Position numbers and translations under genes: made by a program
Notes under the pieces: generated by a model
Database searches by the model: none
Seen by the model: only the letters and a program-made list of their open reading frames with translations
What the model was told of the DNA's origin: nothing
Source of the DNA: a virus
IMG/VR virus record: IMGVR_UViG_3300025132_000099
Coordinates: 1 to 39,449 of that record
DNA length: 39,449 nt
Strand: one strand, 5' to 3'
Part shown: piece by piece, positions 1 through 39,449 of the stretch
Numbering within the stretch: position 1 is the stretch's first letter
Layout: each line of letters opens with the position of its first letter

Positions 1-65
1 CCTTTGTGTTCTACGTACTTTCCTATTAGTTTGGTCGCTGGACCTATCAGACTTAGTAGTGCCAT
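1..65 (-). CDS. N-terminus of a small, possibly holin-like protein (partial)
   Basis: An ATG at 65 follows an AAGGA box by seven bases, one of the better ribosome binding sites at this end. The 21 visible codons read MALLSLIGPATKLIGKYVEH and on. This hydrophobic, Gly-containing opening resembles the start of short phage holin-like proteins of the GTA/3TM type. The resemblance is from memory and covers only the N-terminus. The gene runs off the left edge. If the two window ends were adjacent it would close in frame as a 34-residue protein ending PEKKE, but that adjacency is doubtful. Confidence 0.4.
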   Translation of the reverse strand, partial: MALLSLIGPATKLIGKYVEHK

Positions 66-201
66 TTTCTATTCCTTTCAATTTATTCCAACAGTCTTCA
101 CAATAATATTTAAATTTTTCATAATCAAAAGCTGGTTCGTCACAAAACGAACATTTCTTTTTTGATATAACTAATCTCCATGCTTGGTCAAATGTTCTCA
201 T
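1..201 (-). CDS. Zinc-ribbon-like small protein (3' end beyond window)
   Basis: The frame opens with ATG at 201 and stays open to the window edge, giving 67 residues so far. Two CxxC pairs are visible, C17-S-F-C20 and C34-E-D-C37, separated by 13 residues, which is the spacing of a small zinc ribbon. The start overlaps the stop of the preceding gene by four bases (ATGA), so it is probably translated by coupling. The SD is weak and A-rich. Its distal part overlaps another good start at 65 in a different frame, so the true stop is probably just outside the window. No specific function can be given; a small nucleic-acid-binding or adaptor role is only a guess. Confidence 0.55.
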   Translation of the reverse strand, partial: MRTFDQAWRLVISKKKCSFCDEPAFDYEKFKYYCEDCWNKLKGIENGTTKSDRSSDQTNRKVRRTQR

Positions 202-515
202 TTTTCTTTAAAATAAAACTCTTTACCTCCTATCAAACCACAAGATAATCCGTTTGTAAATGTAAAGACTATCAAGAAACTTTTATCTTCTTTACCTTGG
301 TAAAATTCTACAAGTCTATTTTGAGATAAACCCCAACCTACTCGTTCTTTGTTTTCTATTTCAGTAACATCTTTTTTTAAATACTTGGCTTCTGCACATT
401 TGTATGTAATTATTCTTTTGTGATAATAAACTTCAGACTGTAATGTATTTACTATTAAAAAAACACAAATACCTATAATAAAATAATCAAATATATTTCT
501 AAACATTACTTTCAC
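198..515 (-). CDS. Hypothetical single-pass membrane protein
   Basis: 105 residues. Residues about 10-27 (FDYFIIGICVFLIVNTLQ) form one clear transmembrane helix or signal anchor. The remainder is a soluble, mixed-charge domain with two Cys residues (C40 and C92). The topology suggests a short cytoplasmic N-terminus and the bulk outside. It overlaps the oxygenase gene before it by 17 bases and the zinc-ribbon gene after it by four, so it belongs to the same transcript. I do not recognise a family. Given its place near a possible holin gene it could act at the membrane late in infection, but nothing in the sequence proves that. Confidence 0.65.
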   Translation of the reverse strand: MKVMFRNIFDYFIIGICVFLIVNTLQSEVYYHKRIITYKCAEAKYLKKDVTEIENKERVGWGLSQNRLVEFYQGKEDKSFLIVFTFTNGLSCGLIGGKEFYFKEK

Positions 516-975
516 TTTCTTTATACCAACCCGCTACAGTATATCTGGGTTTTTTTTTAACTACTTCAACAGCGTGTGCGTAATACATACCATCAAAAAA
601 AACAGACCTGCCTGTTTTAGGCGTTATTGTGATTCCGTCTTTATATATAAGTCTACCGCCTTCAAAATCATCATTTAAATAAACTATAGATGCAAGAGAA
701 TACCCATGATTTTTCATTGTATGAAAATCCGTGTGCTCTGGTAAATAACTGTTTATTGGAAACTTTACTATTTCAAAATAATCTAAATATGATTTATTAA
801 TTTTACTAGCTTCAATATTTAATTTTCTTTCTAAATTTGGAATTTCATTTTTTTTAAGTAATAAAGGAAATATACTTCTATGTTTTTTTGTCCTACTCAA
901 ATTAGATTCGTAATAATCTATTAAATATATACATTGTGTGCTAGACAAAAAATTTTCATATATAACAGTAATCAT
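499..975 (-). CDS. 2-oxoglutarate/Fe(II)-dependent oxygenase, prolyl-4-hydroxylase type
   Basis: 158 residues. The iron-binding facial triad is visible as H81-T-D83 and H134 (YYAHAV), and R144 (KPRYTVAGWY) is placed to bind the 2-oxoglutarate carboxylate. The strand SLASIVYLNDDFEGG and the segment GRSVFFDG between them are typical of the double-stranded beta-helix core of P4H-like enzymes. Family members hydroxylate protein side chains or small molecules using O2 and 2-oxoglutarate; the substrate here cannot be read from sequence. It overlaps by four bases with a second oxygenase upstream, which follows a methyltransferase, so the three probably act in one modification pathway. Such enzymes are common accessory genes in marine phages. 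Confidence 0.88.
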   Translation of the reverse strand: MITVIYENFLSSTQCIYLIDYYESNLSRTKKHRSIFPLLLKKNEIPNLERKLNIEASKINKSYLDYFEIVKFPINSYLPEHTDFHTMKNHGYSLASIVYLNDDFEGGRLIYKDGITITPKTGRSVFFDGMYYAHAVEVVKKKPRYTVAGWYKESESNV

Positions 976-1526
976 TTCTCAATCTTCACAAAAAAAACAA
1001 GAGTTTTTCGTTGCTCTACATTCCAGTCAATACCAACAGAGTGCGGAATATCTTTTTTATAGAACACACACCTATTTGGTTTAGCCCCAACTATAACACT
1101 TGGCTCTAATTTATTTTCATCACTATAAATTCTTGTTCCATTATTTAATGTGTGATTGTTTAGATACACCACACCAGCATAATCAACATCATTAACAGTA
1201 TCAACATGTATTATACCTTCGTTTTTATTTTTATGAGGTGATTTAATTACTTCTTCTTTGTATGCTTTTCTAAAAAGTATTTTTAAATATTGTATATTAG
1301 TTTTAGTATGCTCTTCAAAAGTATTTTTAAATATAATGTAAGCTTCACTATCATTTATCCAATCTTGTGTTTCATGTACAGGATAACCATGATATCTAGT
1401 TTCATAAAAATCACTTTGCGGTTGGTGCGTAGCAGAGTATTGCATAAATTCAGAAGCCATGTATATACCTGTAAAATTTTGTTCAGAGAAAAAATTATCT
1501 ATTATATTTATCCCTTGTATATTCAT
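972..1526 (-). CDS. Second 2OG-Fe(II) oxygenase
   Basis: 184 residues. The motif H107-V-D109, the later H162 (DIPHSV) and R173 (EQRKTLVFF) give the full 2OG-Fe(II) set, with strands AGVVYLNN and RCVFYKK in the expected places. The N-terminal 100 residues (MNIQGINIIDNFFSEQNF and on) look like the helical cap of phage members of this superfamily. It shares only the catalytic skeleton with its neighbour at 499-975, so the pair are distant paralogs or independent acquisitions rather than a recent duplication. It is coupled to the methyltransferase before it and the oxygenase after it by four-base overlaps. Substrate unknown. Confidence 0.85.
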   Translation of the reverse strand: MNIQGINIIDNFFSEQNFTGIYMASEFMQYSATHQPQSDFYETRYHGYPVHETQDWINDSEAYIIFKNTFEEHTKTNIQYLKILFRKAYKEEVIKSPHKNKNEGIIHVDTVNDVDYAGVVYLNNHTLNNGTRIYSDENKLEPSVIVGAKPNRCVFYKKDIPHSVGIDWNVEQRKTLVFFVKIEK

Positions 1527-2122
1527 AGTACTCTTTTATAAATTAATTTTCTTTCCCCTTCAACAACTGGTTTAAAACCCATTTTACCTTCTAAAAACCA
1601 ACGTACAGTATTAAGGTTCATGGTTTTGTAATCATCTATAATAAGTAAACTATTATCCGTCATACGTTTCATAAAAAAATCTATTTCTTTTTGCACAGCT
1701 TGAGATGTGTGAGGTCCATCTAAATGAACAACTGAATATTGACCTAATAAAAAAGTTTGTCCATCTATGGAAAAAGGATATCCCTCCCCCATAGTTTGAA
1801 AAAAATATTCGTCAGGAAATTCAAAAAAAGCAAACTCTTTATATTTACTTAATTCAGCTACAGTTTGTACCTTCATTTCATCTGTGTAATCGGCAGTATA
1901 CGGAGGTCTATCATCATAATGTTTATAGTTTAAATTACCATAGGGATCTACAGCTATATGTCTATAGTTAACAACGCCTTTGGCAATCACAGCATCCATT
2001 ATAGTTTTTGAACCTAAACCTTTTCGTAAACCTATTTCACAAGTTAAAACTGTGTCTTCCATGTTTAATGTTTCTATTTGCTCTTTTATATACTCGTATT
2101 CAAGTGAATCTCCTTCAATCAT
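1523..2122 (-). CDS. Class I SAM-dependent methyltransferase
   Basis: 199 residues. The Rossmann-type glycine-containing motif I is TCEIGLRKGLGSKTIMDA (about 25-42). The acidic end of strand 2 is HIAVDPYG. The motif near VVHLDGPHTS, followed by LLIIDDYK, matches the strand-4 and strand-5 region of Methyltransf_24-like enzymes seen in glycan and small-molecule modification clusters. The target is not readable. It heads a compact cassette with two 2OG-Fe(II) oxygenases, each joined by four-base overlaps, and overlaps the small gene before it by eight bases. It lacks the NPPY or PCQ motifs of DNA methyltransferases, so a protein, glycan or metabolite substrate is more likely. Confidence 0.78.
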   Translation of the reverse strand: MIEGDSLEYEYIKEQIETLNMEDTVLTCEIGLRKGLGSKTIMDAVIAKGVVNYRHIAVDPYGNLNYKHYDDRPPYTADYTDEMKVQTVAELSKYKEFAFFEFPDEYFFQTMGEGYPFSIDGQTFLLGQYSVVHLDGPHTSQAVQKEIDFFMKRMTDNSLLIIDDYKTMNLNTVRWFLEGKMGFKPVVEGERKLIYKRVL

Positions 2123-2276
2123 GTGACCTCATTTTTTCTATTAGTTTACGTTGATGATAAATTTCTTGTCTTTGTTTTTGAAGATCAGAAAGTTGTTCTT
2201 TTATTTTTTGTGACACACCAACCGTTTTATTAATTTTTATAATTTTTCTTTTAGGAAACGGTATGATAATAGTCAT
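2115..2276 (-). CDS. Small coiled-coil protein, 53 residues
   Basis: The start ATG at 2276 shares one base with the stop of the preceding Lys-rich gene (TAATG), and an AGGA box lies eight bases upstream. The stop overlaps the methyltransferase start by eight bases. The product is basic at the N-terminus (MTIIIPFPKRKIIKINK) and then becomes a charged helix with heptad-like spacing (KIKEQLSDLQKQRQEIYHQR), so an oligomerising role is likely. It is too short to assign to a family. Exact coupling on both sides and complete filling of the gap make it a credible gene. Confidence 0.6.
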   Translation of the reverse strand: MTIIIPFPKRKIIKINKTVGVSQKIKEQLSDLQKQRQEIYHQRKLIEKMRSHD

Positions 2277-3004
2277 TACTTCATTCCTGTAAAACCTTTG
2301 CCTTTTACTTGAATAGGTTTTATTCCTTTTATATCACTACCTTGTACACCATTTTCACGATGAGGACAACCTAAATTTGATAACGCTCCTATTTTTAAAC
2401 CCAAAGCTTTTTGACTAACTTTATTTTTTCTTACTTGTCCCACTAAATTAGATAAAGCTTTTGACATATCTCCAGCACTTACTGTTTTAGGTAAAGGTGC
2501 AACATTACCTCTTTCTTTTGCTCTATCATATGCTCTTTTTTTTATTGGTTGAAGTTTACCTTTTTTCATTTGAACAGTAGGGTAAATTTCTTTATCAGTT
2601 GTAGCAGTTCTCATGGTTTCATTATTTTTAGTAGGTTTCGTTTTAGCATCCACTGCTCTGTTTATAAATGGGTATTTTTTACTTTTTATTAATTTTGCTG
2701 CTTCTGTGTAAGCTTTGCCTGGTTTATCTAGTTTATACAAACCTTGTGGAGTAGGTCCTTTTTTAGGAGGTGGCCCAAAAGCTTTACCAGTTTTTGCTTT
2801 TGGCACTTTATAAGGCATCGGATATAAGTTTTTACCTCCAACACTTCTTTGTTTAGCTTTTACTCTAGCTTTAAACTCAGCCATGGATGGAATTATCTCT
2901 TGTCTAATAGGGTTTTTTTTTGAAGATATGAAAGGTTCAACTATTGATGCTACTTTTGATATTTTACTTATAGTTGAAGACTTTTTTTTAGTCTTTTTTT
3001 TCAT
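2276..3004 (-). CDS. Lys-rich protein downstream of portal
   Basis: 242 residues from the ATG at 3004, preferred over an upstream ATG at 3037 because GAGGT lies seven bases before it. The gene overlaps the portal stop by 17 bases. The protein is very basic (N-terminus MKKKTKKKSSTISKISK; then many KKG, KPTK and KGK clusters), with low-complexity Pro/Lys stretches and a C-terminus ending VKGKGFTGMK. Such composition fits a DNA- or RNA-contacting virion component or a disordered head-assembly factor. No domain is recognised. Its position directly after the portal is where many podoviruses carry scaffold or head-assembly genes, but its charge is opposite to that of a typical scaffold. Confidence 0.7.
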   Translation of the reverse strand: MKKKTKKKSSTISKISKVASIVEPFISSKKNPIRQEIIPSMAEFKARVKAKQRSVGGKNLYPMPYKVPKAKTGKAFGPPPKKGPTPQGLYKLDKPGKAYTEAAKLIKSKKYPFINRAVDAKTKPTKNNETMRTATTDKEIYPTVQMKKGKLQPIKKRAYDRAKERGNVAPLPKTVSAGDMSKALSNLVGQVRKNKVSQKALGLKIGALSNLGCPHRENGVQGSDIKGIKPIQVKGKGFTGMK

Positions 3005-5315
3005 TTTGTTTACCTCGAAGTATGTTAACTTTTTCATCAGCTACTCGAATACGCTCACTAGACGCAAATTCAGCGTCTTCTCTTTTCATTTTCTCTAAAT
3101 CTATCTTTTCTTCAAATTCTTCACTCTTTCTGTCTTCAGTTTCTGCAAATTCTTGTGCTCTTCTTTGTAAATCTAAGGCTCGTAAATCAATTTCTCTTTC
3201 TTTTAGAGCTACTAATGGATCTTTTTTAGTATTTCCAGACTCTAACTCTTCATAAGCTTGTACTAATTCCGAAATTTGCTTAGCAATTAAAGAATCGGAC
3301 ACGTGTTCAAAGTTTTGAGGATCATTTTTAGACATTTCCACTAAATTTTGGTCGTTTTGTATTTCTAACAACACCATTGCACGTGCTTTAAAAGATATAT
3401 GTTCCATAATATGTGCTTGTAACACAGCATAAACCTGAGGATTTATGTTTACCATCCTTGTTTTCATAAAAGATAAATGAGATCTAATGTGTGCTTCATG
3501 ATCTTGTTGCATAAAAGCTTGTAAAGGTATGCCTTTCATCGCATTACTATTCTCTATAGCTGGATCTAAAGGAATTGGTTTTGGAGCAGGCTTCAATAAA
3601 CTATCAATCTGTTTAGTTCCTAAAGCTTCATAAACTCTATAATACGCCTCCCTCATATCGTGCATCTGTGGTGCACTTGATGCTACCTGCAACTGAGTCT
3701 GTGCTAAGGTGAACCTTTGAGACAGTGAAAAAACATCAGGATCAGCTACAGGTAAAACATCTACTTCTGGACCAAAGTCCATCATTTTAACAAATCTATT
3801 GCCACCATACACCGCATAGGGATATACGGGAGGGAGGTAGGTGCCAAATACATTTGCCAAAAGCTTAAATTCTTGACGCATAGAATAATAACAACGCTTG
3901 TGAATAGCACTCATGACTCTTGAACCACGTTCAAGTAAAGCTAAGGTGCTACCGACTGCTCTGTTTTGTTTATCATTACCAGTTTGTAAATCAGCTATAG
4001 CAGCAAATCTTTGACCTGCTTGTACCACAAACCCTAATAAAGAAAATAAAGTCTGACTAGGATCTTTAAAAGGTAATAACATAAATTGATCTTTAATATT
4101 TCCACCCGGAGCATCTACATCTCTAAACTCTCCTGGTTGAAAAGGTTGTTCATCATCACGTACTCTAATACCACGGGATTTAAATCCTGCTGGTAGGTTA
4201 CTTAAAGTTCCTGCATCTAGCAATTGTCTAAGTGCTGCGGTTGCCGCTCTAGATAATCCTCCTATCATATGTATCAATCCAAACCCATAAAATCCCAAAC
4301 CAGGTAAAAATTTGAAATGAACAAAATAATCTTGTCTTTTATAAGTAACATCATCTTGTTTGTAATTTCTATAAATAGATAATATCTCTTGCGAACCTTC
4401 ATCGATTGTCACTATATATGGTACTTTTACATTCTTTAAATCTTCATCAACTTCATACTCTTCTAAATCTAAATCTACGTGCATCTCTAAAATATTAAAT
4501 TGATAGTCGCTATCTTCGGTATTGTTGACACCATCTAATTGATCGTATTTATCCTGCACTTCACTGTCGTCAGATCTAGATGGAAGTATTTCTATGTCTC
4601 TGTAAAAACCTGCTCTTTGTTTTTTTAAAATATCGTTTTCACTCATTTTTAAAATGTGTGTTACACGATCACAATCTTTTAAATCCGTTGCGTAGTAAGG
4701 AACCACTAAGTCTTCAGCGGGCACAAATTTACTTACTGCTCTTTGCATCATATCATCAAAGTAAACTTTTTTAAAAGTTGAACCAGCAAGAGGAAGATAA
4801 AACAACATTTGATCAAACTCAGGAGTATATTCTTCCATCTTGTCCATCAACATATAGTTCATATACTCTTTTACTCTTTGTGCTTGTTGTTCTCTTTGTG
4901 GTGTACGCTCTCCAATAACTTGTGTTTTAACTGGACCATTAGCAGGTAATAATTCTTTATATGCTTGTGCTTGAAATTGTGTTACTGCCTCTGCTAGTAA
5001 TGGATGCGTTACCGAACTTGCTCCTGCAAAAGGTCTGCTTTCTTCAGAGTATTTAAATCCTAATAAATCTAAACCTTTTATGTAAGATTGTTCCCAATCA
5101 TTTCTTGATTCTTTGTCTTTTCTATAATCTGCAAGTAAATCATTTGCCATTCTTCCAAGAACTCTTTCATCAATTTGCTCTGCTAAATTAGAAAAAAATT
5201 CAATAGCTTGTTGCTCTTGCGAAAAATCTTGAGCTGGTTCTTCTTGTACTGGTTCCTCTTCGACTTCTATTTCAGGAACTTCCAATTCCTCTTGTGTAGT
5301 TTCTTCTTGTATCAT
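2988..5315 (-). CDS. Portal protein, P22-like
   Basis: 775 residues, within the long range typical of P22-type portals. It begins with an acidic tail rich in Glu, followed by the segment SRPFAGASSVTHPLLAEAVT at about 95-115, which is characteristic of marine podovirus portals. A stem and clip region follows, then a long Lys/Glu-rich helical C-terminus (about 690-770, coiled-coil barrel-like). The product forms the dodecameric ring at the capsid vertex through which DNA is packaged and leaves, and is the docking site for the terminase. It overlaps the gene before it by four bases and the one after by 17. The long charged C-terminal helix would match the barrel that extends into the capsid. Confidence 0.9.
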   Translation of the reverse strand: MIQEETTQEELEVPEIEVEEEPVQEEPAQDFSQEQQAIEFFSNLAEQIDERVLGRMANDLLADYRKDKESRNDWEQSYIKGLDLLGFKYSEESRPFAGASSVTHPLLAEAVTQFQAQAYKELLPANGPVKTQVIGERTPQREQQAQRVKEYMNYMLMDKMEEYTPEFDQMLFYLPLAGSTFKKVYFDDMMQRAVSKFVPAEDLVVPYYATDLKDCDRVTHILKMSENDILKKQRAGFYRDIEILPSRSDDSEVQDKYDQLDGVNNTEDSDYQFNILEMHVDLDLEEYEVDEDLKNVKVPYIVTIDEGSQEILSIYRNYKQDDVTYKRQDYFVHFKFLPGLGFYGFGLIHMIGGLSRAATAALRQLLDAGTLSNLPAGFKSRGIRVRDDEQPFQPGEFRDVDAPGGNIKDQFMLLPFKDPSQTLFSLLGFVVQAGQRFAAIADLQTGNDKQNRAVGSTLALLERGSRVMSAIHKRCYYSMRQEFKLLANVFGTYLPPVYPYAVYGGNRFVKMMDFGPEVDVLPVADPDVFSLSQRFTLAQTQLQVASSAPQMHDMREAYYRVYEALGTKQIDSLLKPAPKPIPLDPAIENSNAMKGIPLQAFMQQDHEAHIRSHLSFMKTRMVNINPQVYAVLQAHIMEHISFKARAMVLLEIQNDQNLVEMSKNDPQNFEHVSDSLIAKQISELVQAYEELESGNTKKDPLVALKEREIDLRALDLQRRAQEFAETEDRKSEEFEEKIDLEKMKREDAEFASSERIRVADEKVNILRGKQNEKKD

Positions 5316-6115
5316 AATAATTTAGTAGGTTTGTTTTTTCCTAATTTACATTTAGCTTTTACAGTACCACCAACTTTCATGTAGCCCATTCTATTTCTAA
5401 CTGCTTTTGGTAGATTTGGCAAACCTTTATTGTCAGCAGGAATTGGTTTTAGTTTTTTCATACCACCCTTTTTCATTGGTAAATTTAATAAAATGTCTTT
5501 GCCTATCTCTACAGCTTCGGGAGCTAGTAAAATCGTATCACGAACTCTTTTAATTTTTTTTAAGGTAGAATCTTTCTTTTTCTTACTTGCTGTGCCACCA
5601 GATTTTTTCTTTATGGGTGTAACTTTTTTTAATGCTTTATCTGCTTCTTCTATTGTTAGACTTTTTGGAATTTTTCCTCCATAAATCTTTTTTAATTTTT
5701 CCATATTCTTAACAAAGTCTTTACCTTTTCTAATACCACCTTTGTTATATGATTCAAACTCGTAGTCAGGTCTTTTAGTTTTTTTGTAATTTTCATAAGA
5801 AGTGTGCATCCTTGTTCTTTTAGAAGGTTGTCCGTAACCTGGTTCAATATCTTCTGTTGGATTTTTTCTTTTTCTTTTCTGTAAAACCACATTTTTAAAT
5901 TGTGCAAATTTATCCCTTACTTTTCCTGAAACACTTTTTTTAAATCTTTTGGTTGGCACTGGTACATTATATTTTTTACCTTCACGCAAAAAACCTGCTC
6001 CTATTTTACTATCTAACATTCCTTGTACTCTTTTGGTAGTGTATTTTTTAGCTTTTTTTGCTATCTTTTTTGTAGGTTCTTTAACAAAAGCTAAAGTAGT
6101 CTTATATTTGCCCAT
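5312..6115 (-). CDS. Lys-rich protein upstream of portal
   Basis: 267 residues, strongly basic throughout, beginning MGKYKTTLAFVKEPTKKIAKK. Clusters such as KKRKRK, KKKKKDS-type runs and two KGG/KKGG motifs (NKGGIRKGKDF, MKKGGMKKLK) are scattered over low-complexity sequence. The C-terminus carries GYMKVGGTVKAKCKLGK. It shares composition, not clear alignment, with the Lys-rich protein on the other side of the portal and with the repeat protein at 30003-30449. ATGA coupling to the portal gene argues for matched expression. A virion DNA-binding role is plausible but inferred only from charge and location. Confidence 0.7.
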   Translation of the reverse strand: MGKYKTTLAFVKEPTKKIAKKAKKYTTKRVQGMLDSKIGAGFLREGKKYNVPVPTKRFKKSVSGKVRDKFAQFKNVVLQKRKRKNPTEDIEPGYGQPSKRTRMHTSYENYKKTKRPDYEFESYNKGGIRKGKDFVKNMEKLKKIYGGKIPKSLTIEEADKALKKVTPIKKKSGGTASKKKKDSTLKKIKRVRDTILLAPEAVEIGKDILLNLPMKKGGMKKLKPIPADNKGLPNLPKAVRNRMGYMKVGGTVKAKCKLGKNKPTKLL

Positions 6116-6142
6116 TTTGTGCCTCCATGAATAAGTAATAGT

Positions 6143-8977
6143 TTACCATCTAAAACCAGATCTTACTAGACCCCCTTTGAAGTATCCCGTAGTTGGTAAA
6201 TCTAACATATCATTAGGAATAGGTAAAGCTAGAAACTCATCATACAAATCAGGGTTAGGTCTTCCATTTTTTAGCTTGTCGATTTTTACTACTGTCAAAT
6301 CTCCCATGTCTCCCTCAAAAAACTTTTTAAATGAACGATATGCTCGCACAGCTTCTTCTTCAGTCTTATAAGCAGCAAAGTGTTCTCGGTAATCTAAAGC
6401 ATTTGGAAATAAAAAATCCTCTCCTGTCGCTCTTCTAAAATCCGAAGATTCTTGTGCTCCTTTAACAAATACAAGTTTAAAAGGTTTATCTGGGTCAGAT
6501 CGAGCAACCTCTTTTTTCTCAAGTTTTACTCCATATTGTTTTGCAAATTTTTCCATTGCTCTTACGATAGTAGATTTTTTATTTGGTAAACCCACGGTTT
6601 CTCCATTAGGTTTTTTGTATCCTGCAGCTCCGTCTTGACCACCATATTGAATCCAGTTAGGGTTTTTATTCATACCACGTTTTCGACCATGTAAAAATTC
6701 TACTGGGTACACTCCTATATGCGTAACATCAGGTATCTCATTAGCAGCAAGTTTCGCATAAGTTTTTACTGAGTGATCTGATATACCTTGCATACTAGAT
6801 AACGGTAAATAAGGAAAGCTTTTTGCTTGCCCACTTTCTTGATAGTTTTTTAATATATCATCGCTTCTTCCAGAAAATGTTTTTCGCATAACTTTTTCTT
6901 CCACCAACGCATCTAACAATAACTCTTTGTATTGTTTTGATTGTGTATCTGTAAGTAATCCTTGTTCTACTCGTAAGTCATCTAACTCATCGAGTCTTTT
7001 TCTAATTTCATTAACTTTAATATTACTTGCTTCTAATCCAGTTTCCGCAGTTTTTGTAAAAAACTCAGCATTAAAAGGATTGATTCTTTCTTGTCCTTGT
7101 CTTTTTAACTCTCGCAACGCTTGACTAAAGTCTCCTTGCAACTCGTTAATCATCAAAATACTATCACCATTTGCCATTTTTTGTGTGGTGTACCTTGAAA
7201 AATATAAAGGATTTACTTGTAATCTAGTCATTTCATTACCCGTAGATGGCATTTTTCCTGGTGTTTGTCCAGCTATTCTTTCCATACCTTTTTCTACATT
7301 TTTAGAATTCGTTCTAGATAAATGTGTTCCATGAAAATGATTGTGTTTGTTTTCAAGTGCATTAAAAAAACCTTTTGTATGTTCAGGTAAATTTAAAATA
7401 ATTTCTCCGTATCTATCTTCACCTCCTATAGCGTAACTTGCATAACTTCGATATGCTGGAGCTAACCTCTGATCTGAGGCTTTCATATAAGAATCAAATA
7501 ATTTGTCTTCGTTTTTTCGTACTGTTTTAAAAGCTTTTAATAGTTGGTCTGGAAATTCTTGTGTTGATTTAGGTATTTCTGCACCTTTGTTATACGCCAT
7601 ATCAAAAAGATTGTTCGATCTTCTTTTTAAATCTTCTATAGTTTGTTTGACTGCTCTTTCAACTGTTGCTCTATGATCGTCTCTTAATTTACCTCCCGTG
7701 GTTTTAAACATTTTTACATATGATAAATAATCCATAGGAGTATATCCTGATTCTTGTGCAAATCGATTTAATTTATTATAATTTAAGGCACGCCCGTCTA
7801 TGAGTTCTTGTGGCATTTCTGCATGTTTGTGTAAGCCGTCTGTTATAGATATGTGTCTACTAATTCGTGCTAACCCGTTCAAATAACTATCTAGTCCTTT
7901 TCTTATATTTGCAGTATCCGCCTCTGTGTATCCACTAACATCTCTTCCTTGTGCATCTTTGCCTGTTACTTTTTTAAATCTTTTATCATTTCTAATAAAA
8001 CTAGCGATGTTTTCAAATTCTTTGTCAACAAGTTTTTGCAAAGTCATATACGCATCTTCTACTGTTTCTATACCTTTTTCTAATGATTTTTCTTGATTAT
8101 CTAAATATCGAAGATGTGTAGCACGTACGTGATACAAAGGATTGTTTTCTACCAAATTTACTAAATCTCTTTTTGATAATTTCACTCCTCTGTCTTGAGC
8201 GGCTTTTAAATAACCTCCAACAATTTTATCTTTTTTACCAGTGGCTATTTCTGTTTTTAATTGTTTTTTTAAAGTGTTTACATACTCATCCATTTGTTTT
8301 ACACCAAACCTTTGACGTAGTTTATCTAAAGCATATACAATTTGTGGATCATCCATTGTAGTTAAATCTTCTATAATCTCTTGGTTTAACTGTCCTTGTG
8401 TTTTAAATAAATTGGAATCATCAATCTCTTGTTGCTTTATCGATAAATCCATTTTATCTAAACGTGCATCGGTAGTGCTGTTCACTGATTTGTTCATACG
8501 TCTCTTAATCCATTTCACCCATTCATCGGCAGTCAACGGTTCGTTTTTTGGATGAGCTATAATCTGTTGACGCAGAACCGATGATCTTGGAACAATAGAC
8601 GTTGTATTTTTTTTAAAGTCTTGTATCTTTCCTAAATTTGTAAACGTGTCTGATGTGTCTGGCACATAGGTTTCATCTTTAGGAACTATTTTTTGTAAAG
8701 GTTTATTTTCTGCATCGAGTTGTAATGCAGCAGAGTCTCTCTTAATCGCTTTTATTTTTTGTAACTCTTCAAAACTTAATCGTTCTTCCACTTGTTGTTC
8801 CGTGGGCACAAGCTCCTTTTGTACTGGCACAAGCTCCTTTGAAAAAACATCAATATCATCCACAGATGTGGGAGCTGTTTCTTTTGGAGTAGTTGCTTTT
8901 TGAACGGCTGGTTTAATTTTTTCTTTGATTAACGAGCCAAGTCCCTCGGCTAATTTTTTAAAAATTGAACTAGCCAT
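6143..8977 (-). CDS. Large polyvalent-like phage protein (ELQxDxxQ-type region)
   Basis: 944 residues from ATG 8977; the in-frame opening at 8998 would need TTG and is less likely. Residues about 1-150 are Pro/Lys/Glu-rich and probably flexible. About 515-640 contains YGEIILNLPEH, HNHFHGTHLS and LMINELQGDFSQALRE, resembling the YxExxLxLP...HF...H...ELQSDW-Q signature shared by large phage polyvalent proteins. A later segment (about 725-760, SDHSVKTYAKLAANE) fits the helix that follows it. The C-terminus is GYFKGGLVRSGFRW. These proteins are thought to be carried in virions and delivered to the host, with undefined biochemistry. The gene lies between the winged-helix-like gene and the portal module; its start overlaps a 28-residue gene by eight bases. 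Confidence 0.72.
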   Translation of the reverse strand: MASSIFKKLAEGLGSLIKEKIKPAVQKATTPKETAPTSVDDIDVFSKELVPVQKELVPTEQQVEERLSFEELQKIKAIKRDSAALQLDAENKPLQKIVPKDETYVPDTSDTFTNLGKIQDFKKNTTSIVPRSSVLRQQIIAHPKNEPLTADEWVKWIKRRMNKSVNSTTDARLDKMDLSIKQQEIDDSNLFKTQGQLNQEIIEDLTTMDDPQIVYALDKLRQRFGVKQMDEYVNTLKKQLKTEIATGKKDKIVGGYLKAAQDRGVKLSKRDLVNLVENNPLYHVRATHLRYLDNQEKSLEKGIETVEDAYMTLQKLVDKEFENIASFIRNDKRFKKVTGKDAQGRDVSGYTEADTANIRKGLDSYLNGLARISRHISITDGLHKHAEMPQELIDGRALNYNKLNRFAQESGYTPMDYLSYVKMFKTTGGKLRDDHRATVERAVKQTIEDLKRRSNNLFDMAYNKGAEIPKSTQEFPDQLLKAFKTVRKNEDKLFDSYMKASDQRLAPAYRSYASYAIGGEDRYGEIILNLPEHTKGFFNALENKHNHFHGTHLSRTNSKNVEKGMERIAGQTPGKMPSTGNEMTRLQVNPLYFSRYTTQKMANGDSILMINELQGDFSQALRELKRQGQERINPFNAEFFTKTAETGLEASNIKVNEIRKRLDELDDLRVEQGLLTDTQSKQYKELLLDALVEEKVMRKTFSGRSDDILKNYQESGQAKSFPYLPLSSMQGISDHSVKTYAKLAANEIPDVTHIGVYPVEFLHGRKRGMNKNPNWIQYGGQDGAAGYKKPNGETVGLPNKKSTIVRAMEKFAKQYGVKLEKKEVARSDPDKPFKLVFVKGAQESSDFRRATGEDFLFPNALDYREHFAAYKTEEEAVRAYRSFKKFFEGDMGDLTVVKIDKLKNGRPNPDLYDEFLALPIPNDMLDLPTTGYFKGGLVRSGFRW

Positions 8978-9056
8978 CGCACTTACAAAGTTTACCAAAT
9001 AATCTTTTTTTAATTTTCTTTATAGATTTTTTAATTCTTTGTATAATTTTTTTCAT
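8970..9056 (-). CDS. 28-residue cationic peptide
   Basis: A perfect GGAGG box sits four bases before the ATG, and the stop overlaps the next start at 8977 by eight bases. The peptide (MKKIIQRIKKSIKKIKKRLF and on, ending KLCKCDG) is strongly basic and would form an amphipathic helix with a CxC near the end. It may be a leader that couples translation into the large downstream gene, or a membrane- or nucleic-acid-active peptide. The SD quality argues that it is translated; its function is unknown. Confidence 0.5.
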   Translation of the reverse strand: MKKIIQRIKKSIKKIKKRLFGKLCKCDG

Positions 9057-9067
9057 ATATCCTCCAA

Positions 9068-9424
9068 TCAATTGTCATAATAATAAAAAGGTTTATCTAT
9101 TAAACCACCTTTTGCGTGTTGTGTTGGTTTAGTTATTTTTTTTTCAAGAAAAGCCTCTGCTGTTTCGTTTTTTTTAACTTGTTTTTTTATCTCTTGTAAC
9201 TGAACTAAAGTTCTGTTGAGATGATCAAAAAATCTGTGTTTACTTACAGGTTTACCTTCGATAGTTAATTTCATAGTATTGTCTGGTTTCGTAACAAATT
9301 CTTGTTTTAACTTAATAATTTTTTTACCTGCATCTGTTAATAAAACAGAAAGAGGTCTACCAGACTCTACAACATCTTTTGTTAAAAATCCCATGTCTAT
9401 AAGTTTTTGTAATATACGTATCAT
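9068..9424 (-). CDS. Winged-helix-like small protein with KGGL tail
   Basis: 118 residues. The N-terminal 40 residues (LIDMGFLTKDVVESGRPLSV, then LLTDAGKKIIK) read like the recognition helix-wing-helix end of a winged-helix DNA-binding domain of MarR or replication-initiator type. The middle is a basic helix with coiled-coil spacing (FFDHLNRTLVQLQEIKKQVK). The C-terminus HAKGGLIDKPFYYYDN carries the KGGL motif seen in several other proteins of this genome. It starts five bases after the large terminase stop, so it is co-transcribed with it. A DNA-binding role next to packaging is reasonable but unproven. Confidence 0.6.
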   Translation of the reverse strand: MIRILQKLIDMGFLTKDVVESGRPLSVLLTDAGKKIIKLKQEFVTKPDNTMKLTIEGKPVSKHRFFDHLNRTLVQLQEIKKQVKKNETAEAFLEKKITKPTQHAKGGLIDKPFYYYDN

Positions 9425-9429
9425 ATTTT

Positions 9430-10902
9430 CTAATAATAATTATATTGTTTCGGTGGTCGATCTTCGTTATCCACATAATCCGAGTATAACTCAACAAAGT
9501 TCCCTTGTCTGTACCTAAGTAGAGCTTGTGTCATACTATCTACAAAATCATCATTGGCTCCGTGAGGAAAGGCGGCCACTTCATCGATTACATCTTCTGC
9601 AAACTTTTCACCATGTGGAAACCATACGGCACCACTTTCAAACAAAGGGGCTACTGCATTAACTCTGGCGTGTTTATCATTTCCTCTTGTCGGTGTAAAA
9701 GGAACAACGGGTATACCCATTCTACGAAATTCTTGTGTCAATGGTTCACCACTAGCTTTTTGTTCTATGATAACAGTTTCAGGTTCCCAATATTTATACG
9801 CATCTAATGCTACCACTTTCAATTCAGGAAAATCATATTTGCCTCGCATCGCATCTAGCAAAATTACATGCGGTGTAGCCTCATCAGGAAAAAAAATACC
9901 CCACGTAGTAATCGCAGAATAATCCGCAGTTTCTTTTTTACTAAACGCTGTATCATAACTTTGTATCACATGCACTAAATTAGGAACATGTTCACCCTTC
10001 CAAGGTTGCCACCATTCTCGTTTGATAATCGCACCTTCCTCTGATGTAGGCTCTTGCATATACTGAGCCGACCAGTTACGAATTGGAATCGATGCTTTGA
10101 CTCTTTCTAAATCCTCTAACTCCCAATACTCAGGCCACACTGGGTTCCCTGATTCGAGAATCGCTGGGAATGAAATTTGTCGCCATGTATCTGCTTTTGG
10201 TTCCGTTTGAGCCTTCAACAATCTGCCTGTTAAATCATCTTCTGCCCATCGTGTCATTACCAATAATATTGAGCCTCCTGGTTGTAATCTTTGTCGAGGA
10301 CCTGAGGTGTACCAATCATACGCTCGTTCCATTGCCAAGTCTGACATAGAGTCTTGTTCCGTGTGCGGGTCATCGATAATCAGTAAGTCCGCACCACGAC
10401 CCGTGATACTCGCACCAACGCCCGCGGCATAATATTCACCGCCCTGATTTGTTTCCCATCTACCTTTTGCCTTGGAGTCCTCACGAAGTTTTACGTCTCC
10501 AAAAATTTGTTTGTACTCTGGTGAATCAATAATATTACGAACCTTACTTCCGAACCTTACTGCAAGTTCTGTGTTATGAGACACTTGCATAATTTTCATT
10601 TTTGGAAACTTCCCTATAATCCAAGCAGGGTAATACACAGAAGCAAATTCTGATTTAGTATGTCTAGGGGGCATATTAATAATGAGCCTCCCTTTTTTTT
10701 CTTTAGCTATATTTGTAAATTCATGAGCTATGATTTGATGATGACCCCACTTACTTTTTTCTTTTTCTTTTCTACATATAAAATCTGGCCAGACTTCTTG
10801 CACAAAGTACAAAAAATTATCTTGACATAATTTAATATGTTGTAACAAGAGCCTCTCAACCTCGAGCCTCAATTTTTCAACAGGTAAGTTTTGTTTCTGC
10901 AT
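9430..10902 (-). CDS. terL: Terminase large subunit
   Basis: 490 residues, full length. The ATPase half has an atypical Walker A, NMPPRHTKSEF (about 76-86), Walker B LLIIDD (about 173-178) and the coupling motif TRWAEDDL (about 218-225). The nuclease half is RNase H-like, with D317 in QSYDTAF, E380 in VIIEQKASG and D451/D452 in NDDFVDS. The enzyme pumps DNA into the procapsid through the portal and cuts the concatemer. There is no convincing SD, and an extended -10 lies seven bases before the ATG, so the mRNA may be leaderless. The small subunit is not adjacent; the candidate lies at 16565-17068. Confidence 0.95.
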   Translation of the reverse strand: MQKQNLPVEKLRLEVERLLLQHIKLCQDNFLYFVQEVWPDFICRKEKEKSKWGHHQIIAHEFTNIAKEKKGRLIINMPPRHTKSEFASVYYPAWIIGKFPKMKIMQVSHNTELAVRFGSKVRNIIDSPEYKQIFGDVKLREDSKAKGRWETNQGGEYYAAGVGASITGRGADLLIIDDPHTEQDSMSDLAMERAYDWYTSGPRQRLQPGGSILLVMTRWAEDDLTGRLLKAQTEPKADTWRQISFPAILESGNPVWPEYWELEDLERVKASIPIRNWSAQYMQEPTSEEGAIIKREWWQPWKGEHVPNLVHVIQSYDTAFSKKETADYSAITTWGIFFPDEATPHVILLDAMRGKYDFPELKVVALDAYKYWEPETVIIEQKASGEPLTQEFRRMGIPVVPFTPTRGNDKHARVNAVAPLFESGAVWFPHGEKFAEDVIDEVAAFPHGANDDFVDSMTQALLRYRQGNFVELYSDYVDNEDRPPKQYNYY

Positions 10903-10909
10903 CTATAGT

Positions 10910-10938
10910 TTTATATCATATATACATGTATTTGTCTT
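10910..10938 (-). promoter_or_regulatory. Promoter of the terminase gene
   Basis: On the minus strand AAGACA (10938-10933) and TATAAA (10915-10910) are 17 bases apart, with TGA directly before the -10 as in extended -10 promoters. The expected start point falls on the ATG of terL at 10902, giving a leaderless transcript. Confidence 0.5.
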
Positions 10939-10945
10939 GCAAGAC
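10934..10945. promoter_or_regulatory. 12-base palindrome over the terL -35
   Basis: GTCTTGCAAGAC is a perfect 12-base palindrome that covers the -35 element of the terL promoter. Its location is that of an operator or activator site. The same TTGCAA centre recurs in the palindrome at 11045-11056 and in the promoter at 29974-30001. Confidence 0.4.
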
Positions 10946-10964
10946 TTTACTAAGAGTTATAACT

Positions 10965-11011
10965 ATGGGGCGTGACGGGCTGGACGGGCACGGCATTCCC
11001 CAGCGTAAACC
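10965..11011. repeat. GC-rich trailer, module A (divergent copy)
   Basis: A GC-rich island directly beyond the terminator of the 93-residue gene, in an otherwise AT-rich sequence. It shares the CCCAGCGT-AAC stretch with module D and lies in the same position relative to a hairpin and T-run. It lacks the tandem CGAGAA core of modules B-E, so it is only a probable member. Confidence 0.4.
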
Positions 11012-11044
11012 AAAAAAAAACCGAGCCTCCGATGAGGCTCGGTT
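11012..11044 (-). terminator. Rho-independent terminator
   Basis: CCGAGCCTC and GAGGCTCGG form a perfect nine-pair stem (extendable to eleven with flanking A-T pairs) around a four-base loop. On the minus strand it is followed by nine T residues. It ends the transcript of the two genes at 11069-11601 and insulates the terL promoter. Confidence 0.88.
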
Positions 11045-11068
11045 CCGTTGCAACGGATAGCTTGGAGG

Positions 11069-11350
11069 CTATTCGTTTGTTTCTTGACCTGACATTCTAG
11101 ACAGTAACGGTTCGACTCTTTGCATAAACTTTTGCTTTAATACTTGGATAGCATCAGCATTGGGGTAAGCAACCATAGTCTCTTCAACAACAGCCTCTAA
11201 AGTTTTGTAAAGGTGTTGCCAATTAATAGTTCCGTTTACTAGTTCTGTGGTGCTTGACTTGTGAACCTCGAAAGCTTTCTGCAATACTTCAATCTCTGTT
11301 TCCAGAGATTGAAGTCTATTGTTTAGTTGAGTAGATAAATCATTTGGCAT
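11069..11350 (-). CDS. Hypothetical helical protein
   Basis: 93 residues. The first 35 (NNRLQSLETEIEVLQKAFEV) form a heptad-patterned coiled coil; the rest is helical and neutral, ending MSGQETNE. The start shares one base with the stop of the preceding gene. It is the last gene of a two-gene transcript with a promoter at 11638-11666 and a strong terminator at 11012-11044. No family recognised. The coiled coil suggests an oligomer or a partner-binding factor. Confidence 0.7.
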   Translation of the reverse strand: MPNDLSTQLNNRLQSLETEIEVLQKAFEVHKSSTTELVNGTINWQHLYKTLEAVVEETMVAYPNADAIQVLKQKFMQRVEPLLSRMSGQETNE

Positions 11351-11601
11351 TATGCACTCTCCCTATTGTTATGTCTTACTTCCCAGATAGCTTTGAGTTT
11401 TTTATGGTAATCCTCAGCCTCTTGCTTATCCCAGAACACTCTAATAGATTGATCTTGATATCTACTATCTTTAGACCAATACAATCTTTCAAAGTAATCA
11501 ATACAATCTTTGAACTCATCAACTGTATAAAATTCTAAAGATGGATCTCCAACTAGGTTGTGATCATCTACTATATATACTGTTTGTTTTTCTGTTTTCA
11601 T
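11350..11601 (-). CDS. Hypothetical small protein
   Basis: 83 residues with a clear SD (GGAGG, seven bases before ATG). The sequence VYIVDDHNLVGDPSLEFYTV, followed by an acidic, aromatic-rich helix (CIDYFERLYWSKDSRYQD) and VFWDKQEAEDYHKKLKAIWE, suggests a compact alpha/beta fold with no catalytic motif I recognise. It is the first gene after the promoter at 11638-11666 and is followed without a gap by the 93-residue gene. Size, acidity and placement in a strip of single-gene units fit an early-expressed host-interaction factor, which is inference. Confidence 0.7.
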   Translation of the reverse strand: MKTEKQTVYIVDDHNLVGDPSLEFYTVDEFKDCIDYFERLYWSKDSRYQDQSIRVFWDKQEAEDYHKKLKAIWEVRHNNRESA

Positions 11602-11637
11602 TTTTGACCTCCAAGTCTTTTGATTAATAATACATTT

Positions 11638-11666
11638 ATTATATAAGATGTATCTTATAGATGCAA
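11638..11666 (-). promoter_or_regulatory. Sigma70-like promoter for the 83/93-residue genes
   Basis: On the minus strand TTGCAT (11666-11661) and TATAAT (11643-11638) are separated by 17 bases, close to the bacterial consensus. The spacer contains the ATCTTATA element that recurs near other transcription units. The leader to the SD at 11601 is about 25 bases. Confidence 0.6.
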
Positions 11667-11718
11667 CCTATATCTATTATAGGAAAAACCTATAAGACAT
11701 ATTATGACCAATCTTATA

Positions 11719-11801
11719 CCTGTCCTGGTGCTGCCTGGCTTCCAGGTAACTTAAACTAAAAGGAAAACCATTTTCATTTCTCAACGAGAACGAGAACGAG
11801 A
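11719..11801. repeat. Repeat module B
   Basis: In plus orientation: a GC-rich part with TGCTGC and a CCTGG-CTT-CCAGG hairpin, an AACTTAAACTAAA stretch, a weak GAAAA/TTTTC hairpin, then the core CAACGAGAACGAGAACGAGA at 11782-11801. On the minus strand the core begins two bases after the stop of the 37-residue membrane peptide gene, so the module is its 3' trailer. The core is identical in modules B, C, D and E. Confidence 0.8.
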
Positions 11802-11803
11802 AG

Positions 11804-11917
11804 TCAGATTAAACATAGCAACCAAACCACAAGTCCTAGAATTGTCAAAACAAAAATCCACCGCAAAATAAAAAAGACCAAGAACAGGAAACCTAATAAA
11901 ACTCCAACAAAGATCAT
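11804..11917 (-). CDS. 37-residue hydrophobic membrane peptide
   Basis: The peptide starts MIFVGVLLGFLFLVFFILRW and continues hydrophobic to the end, with only one charged residue (R19). It would fold as one long or two short transmembrane helices. An alternative GTG lies one codon upstream. The SD-like GGGGG seven bases before the ATG belongs to the GC-rich part of module C, and the stop is two bases before the core of module B, so the gene is framed by repeats on both sides. It could be a holin-like, superinfection-exclusion or host-membrane-directed peptide. No family recognised; a competing longer frame on the same strand is less convincing. Confidence 0.5.
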   Translation of the reverse strand: MIFVGVLLGFLFLVFFILRWIFVLTILGLVVWLLCLI

Positions 11918-11924
11918 CACGATG

Positions 11925-12017
11925 CCCCCTGTGTGCTGCACCTGGCTCCAGGCAGCAAACTAAACCTAAAACAAAAGGGCTTTGCATAAGCAAAGCCCAA
12001 CGAGAACGAGAACGAGA
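11925..12017. repeat. Repeat module C
   Basis: Same order as module B: GC-rich part with TGCTGC and CCTGG-CT-CCAGG, an AACTAAACCTAAAAC stretch, a strong hairpin, then the 20-base core at 11998-12017. In minus orientation the core starts six bases after the stop of the 116-residue gene. Confidence 0.8.
11968..11998 (-). terminator. Terminator inside module C
   Basis: GGGCTTTGC and GCAAAGCCC form a perfect nine-pair stem with a four-base loop, followed on the minus strand by TTTTGTTTT. It lies right after the gene at 12024-12374. Confidence 0.8.
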
Positions 12018-12023
12018 AAACCA

Positions 12024-12374
12024 TCAGTGTGCCCCTCCCCAGTCGCTGTAGTAAGGTCTATTGTTTTCTGCGTGTCCTTCCATAAACCTAGCCATTACCT
12101 CAACCACTTCGTCATCATCTATATAAATAGAAGCACCGTCAAACCAATCTAGAAAATAATATTTTATTGTGTTTTCATTGTCATACACTCTGAACTCATC
12201 AGAAGGACCACCCCAAGACAACTGCCAACGAAAATATCCGATAGGTTGATTTCCGAATGTATCTGGGGGTACATAGTCAAAACCTAACCCCTCCAGCTTT
12301 CCTTCTTTTAATTGTGTTAACCTGCCTTTGTATTCTTCTTCTATTCTACTTTTGCAATTTTTATAATCTTTCAT
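12024..12374 (-). CDS. Hypothetical protein, 116 residues
   Basis: Starts MKDYKNCKSRIEEEYKGRLT after a GGAGAG ribosome binding site. It is acidic and aromatic-rich in its second half (GYFRWQLSWGGPSDEFRVYD, YYFLDWFDGASIYIDDDEVV), which suggests a small beta-rich domain, and ends YYSDWGGAH. The GGPSDEFRVY-type segment resembles conserved small hypothetical proteins of phages and plasmids, without a named function I can give. It is transcribed alone: the shared upstream motif at 12392-12412 lies before it and the terminator of module C after it. An early accessory protein is the likely class. Confidence 0.75.
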   Translation of the reverse strand: MKDYKNCKSRIEEEYKGRLTQLKEGKLEGLGFDYVPPDTFGNQPIGYFRWQLSWGGPSDEFRVYDNENTIKYYFLDWFDGASIYIDDDEVVEVMARFMEGHAENNRPYYSDWGGAH

Positions 12375-12391
12375 TTTTTTTCTCTCCTTAT

Positions 12392-12412
12392 TTTATATAA
12401 GATATATCACAC
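12392..12412 (-). promoter_or_regulatory. Shared upstream motif / probable promoter
   Basis: The minus strand reads GTGATATATCTTATATAAA, ending in a TATAAA -10-like box about 11 bases before the SD of the 116-residue gene. The TATATCTTATAT block matches copies at 12771 and 27112. A -35 is poor (TTTATG at 17 bases). Confidence 0.45.
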
Positions 12413-12460
12413 ACCATAAAAAAAGCAAGAGTTTTTTTTCTACCGACAGGGATTATTAAA

Positions 12461-12556
12461 CGGACCCGGGTCCTGTGCTGCCCAGCGTTCAGCAGCAACT
12501 GAAACTAAAACTAAAACCTCGTTCTCGTTTCAACGAGAACGAGAACGAGAACGAGG
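12461..12556. repeat. Repeat module D
   Basis: Begins with the 12-base palindrome GGACCCGGGTCC, then TGTGCTGCCCAGCGTTCAGC, an AACTGAAACTAAAACTAAAAC stretch, a CTCGTTCTCGTT hairpin arm, and the core at 12531-12550 extended by one more CGAG unit. In minus orientation it follows the stop of the 55-residue gene by about 14 bases. Confidence 0.8.
12505..12543 (-). terminator. Terminator inside module D
   Basis: The core repeat itself pairs with an inverted copy: CTCGTTCTCGTT (12518-12529) and AACGAGAACGAG (12532-12543). On the minus strand the hairpin is followed by GTTTTAGTTTTAGTTT. Confidence 0.6.
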
Positions 12557-12570
12557 AATAGGTTTACTAT

Positions 12571-12738
12571 TTATTTTTTGTCGTTGTTCTTCACCTCCGA
12601 CTCTTGCCAACTGTTTCCGTTAGCAATGCACTTGCCCACACCCACCAAGGTATAAGTTTTATTAGGTTGAGGTTTATCTTGTATAAAACCTTTTTCTCTG
12701 CCGTACTTCATCAACCCTTTTATAAATTCATCTTTCAT
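12571..12738 (-). CDS. Small hypothetical protein, 55 residues
   Basis: An AAGGAG box lies six bases before the ATG. The protein begins MKDEFIKGLMKYGREKGFIQ, continues with a Gly/Val strand (TYTLVGVGKCIAN) and ends in a charged tail (ESEVKNNDKK). It is a single-gene unit between the shared upstream motif at 12771-12791 and the terminator of module D. No known family. The SD, plausible composition and flanking signals support it as real. Confidence 0.6.
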   Translation of the reverse strand: MKDEFIKGLMKYGREKGFIQDKPQPNKTYTLVGVGKCIANGNSWQESEVKNNDKK

Positions 12739-12770
12739 AATTTTCTCCTTATTTATTGTCCTACCCTATC

Positions 12771-12791
12771 ACATATAAGATATATTGCAAC
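12771..12791 (-). promoter_or_regulatory. Shared upstream motif
   Basis: The minus strand reads GTTGCAATATATCTTATATG, nearly identical to the copy at 27112-27129 and close to the one at 29984-30001. It precedes the 55-residue gene by about 33 bases and is placed as a promoter would be, though a separate standard -35 is not clear. Confidence 0.45.
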
Positions 12792-12798
12792 TATTTTT

Positions 12799-13209
12799 TT
12801 ACATATCTTTCATCATAACCAATGTCTCCCGGACCCGGGACAGCCCCGGAGCAGCGTTGAACTGAAACTTAACTGAACCAAGGTTCGTGATGCAAGGGCA
12901 ACGAGAACGAGAACGAGATTCTCGCACCTTGAGAATTTCAAGCATACTGTCCTTGCTAGTCAGATGCAGAATGAAGGATTTGCCACCAGATTGTAATCTT
13001 TTTAAATGCCAAGCAAATTGATAGTTGCTAATACCATAATTCTTACCTCTATTACATTTCAATTCTATCCAAAATTCTTTACCTTCAATACAAGCATTTA
13101 TGTCAGGGATTCCGTTTATAGTAGAGGATTCTATTCTAAAAAAATGCCAAGTTGGTTCAACCTTTTGAATCTGGTTAATCCAAGACCACAATTTTGATTC
13201 AGTAATCAT
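12799..13209 (-). CDS. VRR-NUC-like nuclease with repeat-derived C-terminal tail
   Basis: 136 residues from ATG 13209; a GTG at 13230 is possible. The order GIPDINACIEG, EFWIELKC and Q-x-x-WH (SNYQFAWHLKRL, then SGGKSFIL) gives the D-(x)n-E-x-K nuclease core and the helix typical of small phage VRR-NUC proteins. These act on branched or flap DNA, as Holliday-junction or recombination nucleases. The domain should end near MLEILKV. The remaining 40 or so residues (RESRSRSR, then CPCITNLG and on) are the translation of repeat module E, so the tail is probably a fusion by repeat insertion. A TATACT box ten bases before the ATG suggests a nearly leaderless mRNA. Confidence 0.75.
   Translation of the reverse strand: MITESKLWSWINQIQKVEPTWHFFRIESSTINGIPDINACIEGKEFWIELKCNRGKNYGISNYQFAWHLKRLQSGGKSFILHLTSKDSMLEILKVRESRSRSRCPCITNLGSVKFQFNAAPGLSRVRETLVMMKDM
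12829..12918. repeat. Repeat module E, inside the VRR-NUC frame
   Basis: Shares GGACCCGGG, CAGCGTT and AACTGAAACTTAACTGAAC with module D and the identical 20-base core at 12899-12918. A short CGAGAA/TTCTCG hairpin adjoins the core. Unlike B-D it does not follow a stop codon: the nuclease frame runs through it and ends at 12799. Confidence 0.8.
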
Positions 13210-13430
13210 ATTCAAAAAAGTATAATGCACTTGCTTACAAAAAAAAATAAAAAAAAAATTGCAGAGTCCTGTCGGTAAGAGAGTATATATTTTCCTATTT
13301 TTTAGGAATTTTTCCTAAAACCTAAATCGCTGCAATATGCAGATTTCTCTTTATTTTCCCAATTTCCTAAAATATTTGCTTATTTTACACTTACTTTTAA
13401 AAAAAAGTTGTAAGGAAGGACATTATACAT
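13210..13430. other. Divergent intergenic region with inverted repeats
   Basis: This region separates the minus-strand nuclease from the plus-strand operon and holds no gene. It contains an A/T-run stretch, an inverted repeat TTTTAGGAA/TTCCTAAAA (13300-13320, loop three) and CTGCA-ATA-TGCAG (13330-13342). The repeats could be operators, terminators for leaky transcription, or part of an AT-rich origin. None is proven. Confidence 0.4.
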
Positions 13431-13459
13431 TTGACATTATATAGGATATGTCTTATATA
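13431..13459 (+). promoter_or_regulatory. Promoter of the plus-strand accessory operon
   Basis: A perfect TTGACA (13431-13436) and TATATA (13454-13459) are 17 bases apart. The spacer and -10 contain GATATGTCTTATAT, a variant of the shared upstream motif. The transcript would start about 25 bases before the first ATG. Confidence 0.7.
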
Positions 13460-13490
13460 TAGTATATCATTAATTTATAAGGAGATAATA

Positions 13491-13994
13491 ATGGATAAAG
13501 ATAATATAAAAACTATTACTGTAGAAACTACACCAGAAGAAGAAAAGAAGTGGCACGAAGAATATTATGAAAGAAAAGACAGACAGAAAAAAGACTTTGA
13601 GGCATTAATTAAACCAGAGGCACTGAGAGTCTTAAAAGATTTTGGAATAACTAAAGCTTATGTGCATTATAGTGGTTGTGGAGATGATGGTTCAATAAAT
13701 GAAGTAGAGTTTTATGTAGGTAAAAATGTAATTACTTTAAATGATTCTCACATAGTTGACAGAGGAGAGAGAAGATATTGGTGTTACACAGACCATAAGT
13801 ATAAAACCACCACAGAGCCAATGCACTTAAAAGATTATTTTGAAGATGTAGCTTATGATTTTTTAGAGGCATTTCACGGAGGTTGGGAAATCAATGAAGG
13901 ACAACACGGAGGTATGTATTTTAAAGTAGCTGAAAATGAAATCCAACACGACTATGTAGAAATTGTAGAGAATGAAAGAGAGGAGAACATATAA
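13491..13994 (+). CDS. DUF6878-like protein
   Basis: 167 residues from ATG 13491, which follows AAGGAG at a good distance; earlier in-frame codons lack an SD. The segment AYVHYSGCGDDGSINEVEF (about 60-80) and the C-terminal YDFLEAFHGGWEINEGQHGG, then MYFKVAENEIQHDY, match what I recall of DUF6878, a family of unknown function on plasmids, integrative elements and phages. The G-x-GDDG turn and HGGWE box are the visible conserved points. It is the first gene of a plus-strand operon and overlaps the next by one base. The DUF assignment is from memory. Confidence 0.75.
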   Translation: MDKDNIKTITVETTPEEEKKWHEEYYERKDRQKKDFEALIKPEALRVLKDFGITKAYVHYSGCGDDGSINEVEFYVGKNVITLNDSHIVDRGERRYWCYTDHKYKTTTEPMHLKDYFEDVAYDFLEAFHGGWEINEGQHGGMYFKVAENEIQHDYVEIVENEREENI

Positions 13995-14341
13995 TGGCTA
14001 ACTGTTATCACCACGCAGTATCATCTGTAAAGAAATGGGGAGGTAGTCCTGAGGACTACCAACCTATTCACGATTGGTTTGATGAGAGTAAAAAGATAAT
14101 GGCTGATTTTAGACATAGAGCATTAAGACATCACGCAGAAGGTTGTTTCGCTTGTGAAGAAAAGTTTGGCACTACCATTACTAATTCAGACGGAAGAAAA
14201 GTTCCTGTAAGACTAATTGCAGAAAGACATATCATTGAAGATTTAGGATTCATTCCTAGTATGATTGATTGGTTCACACATATTGTACCACAGAAGTTTA
14301 TGATGAGAGGAGGATATTTAAAAGATGATAAACGAATATAA
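13994..14341 (+). CDS. DUF6915-like protein
   Basis: 115 residues, starting MANCYHHAVSSVKKWGGSPE. The blocks YQPIHDWFDESKKIMADFRH, RALRHHAEG, TITNSDGRKVPVRLIAERH and EDLGFIPSMIDW match DUF6915 proteins as I remember them, over nearly the whole length. The His-rich core (HDWFD, RHRALRHH, ERHIIEDLG) could coordinate a metal, but no activity is established. Members occur on conjugative plasmids and phages, often in early or leading regions. The start shares one base with the previous stop (TAATG), and AGGAGAAC precedes it. Confidence 0.8.
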   Translation: MANCYHHAVSSVKKWGGSPEDYQPIHDWFDESKKIMADFRHRALRHHAEGCFACEEKFGTTITNSDGRKVPVRLIAERHIIEDLGFIPSMIDWFTHIVPQKFMMRGGYLKDDKRI

Positions 14342-14498
14342 AATACAAATAGAAGATTATAGATTGTCAAGAGATGCAGTTGAACAATCAGATTTGTATA
14401 AAACTATGAATAGAGTATCAGACTCTATTCATAGTTTTAAGTTGGTAACTTTAACAACACCTTTAGATGCAGATAGGAGTGAAAATGTTAAACTATAA
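14325..14498 (+). CDS. Small hypothetical protein, 57 residues
   Basis: ATG at 14325 lies 11 bases after AGGAGG, inside the end of the DUF6915-like gene (17-base overlap), and the stop overlaps the next start region by 14 bases. The product begins MINEYKIQIEDYRLSRDAVE and ends TTPLDADRSENVKL. It is acidic-neutral with amphipathic helices. Without it there would be an unexplained gap in an otherwise gap-free operon. Function unknown. Confidence 0.6.
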   Translation: MINEYKIQIEDYRLSRDAVEQSDLYKTMNRVSDSIHSFKLVTLTTPLDADRSENVKL

Positions 14499-14727
14499 TA
14501 ATATTAATTTAAGAAAATTAAATGCAGAAGATTACATTGCCATTTCTTGTGAAATGGCAGATGATTTGATGCAAGTGAAATTTGGTAAAGAATATGAAAA
14601 GTATGTTCATTATGATGTAGACGGAAACACAAGTTATACAGAGGAAGGACAAAAAATATTCGAGGACATTTTAGCTAGTGTAGAGCAATGTATGACAGAT
14701 GTAGACATAATACAAAAGGAGGAGTAA
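14485..14727 (+). CDS. Small acidic hypothetical protein, 80 residues
   Basis: Starts at ATG 14485 (MLNYNNINLRKLNAEDYIAI), chosen over an ATG at 14467 because AGGAG lies just upstream. Acidic residues are frequent (EEGQKIFEDILASVEQ, TDVDIIQKEE), giving a clearly negative protein. Small acidic early phage proteins often bind host DNA-binding enzymes, but this is only a class-level analogy. It is followed directly by the zinc-finger gene. Confidence 0.7.
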   Translation: MLNYNNINLRKLNAEDYIAISCEMADDLMQVKFGKEYEKYVHYDVDGNTSYTEEGQKIFEDILASVEQCMTDVDIIQKEE

Positions 14728-15021
14728 ATGAGTTTAGATGAAATTACAGGAGATAAGTTAAGAAAAGCTTGTTTAGAGATAAAGTTGCAAAGAATAAAAG
14801 ATTTTAGAAAAACTTTACCTATAGACACAAAACAATGGGCTTTGAATCATTGGGCAGATGTTGAGGAAGTATTAGAAAAAGAGTTAGAAAAAGAGTTAGA
14901 ATGTAATCGTTGCGAAGGTAAAGGATATTATAATTTAAGTGCGAATTATGACGATAGTGATAGTAGAATAGAATGTGAAAATTGTTATGGTTCTGGTAAA
15001 AAGGAGAATGAAGATGAGTAA
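14728..15021 (+). CDS. DnaJ-type zinc-finger protein
   Basis: 97 residues, with SD AAAGGAGG. The C-terminal third holds CNRCEGKGYY and then CENCYGSGK, two CxxCxGxG repeats like half of a DnaJ cysteine-rich domain, which bind zinc. The N-terminal part is helical and charged with an acidic coiled run (EEVLEKELEKELE). Single DnaJ-like zinc fingers are common in small phage proteins and usually mediate protein contacts. It overlaps the next gene by eight bases. The partner is unknown. Confidence 0.78.
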   Translation: MSLDEITGDKLRKACLEIKLQRIKDFRKTLPIDTKQWALNHWADVEEVLEKELEKELECNRCEGKGYYNLSANYDDSDSRIECENCYGSGKKENEDE

Positions 15022-15244
15022 TTTTGATTACAAAGATAAAAAGTATGCAACCGAATATTTTAGTCAATTAATAGGTCATACAATTAAAGAGTTCCACTTT
15101 CCAGAAAGTGAACACGCATTAAATCCATTTCCAATATTTGTTACTGAAGATAAACAAGGTAAAAAATGGCAAGTGGATGTGAGTTGCGACCAAGAAGGTA
15201 ATGGTGGTGGTTTTTTATTTATTCAAAAAGATAAGGAGAAATAA
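15014..15244 (+). CDS. Small hypothetical protein, 76 residues
   Basis: Start at ATG 15014 (MSNFDYKDKKYATEYFSQLI) with AAGGAG upstream; the longer in-frame opening lies inside the previous gene. The fold appears alpha-beta with a final Gly-rich hairpin (VDVSCDQEGNGGGFLFIQKD), the shape of a small beta-sheet domain. No family recognised. It sits in the middle of a gap-free operon and is followed one base later by the next start. Confidence 0.68.
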   Translation: MSNFDYKDKKYATEYFSQLIGHTIKEFHFPESEHALNPFPIFVTEDKQGKKWQVDVSCDQEGNGGGFLFIQKDKEK

Positions 15245-15424
15245 ATGCAAATTGAATTACACAGATTAAAGAACGCAGTTAAAGATATAAAACAAAGTTG
15301 GGGAGAACCAAATGACAGTCATACGAGAGCCGAGTATAATGGTATGTGTAAAGGGCTTGATATGATTGTAAATCATTTTCAAGAGATTATAGAGTCAGAG
15401 ATAGATGAAGAGAATAAAAAATGA
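15245..15424 (+). CDS. Small helical protein, 59 residues
   Basis: Starts immediately after the previous stop, with AAGGAG upstream, and ends in ATGA overlapping the methyltransferase start by four bases. The sequence (MQIELHRLKNAVKDIKQSWG, then HTRAEYNGMCKGLDMIVNHF) is an all-helical, two- or three-helix protein with an acidic tail (ESEIDEENKK). Similar short helical proteins precede many phage genes; no function known. It may also couple translation into the methyltransferase gene. Confidence 0.65.
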   Translation: MQIELHRLKNAVKDIKQSWGEPNDSHTRAEYNGMCKGLDMIVNHFQEIIESEIDEENKK

Positions 15425-16494
15425 AAGTATTATCTTTATTTGACGGAATGTCCTGTGGGCGTGTAGCGTTAGACAGGATTGGTGCAGAAGTAGAGTTGTA
15501 CCAATCCTCCGAGATAGACAAATACGCCATACAAATATCTAAAAAAAATTATCCTAGCACACAACAGTTGGGAGATATACGAGACATTGGTTCGAGGAGC
15601 GAGAACCTTGTTGCTCCAGATCTGGTTATGGGAGGTTCACCTTGTCAGTCATTTAGCTTTGCTGGAAGTGGACGAGCATTTGATGACGATAGAGGAAAAT
15701 TGTTTTGGGAGTTTCTGCGAGTGTTGAACGAAACAAAACCAAAATATTTTCTGCTGGAAAATGTGCGTATGAAACAAGAACACCAAGATGTTATCTCACG
15801 AGAACTTGGTGTAAAACCTGTGCTTATAAATAGTGCTTTGGTATCTGCACAAAATCGTAATCGTTTGTATTGGACAAACATACCAAACATCACAGTGCCA
15901 CAAGACAAAAAAATATTGTTGCGAGACATATTAGAATGTGGTTGCGTGGATAGAGATAAGTCCCACTGTTTAGATGCAAACTATTTTAAAGGTGGGAATC
16001 TTAAACAATACTATGAAAAGTCAAGAAGGCAATTGGTCTTTAATAGATGTTTGCGTGTAGGAGATGCAGACATAAAGGGACACGATAGTATTAAACGAGT
16101 GTACTCACCAGAAGGTAAAGCACCGACATTGACAACAATGCAAGGAGGACACAGAGAACCCAAAGTATGTTGTGGTGCAATTCGAGGAAGGTACAAAATT
16201 AATGGCATACGACAAGACCACAAACATTCAGTTAAAGGATTGACAGAGCAACAATTAGAACTGCGAGTTGATCAGAAAACAAATACTTTAACGACTGTGC
16301 AAAAAGATAATGTGGTAGTGAACCCAGAGAATCTAAGATGGAGAAAGTTAACCCCATTAGAATGTGAACGATTGCAGACATTACCAGATAATTATACACA
16401 AGGTGTATCAAACACACAACGATATAAAATGATTGGCAATGGTTGGACAGTTGATGTGGTGGCACATCTTATGAAGGGATTATTAGAAGATTAG
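15421..16494 (+). CDS. dcm: DNA (cytosine-5-)-methyltransferase
   Basis: 357 residues. Motif I is SLFDGMSCGRVALDRIG (about 5-21) for SAM binding. Motif IV GGSPCQSFSFAG carries the catalytic C75. Motif VI is ENVRM (about 113-117), VIII QNRNRLYW (about 144-151) and X GNGWTVDVV near the end. The DGMSCG form of motif I resembles the DNMT3-like phage and bacterial subgroup. It transfers a methyl group to C5 of cytosine in a short site that cannot be read here. No cognate restriction enzyme is nearby, so protection against host restriction or marking of phage DNA is the likely role. It closes the plus-strand operon and is followed by a hairpin. Confidence 0.93.
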   Translation: MKVLSLFDGMSCGRVALDRIGAEVELYQSSEIDKYAIQISKKNYPSTQQLGDIRDIGSRSENLVAPDLVMGGSPCQSFSFAGSGRAFDDDRGKLFWEFLRVLNETKPKYFLLENVRMKQEHQDVISRELGVKPVLINSALVSAQNRNRLYWTNIPNITVPQDKKILLRDILECGCVDRDKSHCLDANYFKGGNLKQYYEKSRRQLVFNRCLRVGDADIKGHDSIKRVYSPEGKAPTLTTMQGGHREPKVCCGAIRGRYKINGIRQDHKHSVKGLTEQQLELRVDQKTNTLTTVQKDNVVVNPENLRWRKLTPLECERLQTLPDNYTQGVSNTQRYKMIGNGWTVDVVAHLMKGLLED

Positions 16495-16522
16495 GGAGTA
16501 GAGATTGAAAAAACTACTCCCT
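16493..16522 (+). terminator. Hairpin after the plus-strand operon
   Basis: AGGGAGTAG and CTACTCCCT form a nine-pair stem with a 12-base loop that begins within the methyltransferase stop codon. It lacks a good T-run after the stem, so it may act weakly or serve both strands between two convergent operons. Confidence 0.45.
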
Positions 16523-16564
16523 TAATAAAGAGAAAAATTTGAATAAAAATATTCATTTATAAAA

Positions 16565-17068
16565 TTAGTCTTTTTCAGGCGTAATGTCAATAATATTCAC
16601 ACCTTCGCCTATTTTATTTTCAAGTTCTTGTAACCTTTTTTCTAATTGTTCTCTGTTCATACCTTCCAGCGTATTATGAGTTACTTCTTTTTTATCTACA
16701 AATAAACCAGCGAGTTGTCCAGAACGGTATTCTGAATTAATTGCTCCTGTATACTGCCCTTTAGCTTCAGCACCATCACGCAGTCTTTCAAAGGTTTTAT
16801 ATCTTCGCAGCTTATCCTTTTCATATTTTTCTTTTTCGATAGCTAACTGGTTTTCCAGGTAACGGCAAACATGAGGATTTAAATCTGGATTAGTTAATTT
16901 ACTAGCGAGAACCATAGCGGTGGATCGATTCTTGGTTTTATATCCAGCTTTTAATAAAGCATCTGCTTTTGTTATTTGACCCCAATGCTTTACTAGAATA
17001 TGAACAAACTCTTTTTGTTTGGTTGTCAAGTCATCTTGTGTACGAAGTATAGCTTTTTTCTGCGGCAT
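16565..17068 (-). CDS. terS: Terminase small subunit (probable)
   Basis: 167 residues. The N-terminal block LTTKQKEFVHILVKHWGQIT, followed by KADALLKAGYK and ASKLTNPDLNPHVCRYLENQ, matches the helix-turn-helix DNA-binding opening of Terminase_2-type small subunits. A coiled coil follows (LAIEKEKYEKDKLRRYKTFE), then an acidic C-terminus. Small subunits form rings, recognise the packaging site and stimulate the large subunit. It is the last gene of a minus-strand unit and lies 5.7 kb from terL instead of beside it. A replication or regulatory HTH protein is the alternative. Confidence 0.75.
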   Translation of the reverse strand: MPQKKAILRTQDDLTTKQKEFVHILVKHWGQITKADALLKAGYKTKNRSTAMVLASKLTNPDLNPHVCRYLENQLAIEKEKYEKDKLRRYKTFERLRDGAEAKGQYTGAINSEYRSGQLAGLFVDKKEVTHNTLEGMNREQLEKRLQELENKIGEGVNIIDITPEKD

Positions 17069-17538
17069 TACGATATCACAGTTGTGTATAATGTAGACAC
17101 GAAATCTGTTGACGAGGTTACAACGGCTCTTCTAAGTTGTCGTATCTTACCTTTATATTGTCTTTTTACTTTTGATTCTTTGATAGCTTGTATGGATTTA
17201 CTAAACAAATAATATTTATTCCACATAACTTGTCGTATCGTAAATCTAATTCTTCTATGTTTAATTGCTAGTAAATAAGAATAATGCACATCTTCGTAAT
17301 CCAGGTCGCCCCAATCACACACACTTTGGAAATCAGTACAATTAGAAACAATCCAATTATGTGCAGAGCCTTTTTGTATGGAATTTTTTCTATCGGAATG
17401 TTTAATCATAGTATCTTCAATAGCATTAATTAAAACACCACGCCACAACTTTTCTTCTGAAGATAAATCGTTTGAATTAACCAAACTTCTGCTTAATCTA
17501 TATCCAACAGTCTTGAGAAATTCTGGTGCTAAATACAT
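17068..17538 (-). CDS. Hypothetical protein, conserved-looking, 156 residues
   Basis: The middle section EEKLWRGVLINAIEDTMIKH, then SAHNWIVSNCTDFQSVCDWG and LDYEDVH, recalls proteins encoded beside terS in marine phages, which have no established function. The C-terminus is basic (KRQYKGKIRQLRRAV). The start and stop share one base with the neighbours on each side, so expression is coupled with terS. A packaging or DNA-associated role is inferred from location only. Confidence 0.72.
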   Translation of the reverse strand: MYLAPEFLKTVGYRLSRSLVNSNDLSSEEKLWRGVLINAIEDTMIKHSDRKNSIQKGSAHNWIVSNCTDFQSVCDWGDLDYEDVHYSYLLAIKHRRIRFTIRQVMWNKYYLFSKSIQAIKESKVKRQYKGKIRQLRRAVVTSSTDFVSTLYTTVIS

Positions 17539-17744
17539 TAATGTCCATACTTCTTTATTAAATCCGTTAAAAGTTCTTTATATAATCTAATTACACGCTT
17601 GTCAAATTTCGTTTTACTTTTGTGTTTGGTTAGTTGTAAATAATCAGAACATATTTGCTCAATAAACATATGTTTTTCGTCTGAAGACAAGGTACTAAAA
17701 TCCATTGTGTAGACATCTAATAATTCTGAAAAGTCATTTCTCAT
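17538..17744 (-). CDS. Hypothetical protein, 68 residues
   Basis: All-helical, mixed charge, starting MRNDFSELLDVYTMDFSTLS and ending in a basic helix (FDKRVIRLYKELLTDLIKKY). It overlaps the HNH gene start region by four bases (ATGA) and the next gene by one. No family recognised. Tight coupling between the HNH gene and the terS unit supports it as real. Confidence 0.6.
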   Translation of the reverse strand: MRNDFSELLDVYTMDFSTLSSDEKHMFIEQICSDYLQLTKHKSKTKFDKRVIRLYKELLTDLIKKYGH

Positions 17745-18097
17745 AATCTTCTTTTGTTTTTTGACTTGTATGTGGGTAGTTGACTATCGCAATTGCTACA
17801 TACAAATCGTAAATTTTCTACTCTGTTATCATTATAAACTCCATTTATGTGGTCTAATATTAACACTAATGGTTTGTTGTTCCAGATAGGTTGTAAACCA
17901 CATATTTGACAAGTATATTCTACTACATTATATGTACGCAGTCTCTCTACGATTCGATGTCTTGGGTGTGTTGAATTTACAACAAATACCTCAGAGTCAC
18001 GCTTTCTGTTGGTCAGTAAGCGTTTCTCTTGAGGCGTGAGGCGTTTTCCTTGTGATATTTTTTTATAAACAAGTGACTTTTTACTACTTGACGTCAC
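17741..18097 (-). CDS. HNH endonuclease
   Basis: 118 residues, probably from the GTG at 18097 (no clear SD). The C-terminal half has CQICG (about 75-79), a conserved LILDHINGVYNDNRVENLRF (DH and the HNH-type N) and CSNCDSQ, so two CxxC pairs hold a structural zinc around the beta-beta-alpha metal fold. The N-terminus is very basic, as in DNA-binding homing-type nucleases. It may be a free-standing homing endonuclease or a packaging helper: HNH proteins next to terminase genes assist cos cutting in several phages, and terS lies two genes away. Confidence 0.85.
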   Translation of the reverse strand: MTSSSKKSLVYKKISQGKRLTPQEKRLLTNRKRDSEVFVVNSTHPRHRIVERLRTYNVVEYTCQICGLQPIWNNKPLVLILDHINGVYNDNRVENLRFVCSNCDSQLPTYKSKNKRRL

Positions 18098-18287
18098 TTT
18101 TTTGCAGGATCTTATCTATTAAATCTTCTTTCTTAACATGTTCTTTCTTGGCTCTGTATGAAATACTATCGTCCACTAACTTAGCTATTTGTTGATCTGG
18201 TGTCCTAAATTTATCATTAGCTAATCCTTTTAATAACCTAAAAGTGTTTACTCGTATTGCAATACTTCTCCATTTTGTTGTGTCCAT
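18084..18287 (-). CDS. Ribbon-helix-helix-like DNA-binding protein
   Basis: 67 residues with SD AAGGAG. The segment WRSIAIRVNTFRLLKGLAND followed by RTPDQQIAKLVDDSI has the strand-helix-helix pattern of Arc/MetJ-type repressors, with alternating R-S-I-A-I-R on the strand that would lie in the DNA groove. It could control the promoters at 18901-18964 or others. An antitoxin is also possible, but no toxin gene is adjacent. It overlaps the HNH gene by 14 bases. Confidence 0.6.
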   Translation of the reverse strand: MDTTKWRSIAIRVNTFRLLKGLANDKFRTPDQQIAKLVDDSISYRAKKEHVKKEDLIDKILQKSDVK

Positions 18288-18296
18288 TTGTACTCC

Positions 18297-18404
18297 TTAA
18301 AATAAATAATAAATAAAACCTGCAACTCCCGCAGTAAATAATAAAAACATTTTAGGAAAAGCCAACATAAAAATTAAAGAAAGTAATACCCATATTTTAG
18401 TCAT
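18297..18404 (-). CDS. 35-residue membrane peptide
   Basis: Begins MTKIWVLLSLIFMLAFPKMF and ends FTAGVAGFIYYLF. Two short hydrophobic segments are joined by F-P-K-M. GAGGT lies five bases before the ATG, which shares one base with the previous stop (TAATG). The stop lies just before the SD of the ribbon-helix-helix gene. It may be a holin-like, exclusion or pore peptide; nothing more can be said. Both coupling and SD support translation. Confidence 0.6.
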   Translation of the reverse strand: MTKIWVLLSLIFMLAFPKMFLLFTAGVAGFIYYLF

Positions 18405-18700
18405 TAGTACCTCTGCAAATTTTTTAATTTTTCACGAAAGTCTTCACCATATTGAAAAGCTTCTTTCACCAACATATCCGCTGTCTGTAGCTGTATACCA
18501 TACACATCTTTAAGTTGGTCTGTAGCTTCTCCTATAGATTTCTCTTGTTCTTGAACTTCATCTAAAATTCTTTGAATACCTTGATACCACACACTGAATT
18601 TAGGTGTTTTAGGAGCAGAAAAACTTTCTTGCACCTTAAACATATTTTTATGGGGATTATCTTTTATCAATGTCTTGTCCCTGTAATATAATCTATCCAC
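18404..18700 (-). CDS. Hypothetical protein, about 88-98 residues
   Basis: The listed GTG start at 18700 overlaps the preceding gene by 34 bases. A TTG at 18670, which overlaps the preceding TGA and follows AGGG by eight bases, is an equally good or better start and would give 88 residues. The body (KFSVWYQGIQRILDEVQEQE, then ATDQLKDVYGIQLQTADMLV) is helical and heptad-rich, so a coiled-coil protein is likely. No family recognised. Confidence 0.6.
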   Translation of the reverse strand: MDRLYYRDKTLIKDNPHKNMFKVQESFSAPKTPKFSVWYQGIQRILDEVQEQEKSIGEATDQLKDVYGIQLQTADMLVKEAFQYGEDFREKLKNLQRY

Positions 18701-18876
18701 TCTTCTACCATAGTAGTATCTCTCACATCTAAATCAGCAAATAGTTTTAATAAATAACTATTTTGTATTTGAAGAACAGCCTGCTCCTTTGAAAGAGAGC
18801 CTTTTTTTAATTTAGATGCTATAGCATCTAATACTTTATCTGCTTCGTCTTCATAATATCTTTTTGTTAAACTCAT
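18667..18876 (-). CDS. Small acidic helical protein, 69 residues
   Basis: First gene of the minus-strand unit, with SD AAGGAG and the promoter at 18901-18928. The sequence MSLTKRYYEDEADKVLDAIA, then SLSKEQAVLQIQNSYLLKLF and MVEEWIDYIT, is helical with a charged surface. No known family. First position behind a near-consensus promoter suggests early expression. Confidence 0.65.
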   Translation of the reverse strand: MSLTKRYYEDEADKVLDAIASKLKKGSLSKEQAVLQIQNSYLLKLFADLDVRDTTMVEEWIDYITGTRH

Positions 18877-18900
18877 ATTTATTCTCCTTATGTATACTTA

Positions 18901-18928
18901 AATATAAGAAATATCTGATAAATGTCAA
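18901..18928 (-). promoter_or_regulatory. Promoter for the terS-side unit
   Basis: On the minus strand a perfect TTGACA (18928-18923) and TATATT (18906-18901) are 16 bases apart. It reads into the genes at 16565-18876. Confidence 0.65.
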
Positions 18929-18934
18929 GTGATG

Positions 18935-18964
18935 TTGACAAATATATCTAATTTATACTATAAA
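18935..18964 (+). promoter_or_regulatory. Promoter for the 58-residue gene
   Basis: TTGACA (18935-18940) and TATAAA (18959-18964) are 18 bases apart. The -35 lies only six bases from the -35 of the divergent minus-strand promoter, so the two should compete for RNA polymerase. Confidence 0.65.
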
Positions 18965-18981
18965 TATTGTAAAGAGGTAGT

Positions 18982-19158
18982 ATGGAACTATTAAATGAAA
19001 AAATAGCTCTTGAACATCTTTGGACAAAGTTGTATCAAAAAAATGGTGTTTATACCACAGACATGATACCGTTAACACTAAGAATTAAAGAGTTGACAAA
19101 ACAACTTATAATCCAAGACCAAGAGTCTACAAAAAAAAGATTTCATAATCAAGTCTAA
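18982..19158 (+). CDS. Small hypothetical protein, 58 residues
   Basis: Begins MELLNEKIALEHLWTKLYQK after AGAGG and ends KKRFHNQV. It is a monocistronic plus-strand gene whose stop overlaps the end of the convergent DNA polymerase gene by four bases. Helical, with a mixed charge. A dedicated near-consensus promoter suggests a specific, probably early, role. The overlap with the polymerase 3' end also allows antisense effects. Confidence 0.6.
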   Translation: MELLNEKIALEHLWTKLYQKNGVYTTDMIPLTLRIKELTKQLIIQDQESTKKRFHNQV

Positions 19159-21020
19159 CTAGCTTGACCGAAATCATTTCCGATGGCAACATCGACAACT
19201 GATGGAACAATCAATTCCACACAAGTCTCCATCTCTCTTTTTATTATCTTAATATCTTTTTTATCTTTAATATTGAAACATAATTCATCGTGGATTTGTA
19301 AAATAGGTAAATAACCTTTTTCAGCACAAGATATAATTGCAGTTTTTGTTTGGTCTGCTGCACTGCCTTGTATAAGACGATTTAACGCTTTGTAAGTGAA
19401 AGCACGCTTTATATTATTTATACCGTATTTAGCACTAGCATTTTCATACTTCTCTGCATTGTGAATACCAAAGTCTTTAGGCTCCCACATATCAAATCTA
19501 CATTTTCTACCTTTTTTAGTTCGTATGACACCAGTGTCTGTAGCTAATTTCATACACTTGTCTGATAAATTTTTCATGAACGGCACTTTACGATTATATT
19601 TATTTATTAAAGAGGTAGCTTCTTCTAAAGGTAAGGCTAACATATTTGCCAATTTATTTTTCCCCATTCCATACATCAAACCAAGACCAATTGTCTTTGC
19701 TTGTTTTCTTTCTATACCACATATATCAGCAACAGTTTGATGAAAATCTGCATCAGCATTTGTGTAGGCGTCTACTAATTCTTGACTACCCTCATAACCA
19801 ATAGCATTAGCGTAATGAACAGCCAATTTAGGTTCTTGTTGACTAAAATCAAAACTACCCCATTGACAACCTTCTTCAGGTAAAAACAATCCTCTGATCA
19901 AAGGGCCGAGTTCCTTGTTGCGTGCTGGTAGTTGCTGTAAATTAGGGTTCGACATTGATAAACGGCCAGACACGGTGCCTCCTGAATCACTTCGTAATTG
20001 CTGTATCTCAGCGTGAATACGACCCTTATGTTCATATTTCATAATGCTTGCTAAAAAAGTAGAATGAAATTTATTCACTTCTCTTGCTTGCACTATTAAT
20101 TTACTTATTTCGTTAGAATCACTCAACAACCATTGTTGTGTAAAACTAGGTTCTCCACTCTTGGGTGTTTTCGGATATTCAATATGTAATTTATCAAATG
20201 CAAAACCAATCTGTCTTGCGTTCCAAATGTCAATATCCTTACCAATTAAATCTTTTATCTGTTGTAAAACTACTTTTTCTTTGTTTTGAAAATCACTTTG
20301 TAAAACAGAAGCTTTTTCTACATCTACACGGACACCTCTTTGTCGCATATTAATTAAGATAGGTAACAATTTTTTTTCTAATTCCCAAACAGTTTGTAAA
20401 TCTTGTTTACTTATTTCATGTTTAAATCTTTGCCACAAAAGATACGTGAGCCGTGCATCTTGTTCCGCATAATGTCCAACATATTCAGCTGGCAGTTTCC
20501 ACATCTCGCCTTTTGGATCTACACCATGTGCTTTTGCAGCTTCAAACAATTCTTGCTCTGCTTTTATTTCACCTAAATAATCTTTTGCTAATACATTTAA
20601 TTTGTAGCTATATCTGTTTTCATCTATCAAAGCCCCGGCAATCATGGTATCGACAATCTCCCCATTGACCTCGATACCATATGCCTTCAACCACCCCACA
20701 TCATATTGTGCGTTGTGGAATATTTTACGACAAGGTAATTTACAAATGTCTTGCATATATTGTAAGACTTGCTCTTTGATTAAATTACCACCGCCATAAT
20801 GTTCCATAGGATAATAGCCTTGCCAACCTTCCGTTGCAACTGCAAAGCCCACGATTTTACCTTGTCCTGTAGCCCATCCAGCTCCTATACCATTATTAAT
20901 CCCATCATCTTTTGTTTCTAAATCTATAGCAATCTCTTTAGCATCACTAAGGTCTTTGTAATCTAATGGAGCAGACCAAATATTTTTTTTCAAATTAAAG
21001 ACTAACTGCATAGCTGTCAT
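19155..21020 (-). CDS. polA: DNA polymerase, family A, with 3'-5' exonuclease
   Basis: 621 residues. The N-terminal DnaQ-like exonuclease shows AIDLETKDD (D33, E35), FHNAQYDVGWLK (Exo II) and YAEQDARLTY (Exo III). The polymerase domain has motif A FDFSQQEPKLAVHY, motif B RKQAKTIGLGLMYGMG and motif C QIHDELCF. At the position of E. coli Phe762 this enzyme has Leu (L446, codon 19683-19685). No 5' nuclease domain is present, as usual in phages. It replicates the phage genome. An AAGGA box precedes the ATG at 21020, which overlaps the Dam-type gene by 26 bases. Confidence 0.95.
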   Translation of the reverse strand: MTAMQLVFNLKKNIWSAPLDYKDLSDAKEIAIDLETKDDGINNGIGAGWATGQGKIVGFAVATEGWQGYYPMEHYGGGNLIKEQVLQYMQDICKLPCRKIFHNAQYDVGWLKAYGIEVNGEIVDTMIAGALIDENRYSYKLNVLAKDYLGEIKAEQELFEAAKAHGVDPKGEMWKLPAEYVGHYAEQDARLTYLLWQRFKHEISKQDLQTVWELEKKLLPILINMRQRGVRVDVEKASVLQSDFQNKEKVVLQQIKDLIGKDIDIWNARQIGFAFDKLHIEYPKTPKSGEPSFTQQWLLSDSNEISKLIVQAREVNKFHSTFLASIMKYEHKGRIHAEIQQLRSDSGGTVSGRLSMSNPNLQQLPARNKELGPLIRGLFLPEEGCQWGSFDFSQQEPKLAVHYANAIGYEGSQELVDAYTNADADFHQTVADICGIERKQAKTIGLGLMYGMGKNKLANMLALPLEEATSLINKYNRKVPFMKNLSDKCMKLATDTGVIRTKKGRKCRFDMWEPKDFGIHNAEKYENASAKYGINNIKRAFTYKALNRLIQGSAADQTKTAIISCAEKGYLPILQIHDELCFNIKDKKDIKIIKREMETCVELIVPSVVDVAIGNDFGQAS

Positions 21021-21444
21021 TATATATTCCTTTTTTAAATATTACTATAGCACTAGGAAACGGAGCTGGTCCTTTACCAGAAAATTTTATTCTACCTTTT
21101 ATAAATCTTATTTGTCCTTTGAAACAATAGTCGTGCCAATATGTAGTATCTGTTCTAGCTGGAATTAAACAAACTACTGTTGCACCTTTTAAACTTTCTT
21201 CATACGCTTTCTTAATCCACAACTTAATTTGTTGTCCGTAAGGAGGATTCATAAATACTACATCCTTTGACCAGTCTTGTTTTAAACCATCTTCTTTTAT
21301 AGTGTAAAACTTTTTACACTTTTTATTTTCAATTGTACAACAAGGATCTAATGTGAATCTAAATTCTCTGTTTAATTGGTTATAAATATAGGTAGGAGTT
21401 ACCCATTCATTTGATTCACTGCTAAACATACTTTTATTTATCAT
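20995..21444 (-). CDS. DNA N6-adenine methyltransferase, phage Dam type
   Basis: 149 residues. The catalytic motif IV is MNPPYG (about 72-77). The block EWVTPTYIYNQLNREFRFTL, then DPCCTIENKKCKKFY, is the typical opening of the phage Dam family (PF05869-like). The length fits the compact phage form. It transfers methyl groups from SAM to adenine N6, probably masking GATC-like or other sites from nucleases; the site cannot be read from sequence. It precedes the polymerase with overlap, so methylation is likely linked to replication. Its GGGG ribosome site lies in a possible hairpin at 21450-21465. Confidence 0.88.
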   Translation of the reverse strand: MINKSMFSSESNEWVTPTYIYNQLNREFRFTLDPCCTIENKKCKKFYTIKEDGLKQDWSKDVVFMNPPYGQQIKLWIKKAYEESLKGATVVCLIPARTDTTYWHDYCFKGQIRFIKGRIKFSGKGPAPFPSAIVIFKKGIYNDSYAVSL

Positions 21445-21546
21445 GAAAGCCCCAGAAATCTAGGGTTTTGAGTTCGATATTGGATATAAAGCTCACTGAG
21501 TGCATGTAAAAAATTTTTGCTTATGATTCTACCTAAAAATATAAAA

Positions 21547-22179
21547 TTAAACATCAGGATTATCCACTTTTGCATATGCTAAATTACCAGACACCGTTAT
21601 ACGTGGTTCGTCTACTCCATAAAAAGGATATACAAGATGTTGTAGACCTGCTGGAAAAAGAAATAAAGTTTGCTCCCAACTTTTATCAACAGCATAATAT
21701 ATTTCTGCAATTCTTTTATACCAATCTGGAACTAAAAAACTTAAATGTCCTGCTTTAGGTGAATTACTTTTTACACCTGGTGACATGTTTTGCATTTGCT
21801 CTGCATCAAATGGAACTTGTACAAAAATTATAAATGAAAATAATCCTGAGTGACTATGTATAGGATTAAATTCATGTTTATACATTTCATTACACCACAA
21901 ATTTACTAAATTTAACCTTAATCTGTAAGTGTCCCCTTCATAATTTCTTAAATATTTTTTAAATTCACTATCTAAATAATCTTTGTACCAACCAGTAGAC
22001 TCTATACATTCTATTAAAAATTGTTCAAGATTAGGAAAGTTTGCATCCATAAGATATTCATTTACAATGTTTCCTGCCAGATGATGATTATGCCTAGTTT
22101 TATCTTGTAATGCTTTAGCAACTCTTTGTTTTGTTTCTGCAAACAAATTATCAGTCAATGTAAATTTAGTCAGTTGCAT
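21547..22179 (-). CDS. Third 2OG-Fe(II) oxygenase-like protein
   Basis: 210 residues. NPIHSHSGLFSFIIFVQVPF contains H108-S-H110, followed by LFLFPAGLQHLVYPF with H181 and the ending RITVSGNLAY with R193. That layout is the 2OG-FeII_Oxy_5-type phage group seen in cyanophages and pelagic phages. The first metal motif is H-x-H instead of H-x-D, so catalysis might differ. It lies between the DUF3310-like gene and the Dam-type gene in the replication unit, 20 kb from the other two oxygenases, and is probably not in their pathway. Substrate unknown. Confidence 0.75.
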   Translation of the reverse strand: MQLTKFTLTDNLFAETKQRVAKALQDKTRHNHHLAGNIVNEYLMDANFPNLEQFLIECIESTGWYKDYLDSEFKKYLRNYEGDTYRLRLNLVNLWCNEMYKHEFNPIHSHSGLFSFIIFVQVPFDAEQMQNMSPGVKSNSPKAGHLSFLVPDWYKRIAEIYYAVDKSWEQTLFLFPAGLQHLVYPFYGVDEPRITVSGNLAYAKVDNPDV

Positions 22180-22384
22180 AATCTCTCTCCAAAATCATTT
22201 CACAATAGTGTATGGCTTTTTTTATATCCTCAGCTTTACCTTTATCTTTGTGTCTACAAATATACTTGATTACGTTACCCTCTGCAAATAAAAGTTTGTT
22301 TTTATTAACAAAATCAGCAGGTTGTATATTAAATTTTTTGTAGTGCGAGCTGCCTTTTTGCCACAATTTCTTTTTCTCTTTCAT
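22166..22384 (-). CDS. DUF3310-like protein
   Basis: 72 residues. SSHYKKFNIQPADFVNKNKL, then FAEGNVIKYICRHKDKGKAEDIKKAIHY, matches the S-x-HY...IQP-x-DF...EGN-x-IKY...R pattern of DUF3310. It is a small phage protein family linked to nucleotide metabolism in some annotations, but of unproven role. The SD GGAGG is inside the overlapping 58-residue gene. Confidence 0.88.
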   Translation of the reverse strand: MKEKKKLWQKGSSHYKKFNIQPADFVNKNKLLFAEGNVIKYICRHKDKGKAEDIKKAIHYCEMILERDYATD

Positions 22385-22505
22385 ATTCCTCCATATGTTT
22401 TAAACTAAAACCATCACGTAATAAATTAAATAACTTATCTTCAACATCTCTCTTACTAGGTCGAGTATTGAATTCTAAAACTAAACGTATTTTATATTTT
22501 GTCAT
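22329..22505 (-). CDS. Small protein overlapping the DUF3310-like gene, 58 residues
   Basis: Starts MTKYKIRLVLEFNTRPSKRD at an ATGA junction with the stop of the 20-residue peptide. The first 37 residues lie in otherwise empty sequence and look like a beta-strand-helix unit; the rest (EEYEREKEIVAKRQLALQKI) overlaps the DUF3310-like gene by 56 bases in another frame. No SD is visible, so it depends on coupling. Plausible but not certain. Confidence 0.5.
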   Translation of the reverse strand: MTKYKIRLVLEFNTRPSKRDVEDKLFNLLRDGFSLKHMEEYEREKEIVAKRQLALQKI

Positions 22506-22564
22506 AGGTTTTGTAATGCGTAAAAACTATAAACTACAGTATAAATTAATAGTAATTCTATCAT
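22502..22564 (-). CDS. 20-residue hydrophobic micropeptide
   Basis: MIELLLIYTVVYSFYALQNL, one membrane-spanning helix. GGAGA lies before the ATG. The ATG overlaps the helicase stop (ATGA) and its stop overlaps the next start (ATGA), so the chain of translation is unbroken from helicase to the DUF3310-like gene. It could be a coupling leader or a membrane peptide. Confidence 0.45.
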   Translation of the reverse strand: MIELLLIYTVVYSFYALQNL

Positions 22565-24186
22565 TGTTTCTTCTCCCTTAAATAAATTAAATATTCTTCT
22601 CCTATTGGATAATTGTATTTATAATCACTTGATAAAACATGTAAAGTATCCTTTGCTCTTGTTATACCAGTGTAGATTACTCTTCTCTCATCCGACTTTT
22701 CATTAACATTTTTATTATAAAAATTTGATGGCCAATTTGCTTTAGTATATAATAAAACATTATCAGCCTCTCCTCCTTTGACAGAGTGTATGGTGTCAAT
22801 TATTATTTGAGGTTCCTCATCTAATTTTTGTTGACCATATCTCTTCAATAATCTTACAAAGTATTCCGTTTGCACTGGTGTAAAGTTACGAGTCAGCACT
22901 TCCCACCAAGGTTTTTTTACATCTTTATCAGTCATATCTAAACCACACCACTCTCTTAGTTCTGTAAAATCATAGGATTTGGTGTCTACACATCCTAACC
23001 AAAACCTAGTGGTTCGATATTCTAAATCTTTTAAAGCACGTACATATTTATACATATTTTCCGCTTCCATTTTATTTACACCCTTGCCGTTGCTGATTTT
23101 TGTCCAAGATTTTATAGCGTTCCATTGTTTTATATCAAAAGATTTATTACCTTTGTTGTCAGCGTAATACAGTCCAGCGTTTTTTGCAGCTATTCTAAGT
23201 TCATTTACCGTAGTGTTTATACGTCCTAATATGTACCAAGTGCCAGGTAAATCTCCTATAGGAACTTCATTAAAACTTAAATATCTTTTAACAAATCCTT
23301 TTTTTGTTTTTGGATAATAATCTTTTTCTACACTATCTAATATACCTCTGCGAACTATTTGTGAAAAATGATGTATCGCTTCACCAAACCTTCGTGTCTG
23401 TCTAAGTATGACTTTCCTTCCGGGAAAATACTTAGTAAAATATTTTGGATCTGAGCCATTCCACTTATATATACTTTGGTCATCATCGCCTGCCACGTAA
23501 ATTCTTTTTACACTATCCGCCATTTTATAAATTACTGACCATTGCAAAGGAGTAAAATCTTGTGCTTCATCTAAAATTAAAACTTCTAAATCTGGAAACT
23601 CTACATTGTCAATGGTGCGTTCTATCATATCTGTAAAATCTATAAAACTATCTTTTTTATAATGTTCGTATGTATTTATTTTTCTAATGAATACATCAAG
23701 ACTATCCTTTTTGTAACTTTCTTTTTTGTAAATTAAAACTGGATCTTCCATCATATTTCTAGCTTTGTCGTATATACCTAAACTCCAATCTTTGTATTGA
23801 AAGTTATCATCCGTGAGGCGTGAGTCGCTAGTCTTTATTATTTTTGTTTGCAATGCAAAATCTAACATACAAGCTCTAGGGTCAAACACTTCTTCTTCAT
23901 GATATTTTTTACAATAACTATGTAATGTTTTAAATCTTGCAAAGTCATCCTCAGTATATTTTGGAAAAGCAGCCAATGCTCTATCTTGAGCCGTGTTTAC
24001 TGCTTTATTAGTGAAAGATATAAAAGCAATGTCCATAGGATGCACACCCTTATTTAAATATCTTTTTAATACTCTTTCAATTAAAGTATGAGTTTTTCCT
24101 GTACCAGGAGGCCCAAATATTTTAATTGTTTTTTTGTATATCTGACTTTGTTTTCGTAGTCCTAAATCTCTTGTGGTACTCATCAT
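22561..24186 (-). CDS. UvrD/Rep-like superfamily 1 helicase
   Basis: 541 residues. Motif I is FGPPGTGKTHTLIERV (K31), Ia FISFTNKAV, II LILDEAQDFTPLQW, III YVAGDDDQSIYKWNG, IV LRQTRRFG, V DTIHSVKGGEADNVLLY and VI IYTGITRAKDTLHVL. All motifs are intact, so it is an active 3'-5' helicase by family rule. It acts in replication or recombination. The start overlaps the primase-like gene by 65 bases, longer than usual; the next Met is beyond motif I, so the start cannot move far. Confidence 0.93.
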   Translation of the reverse strand: MMSTTRDLGLRKQSQIYKKTIKIFGPPGTGKTHTLIERVLKRYLNKGVHPMDIAFISFTNKAVNTAQDRALAAFPKYTEDDFARFKTLHSYCKKYHEEEVFDPRACMLDFALQTKIIKTSDSRLTDDNFQYKDWSLGIYDKARNMMEDPVLIYKKESYKKDSLDVFIRKINTYEHYKKDSFIDFTDMIERTIDNVEFPDLEVLILDEAQDFTPLQWSVIYKMADSVKRIYVAGDDDQSIYKWNGSDPKYFTKYFPGRKVILRQTRRFGEAIHHFSQIVRRGILDSVEKDYYPKTKKGFVKRYLSFNEVPIGDLPGTWYILGRINTTVNELRIAAKNAGLYYADNKGNKSFDIKQWNAIKSWTKISNGKGVNKMEAENMYKYVRALKDLEYRTTRFWLGCVDTKSYDFTELREWCGLDMTDKDVKKPWWEVLTRNFTPVQTEYFVRLLKRYGQQKLDEEPQIIIDTIHSVKGGEADNVLLYTKANWPSNFYNKNVNEKSDERRVIYTGITRAKDTLHVLSSDYKYNYPIGEEYLIYLREKKQ

Positions 24187-25702
24187 CCATCTCTGTTACT
24201 GGTTCACTATCTTTCTTATTTATTGTTTCGTGTCTTACAAACTCTGGCATCTCTACATACCAAACATTTTTCTCACCCTCGTGATAATCTTTTCTAGCAC
24301 ATCCTAACATTCGCAGTGCATCTGCTGTGGTATTAAAAGCTTTAGCATTTTTCTTTTTTAAAAATCGATCCAAGGTATATTTTTTAAAATAACACACATT
24401 GCTTTTACTATCCAACACAATATAAGAATCTTTTAATTTTTCAAACTTATCTTGTTCTATATGTGACTCAAAAAAATCTTTTAAAATTAAATATCGTTCT
24501 TCTTCTAATGTGTCCACATACGCATGCTCCACACTTTCTACAGACTTTTCTACAATACCTTTCATAAGTAATTCAAAAGGACTAGGACCTTTTCTTGGTT
24601 TTGGTAACGTCAACCAATAAATTCTATAACGAAGTAACTTTACTCTCCAACTTTTTTCATCTTTCATATCTTCTGGAGTAACACTTACATGTTGTCCCTT
24701 AAAATCAAATTCATAAAATGTATTCTTTGTGTCTTGTATATAAGAAATATTTGTGAAATCATCAATAATCTCTGGAACAAAATCTCCAATTCCAAGTTTT
24801 CTAGTTTTACAAAGTTCTTTATTACATATGGGTTGATACTCTAAGTGTTTAGGAGGACACTGAAAACTATAACCCTCTTTATGTATACTCTTCGTCATAG
24901 TTCTAACTTCTTGCTCTGGTAATGGCTTTACAAATATAGAATGATTTCTTTGCAACAACAAAGTTTCTAAATCTGGTAATGCAATGGATGGATTTTTCTT
25001 GATTTCTAATACCACCACATTATATAAGAATTGGTGTCTGTTTGTACCAGACCACCCTTCTTGTATTAATTTTTGCACACAAGGCGGATAATGTTTCCAA
25101 TCTTGTTCTATTTCGTTTTCTTGAACAGATATTTTACAAAATTCTTCTGGTTCAACTGTTTTCTTTTCTACTTCTTCTAAAAATCTTTCTAATAATAAAG
25201 GTGTATTGTCATCATCATAACCCATTTCTCTTGTTCTAGTGTGGTTACTATAAGGCATGTTAATCGTTTTGTTACAAGGATAAACCTCATTAGCTAAAAA
25301 ATATTGCTCATTGATTTCACATAACTTTTGTTTTACTTTTTCTATTTCATAAGGTTTAGTAAAAAATACAAATATATGTAAACCACCGCTCTTTGACAAA
25401 ACTGGTACTAATGGCAGTTTATATTTTGCTATTATATCAACATACTTTTTTTGATTATAATCTTTGTAGTTTGCTGGGTCTACGTCTATACAAGACCATT
25501 GACATTTGCCTTCATGTTCAGGTCGAATACCTATACCTATTTTTCCCTCTAAATGTTGCTTCCAAATCTCAGGCGTCACTTTGCCTTTTACAGTTTTGTA
25601 ATTAGCTTGTCTTTTGCCAGATTCAGTCCTCTCTTCTGTAAGAGAGAACTGAACATGTGACTCTTGAAATCCAGCAAACAATTTGCATAGTTTGCTGTGC
25701 AT
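24122..25702 (-). CDS. AEP-type primase-polymerase, TOTE-like
   Basis: 526 residues. The N-terminal domain holds CIDVDP (D73, D75, metal ligands) and SKSGGLHIFVFF (S103 to H109, nucleotide binding), the DxD...sxH hallmark of the archaeo-eukaryotic primase superfamily, with NMPYSNHTRTREMGYDDD after it. Around 285-310 a Cys-containing segment (CPPKHLEYQPICNKELC) could be a zinc site. The C-terminal 200 residues are unassigned. It makes primers for the polymerase, replacing a TOPRIM-type primase-helicase, none of which is present. SD AAAGAG precedes the start. Confidence 0.82.
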   Translation of the reverse strand: MHSKLCKLFAGFQESHVQFSLTEERTESGKRQANYKTVKGKVTPEIWKQHLEGKIGIGIRPEHEGKCQWSCIDVDPANYKDYNQKKYVDIIAKYKLPLVPVLSKSGGLHIFVFFTKPYEIEKVKQKLCEINEQYFLANEVYPCNKTINMPYSNHTRTREMGYDDDNTPLLLERFLEEVEKKTVEPEEFCKISVQENEIEQDWKHYPPCVQKLIQEGWSGTNRHQFLYNVVVLEIKKNPSIALPDLETLLLQRNHSIFVKPLPEQEVRTMTKSIHKEGYSFQCPPKHLEYQPICNKELCKTRKLGIGDFVPEIIDDFTNISYIQDTKNTFYEFDFKGQHVSVTPEDMKDEKSWRVKLLRYRIYWLTLPKPRKGPSPFELLMKGIVEKSVESVEHAYVDTLEEERYLILKDFFESHIEQDKFEKLKDSYIVLDSKSNVCYFKKYTLDRFLKKKNAKAFNTTADALRMLGCARKDYHEGEKNVWYVEMPEFVRHETINKKDSEPVTEMDDEYHKRFRTTKTKSDIQKNN

Positions 25703-25704
25703 GA

Positions 25705-26508
25705 TTACTCTTTAAACTGATTTATATCATCCTTAGCAGTTTGAGTAGGAATCTGTGCAACTTTAGTTCCCTCATCAACGTACTCTATCTTACCAAAGAT
25801 ATTTGAAGTTTTTGTTATCTTGTGAAAATCTTCAGTAGTTTCTCTAGCTAACGCATCAGTCGGTTTGTCTAAAAATCTATCAAACTCTATATTCCAACCC
25901 CACCAACTATTTTCTCCATTTGATTCTTTGGTTGTATTTAATTTATAAACAGTCATCCAAGAGGCTGGTCTGTAAAAACCTTGCTTGTCTTGCATCCTTT
26001 TTGACATCATCATAGAGTTCCACAACTTTGATTTTTTCCTTTGTGTAGATTTCATAGTGATTAAAGCAGTCTCTATAGGTTCATACTTTTCATTAAGTAT
26101 GTATACAAAATGATTACCAGTATCCTCAACATAATGACCATTATCTAGTCTGTCTTTTTTTTGAGGATCACGAGTACACTTATCTAATATACTTCTGTCT
26201 GTATGCACTGCAATAGGTCTTCCCGGAGAGTCTCCTCTGTCAGCCCACTCGTTAAAAGTGTTTACATAACCACAAGGCACAACAAGCACACCATTCTTTG
26301 ATTTATACAGACTTCCAGTAATTTCGTTATAGATATCACCTTGTCTAGCTTTTTCATTAAAACGTGCCTCTGATTCGTCAAGCACTGGTGAAGAAGCGTG
26401 TAATATTTTAAGAATAGGTAACTTTTGATCGCTCGCAGTTATATTCTCTGTGCCTTGTCCAGAAAATTCTCTGAATGAAGACACTTCATTGTTTGTATCG
26501 TTTTTCAT
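25705..26508 (-). CDS. Conserved phage protein in the replication unit
   Basis: 267 residues. The block NITASDQKLPILKILHASSP, followed by VLDESEARFNEKARQGDIYN, is one I associate with pelagic and roseophage replication modules. The middle includes a beta-rich domain (GVLVVPCGYVNTFNEWADRG). The protein ends in an acidic tail (KDDINQFKE). A single-stranded DNA-binding role is suggested by position next to the primase and by size; no OB-fold signature can be shown. SD AAGGAT precedes the start and only two bases separate it from the next gene. Confidence 0.65.
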   Translation of the reverse strand: MKNDTNNEVSSFREFSGQGTENITASDQKLPILKILHASSPVLDESEARFNEKARQGDIYNEITGSLYKSKNGVLVVPCGYVNTFNEWADRGDSPGRPIAVHTDRSILDKCTRDPQKKDRLDNGHYVEDTGNHFVYILNEKYEPIETALITMKSTQRKKSKLWNSMMMSKRMQDKQGFYRPASWMTVYKLNTTKESNGENSWWGWNIEFDRFLDKPTDALARETTEDFHKITKTSNIFGKIEYVDEGTKVAQIPTQTAKDDINQFKE

Positions 26509-26509
26509 G

Positions 26510-27052
26510 TTAATCCTTTCTTTTTATAGTTGTTCGTGTTGATACATATAATCCCAATAGATCCATAGGAACATTTTCACCATTTTGCACTTTTTCTTTT
26601 AATGCGGCTTTATATGTCTGTGGCTCTACCTTTTCTTCTCTATTCACTTGGAAGCCCTTATCTTTTAAATCTTCAACAATACTACTCACCATATTGTCTT
26701 GTTCTCTTCCAAATTTCATAGACACTATGTTCTTGATGATACCACCAAGACCATTATCTCGCATCCAAGAAAATGCTTCTTCTCTCTTGGCTACGGGAAT
26801 TTTTGCTGAGTAAAAAGGTTTTGTTTCTACGGTAACACCGTTAGAAAGTTTTAACATTTCTACTCCAGCTTGTTGCATAAGTTCTGGAATTACTTTTTCA
26901 GAATAGTTTCTCTCATCTGCTTCAACTTTTTTTAGTTCTTCTTTTTTAGTTTCTATATCATTCTGAAGTTCCAATAACTTTTGACAAGCATCTGTCATTG
27001 ACTGAGTCAATTCCATGTCGACATTTACTGTCGCTGTGTCTCTAAAGCTCAT
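26510..27052 (-). CDS. Coiled-coil protein heading the replication unit
   Basis: 180 residues from ATG 27052 (MSFRDTATVNVDMELTQSMT), which follows AAGGAG; an upstream ATG at 27076 has none. A coiled coil (LLELQNDIETKKEELKKVEA) is followed by NYSEKVIPELMQQAGVEMLK and a basic helical end. It is the first gene after the promoter at 27075-27102. Similar proteins occur near ssDNA-binding candidates in marine phages, but I have no function for it. Confidence 0.7.
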   Translation of the reverse strand: MSFRDTATVNVDMELTQSMTDACQKLLELQNDIETKKEELKKVEADERNYSEKVIPELMQQAGVEMLKLSNGVTVETKPFYSAKIPVAKREEAFSWMRDNGLGGIIKNIVSMKFGREQDNMVSSIVEDLKDKGFQVNREEKVEPQTYKAALKEKVQNGENVPMDLLGLYVSTRTTIKRKD

Positions 27053-27074
27053 TGTTATCTCCTTAAAAATATAC

Positions 27075-27102
27075 ATAATATATTTTATTCTTGCGTTGTC
27101 AA
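27075..27102 (-). promoter_or_regulatory. Promoter of the replication unit
   Basis: On the minus strand TTGACA (27102-27097) and TATTAT (27080-27075) are 16 bases apart. The first gene has SD AAGGAG, so its mRNA is leadered, unlike that of the divergent helicase gene. Confidence 0.65.
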
Positions 27103-27118
27103 CAATTTTTTGTAATAT
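27091..27118 (+). promoter_or_regulatory. Promoter of the SNF2-like helicase, leaderless
   Basis: TTGCGT (27091-27096) and TAATAT (27113-27118) are 16 bases apart. Only seven bases separate the -10 from the ATG at 27126, so the message should begin at or next to the start codon. The -10 is part of the shared motif TTGTAATATATCTTATATG. Confidence 0.5.
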
Positions 27119-27125
27119 ATCTTAT

Positions 27126-28532
27126 ATGGGTGTGGAAGTATATAAAACAAAACCAATGAGTCATCAACAAGAAGCCTTAGAAAACTCGGCTAATCGGCAG
27201 TATTTTGCTTATTTTATGGAGATGGGAACTGGTAAAACAAAAGTAAGCATAGACAACATGACATATTTGTACCACAAAGGATACATTAATTTTGTGTTAG
27301 TGATTGCTCCTAATTCTGTATATATAAACTGGGTTGATGAAATACATGACCATAGTAAAGCAGAAGTAAATATATATAGACACAAGATAGATAAAAAGTT
27401 TTTTTATAAAGAAAACAAATTAAATTATTATCTGATGAATGTTGAAGCTTTTTCACACTCTGCACAAGTAAAAAAAATATTACCCATACTTAAACAATTA
27501 CAAAACAAAAGCTGTGTGATAGTAGACGAGTCAACCACTATAAAAAATAGGTCAGCAAAAAGAACTAAAAATGTAATACAAACATGTAAAGATGTATTAT
27601 ATAAAAGAATATTAAGTGGTTTTCCTGTAACAAAAAATCCGCTTGATTTATTTAGTCAATGTGATTTTTTACGACCAGGATTATTAGGAACAGAAAATTA
27701 TTACGTATTTCGTTCTACTTACTGCCATTTAGTTCCTATGAAAACACCAACGGGTAGAGTGATACAAAGACCAACAAAAACTTATTTTAATTTAGAAAAA
27801 CTAAAACCCATGTTAGATAAATTTAGTTACAGAGCTTTGAAAAAAGATTGTTTAGATTTACCAGATAAAATTTATCATACAAGAATTATAGCAATGACAA
27901 AAGAACAAGAAGAAATTTATAGTCATTTAAAACATTATGCAAGAGCTGTATTAAAAGATAAAGAGGCCACGTATGCTAACAAATTGACAGAGATTGTTAA
28001 GTTACATCAAGTGGCTAATGGTTTTTTAGTAACAGACGATGGGACAATTCAAGACATACCTTGTAACAAACTAACAGAATTAGATCATGTGTTAGAAGAA
28101 ACAGAAGGTAAAGTAATAATTTTTGCAAATTACATACATAACATCAAACAAATACAAAATTACCTTATAAATAAATACGGAGAAAAATCAGTGGTTGTTT
28201 ACTTTGGAGATGTATCTGTGCAACAAAGAGATAAAAATGTTAAGGCATTTCAGAATGATTCTAATGTGCAGTTTTTTGTAGGTAATCCAGCGACAGCAGG
28301 TAGAGGTTTGACTCTTACAGCAGCGACAACAGTAATATATTTTAGTAACAATTTTAATTTAGAAGAACGAGTACAATCAGAAGATAGAGCACATAGAAAA
28401 GGACAAAAACATCCAGTAAATTATGTAAATTTAATTTGTGAGAACACCATAGATAAATTTGTTTTACATATTTTAAACCATAAGTTAAAAGTTTCAGCAC
28501 AAACATTAGGAGAAGATATTCTAAATGTATAA
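27126..28532 (+). CDS. SNF2-like superfamily 2 helicase
   Basis: 468 residues from ATG 27126 (MGVEVYKTKPMSHQQEALEN). Motif I is FMEMGTGKTKVSIDNM, II VIVDESTTIKN (DESx), III LSGFPVTKNPLDLF, V GNPATAGRGLTLTAA and VI ERVQSEDRAHRKGQ. The DES box and QSEDRAHRKGQ end are typical of the SNF2/Rad54-like phage group. It probably remodels or unwinds DNA in replication or recombination. No SD precedes the ATG; the family's N-terminal Q-motif (KPMSHQQEAL) fixes the start near here. Transcribed opposite to its neighbours from its own promoter. Confidence 0.92.
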   Translation: MGVEVYKTKPMSHQQEALENSANRQYFAYFMEMGTGKTKVSIDNMTYLYHKGYINFVLVIAPNSVYINWVDEIHDHSKAEVNIYRHKIDKKFFYKENKLNYYLMNVEAFSHSAQVKKILPILKQLQNKSCVIVDESTTIKNRSAKRTKNVIQTCKDVLYKRILSGFPVTKNPLDLFSQCDFLRPGLLGTENYYVFRSTYCHLVPMKTPTGRVIQRPTKTYFNLEKLKPMLDKFSYRALKKDCLDLPDKIYHTRIIAMTKEQEEIYSHLKHYARAVLKDKEATYANKLTEIVKLHQVANGFLVTDDGTIQDIPCNKLTELDHVLEETEGKVIIFANYIHNIKQIQNYLINKYGEKSVVVYFGDVSVQQRDKNVKAFQNDSNVQFFVGNPATAGRGLTLTAATTVIYFSNNFNLEERVQSEDRAHRKGQKHPVNYVNLICENTIDKFVLHILNHKLKVSAQTLGEDILNV

Positions 28533-28576
28533 AAAAAAGGGATTCAATTGCATATCGCTAATCTTGTCCCTTTTTT
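28533..28576. terminator. Bidirectional terminator between convergent genes
   Basis: AAAAAAGGGA (28533-28542) and TCCCTTTTTT (28567-28576) form a ten-pair stem with A-runs and T-runs on both sides; the 24-base loop holds the stop of the nuclease gene. It can end transcription from either side. Confidence 0.6.
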
Positions 28577-29295
28577 ATTAAAAGTTGCGAATTCATTGTA
28601 TAGTATTTATCTACTCTTGCCAACCATTTTTCTTTGTATTCTTCAAGCATTGGTTTACTCATTATAAACTTTTGAAACACAAGATTCGGTGTGCACATTA
28701 ATATTAAACCTCTCTCTATCTTACCAAAATGTAAATCGTGAGCTAAAGCGTATGCAGCTATTTGATAGTAATAATCTGTAATCCATTCTTCTCTTTTTGG
28801 TTTGTTTGATTGTTTAAAATCTCCAAGGGTAAGCACTCCATTAGATTCGCATACTAAATCACAAGTACCAGCCCATTTTTGTTTATATTCTAAATTAACC
28901 TCTGTGCCGTAAATAATTTTTATGTCACTCATATTCTCTAATACTGTATGAGCCATAGTTCTAGGTAACTCTCCTTCTTTAGATAAATTTAAATACCCTT
29001 GACCATTCAAATACTTCTCTAACACATAGTGCATTTCCGTGCCCCTAGTTGCAGCTTGAGTCGTGATTCGTGAAGCTTCTTCCTTTCCTACACGTTCTCT
29101 CCATTGTCGTAAAGAATCTTGTTTTTCTTTACTTTGCGTGGCAGATAATATGGTAGTAACACTTGGTACTTTTTTATCCGATACATTATAAGTTCTAACT
29201 TCTTCATCATTACGTGCATATTCTTTGTATCGAAATTTACGATCAAAAGTTAAATCAGTAAGTATAATTTTTTGGTTACTTGTCTGTATCTTCAT
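28558..29295 (-). CDS. PD-(D/E)XK exonuclease
   Basis: 245 residues from ATG 29295 (MKIQTSNQKIILTDLTFDRK); a longer opening at 29391 lies inside the upstream gene and is unlikely. AGTCDLVCESNG and LGDFKQSNKPK provide the catalytic D...DxK, and YYYQIAAYALAHD is the Q-x3-Y helix of the RecB/Cas4-like nuclease family. The N-terminal EVRTYNVSDKKVPSVTTILS matches phage members. It processes DNA ends in recombination or host DNA breakdown. It overlaps the gene before it by 20 bases. Confidence 0.85.
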   Translation of the reverse strand: MKIQTSNQKIILTDLTFDRKFRYKEYARNDEEVRTYNVSDKKVPSVTTILSATQSKEKQDSLRQWRERVGKEEASRITTQAATRGTEMHYVLEKYLNGQGYLNLSKEGELPRTMAHTVLENMSDIKIIYGTEVNLEYKQKWAGTCDLVCESNGVLTLGDFKQSNKPKREEWITDYYYQIAAYALAHDLHFGKIERGLILMCTPNLVFQKFIMSKPMLEEYKEKWLARVDKYYTMNSQLLIKKGQD

Positions 29296-29968
29296 CAGAA
29301 TAGAGATTGTTAAATGTGTAAGAAGGATCCATATATGATTCATCCTCTTCAGCACTAAATTCATATTGACTTGGTATGAAGTCAGGAGCACCTTTTCCTG
29401 TAACCCACAATGCTGGATTTGTAACTCTTACTCTATTGTTTGGTTGAGCCACAATCTGTCCTTTAAATTCACCACTTGTAATACCTAGAATGTGACTTTG
29501 TTTGTGTTGAGCTACATCATCTCCTAAAGAAGTGTCCTCATCACCGTTGGTATAATCAATCGTAAAATAATACTTTGCATTATAAAACTGACCATCTATT
29601 TTGGTAATCCAAGGACTACTGCTAGTTCTATCATAACGCACAATACTAAAATATCTGCTACTACAATCCCAAGGTTGAACGAAGTGATTTGGTAGCCTTG
29701 GAGGGTATGAATCGAGCACTTCGTCCATCACAAGAGATTGAATTGGCATACGAGCCCACATAGCTCCACCGTGCGGAGATTCTACACGGTTATCTTCGTC
29801 TTCACATCCCGTGAAAACAACTTGAAAAGATAAAGAGCGATCTGGTATAGCTGTTACCGCTATTGCGAGCCCGTGCAAAAATTCACCGTGGTAATCTCTA
29901 TGGTTATGGGTAAATTCTTTTCGCACCCATACTTTAAAGTATGGTATGTTTGCGGTTAAATATGCCAT
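29276..29968 (-). CDS. Hypothetical protein, 230 residues
   Basis: Begins MAYLTANIPYFKVWVRKEFT. The block YHGEFLHGLAIAVTAIPDRS, then LSFQVVFTGCE, is distinctive and I have seen it in marine phage sequences without function. Many His, Trp and Asp residues (ESPHGGAMWARMP) and beta-strand alternation suggest a soluble beta-rich enzyme or structural protein. No SD precedes the ATG, and a TATTAT box lies five bases before it, so translation may be leaderless. Confidence 0.75.
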   Translation of the reverse strand: MAYLTANIPYFKVWVRKEFTHNHRDYHGEFLHGLAIAVTAIPDRSLSFQVVFTGCEDEDNRVESPHGGAMWARMPIQSLVMDEVLDSYPPRLPNHFVQPWDCSSRYFSIVRYDRTSSSPWITKIDGQFYNAKYYFTIDYTNGDEDTSLGDDVAQHKQSHILGITSGEFKGQIVAQPNNRVRVTNPALWVTGKGAPDFIPSQYEFSAEEDESYMDPSYTFNNLYSDEDTDK

Positions 29969-29973
29969 ATCTC

Positions 29974-30001
29974 ATAATATTACTTATGAGATATATTGCA
30001 A
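29974..30001 (-). promoter_or_regulatory. Promoter of the 230-residue gene
   Basis: TTGCAA (30001-29996) and TATTAT (29979-29974) are 16 bases apart on the minus strand, within the shared motif TTGCAATATATCTCATAAG. The start point would fall at the ATG. Confidence 0.5.
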
Positions 30002-30002
30002 G

Positions 30003-30449
30003 TTATTTTTTCCTCATTCCTCTAACACTTTTAATAACTTTGGTTTTACTAGGTTTTATTGTGCCAAGATTTTTCATTGCAGGCACTACAAGTTTTTTAA
30101 TACCTTTTCTAATTAAAGCTTTTCTGCTAACTGGTATTGGCAAAGGACCTAAAAATTTATTAAAATTTTTCATAACATCCCCTAAGTTAACTTTCTTAGT
30201 TTTGGCTCCAGATTTACCTTGTTTAATTTTGGCTCCAATTCCTTTACCAGCAGCTCCAATTCTTATACCACCTTCTTGAGCTCTCATCATTTTAGCTCCG
30301 CCTTTTGCGTAACCTTTAGCCATTTTACCACCCATGGCTTTCATCATTTTAGCTCCGCCTTTTGCGTAACCTTTTGATTTCATCATTTTACCACCCATGG
30401 CTTTCATCATTTTAGATCCACCTTTGGCATATCCTTTACTTTTTCTCAT
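30003..30449 (-). CDS. Lys/Gly-rich protein with KGYAKGG repeats
   Basis: 148 residues. The N-terminal 60 hold three imperfect copies of KGYAKGGAKMMKAMGGKM, then a Gly/Lys linker (IRIGAAGKGIGAKIKQG) and a basic C-terminal domain (FLGPLPIPVSRKALIRKGIK). It has a very high pI. AGGAG precedes the ATG. The repeats are encoded by 57- and 63-base units. Similar K-G-G-rich proteins are common in marine phages and are thought to be virion or DNA-associated, without proof. Confidence 0.75.
   Translation of the reverse strand: MRKSKGYAKGGSKMMKAMGGKMMKSKGYAKGGAKMMKAMGGKMAKGYAKGGAKMMRAQEGGIRIGAAGKGIGAKIKQGKSGAKTKKVNLGDVMKNFNKFLGPLPIPVSRKALIRKGIKKLVVPAMKNLGTIKPSKTKVIKSVRGMRKK
30291..30435. repeat. Tandem 57/63-base coding repeats
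   Basis: The TTTAG-TCCGCC block starts at 30291, 30348 and (diverged) 30411, giving periods of 57 and 63 bases. Copy number could change by slippage or recombination without shifting the frame. Confidence 0.7.
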
Positions 30450-30450
30450 A

Positions 30451-30534
30451 TTAAGCTCCTAATTTTTTATATAATCTTTTTATTTTAATTTGTAATAATT
30501 CTTTTTTAAAATACCATAAAGCCATTTGACTCAT
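30451..30534 (-). CDS. 27-residue basic peptide
   Basis: MSQMALWYFKKELLQIKIKR and seven more residues, an amphipathic basic helix. GGGGGTG lies eight bases before the ATG, and the last codons include the SD of the KGG-repeat gene. An ATG two codons earlier is possible. It could be a leader peptide for the next gene. Confidence 0.42.
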   Translation of the reverse strand: MSQMALWYFKKELLQIKIKRLYKKLGA

Positions 30535-30620
30535 ACACATCACCCCCTTAAAGTAATGCGTTTCTTCGGTTATACCTACTTCCGACTCTTAAGAGTTAAA
30601 CGAGTTTATTTATAAGTATA

Positions 30621-31283
30621 CTATTCTTCTTCGTCTATTTCAATCCAATTGCCTCTATTTTTTTTATAATCAAGATATAGCTCTGTGTCTGCAAAAGCTC
30701 TACCCTCATTCATACAAATTAAAAAATATTTTTTTTGGTCGTATAATTTACAAGTTCCATCGTCTATCACATTGTGAGCAAAAGAAGGCATTACACCCCA
30801 GTTAACAATAAATTTCATTGTAACACCTATAGCCACACCTATAAAAGCTATGGTAACTAAAGTAATAAGTCCATATCTAACATATTCCATAATCTCTTGT
30901 TGCTTTTTTAATTTTTTGGCTTTAGCCTCTTTAATAGCTTGTTTTTTAGCATCAATTCTTTTTTTTCTTTCAGCAAGAATGAACCTCCATGTCCCATATC
31001 CGAAGCGGTGGTCGATCAACTGGGATAGGTCATAGAGAGCCTCCTTGGCTAAACGGGCCTCTACTACCTCCCTAGCCACGTTATCAATTGCAAACAAATC
31101 CACATTTGCTTTATCTCTAGCTTTTATAGCTTGTTGCTCTCCAGCCATAGCTTTATCTATGTGACCAATCAAATCACCAATATCTTGAGCTGTACTAATA
31201 TTACTTTTAATGAAGTCTACACTTTGTTTGACTAGTTTTAATCCCGTGACAACCGCTGCACCTGCTGTTATCGGGTCAACCAT
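30621..31283 (-). CDS. Membrane-anchored virion-associated protein (hypothetical)
   Basis: 220 residues from ATG 31283; an opening at 31295 would use TTG. The first 95 residues are helical (ITAGAAVVTGLKLVKQSVDF). A very basic helix follows (KKRIDAKKQAIKEAKAKKLK), then one transmembrane segment at about 137-160 (YGLITLVTIAFIGVAIGVTM) and an acidic C-terminus of 55 residues. It overlaps the spanin- or holin-like gene by eight bases. The location in the late operon suggests a virion or lysis role; I have no family name. Confidence 0.7.
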   Translation of the reverse strand: MVDPITAGAAVVTGLKLVKQSVDFIKSNISTAQDIGDLIGHIDKAMAGEQQAIKARDKANVDLFAIDNVAREVVEARLAKEALYDLSQLIDHRFGYGTWRFILAERKKRIDAKKQAIKEAKAKKLKKQQEIMEYVRYGLITLVTIAFIGVAIGVTMKFIVNWGVMPSFAHNVIDDGTCKLYDQKKYFLICMNEGRAFADTELYLDYKKNRGNWIEIDEEE

Positions 31284-31506
31284 TTTGACGCTCAATAAAC
31301 CTATCTAGTTTTTCTTCTAGTCTACGAAGCTGTTCTAGAATTTGAGTAGTCTGTGACTGTGCATCGTCACGAGGCAGGTACTCTTCCCTGGTTTTATTGA
31401 GCAATATCTGTAATCTTTTGACTTCTGTAAACATTTTACTAAATGCCCAGCCAAAAGCAGATACAATTACTGTAAGTAATATATTCCAAAGAGTCATATC
31501 ATCCAC
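31276..31506 (-). CDS. Small membrane/coiled-coil protein
   Basis: 76 residues from GTG 31506 (MDDMTLWNILLTVIVSAFGW), preceded by AGAGGAG at eight bases; the ATG at 31497 lacks a well-placed SD. An N-terminal transmembrane helix is followed by a long coiled coil (EVKRLQILLNKTREEYLPRD, QTTQILEQLRRLEEKLDRFI). This layout fits a holin- or spanin-type protein or a virion membrane factor. It is coupled to the 1086-residue gene by an eight-base overlap. Confidence 0.65.
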   Translation of the reverse strand: MDDMTLWNILLTVIVSAFGWAFSKMFTEVKRLQILLNKTREEYLPRDDAQSQTTQILEQLRRLEEKLDRFIERQNG

Positions 31507-34500
31507 TTGATTGTCTCCTCTTTTCTCTTCTTTGAGCAATCATTTGACCCATTGGATCGTCTGGAAATAAATTTCCAAACTCTAAACCTGACAACATAGT
31601 ATCCATAGTCGGAGTTTGATTTATTGCAAAAGCTGGTTGCTGTGGTTGCATTGGTTGTTCAGGTTGTTCTTCAACCTCTTGTGGTTTTACAAAGTTTAAA
31701 ATATCCATAGTTGGAATCTCACCATCTGTATCATCTCTGGCTATCTCTGTAGTACCTTCGTTTAATCCTGTAATAAATTGATCGTAAAATTCTTTTTCTC
31801 TACCTTTTGCGTTTTTATAGATAACAAATTCAGGAAATAGTTTTTGTTGTGTGTTTTCAGGCAACATATCAACATTTACTGTAGTATCAGGATAGTAAGT
31901 TTTCATTCTTTGAATAGTGTCTGTAATTTCTTCATCAGATATTTTATCAACATCTATTTGAGCTTTATCTTGATTTTCTTCATCTACTGCATTTAATATT
32001 TGAGCTATCAATTTTCTTTTTGCTCGTATCTTATCTGGTAATAATTTAAACTTACCTGCTTTAGCTAATCTTTCTTCTGTTGTGTAGGCATCTAACAATT
32101 TAGCAGCATATTCAGGTTTCATAAGTAACAAACCTAATGTTCTAAAAATTAAAGGCGGTAAAATCATAGGTCCTAAACCAGCAAAAAATCCCAATCCTGC
32201 TATTGTTGCTATTTCAGCAGGTTTACCATAAGCTAAACTACTTATTCTTCCTGCTCCACCTAAAGCTACAGAACGCTGTAAAAGTTTAGCTGGATCTCCA
32301 ATTTTAATAGCATCACCTTCTTTTGAAATAAACATAAGGTCTAATAAAGTATCTAATTCTTTTTTACCTTTTTCTATAGCACTTTTACTAGTGCCCTCAG
32401 ACATTACGTTTACTAACCTAGTATAACCTTCATCACCTTTATCTAAACCTAAATTTTTTAAGAATTTGTCATAACTAAAATCACCTAACTCCTCTGGAGA
32501 CACGTTAGTGTTTCTTAAATCTATTTCTCCTAATCCCTGTGCTGTTTTAGTTGTAAAAAAATTATAACCTATTGGTTCACCATTTTTAGCAGCTCGTAAC
32601 ATTTCATCTGTATAATTTTCAGGAACATATTTTTTTTCTATGGCTTCCTCAACAAAGTCAATTACATTTTTATAATCTAAATTTGGAGGATTTTCAAATG
32701 CACGTAAATAAGCATCCATAAGATGTCTTGCTTTTGCTCTTCTGTACACCTCTTTACCAGGATTTAAAGCTCCTTTTTCAACTACTCTGTCAACACCTAA
32801 TAATTTTTTTAATTCATTAACAGAGCCTGAGCTACCTTTTACAAAGGTATTTCTAAATAAATTTTTAAACAATGTGTCAGGAGTTGCAGAAGCTCCACCT
32901 ACCACGTTTGCTAATTGTTTTTGACTAAAAACAAAAGTATCATATTTTTTTAATTGATTTCTAATGCTTAATCTATCATAAGGAGACAATAATCTAGTTG
33001 TCATATAATTAGATGTTTTAAGTTTTTCTGACATCCCTTTGATACCATTTCTTAATTCTTCTAAATAAGCGTTTTGCATAACTTCTACAGTTTGTTCATT
33101 AGTAGTGTCGGCTTTAAAAGTTTTACCTCCTACTTTTACTGTTTCACCATCTGCTATTCTTTTTAAATTAGTTTGTACAGTTTCAGATTCTTTAAACATA
33201 TTTAAAACACTATTGTCAGAACCTTTGCCATATATATTATTTAAATCTAACTCCATGGCAAAACGAAGTTGTTCTGCTGCTGGTATAAATTTATCATTAG
33301 GTGAAGCAGCCTTTAAAGCAGCGTTTACAGATTTTCTTAAATTTATATATTGACCCATAGTATATCTTTTAGTCTCTCTACTCATGTCATTTAGTAACTT
33401 GACAAGAGAATAAAAAGGACTGTATTGATTCATTAAATTTGCTACATTAGGATCTGATTTAGCCATCTCTCTCATAAACTCTGGATAATCTTGTTCAAAA
33501 CGACCTCTTACAGCTTGCACCATTTTTTGAGTTTGAGGCATACCAATGATGTCTAAGTTACCTTCGTTGTCAATTCCTCTATAGTACCCTTCAAGACCTT
33601 CCCATAAATCATCAATTTGATTTTCACTTTCTTTGTATAAATCTTTCATGATAGGTAAAGCTTGATAACCAAAAGTTTCTGTGTGTTGAATAGGTCCTAA
33701 ATATCCAAAAGCACTTTGATCCATAAATGGAGTCATATATGCTCTTGTAACAGCAGTATTAAATTTTTGTTTTTGTGCTTTTAAATTAACTGATTGTAAA
33801 GGTAGAGCACCAACAAACTCTCCAAAACCTTTTATTAAAGGTCCCATCGTTGCATTAGGATCTGCTGCTATAGATAAACCTATAGGTGCACCTAATTGTC
33901 TAGATTTTAAAACTGCTTCTGTTGAAGCAGCAGAACGAGTGCCAGTTAAAAATTTACCAGTAAAACTTAAACCGTTACCTATAATACCAAAAAGTCCTAG
34001 AGCACCAGCATCAAACAATAAGCTATTTTTAATTGCTTCATAAGAACTATACATTATTTTTTCAGGTGTGCTTAATTTTAACAAATCATTATTTGTAACT
34101 TTTGCAACGTCTAATTCATTGTTAGTTGCAAAGTCCATAGCACTATTTCCTATTTCATAAGCACCTGCTGCAAAGCCAGAAGCTAAAGCAGTTTTAGCAA
34201 TAGTATCAGCTTCTACTTTTGACCTTATAATTGTTGGATCACCCATATTGTATAATTTTTGGGAAGTTTTAAAATATTGCTTTGTATTAGGTATGATTTC
34301 TTTTAAATTCTTAAAAACAAGTTTTACTGCATCTGCTCTAGATTTAGGTATTTTTTTTAAATCTATGTCATCAAACATACTACCTAAAGCTTTAAAATAT
34401 CTAGACATACCAGCTTTTGATTTAGAACGATAAGCTTCCGTTAAATCTGCTTTAGTTAAATCTTTACCTCTCAACCAATAATTACCAAGAGCGACTGTTG

Positions 34501-34759
34501 CAGCAGCAATACCTTCAAAAGTTCCCTTTGACACACCTGTAGCTGTTTCTAATGGTTTAGCTGCCTCAACATATTCACCAGCTTTCACCATAGTAGCTGT
34601 GTCACGTTCTCTGGTTACATCCGCTAAACTATTATATCCCGGAACTAAACCTTGTTTTAACAAACCATCGAGTGCTTTTTTGTCTTCATTATTTAATCGA
34701 TTAGGATCAAAACGTCCCTCTTGAATGGCTTTTCCTATACTTTGTAGTTGTTCTTCCAT
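31499..34759 (-). CDS. Large virion protein, probably internal/ejection
   Basis: 1086 residues. Mostly helical with Ala/Gly-rich hydrophobic stretches near about 245-275 (AGALGLFGIIGNGLSFTGKF) and 840-870 (IATIAGLGFFAGLGPMILPP). The C-terminus is Pro/Gln-rich (EEQPEQPMQPQQPAFAINQT) and basic at the very end. Size, hydrophobic blocks and pairing with an 858-residue neighbour resemble podovirus internal virion proteins (T7 gp15/gp16 analogs) that enter the cell envelope during DNA ejection. No lytic transglycosylase motif was found, so the role is inferred. Confidence 0.6.
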   Translation of the reverse strand: MEEQLQSIGKAIQEGRFDPNRLNNEDKKALDGLLKQGLVPGYNSLADVTRERDTATMVKAGEYVEAAKPLETATGVSKGTFEGIAAATVALGNYWLRGKDLTKADLTEAYRSKSKAGMSRYFKALGSMFDDIDLKKIPKSRADAVKLVFKNLKEIIPNTKQYFKTSQKLYNMGDPTIIRSKVEADTIAKTALASGFAAGAYEIGNSAMDFATNNELDVAKVTNNDLLKLSTPEKIMYSSYEAIKNSLLFDAGALGLFGIIGNGLSFTGKFLTGTRSAASTEAVLKSRQLGAPIGLSIAADPNATMGPLIKGFGEFVGALPLQSVNLKAQKQKFNTAVTRAYMTPFMDQSAFGYLGPIQHTETFGYQALPIMKDLYKESENQIDDLWEGLEGYYRGIDNEGNLDIIGMPQTQKMVQAVRGRFEQDYPEFMREMAKSDPNVANLMNQYSPFYSLVKLLNDMSRETKRYTMGQYINLRKSVNAALKAASPNDKFIPAAEQLRFAMELDLNNIYGKGSDNSVLNMFKESETVQTNLKRIADGETVKVGGKTFKADTTNEQTVEVMQNAYLEELRNGIKGMSEKLKTSNYMTTRLLSPYDRLSIRNQLKKYDTFVFSQKQLANVVGGASATPDTLFKNLFRNTFVKGSSGSVNELKKLLGVDRVVEKGALNPGKEVYRRAKARHLMDAYLRAFENPPNLDYKNVIDFVEEAIEKKYVPENYTDEMLRAAKNGEPIGYNFFTTKTAQGLGEIDLRNTNVSPEELGDFSYDKFLKNLGLDKGDEGYTRLVNVMSEGTSKSAIEKGKKELDTLLDLMFISKEGDAIKIGDPAKLLQRSVALGGAGRISSLAYGKPAEIATIAGLGFFAGLGPMILPPLIFRTLGLLLMKPEYAAKLLDAYTTEERLAKAGKFKLLPDKIRAKRKLIAQILNAVDEENQDKAQIDVDKISDEEITDTIQRMKTYYPDTTVNVDMLPENTQQKLFPEFVIYKNAKGREKEFYDQFITGLNEGTTEIARDDTDGEIPTMDILNFVKPQEVEEQPEQPMQPQQPAFAINQTPTMDTMLSGLEFGNLFPDDPMGQMIAQRREKRRQSSG

Positions 34760-37335
34760 TACTCAGTTATTCCTTTTTGTATAGATTGTAATTGATCTAA
34801 AGTGATATCTGAAAGTCCTTCTTCTTTAAAAATATTATTTTGTTGTCTATAATTTGTCATAAGTAAACTATAAGGTTTGTCACCTAAAAGCATCCTCAAA
34901 TCAGAGTCTGAAGCTCCAGCAAATTTCATAACTCTTGTTTCATAGTTTAGCCTTTTTAAAGCTAAAACATTAAGTTGCTGTAGTTTTTGTATTACAGAAC
35001 TCACACTTTGCACTCCACCTATAAATCTTGTTAAAGTTCCAAATTCTTGTAAGTTTTTTTCTGTCAATCTATCTTCACCTTTAAAAGAATTAGCTAAAGC
35101 ATATTTTAGCTGAACCTCTGCTATTCTTATTGCAGTGAATAATCGCTGTTGGTCATCTGCACTTAATGAATTTACTTTATCTTCACCTATTTGTTTTTTT
35201 ACTTTGTCTATGAATTGTCTAGAAAGAGGTTTTGAAGCGTCATTTATTTCATCATTGTACATTTCTAAAAGTTTTCTTTTAGCTTCCAGTCCTGATAAAA
35301 CTTTCCCATCTTCAGTTTCAAACTCATCTATCCCTAACAAACCACTTAACATGACATTATCACTTGGAAGAACTCCTTTATCTAATAAAGCAATTTGTTT
35401 TTCTATATCAGCGTTAGTTACATCTTGAAAAATTGTTGTAAAAGTAGATAAAAGTTCGTTAAATTTACCTTTAAAACCTATAACAGTAGTTCCTCTATCT
35501 AAAGCTTCTCTTGTAATTTTCATTACATTGTCAATATTTTCATTTGCCTCTAAAAGAGTTTTTGTTCTACTAATATTTTTTTTAAAGGTGTCAACACTAA
35601 ACTCTTTAATATCTTGTCCTTCAATTTGACTCACATCCACATCTAATAAAGACAAGGGAACTTTTGCTAACCTTTGTTGTTTTATTTCCTCCGATAGATT
35701 AGAGTTTTTAATTTTTTCAGCTCTAGCTATTATTTCTGTGTCCATATCTTGTTTAGTACCATACCTTGATTCTCCATTTCTATCTTCAAACTGAAACATT
35801 AATTGTCCTCCTGGTCCTTTGCTATCTGCTATTCTTAAATAACTTATACCATATAAAGCACTGGAGTTAGGAAATCTAGCTCTTCTTCTATTTTCTACGC
35901 TGTATTTTAATTCGGCTGCTTTTTGTTCTAATTCATTTTTTTTCTGTAAAGACTGATAATATCTGCCTTTAAATTCTAATAATTTTTCTAGACTTGTATT
36001 TTTTGCATTTACATACGCATCTAAAAATCCTGATTCAGCATTTAATATACTTATTTCTTCAGTGTTTAAATGGTTTTTCATAGTATTTTCGTAATCAAGA
36101 TATTTTAATGCCATGGCTTCACGTTTATCTTTTTCTAACTGATATAGTTGTTGTAACTCATCTACAGCGATAACTCCTGCTCTGCCTAATACGTCTAAAA
36201 AACCAGCCATACCTTCTTGGTCAGTTCTTCCTGTCATTAAATTTAAACCAAATTTTAATAAAATATAATCCTTTGAAGCATCAGGTACATCTCTTCCTGC
36301 CATTTGATTAAATTTTTCGTAAAAGTCATCAAAGTTTAATAAATCATCTCCTTGTGCTCGTAGCATATCTTTTCTTTTTTCAAGTAGTTTATATTTTTCT
36401 TCCAAAATTCTGTTTTGTATTTTTGAATTTTGTAACATAAAAGATACGGTTGAGGATTCTTCTTCAGGTAAAGTATCTAAAATTGTTTTTTGTAAAGCAT
36501 TTGACATATCTACAATGTCTTTAGGCACCATAGATATACCATCTGTGTTAGCAGGTTCTTGATTCAACGCTCCATTCCCTACAAGTAATGCCGCACCATC
36601 TGTGTTTAAATTACTTTCATCTATGAACTCAGAACTTACATTTTGCCCTTTTTCAAACTCGAAAGGATCTTCTTCTTTGGTATAAATATCTTGATTTGCT
36701 AAATCTTTTATCACTTGGTCAATTTTACTTGTATCACCTTGTTGGTTTACACTAGCTTGTTCTATTTCTTGATTATTTGTTTCTGGACCTCCTGTTTCCA
36801 CTGCATCCACTGTTTTTTGTTCTTGAGGAACTTCTACGTTTACATTTGAAATAGGTTTCAATATATCCTCATTTGGAAAAATAGGAGTTTCTTGGTTTGT
36901 TTTTGCTTCCGCTTGATTATCACTAAAAAGATTTAAACCTATACCTGTGCCAAATATACCTACACCAGTTCGTATAGGATACTTTTTTGCTGTCTGTGAC
37001 AAAGGTAATTTATCAATACCTTTCATAATTAAGTTAGCACCAGTTTTAAATTTTTTAGGAGTTACAACGTCTAAAGCCTTCATTATCTTAGGGTTGTTTT
37101 TTTTTGCAAACTCTACAGCTTGTGGAGCAAAAATAGTAGAACCGTATCCCAACAAACCCTCTCCTGTCGCTTTAACAGCATCGCCCTCTTGTGCAGCTTT
37201 TATAGCACCTATGGTTCCTCTTCCTGCTTCAAACAAATCCAAACCCACTAAAGGTAAACTAAATTTTCTTGCAGCATAGTCCGCTGTTTTTAATGCTGGT
37301 GCTGCTAAATATCTTCCTAATGTAAATAATGACAT
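34759..37335 (-). CDS. Second large virion protein, probably internal/ejection
   Basis: 858 residues, SD AGGTGA. The N-terminal 130 residues are basic with two mildly hydrophobic segments (YPIRTGVGIFGTGIGLNLFS). An acidic, Pro/Gln-rich low-complexity section (about 140-260) precedes a long helical body with several coiled coils (AYVNAKNTSLEKLLEFKGRY, then YQSLQKKNELEQKAAELKYS). It shares one base with the next gene (TAATG). Its architecture fits an ejectosome partner of the 1086-residue protein; no enzyme motif seen. Confidence 0.6.
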   Translation of the reverse strand: MSLFTLGRYLAAPALKTADYAARKFSLPLVGLDLFEAGRGTIGAIKAAQEGDAVKATGEGLLGYGSTIFAPQAVEFAKKNNPKIMKALDVVTPKKFKTGANLIMKGIDKLPLSQTAKKYPIRTGVGIFGTGIGLNLFSDNQAEAKTNQETPIFPNEDILKPISNVNVEVPQEQKTVDAVETGGPETNNQEIEQASVNQQGDTSKIDQVIKDLANQDIYTKEEDPFEFEKGQNVSSEFIDESNLNTDGAALLVGNGALNQEPANTDGISMVPKDIVDMSNALQKTILDTLPEEESSTVSFMLQNSKIQNRILEEKYKLLEKRKDMLRAQGDDLLNFDDFYEKFNQMAGRDVPDASKDYILLKFGLNLMTGRTDQEGMAGFLDVLGRAGVIAVDELQQLYQLEKDKREAMALKYLDYENTMKNHLNTEEISILNAESGFLDAYVNAKNTSLEKLLEFKGRYYQSLQKKNELEQKAAELKYSVENRRRARFPNSSALYGISYLRIADSKGPGGQLMFQFEDRNGESRYGTKQDMDTEIIARAEKIKNSNLSEEIKQQRLAKVPLSLLDVDVSQIEGQDIKEFSVDTFKKNISRTKTLLEANENIDNVMKITREALDRGTTVIGFKGKFNELLSTFTTIFQDVTNADIEKQIALLDKGVLPSDNVMLSGLLGIDEFETEDGKVLSGLEAKRKLLEMYNDEINDASKPLSRQFIDKVKKQIGEDKVNSLSADDQQRLFTAIRIAEVQLKYALANSFKGEDRLTEKNLQEFGTLTRFIGGVQSVSSVIQKLQQLNVLALKRLNYETRVMKFAGASDSDLRMLLGDKPYSLLMTNYRQQNNIFKEEGLSDITLDQLQSIQKGITE

Positions 37336-37344
37336 ACTTTCACC

Positions 37345-38223
37345 TTACATGTATTTCTGACCAAATAGATCAAAACCTTTTGCAGCGGTAACTCCAGCTC
37401 CAACCGCTTGTGCAAATGGATTTACTCTAGGAGCTGCTGCTTGTGTTACCTGACTAGCTGTGGTAGGTAAAGCTGTCATAATTCCTTTAGCAAATTCCAT
37501 TCTTTGAAAAGGTTCGTAGGCACGTTCTATTGCAGTTGCACGTTCAGCAGCCAAAGCCTCTTGAGCAACACCTCGTTGTACTTGTCCCGCTTGACCTAAT
37601 TGACCTATATCTTGTTGAGCCATACCTTGTTGTGTTTGACCTGCATCCAATAACGATTGTCCGACATTAAGATCTGCCTCTGTTTGAAAAGCTCTTTCTC
37701 CACTTGCCATTTGTTGAGCTGCTGAAAATCCAGAAGCTCTTGCTTCTCCAATGAGACCTAATCTTCTTCTTTCCATTTCAGCACGTTGTACGCCTTCTCT
37801 ACCACCACCAAACGCTCCTGATTGTATTGCCTCAGAAGCTAATTGATTCTGTGCCATTTGAGCTTGTCTGTTAATTTCTCCTATAACATAAGACTCATAA
37901 GGGTTCATAAAAGCATCAATGTTTAAAGGGCTTCCTGCTGTCTCTGAAGCTTGTAAAAAAGAACCTATACCTGCCGTGGCAGTGGGTTGACCCACACCAG
38001 TGATTTCTGCTTGAGTTAAAGCTTTTTGTTGTAAGGGAGATAAGTCAGCTACTTGATATTCTGGTATTTCTATAGGTTGTTTTGCAAGTTCAATCGCTTC
38101 ATCATAAAGAGCTAATTTTCTTGACTCTACACCCGGAGCCTCTCTAGATATGGTAGTTTGTGTGCCAGAACTTGATGCTGGTGCTGGTGCTGGCGATGAT
38201 TTTCCTCCTCCAAATAAAAACAT
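37345..38223 (-). CDS. Phage virion protein, Ala/Gln-rich
   Basis: 292 residues. The start MFLFGGGKSSPAPAPASSSG and the block SEAIQSGAFGGGREGVQRAE recur in structural genes of marine podoviruses. Gln/Ala-rich helical repeats (TEADLNVGQSLLDAGQTQQG, MAQQDIGQLGQAGQVQRG) make up the second half. Such genes commonly lie just upstream of the internal virion proteins, as here. It shares one base with its upstream neighbour. Confidence 0.68.
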   Translation of the reverse strand: MFLFGGGKSSPAPAPASSSGTQTTISREAPGVESRKLALYDEAIELAKQPIEIPEYQVADLSPLQQKALTQAEITGVGQPTATAGIGSFLQASETAGSPLNIDAFMNPYESYVIGEINRQAQMAQNQLASEAIQSGAFGGGREGVQRAEMERRRLGLIGEARASGFSAAQQMASGERAFQTEADLNVGQSLLDAGQTQQGMAQQDIGQLGQAGQVQRGVAQEALAAERATAIERAYEPFQRMEFAKGIMTALPTTASQVTQAAAPRVNPFAQAVGAGVTAAKGFDLFGQKYM

Positions 38224-38561
38224 TATTTAATTTCCTTTCTTATCAAAACAGCTTGCTTTTTAAAACCAGGTAAAACTCTATGCCATCCTTCTCGACCTAA
38301 AATATCTACTGCATTAAAATGTCTTTCTTTAGCAAATTCCTCTATGTTCTTTACTATGACTTTAACATCTTCCATATCACCTCCACCTAAGGCTATTCGT
38401 AAAGTGTTTTTTAATTTTATACACACACAAGCACTTTTGTTTTTGGTAAATAAGAAACATTGTTGACCTTTAATACCTTTTTCTAAATCTTCTCTAGTAA
38501 AACCCTCACTGAGTCTAGCAGCAGGTTCTAATACAGACCATATTTCATCAGAGAGCAACAT
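38223..38561 (-). CDS. GNAT-like protein of the virion module
   Basis: 112 residues. The strand-helix pattern ACVCIKLKNTLRIALGGGDM, then VKNIEEFAKERHFNAVDILG and GWHRVLPGFKKQAVLIRKEI, resembles phage GNAT-fold proteins found in virion operons of podoviruses. The acetyl-CoA loop (Q/R-x-x-G-x-G/A) is not clearly kept, so it may be structural. Junctions on both sides share one base. Confidence 0.65.
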   Translation of the reverse strand: MLLSDEIWSVLEPAARLSEGFTREDLEKGIKGQQCFLFTKNKSACVCIKLKNTLRIALGGGDMEDVKVIVKNIEEFAKERHFNAVDILGREGWHRVLPGFKKQAVLIRKEIK

Positions 38562-39379
38562 TAGCTCACCATATCGTAAATTCTCTTTAACTGATCTTGT
38601 TGATTATAAAAAAACTTAGCTCCTGCTTTTCGCATATCTTTAAAATCTTTTGGATTTGCACCACTCATTATTCCAGCTCCCAATACTGCATCAGCTCTAC
38701 TTACAAATTCGCCATCCGCTAACTGTGCAAGCATAGTGTCCTCATCTTTATCTCCATTACCCGATCCGTCTTCCACATAACCTTCAGCTCTTACATAATT
38801 ATTATAATCTTTTTCATCGTGATCTGATTTACTAGGAAGATAATTTACACCTCCCTCTCTATATTTAGCTATTTCCGCAATACCACCTTCTTTTAAACGA
38901 TACATGTCATCTCTCAAAATCTGAGGTTGATCATAATCAAATCTTCTACCTATTCCAGATAAATCGGCTTGTGCTAGTTCATATTGTCTACGATATTCTT
39001 CTTCGCCTCCAAAAGGTTGTGCCATCATTCCTGCAGCTTCTTTTGCTCTTCGTTCAGCTTCCATAGCAGGAGGTATACTTCCTAAAGTTGTTCCAATACC
39101 TACCTGTGTAGTTGGACTTTGAAGGGCAGTGCCTACACCAGACATAAACCTTTGTGATCCAGTGACAGGATTATTTCCGATACCACCGCCAGGTAAACTC
39201 ATTGGATTAGGTCCTGCCATTGATGAACCTGATATACCCATTCCTAATTGTGCTGTTCCGTAAGCTCCTATTCCTCCTAGCACTCCTGACATTAACGCTG
39301 ATTTATTTGAAGCTCCTGTAGCTTTAGCCATTAAAAAACTTGTTCCTGCGGCTATGAGGGGATATAAAAAAGCTGACAT
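38561..39379 (-). CDS. Phage virion protein with DGEFV motif
   Basis: 272 residues. Hydrophobic Ala/Gly/Met-rich N-terminus (FLYPLIAAGTSFLMAKATGA), then MYRLKEGGIAEIAKYREGG and the segment DEDTMLAQLADGEFVSRADA with VLGAGI. This L-x-DGEFV-x-(T/R)-x-DAV pattern is widespread in phage tail or internal virion proteins. SD AGGAG precedes the ATG. It is the first complete gene of the right-hand virion operon in this window. Confidence 0.72.
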   Translation of the reverse strand: MSAFLYPLIAAGTSFLMAKATGASNKSALMSGVLGGIGAYGTAQLGMGISGSSMAGPNPMSLPGGGIGNNPVTGSQRFMSGVGTALQSPTTQVGIGTTLGSIPPAMEAERRAKEAAGMMAQPFGGEEEYRRQYELAQADLSGIGRRFDYDQPQILRDDMYRLKEGGIAEIAKYREGGVNYLPSKSDHDEKDYNNYVRAEGYVEDGSGNGDKDEDTMLAQLADGEFVSRADAVLGAGIMSGANPKDFKDMRKAGAKFFYNQQDQLKRIYDMVS

Positions 39380-39409
39380 AAAAAACTCCTATATTAATCT
39401 ACAGCTAGT

Positions 39410-39449
39410 TTACTCTTTTTTTTCAGGCTTATCAATACCCGCAGGCACC
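39410..39449 (-). CDS. C-terminal end of an upstream gene (5' part outside)
   Basis: Thirteen codons ending PAGIDKPEKKE before a TAA at 39412-39410, 30 bases before the next start. Two other frames are closed. Which protein it belongs to cannot be told; a late virion gene is expected from position. Confidence 0.4.
   Translation of the reverse strand, partial: VPAGIDKPEKKE

Follow-up and report, generated by a model that had tools for sequence, protein, structure and literature searches.

Hexamer word runs behind the stop codons of small genes in HTVC023P-type pelagiphages as a possible gene-end element

What is a 20-base sequence doing four times over, letter for letter, among the small genes of a marine phage? 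The window, which is the whole stretch of 39,449 nucleotides analysed here (IMG/VR record IMGVR_UViG_3300025132_000099), belongs to an HTVC023P-type pelagiphage. Its TerL is 76.6% identical to that of HTVC023P over 96%, and other genes of the window, including the VRR-NUC gene, likewise match the HTVC023P type. Pelagiphages of this type are a very abundant group and have the ocean bacterium SAR11 as host. The core, CAACGAGAACGAGAACGAGA, stands exact at 11782-11801, 11998-12017, 12531-12550 and 12899-12918, and read on the gene strand it is (CTCGTT)3-4. Dinucleotide shuffling of the window, done 100 times, never reproduced it, and among the non-trivial 12-mers of the whole record its family is the one repeated most often, so that the four identical sites reported in the initial annotation are real. 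The modules around these cores, B to E, belong to a single repeat family, 55 nt long and with 60-82% identity. The features of the region are as follows.

10965-11060, minus strand: module A, behind the 93-aa gene, with an intrinsic terminator (11017-11046) and a GC-rich segment but no word
11069-11350, minus strand: 93-aa gene with no assigned function
11350-11601, minus strand: 83-aa gene with no assigned function
11636-11660 and 12390-12410, no strand given: ATATAAGATATAT-like boxes resembling the box at 12770-12790
11731-11803, minus strand: module B, with core, A/T-rich linker and CCTGG..CCAGG hairpin, behind the TM gene
11804-11917, minus strand: 37-aa hydrophobic (TM) gene
11928-12023, minus strand: module C, with core, terminator-like hairpin (11977-11998) and T-rich tail, then a GC-rich hairpin, behind the 116-aa gene
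12024-12374, minus strand: 116-aa gene, whose position relative to the 55-aa gene varies between relatives
12463-12570, minus strand: module D, with a run of four words (12531-12555), a hairpin (12517-12550) of words and their inverted copy, T-rich tail and GC-rich segment, behind the 55-aa gene
12571-12738, minus strand: 55-aa gene of a conserved family (..DKPxxGKxYALTGG..CIANGNSWxESEV)
12770-12790, no strand given: box of the ATATAAGATATAT type, a putative promoter or operator upstream of the 55-aa gene
12799-13209, minus strand: VRR-NUC-type endonuclease ORF (phrog_2165/phrog_93 matches), its 3' end passing through module E
12820-12938, minus strand: module E, its core in frame as ...RESRSRSR... 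at the VRR-NUC C-terminus and held within a stem, beyond which come a T-rich linker and a GC-rich segment

The position of the words relative to the genes gives the first part of the answer. In the window, the word runs begin on the minus strand 2 nt (module B, stop 11804), 6 nt (C, stop 12024) and 15 nt (D, stop 12571) after the stop codons, close to the 2-14 bases read earlier, and at true TM genes the distance from stop to word is 0-11 nt. A survey of 78 contigs, some of them near-duplicates, found 4.55 words per kb in the sense and 1.02 in the antisense direction within the VRR-NUC-to-terminase region, with 0.25 sense and 0.71 antisense outside it. At 54 loci gathered with the 55-aa protein rather than the word as query, CGTTCTCG occurs 255 times sense versus twice antisense. 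The same-strand bias alone could be explained by copying within one operon direction, since the region has no clear opposite-strand gene; opposite-strand genes that would part gene strand from DNA strand were sought there, and no case was convincing. Of 100 gaps, 51 have their first word no more than 10 nt behind the stop, against 13.1 expected and at most 25 in 2000 rigid shifts; the 10 nt ahead of the next start hold a word in none, versus 17.5 expected. The elements also trail the stops of unrelated genes in other marine phages, so the refuting condition set in the initial annotation, hits at this one locus only and without a conserved position, does not hold, and this recurrence supports the proposed modular series of small gene and trailing repeat. 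Gaps closer to terL are often free of words, and words also occur within reading frames, as at the end of VRR-NUC.

A one-strand cluster of a short, oriented motif near terL is also what signals for packaging, replication or chi-like protection in recombination would produce close to the terminase genes. We consider this very improbable, as the placement tracks stop codons and the window's candidate for the terminase small subunit (16565-17068, a weak Terminase_2 match) lies 3 kb from the modules, past an opposite-strand operon. In addition, HTVC023P and HTVC027P share one host and both lack the word, which argues against a host-set signal; HTVC023P is wordless though nested within the word clade by TerL. 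The core itself is not local, given that 17 of 18 core-holding viral contigs carry an HTVC023P-type terminase or VRR-NUC gene. The match on L001, a contig with no phage marker, was dismissed as a coding coincidence, and the extra contigs L026-L036, none with HTVC023P-type markers, were taken as chance or coding matches. In a phage DNA similarity search, the region's DNA matched none of the annotated phage records.

The units that the words trail may have their own promoters. The boxes at 12771, 12392 and 11638, described in the initial annotation as promoter-like, do share a ATATAAGATATAT-like sequence (repeat families D4 and D7), but the region has no excess of sigma-70-like sites, with 9 observed and 8.7 expected by chance. 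Among 104 gaps, a promoter-like site follows the last word in 38, lies between words in 11, precedes them in 4 and was not found in 51. In the related HTVC027P, the matching region includes gp30, gp33 and gp34, genes with their own expression timing (PMC12753301). The 55-aa protein has no Pfam match, and a scan of genome contigs for its family found no cellular relative; it was rejected as the cognate factor of the word, its motif being missing from the word-bearing G016, G005, G014 and G008.

The second part of the answer concerns what follows the words. An independent terminator scan recovered the terminator-like hairpins claimed for C (11998-11977, tail TTTTGTTTTA) and for D (12550-12517, made from the core, tail TTTTAGTTTT), and the region holds 6 such sites versus 1.7 expected. 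The segment 10965-11046 of module A contains a strong intrinsic terminator but lacks the core. A GC-rich hairpin followed by a T run is accordingly present in A, C and D, and was not found for B and E; module B folds no better than its shuffles (z 0.58), and module D has a z of -3.9. The core of module E does not follow a stop but runs in frame within the VRR-NUC ORF (...VRESRSRSRCPC...), an extension that is open also in the relatives L014 and L136. Directly beyond module C is the start of the TM gene, and the hairpin stem before that gene is wholly replaced in sequence and perfectly paired in the window, L014 and L136; in G013 (L014) the module C stem is replaced yet perfectly paired. Many word sites have no intrinsic terminator, and the U-tract of G013 is weak.

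Our preferred reading, offered tentatively and with confidence somewhat short of even, is that each module is a 3'-end element belonging to a small phage gene with its own promoter, in which a Rho-type entry site and sometimes a hairpin end transcription, while copying keeps the words uniform and makes seams. The words probably mark the end of each gene's message, and we infer that the modules terminate transcription. The stop codon would release the ribosome and leave the pyrimidine-rich word run, UCUCGUUCUCGUUCUCGUU, as naked RNA. This RNA could load a 3'-end factor, for which host Rho is the likeliest candidate, with transcription then ending near the structured GC-rich segment downstream of the words. 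In C and D, the intrinsic hairpin and T-rich tail could terminate unaided. Counted against this reading are the wordless HTVC023P, the words inside frames, the wordless gaps near terL, the many word sites with no intrinsic terminator, the weak U-tract of G013, and the results on base composition and pairing given below.

The Rho part can be compared with known rut sites, since here too a ribosome-free, C/U-rich sense RNA follows the stop and structured RNA comes next (PMC6407284), but rut sites in nature have a degenerate sequence of about 78 nt, whereas the present word is a fixed, genome-uniform hexamer, often in short runs. The first 40 nt behind word-trailed stops are 72% C+U and 7-13% A. 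By the rut-like criteria of PMC6407284, namely C>G and a regular spacing of C across 78 nt, 46 of the 63 stops trailed by words qualify versus 52 of 659 control stops (8%). Dinucleotide shuffles of the word sites give a mean of 39.6 and a maximum of 47 where 46 are observed, so the rut-like signal is mostly base composition and not C spacing. Regular C spacing was therefore discarded as proof of rut, composition alone scoring nearly as high. The terminator character suggested earlier stands in part: intrinsic hairpins occur at some copies only, and the rut-like composition is common. The words were also considered as preferentially unpaired RNA, which was dropped (0.44 versus 0.42 in the surroundings).

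An RNA-level site other than Rho would share the strict sense orientation and the stop proximity, with an RNA-binding protein, ribonuclease or small RNA of phage or host reading the word so that the 3' end is processed or stabilised, and the downstream hairpins could shield such ends. We find this unlikely, as no candidate factor emerged, the spelling changes between close relatives, and an Rfam 15 search gave no match above the gathering score in the region (best E 0.07, to the unrelated SorY). TRAP binding of GAG repeats was rejected, TrpBP (PF02081) being absent from 18 records. A match to the 16S segment CAACGAG covers 7 nt only, its final G belonging to the search pattern, and was likewise set aside.

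The third part of the answer is the spelling of the word. Each genome uses one spelling almost throughout, CTCGTT in the window and CCCGTT in many close relatives, and because close relatives differ, the spelling has switched genome-wide more than once. The analysis does not support a need for the exact 20-mer as core, and the functional unit looks like the hexamer word. Two modules of G029 have about 46 nt in common with 2 differences. Gene order around the words varies between relatives: the 116-aa gene follows the 55-aa gene in the window, precedes it in L136, stands beside VRR-NUC without the 55-aa gene in L138, and is absent from L014. In the preferred 3'-end reading, copying between sites by duplication or gene conversion would spread the words and keep them uniform within a genome, and through such copying the modules could act as seams for exchanging and reordering gene units. 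The idea of a mobile gene-cassette tag gains partial support from close relatives, which have the 116-aa gene on one or the other side of the 55-aa gene, though neither a recombinase nor any attachment-site logic turned up. An integron attC-like reading was rejected, with a GTTRRRY-like string in module C only and no integrase seen.

Uniform spelling, its repeated genome-wide switches, the stretch common to the two G029 modules, the changes in gene order and the in-frame words through the VRR-NUC end would all suit selfish or neutral repeats without any role in expression, homogenised by copying and serving as recombination seams through which module homology enables gene swaps. From such repeats one would expect neither a beginning within 10 nt after the stop nor so strict an avoidance of starts, and the hairpins are kept while their sequence changes, so we rate this explanation as quite unlikely. 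Also possible, though doubtful, is that in this abundant ocean phage group the word is a lineage-specific post-stop signal, uniform across each genome, and that a dedicated trans-acting factor from phage or host reads it and so sets the 3' ends of mRNAs; its spelling would switch in concert at about a dozen sites during evolution, as a rewritable end-of-gene signal.

How do the modules compare with described elements? Mycobacteriophage start-associated sequences and other oriented intergenic repeats are, like the words, lineage-specific short repeats at gene boundaries. They lie at gene starts, whereas the present words lie at gene ends. A search of the accessible literature gave no published description of the element, in line with the initial annotation, which knew of no described phage element of this structure, but two close analogues were left unnamed there, namely PeSLs and stoperators; the modules are not shown to belong to either. 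As described in PMC4503421, PeSLs (promoter-early stem-loop cassettes) of T4-type phages pair a stem-loop terminator with a promoter in the spaces between small genes and have a suggested role in gene shuffling. The present modules resemble them as intergenic units between small genes tied to gene shuffling, and the varying position of the 116-aa gene is shuffling of this kind. In contrast to PeSLs, the common part here is a hexamer word array right after the stop, hairpins vary or are absent, and the phage is an HTVC023P-type podovirus; promoter and word do not seem to form one composite motif. A promoter-like site follows the last word in the 38 gaps noted above, and a stem-loop stands at some copies only.

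Cluster A mycobacteriophage stoperators are 13-bp asymmetric sites throughout the genome, bound by the immunity repressor (PMC6550527). Both they and the present words are short, asymmetric, numerous per genome, oriented one way relative to transcription and variable in motif among related phages (PMC6550527). In a stoperator-like reading, a protein encoded by the phage would bind the word as double-stranded DNA and block or regulate transcription one way only, and the spelling would track the specificity of this protein. The only candidate is a 67-aa protein that looks like a ribbon-helix-helix protein (window 18087-18287, minus strand), and its gene is present in 12 of 15 word-bearing and 0 of 5 wordless records. 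The best fold matches of the protein, MatP and Arc, are not significant (best E 1.3), and its putative DNA-reading strand, WRSIAIRV, is the same in the window (CTCGTT) and in G029 (CCCGTT), while in other CTCGTT phages it is WKSCAVDI. Since strand differences do not follow spelling, protein and word do not change together, and the protein was rejected as reader of the word. Unlike stoperators, the words are tandem hexamers that hug stops within the VRR-NUC-to-TerL region, to which they are confined, in phages classed as lytic and with no co-varying binding protein found; a stoperator-like role is in our view rather unlikely.

If the 3'-end reading is true, a strand-specific gene-end word with genome-wide respelling would give a handle on termination in these phages, and the respelling would be a natural experiment in the concerted evolution of many short sites. 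The modules also offer a mechanism for the mosaic gene order of the region.

The 20-base core CAACGAGAACGAGAACGAGA, for which four copies had been claimed, lies at exactly the positions first noted, and shuffled sequences contain none. Its 12-mers are the top non-trivial 12-mer family by copy number in the whole record. All copies are on the plus strand, and the minus-strand genes therefore read TCTCGTTCTCGTTCTCGTTG, a run of the hexamer CTCGTT, hereafter the word (CCCGTT in many close relatives; YYCGTT covers both). The features of the region are:

10965-11060, module A
11731-11803, module B
11804-11917, minus, 37-aa TM gene
11928-12023, module C
12024-12374, minus, 116-aa gene
12463-12570, module D
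12571-12738, minus, 55-aa gene
12799-13209, minus, VRR-NUC ORF
12820-12938, module E

As proposed in the initial annotation, modules B, C and D closely follow the stops of the 37-aa TM, 116-aa and 55-aa genes, at 2, 6 and 15 nt respectively. Module E trails no stop and lies in frame within the VRR-NUC ORF, whose frame is likewise open across words in the related contigs G013 (locus L014) and G029 (locus L136). In several lineages (window 12799-13209 minus, L014, L136 and the related locus L073), this ORF stays open across the words and reads on, without a change of frame, into the GC-rich segment, an extension of roughly 40 or more residues with SRSRSR tails. Module A (10965) contains a terminator and no word. 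Over it runs a plus-strand ORF, MGR..KRKPKKNRAS.EAR.RCNG (10964-11060, plus; also L014 near 4578), open in both despite strongly differing DNA in the first part.

The word is lineage-wide and not a local repeat. The window encodes a TerL with 76.6% identity to that of Pelagibacter phage HTVC023P, and annotated phages gave no DNA match to the region. A core scan of viral contigs returned 18 stretches, all except L001 with an HTVC023P-type TerL or VRR-NUC. Homologs of the 55-aa gene, gathered without use of the word, are surrounded by the same vocabulary, and their 54 non-redundant loci contain CGTTCTCG 255 times in sense and 2 in antisense, and CTCGTT 626 and 54 times. The contigs used are all metagenomic and mostly partial. 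Across 78 contigs, a set whose near-duplicates make an exact test overstate independent observations, YYCGTT density from VRR-NUC to TerL is 4.55/kb sense versus 1.02/kb antisense, and outside that region 0.25/kb and 0.71/kb. In the TerL tree, the 26 word-bearing rows form one clade (support 100/100), with HTVC023P, which has no word, nested within it. The 55-aa family itself (window 12571-12738 minus; L042-L115) spans about 94 viral contigs; its members share the highly conserved DKPEAGKVYALTGGPGSRCIANGNSWxESEV and have no Pfam match.

The spelling of the word switches among relatives. G029, whose TerL is 91% identical to the window's and which has the same modules, contains CCCGTT and CTCGTT at 15:2, the window at 0:13 and G013 at 1:12. 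Searching for arrays of CCCGTT returned 38 stretches, mostly with HTVC023P-type markers, again on the sense strand and with a single spelling per genome; these were selected by the word, so that spelling was expected, while strand, place and uniformity were not. The VRR-NUC tree places the window and G013 inside a CCCGTT clade, and its well-supported branches require at least two to three spelling changes. The contigs G033, L138 and L141 form a further clade, in which a different string, [AT]CGCC[CT]TT, is confined to the sense strand (in G033, five in this region and one elsewhere), and HTVC023P, HTVC027P and 023Pt_psg01 have different repeats in the corresponding region. In 023Pt_psg01 (5829-8880), GGGCCCACCC[AT]CCCC and GCTCGCTCGC arrays occupy intergenic gaps upstream of terL. 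Two G029 modules share a near-identical stretch of about 46 nt, which, together with the uniformity within genomes and the switching among relatives, points to words being copied between sites. Elsewhere in the window, a 63-bp tandem repeat of 2.7 copies (30280-30438) lies in or near ORF 30003-30449.

Since the region's genes all run one way, a search there for an opposite-strand gene gave no case to separate gene strand from DNA strand, and the tie of the word to genes rests on its position at stops. For genes that homologs from three or more other contigs support, words were shifted rigidly and randomly inside each gap in 2000 trials. Of 100 word-bearing gaps, 51 have the first word within 10 nt past the stop (shifts: mean 13.1, maximum 25), and no gap has the last word within 10 nt of the following start (17.5 expected). 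This stop-hugging is strongest after VRR-NUC (40 of 52 stops), yet is not confined there (12 of 54 for other genes, 3.8 expected); genuine TM genes have the word 0-11 nt from their stop. A promoter-like site follows the last word in 38 gaps, lies between words in 11 and precedes them in 4; in 51 gaps none was found. A conserved promoter-like sequence whose spacer is fixed, TTGACAxxTATCCCATGATGTCGTATCGTT, stands upstream of genes after modules (loci L017, L101, L108 and others) and may be an operator.

Modules C and D score as intrinsic terminators, and in module D and its relatives the stem is made of words. The hairpin before the TM gene keeps its pairing while its sequence is replaced, with arms GGGCUUUGC..GCAAAGCCC in the window, GGGCAACGCA..UGCGUUGCCC in G013 and AACGGGAAAUGC..GCAUUUCCCGUU in L136. 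For modules B and E, folding is at best slightly stronger than in shuffles, and the common denominator is therefore the word, not the hairpin. Other structured elements were also seen. In L073, the gap from the VRR-NUC gene to the 55-aa gene holds a strongly folded non-coding stretch (3620-3992, z -5.4), which sits behind a promoter-like TTGACA..TATGTT and has GATCAGT..ACTGATC-type arms; it is a candidate structured RNA with no Rfam match. HTVC027P carries the Rfam Flavobacterium-1 RNA (RF02976, 90.2 bits, E 7.9e-16) at 6175-6295 minus, in the corresponding region ahead of terL, and the window has a perfect 18-nt inverted repeat with a 5-nt loop, TAAAACTATGAATAGAGT, at 14399-14439.

Ribosome release at the stop would expose a sense-strand run of words, pyrimidine-rich and A-poor, and in this the sites resemble Rho entry sites. 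Published criteria for rut (Rho utilisation) sites hold for 46 of 63 word-trailed stops versus 52 of 659 control stops, and shuffles of the same word sites score 39.6. The rut-like signal is mostly base composition, and Rho-type termination at the words is therefore only proposed, as the likeliest single mechanism. Its main rival is a stoperator-like site, oriented and bound by a protein. Only one candidate protein emerged, an RHH-like product of 67 aa whose gene occurs together with the word. The strand with which it presumably reads DNA does not, however, change with the spelling, and its fold match is weak. This family (MDxxKWxSxAV..; window 18087-18287 minus) is common to word-bearing phages.

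Relative to the 55-aa gene, the 116-aa gene is placed differently in L136 than in the window, and L014 lacks it; gene units have therefore been reordered or exchanged, the words remaining. The idea of a mobile gene-cassette system survives in part, as cassette-like behaviour through homology, and a recombinase-based system was not found. In the related HTVC027P, gp30, gp33 and gp34 each have an expression timing of their own (PMC12753301), which fits units that start and end independently.
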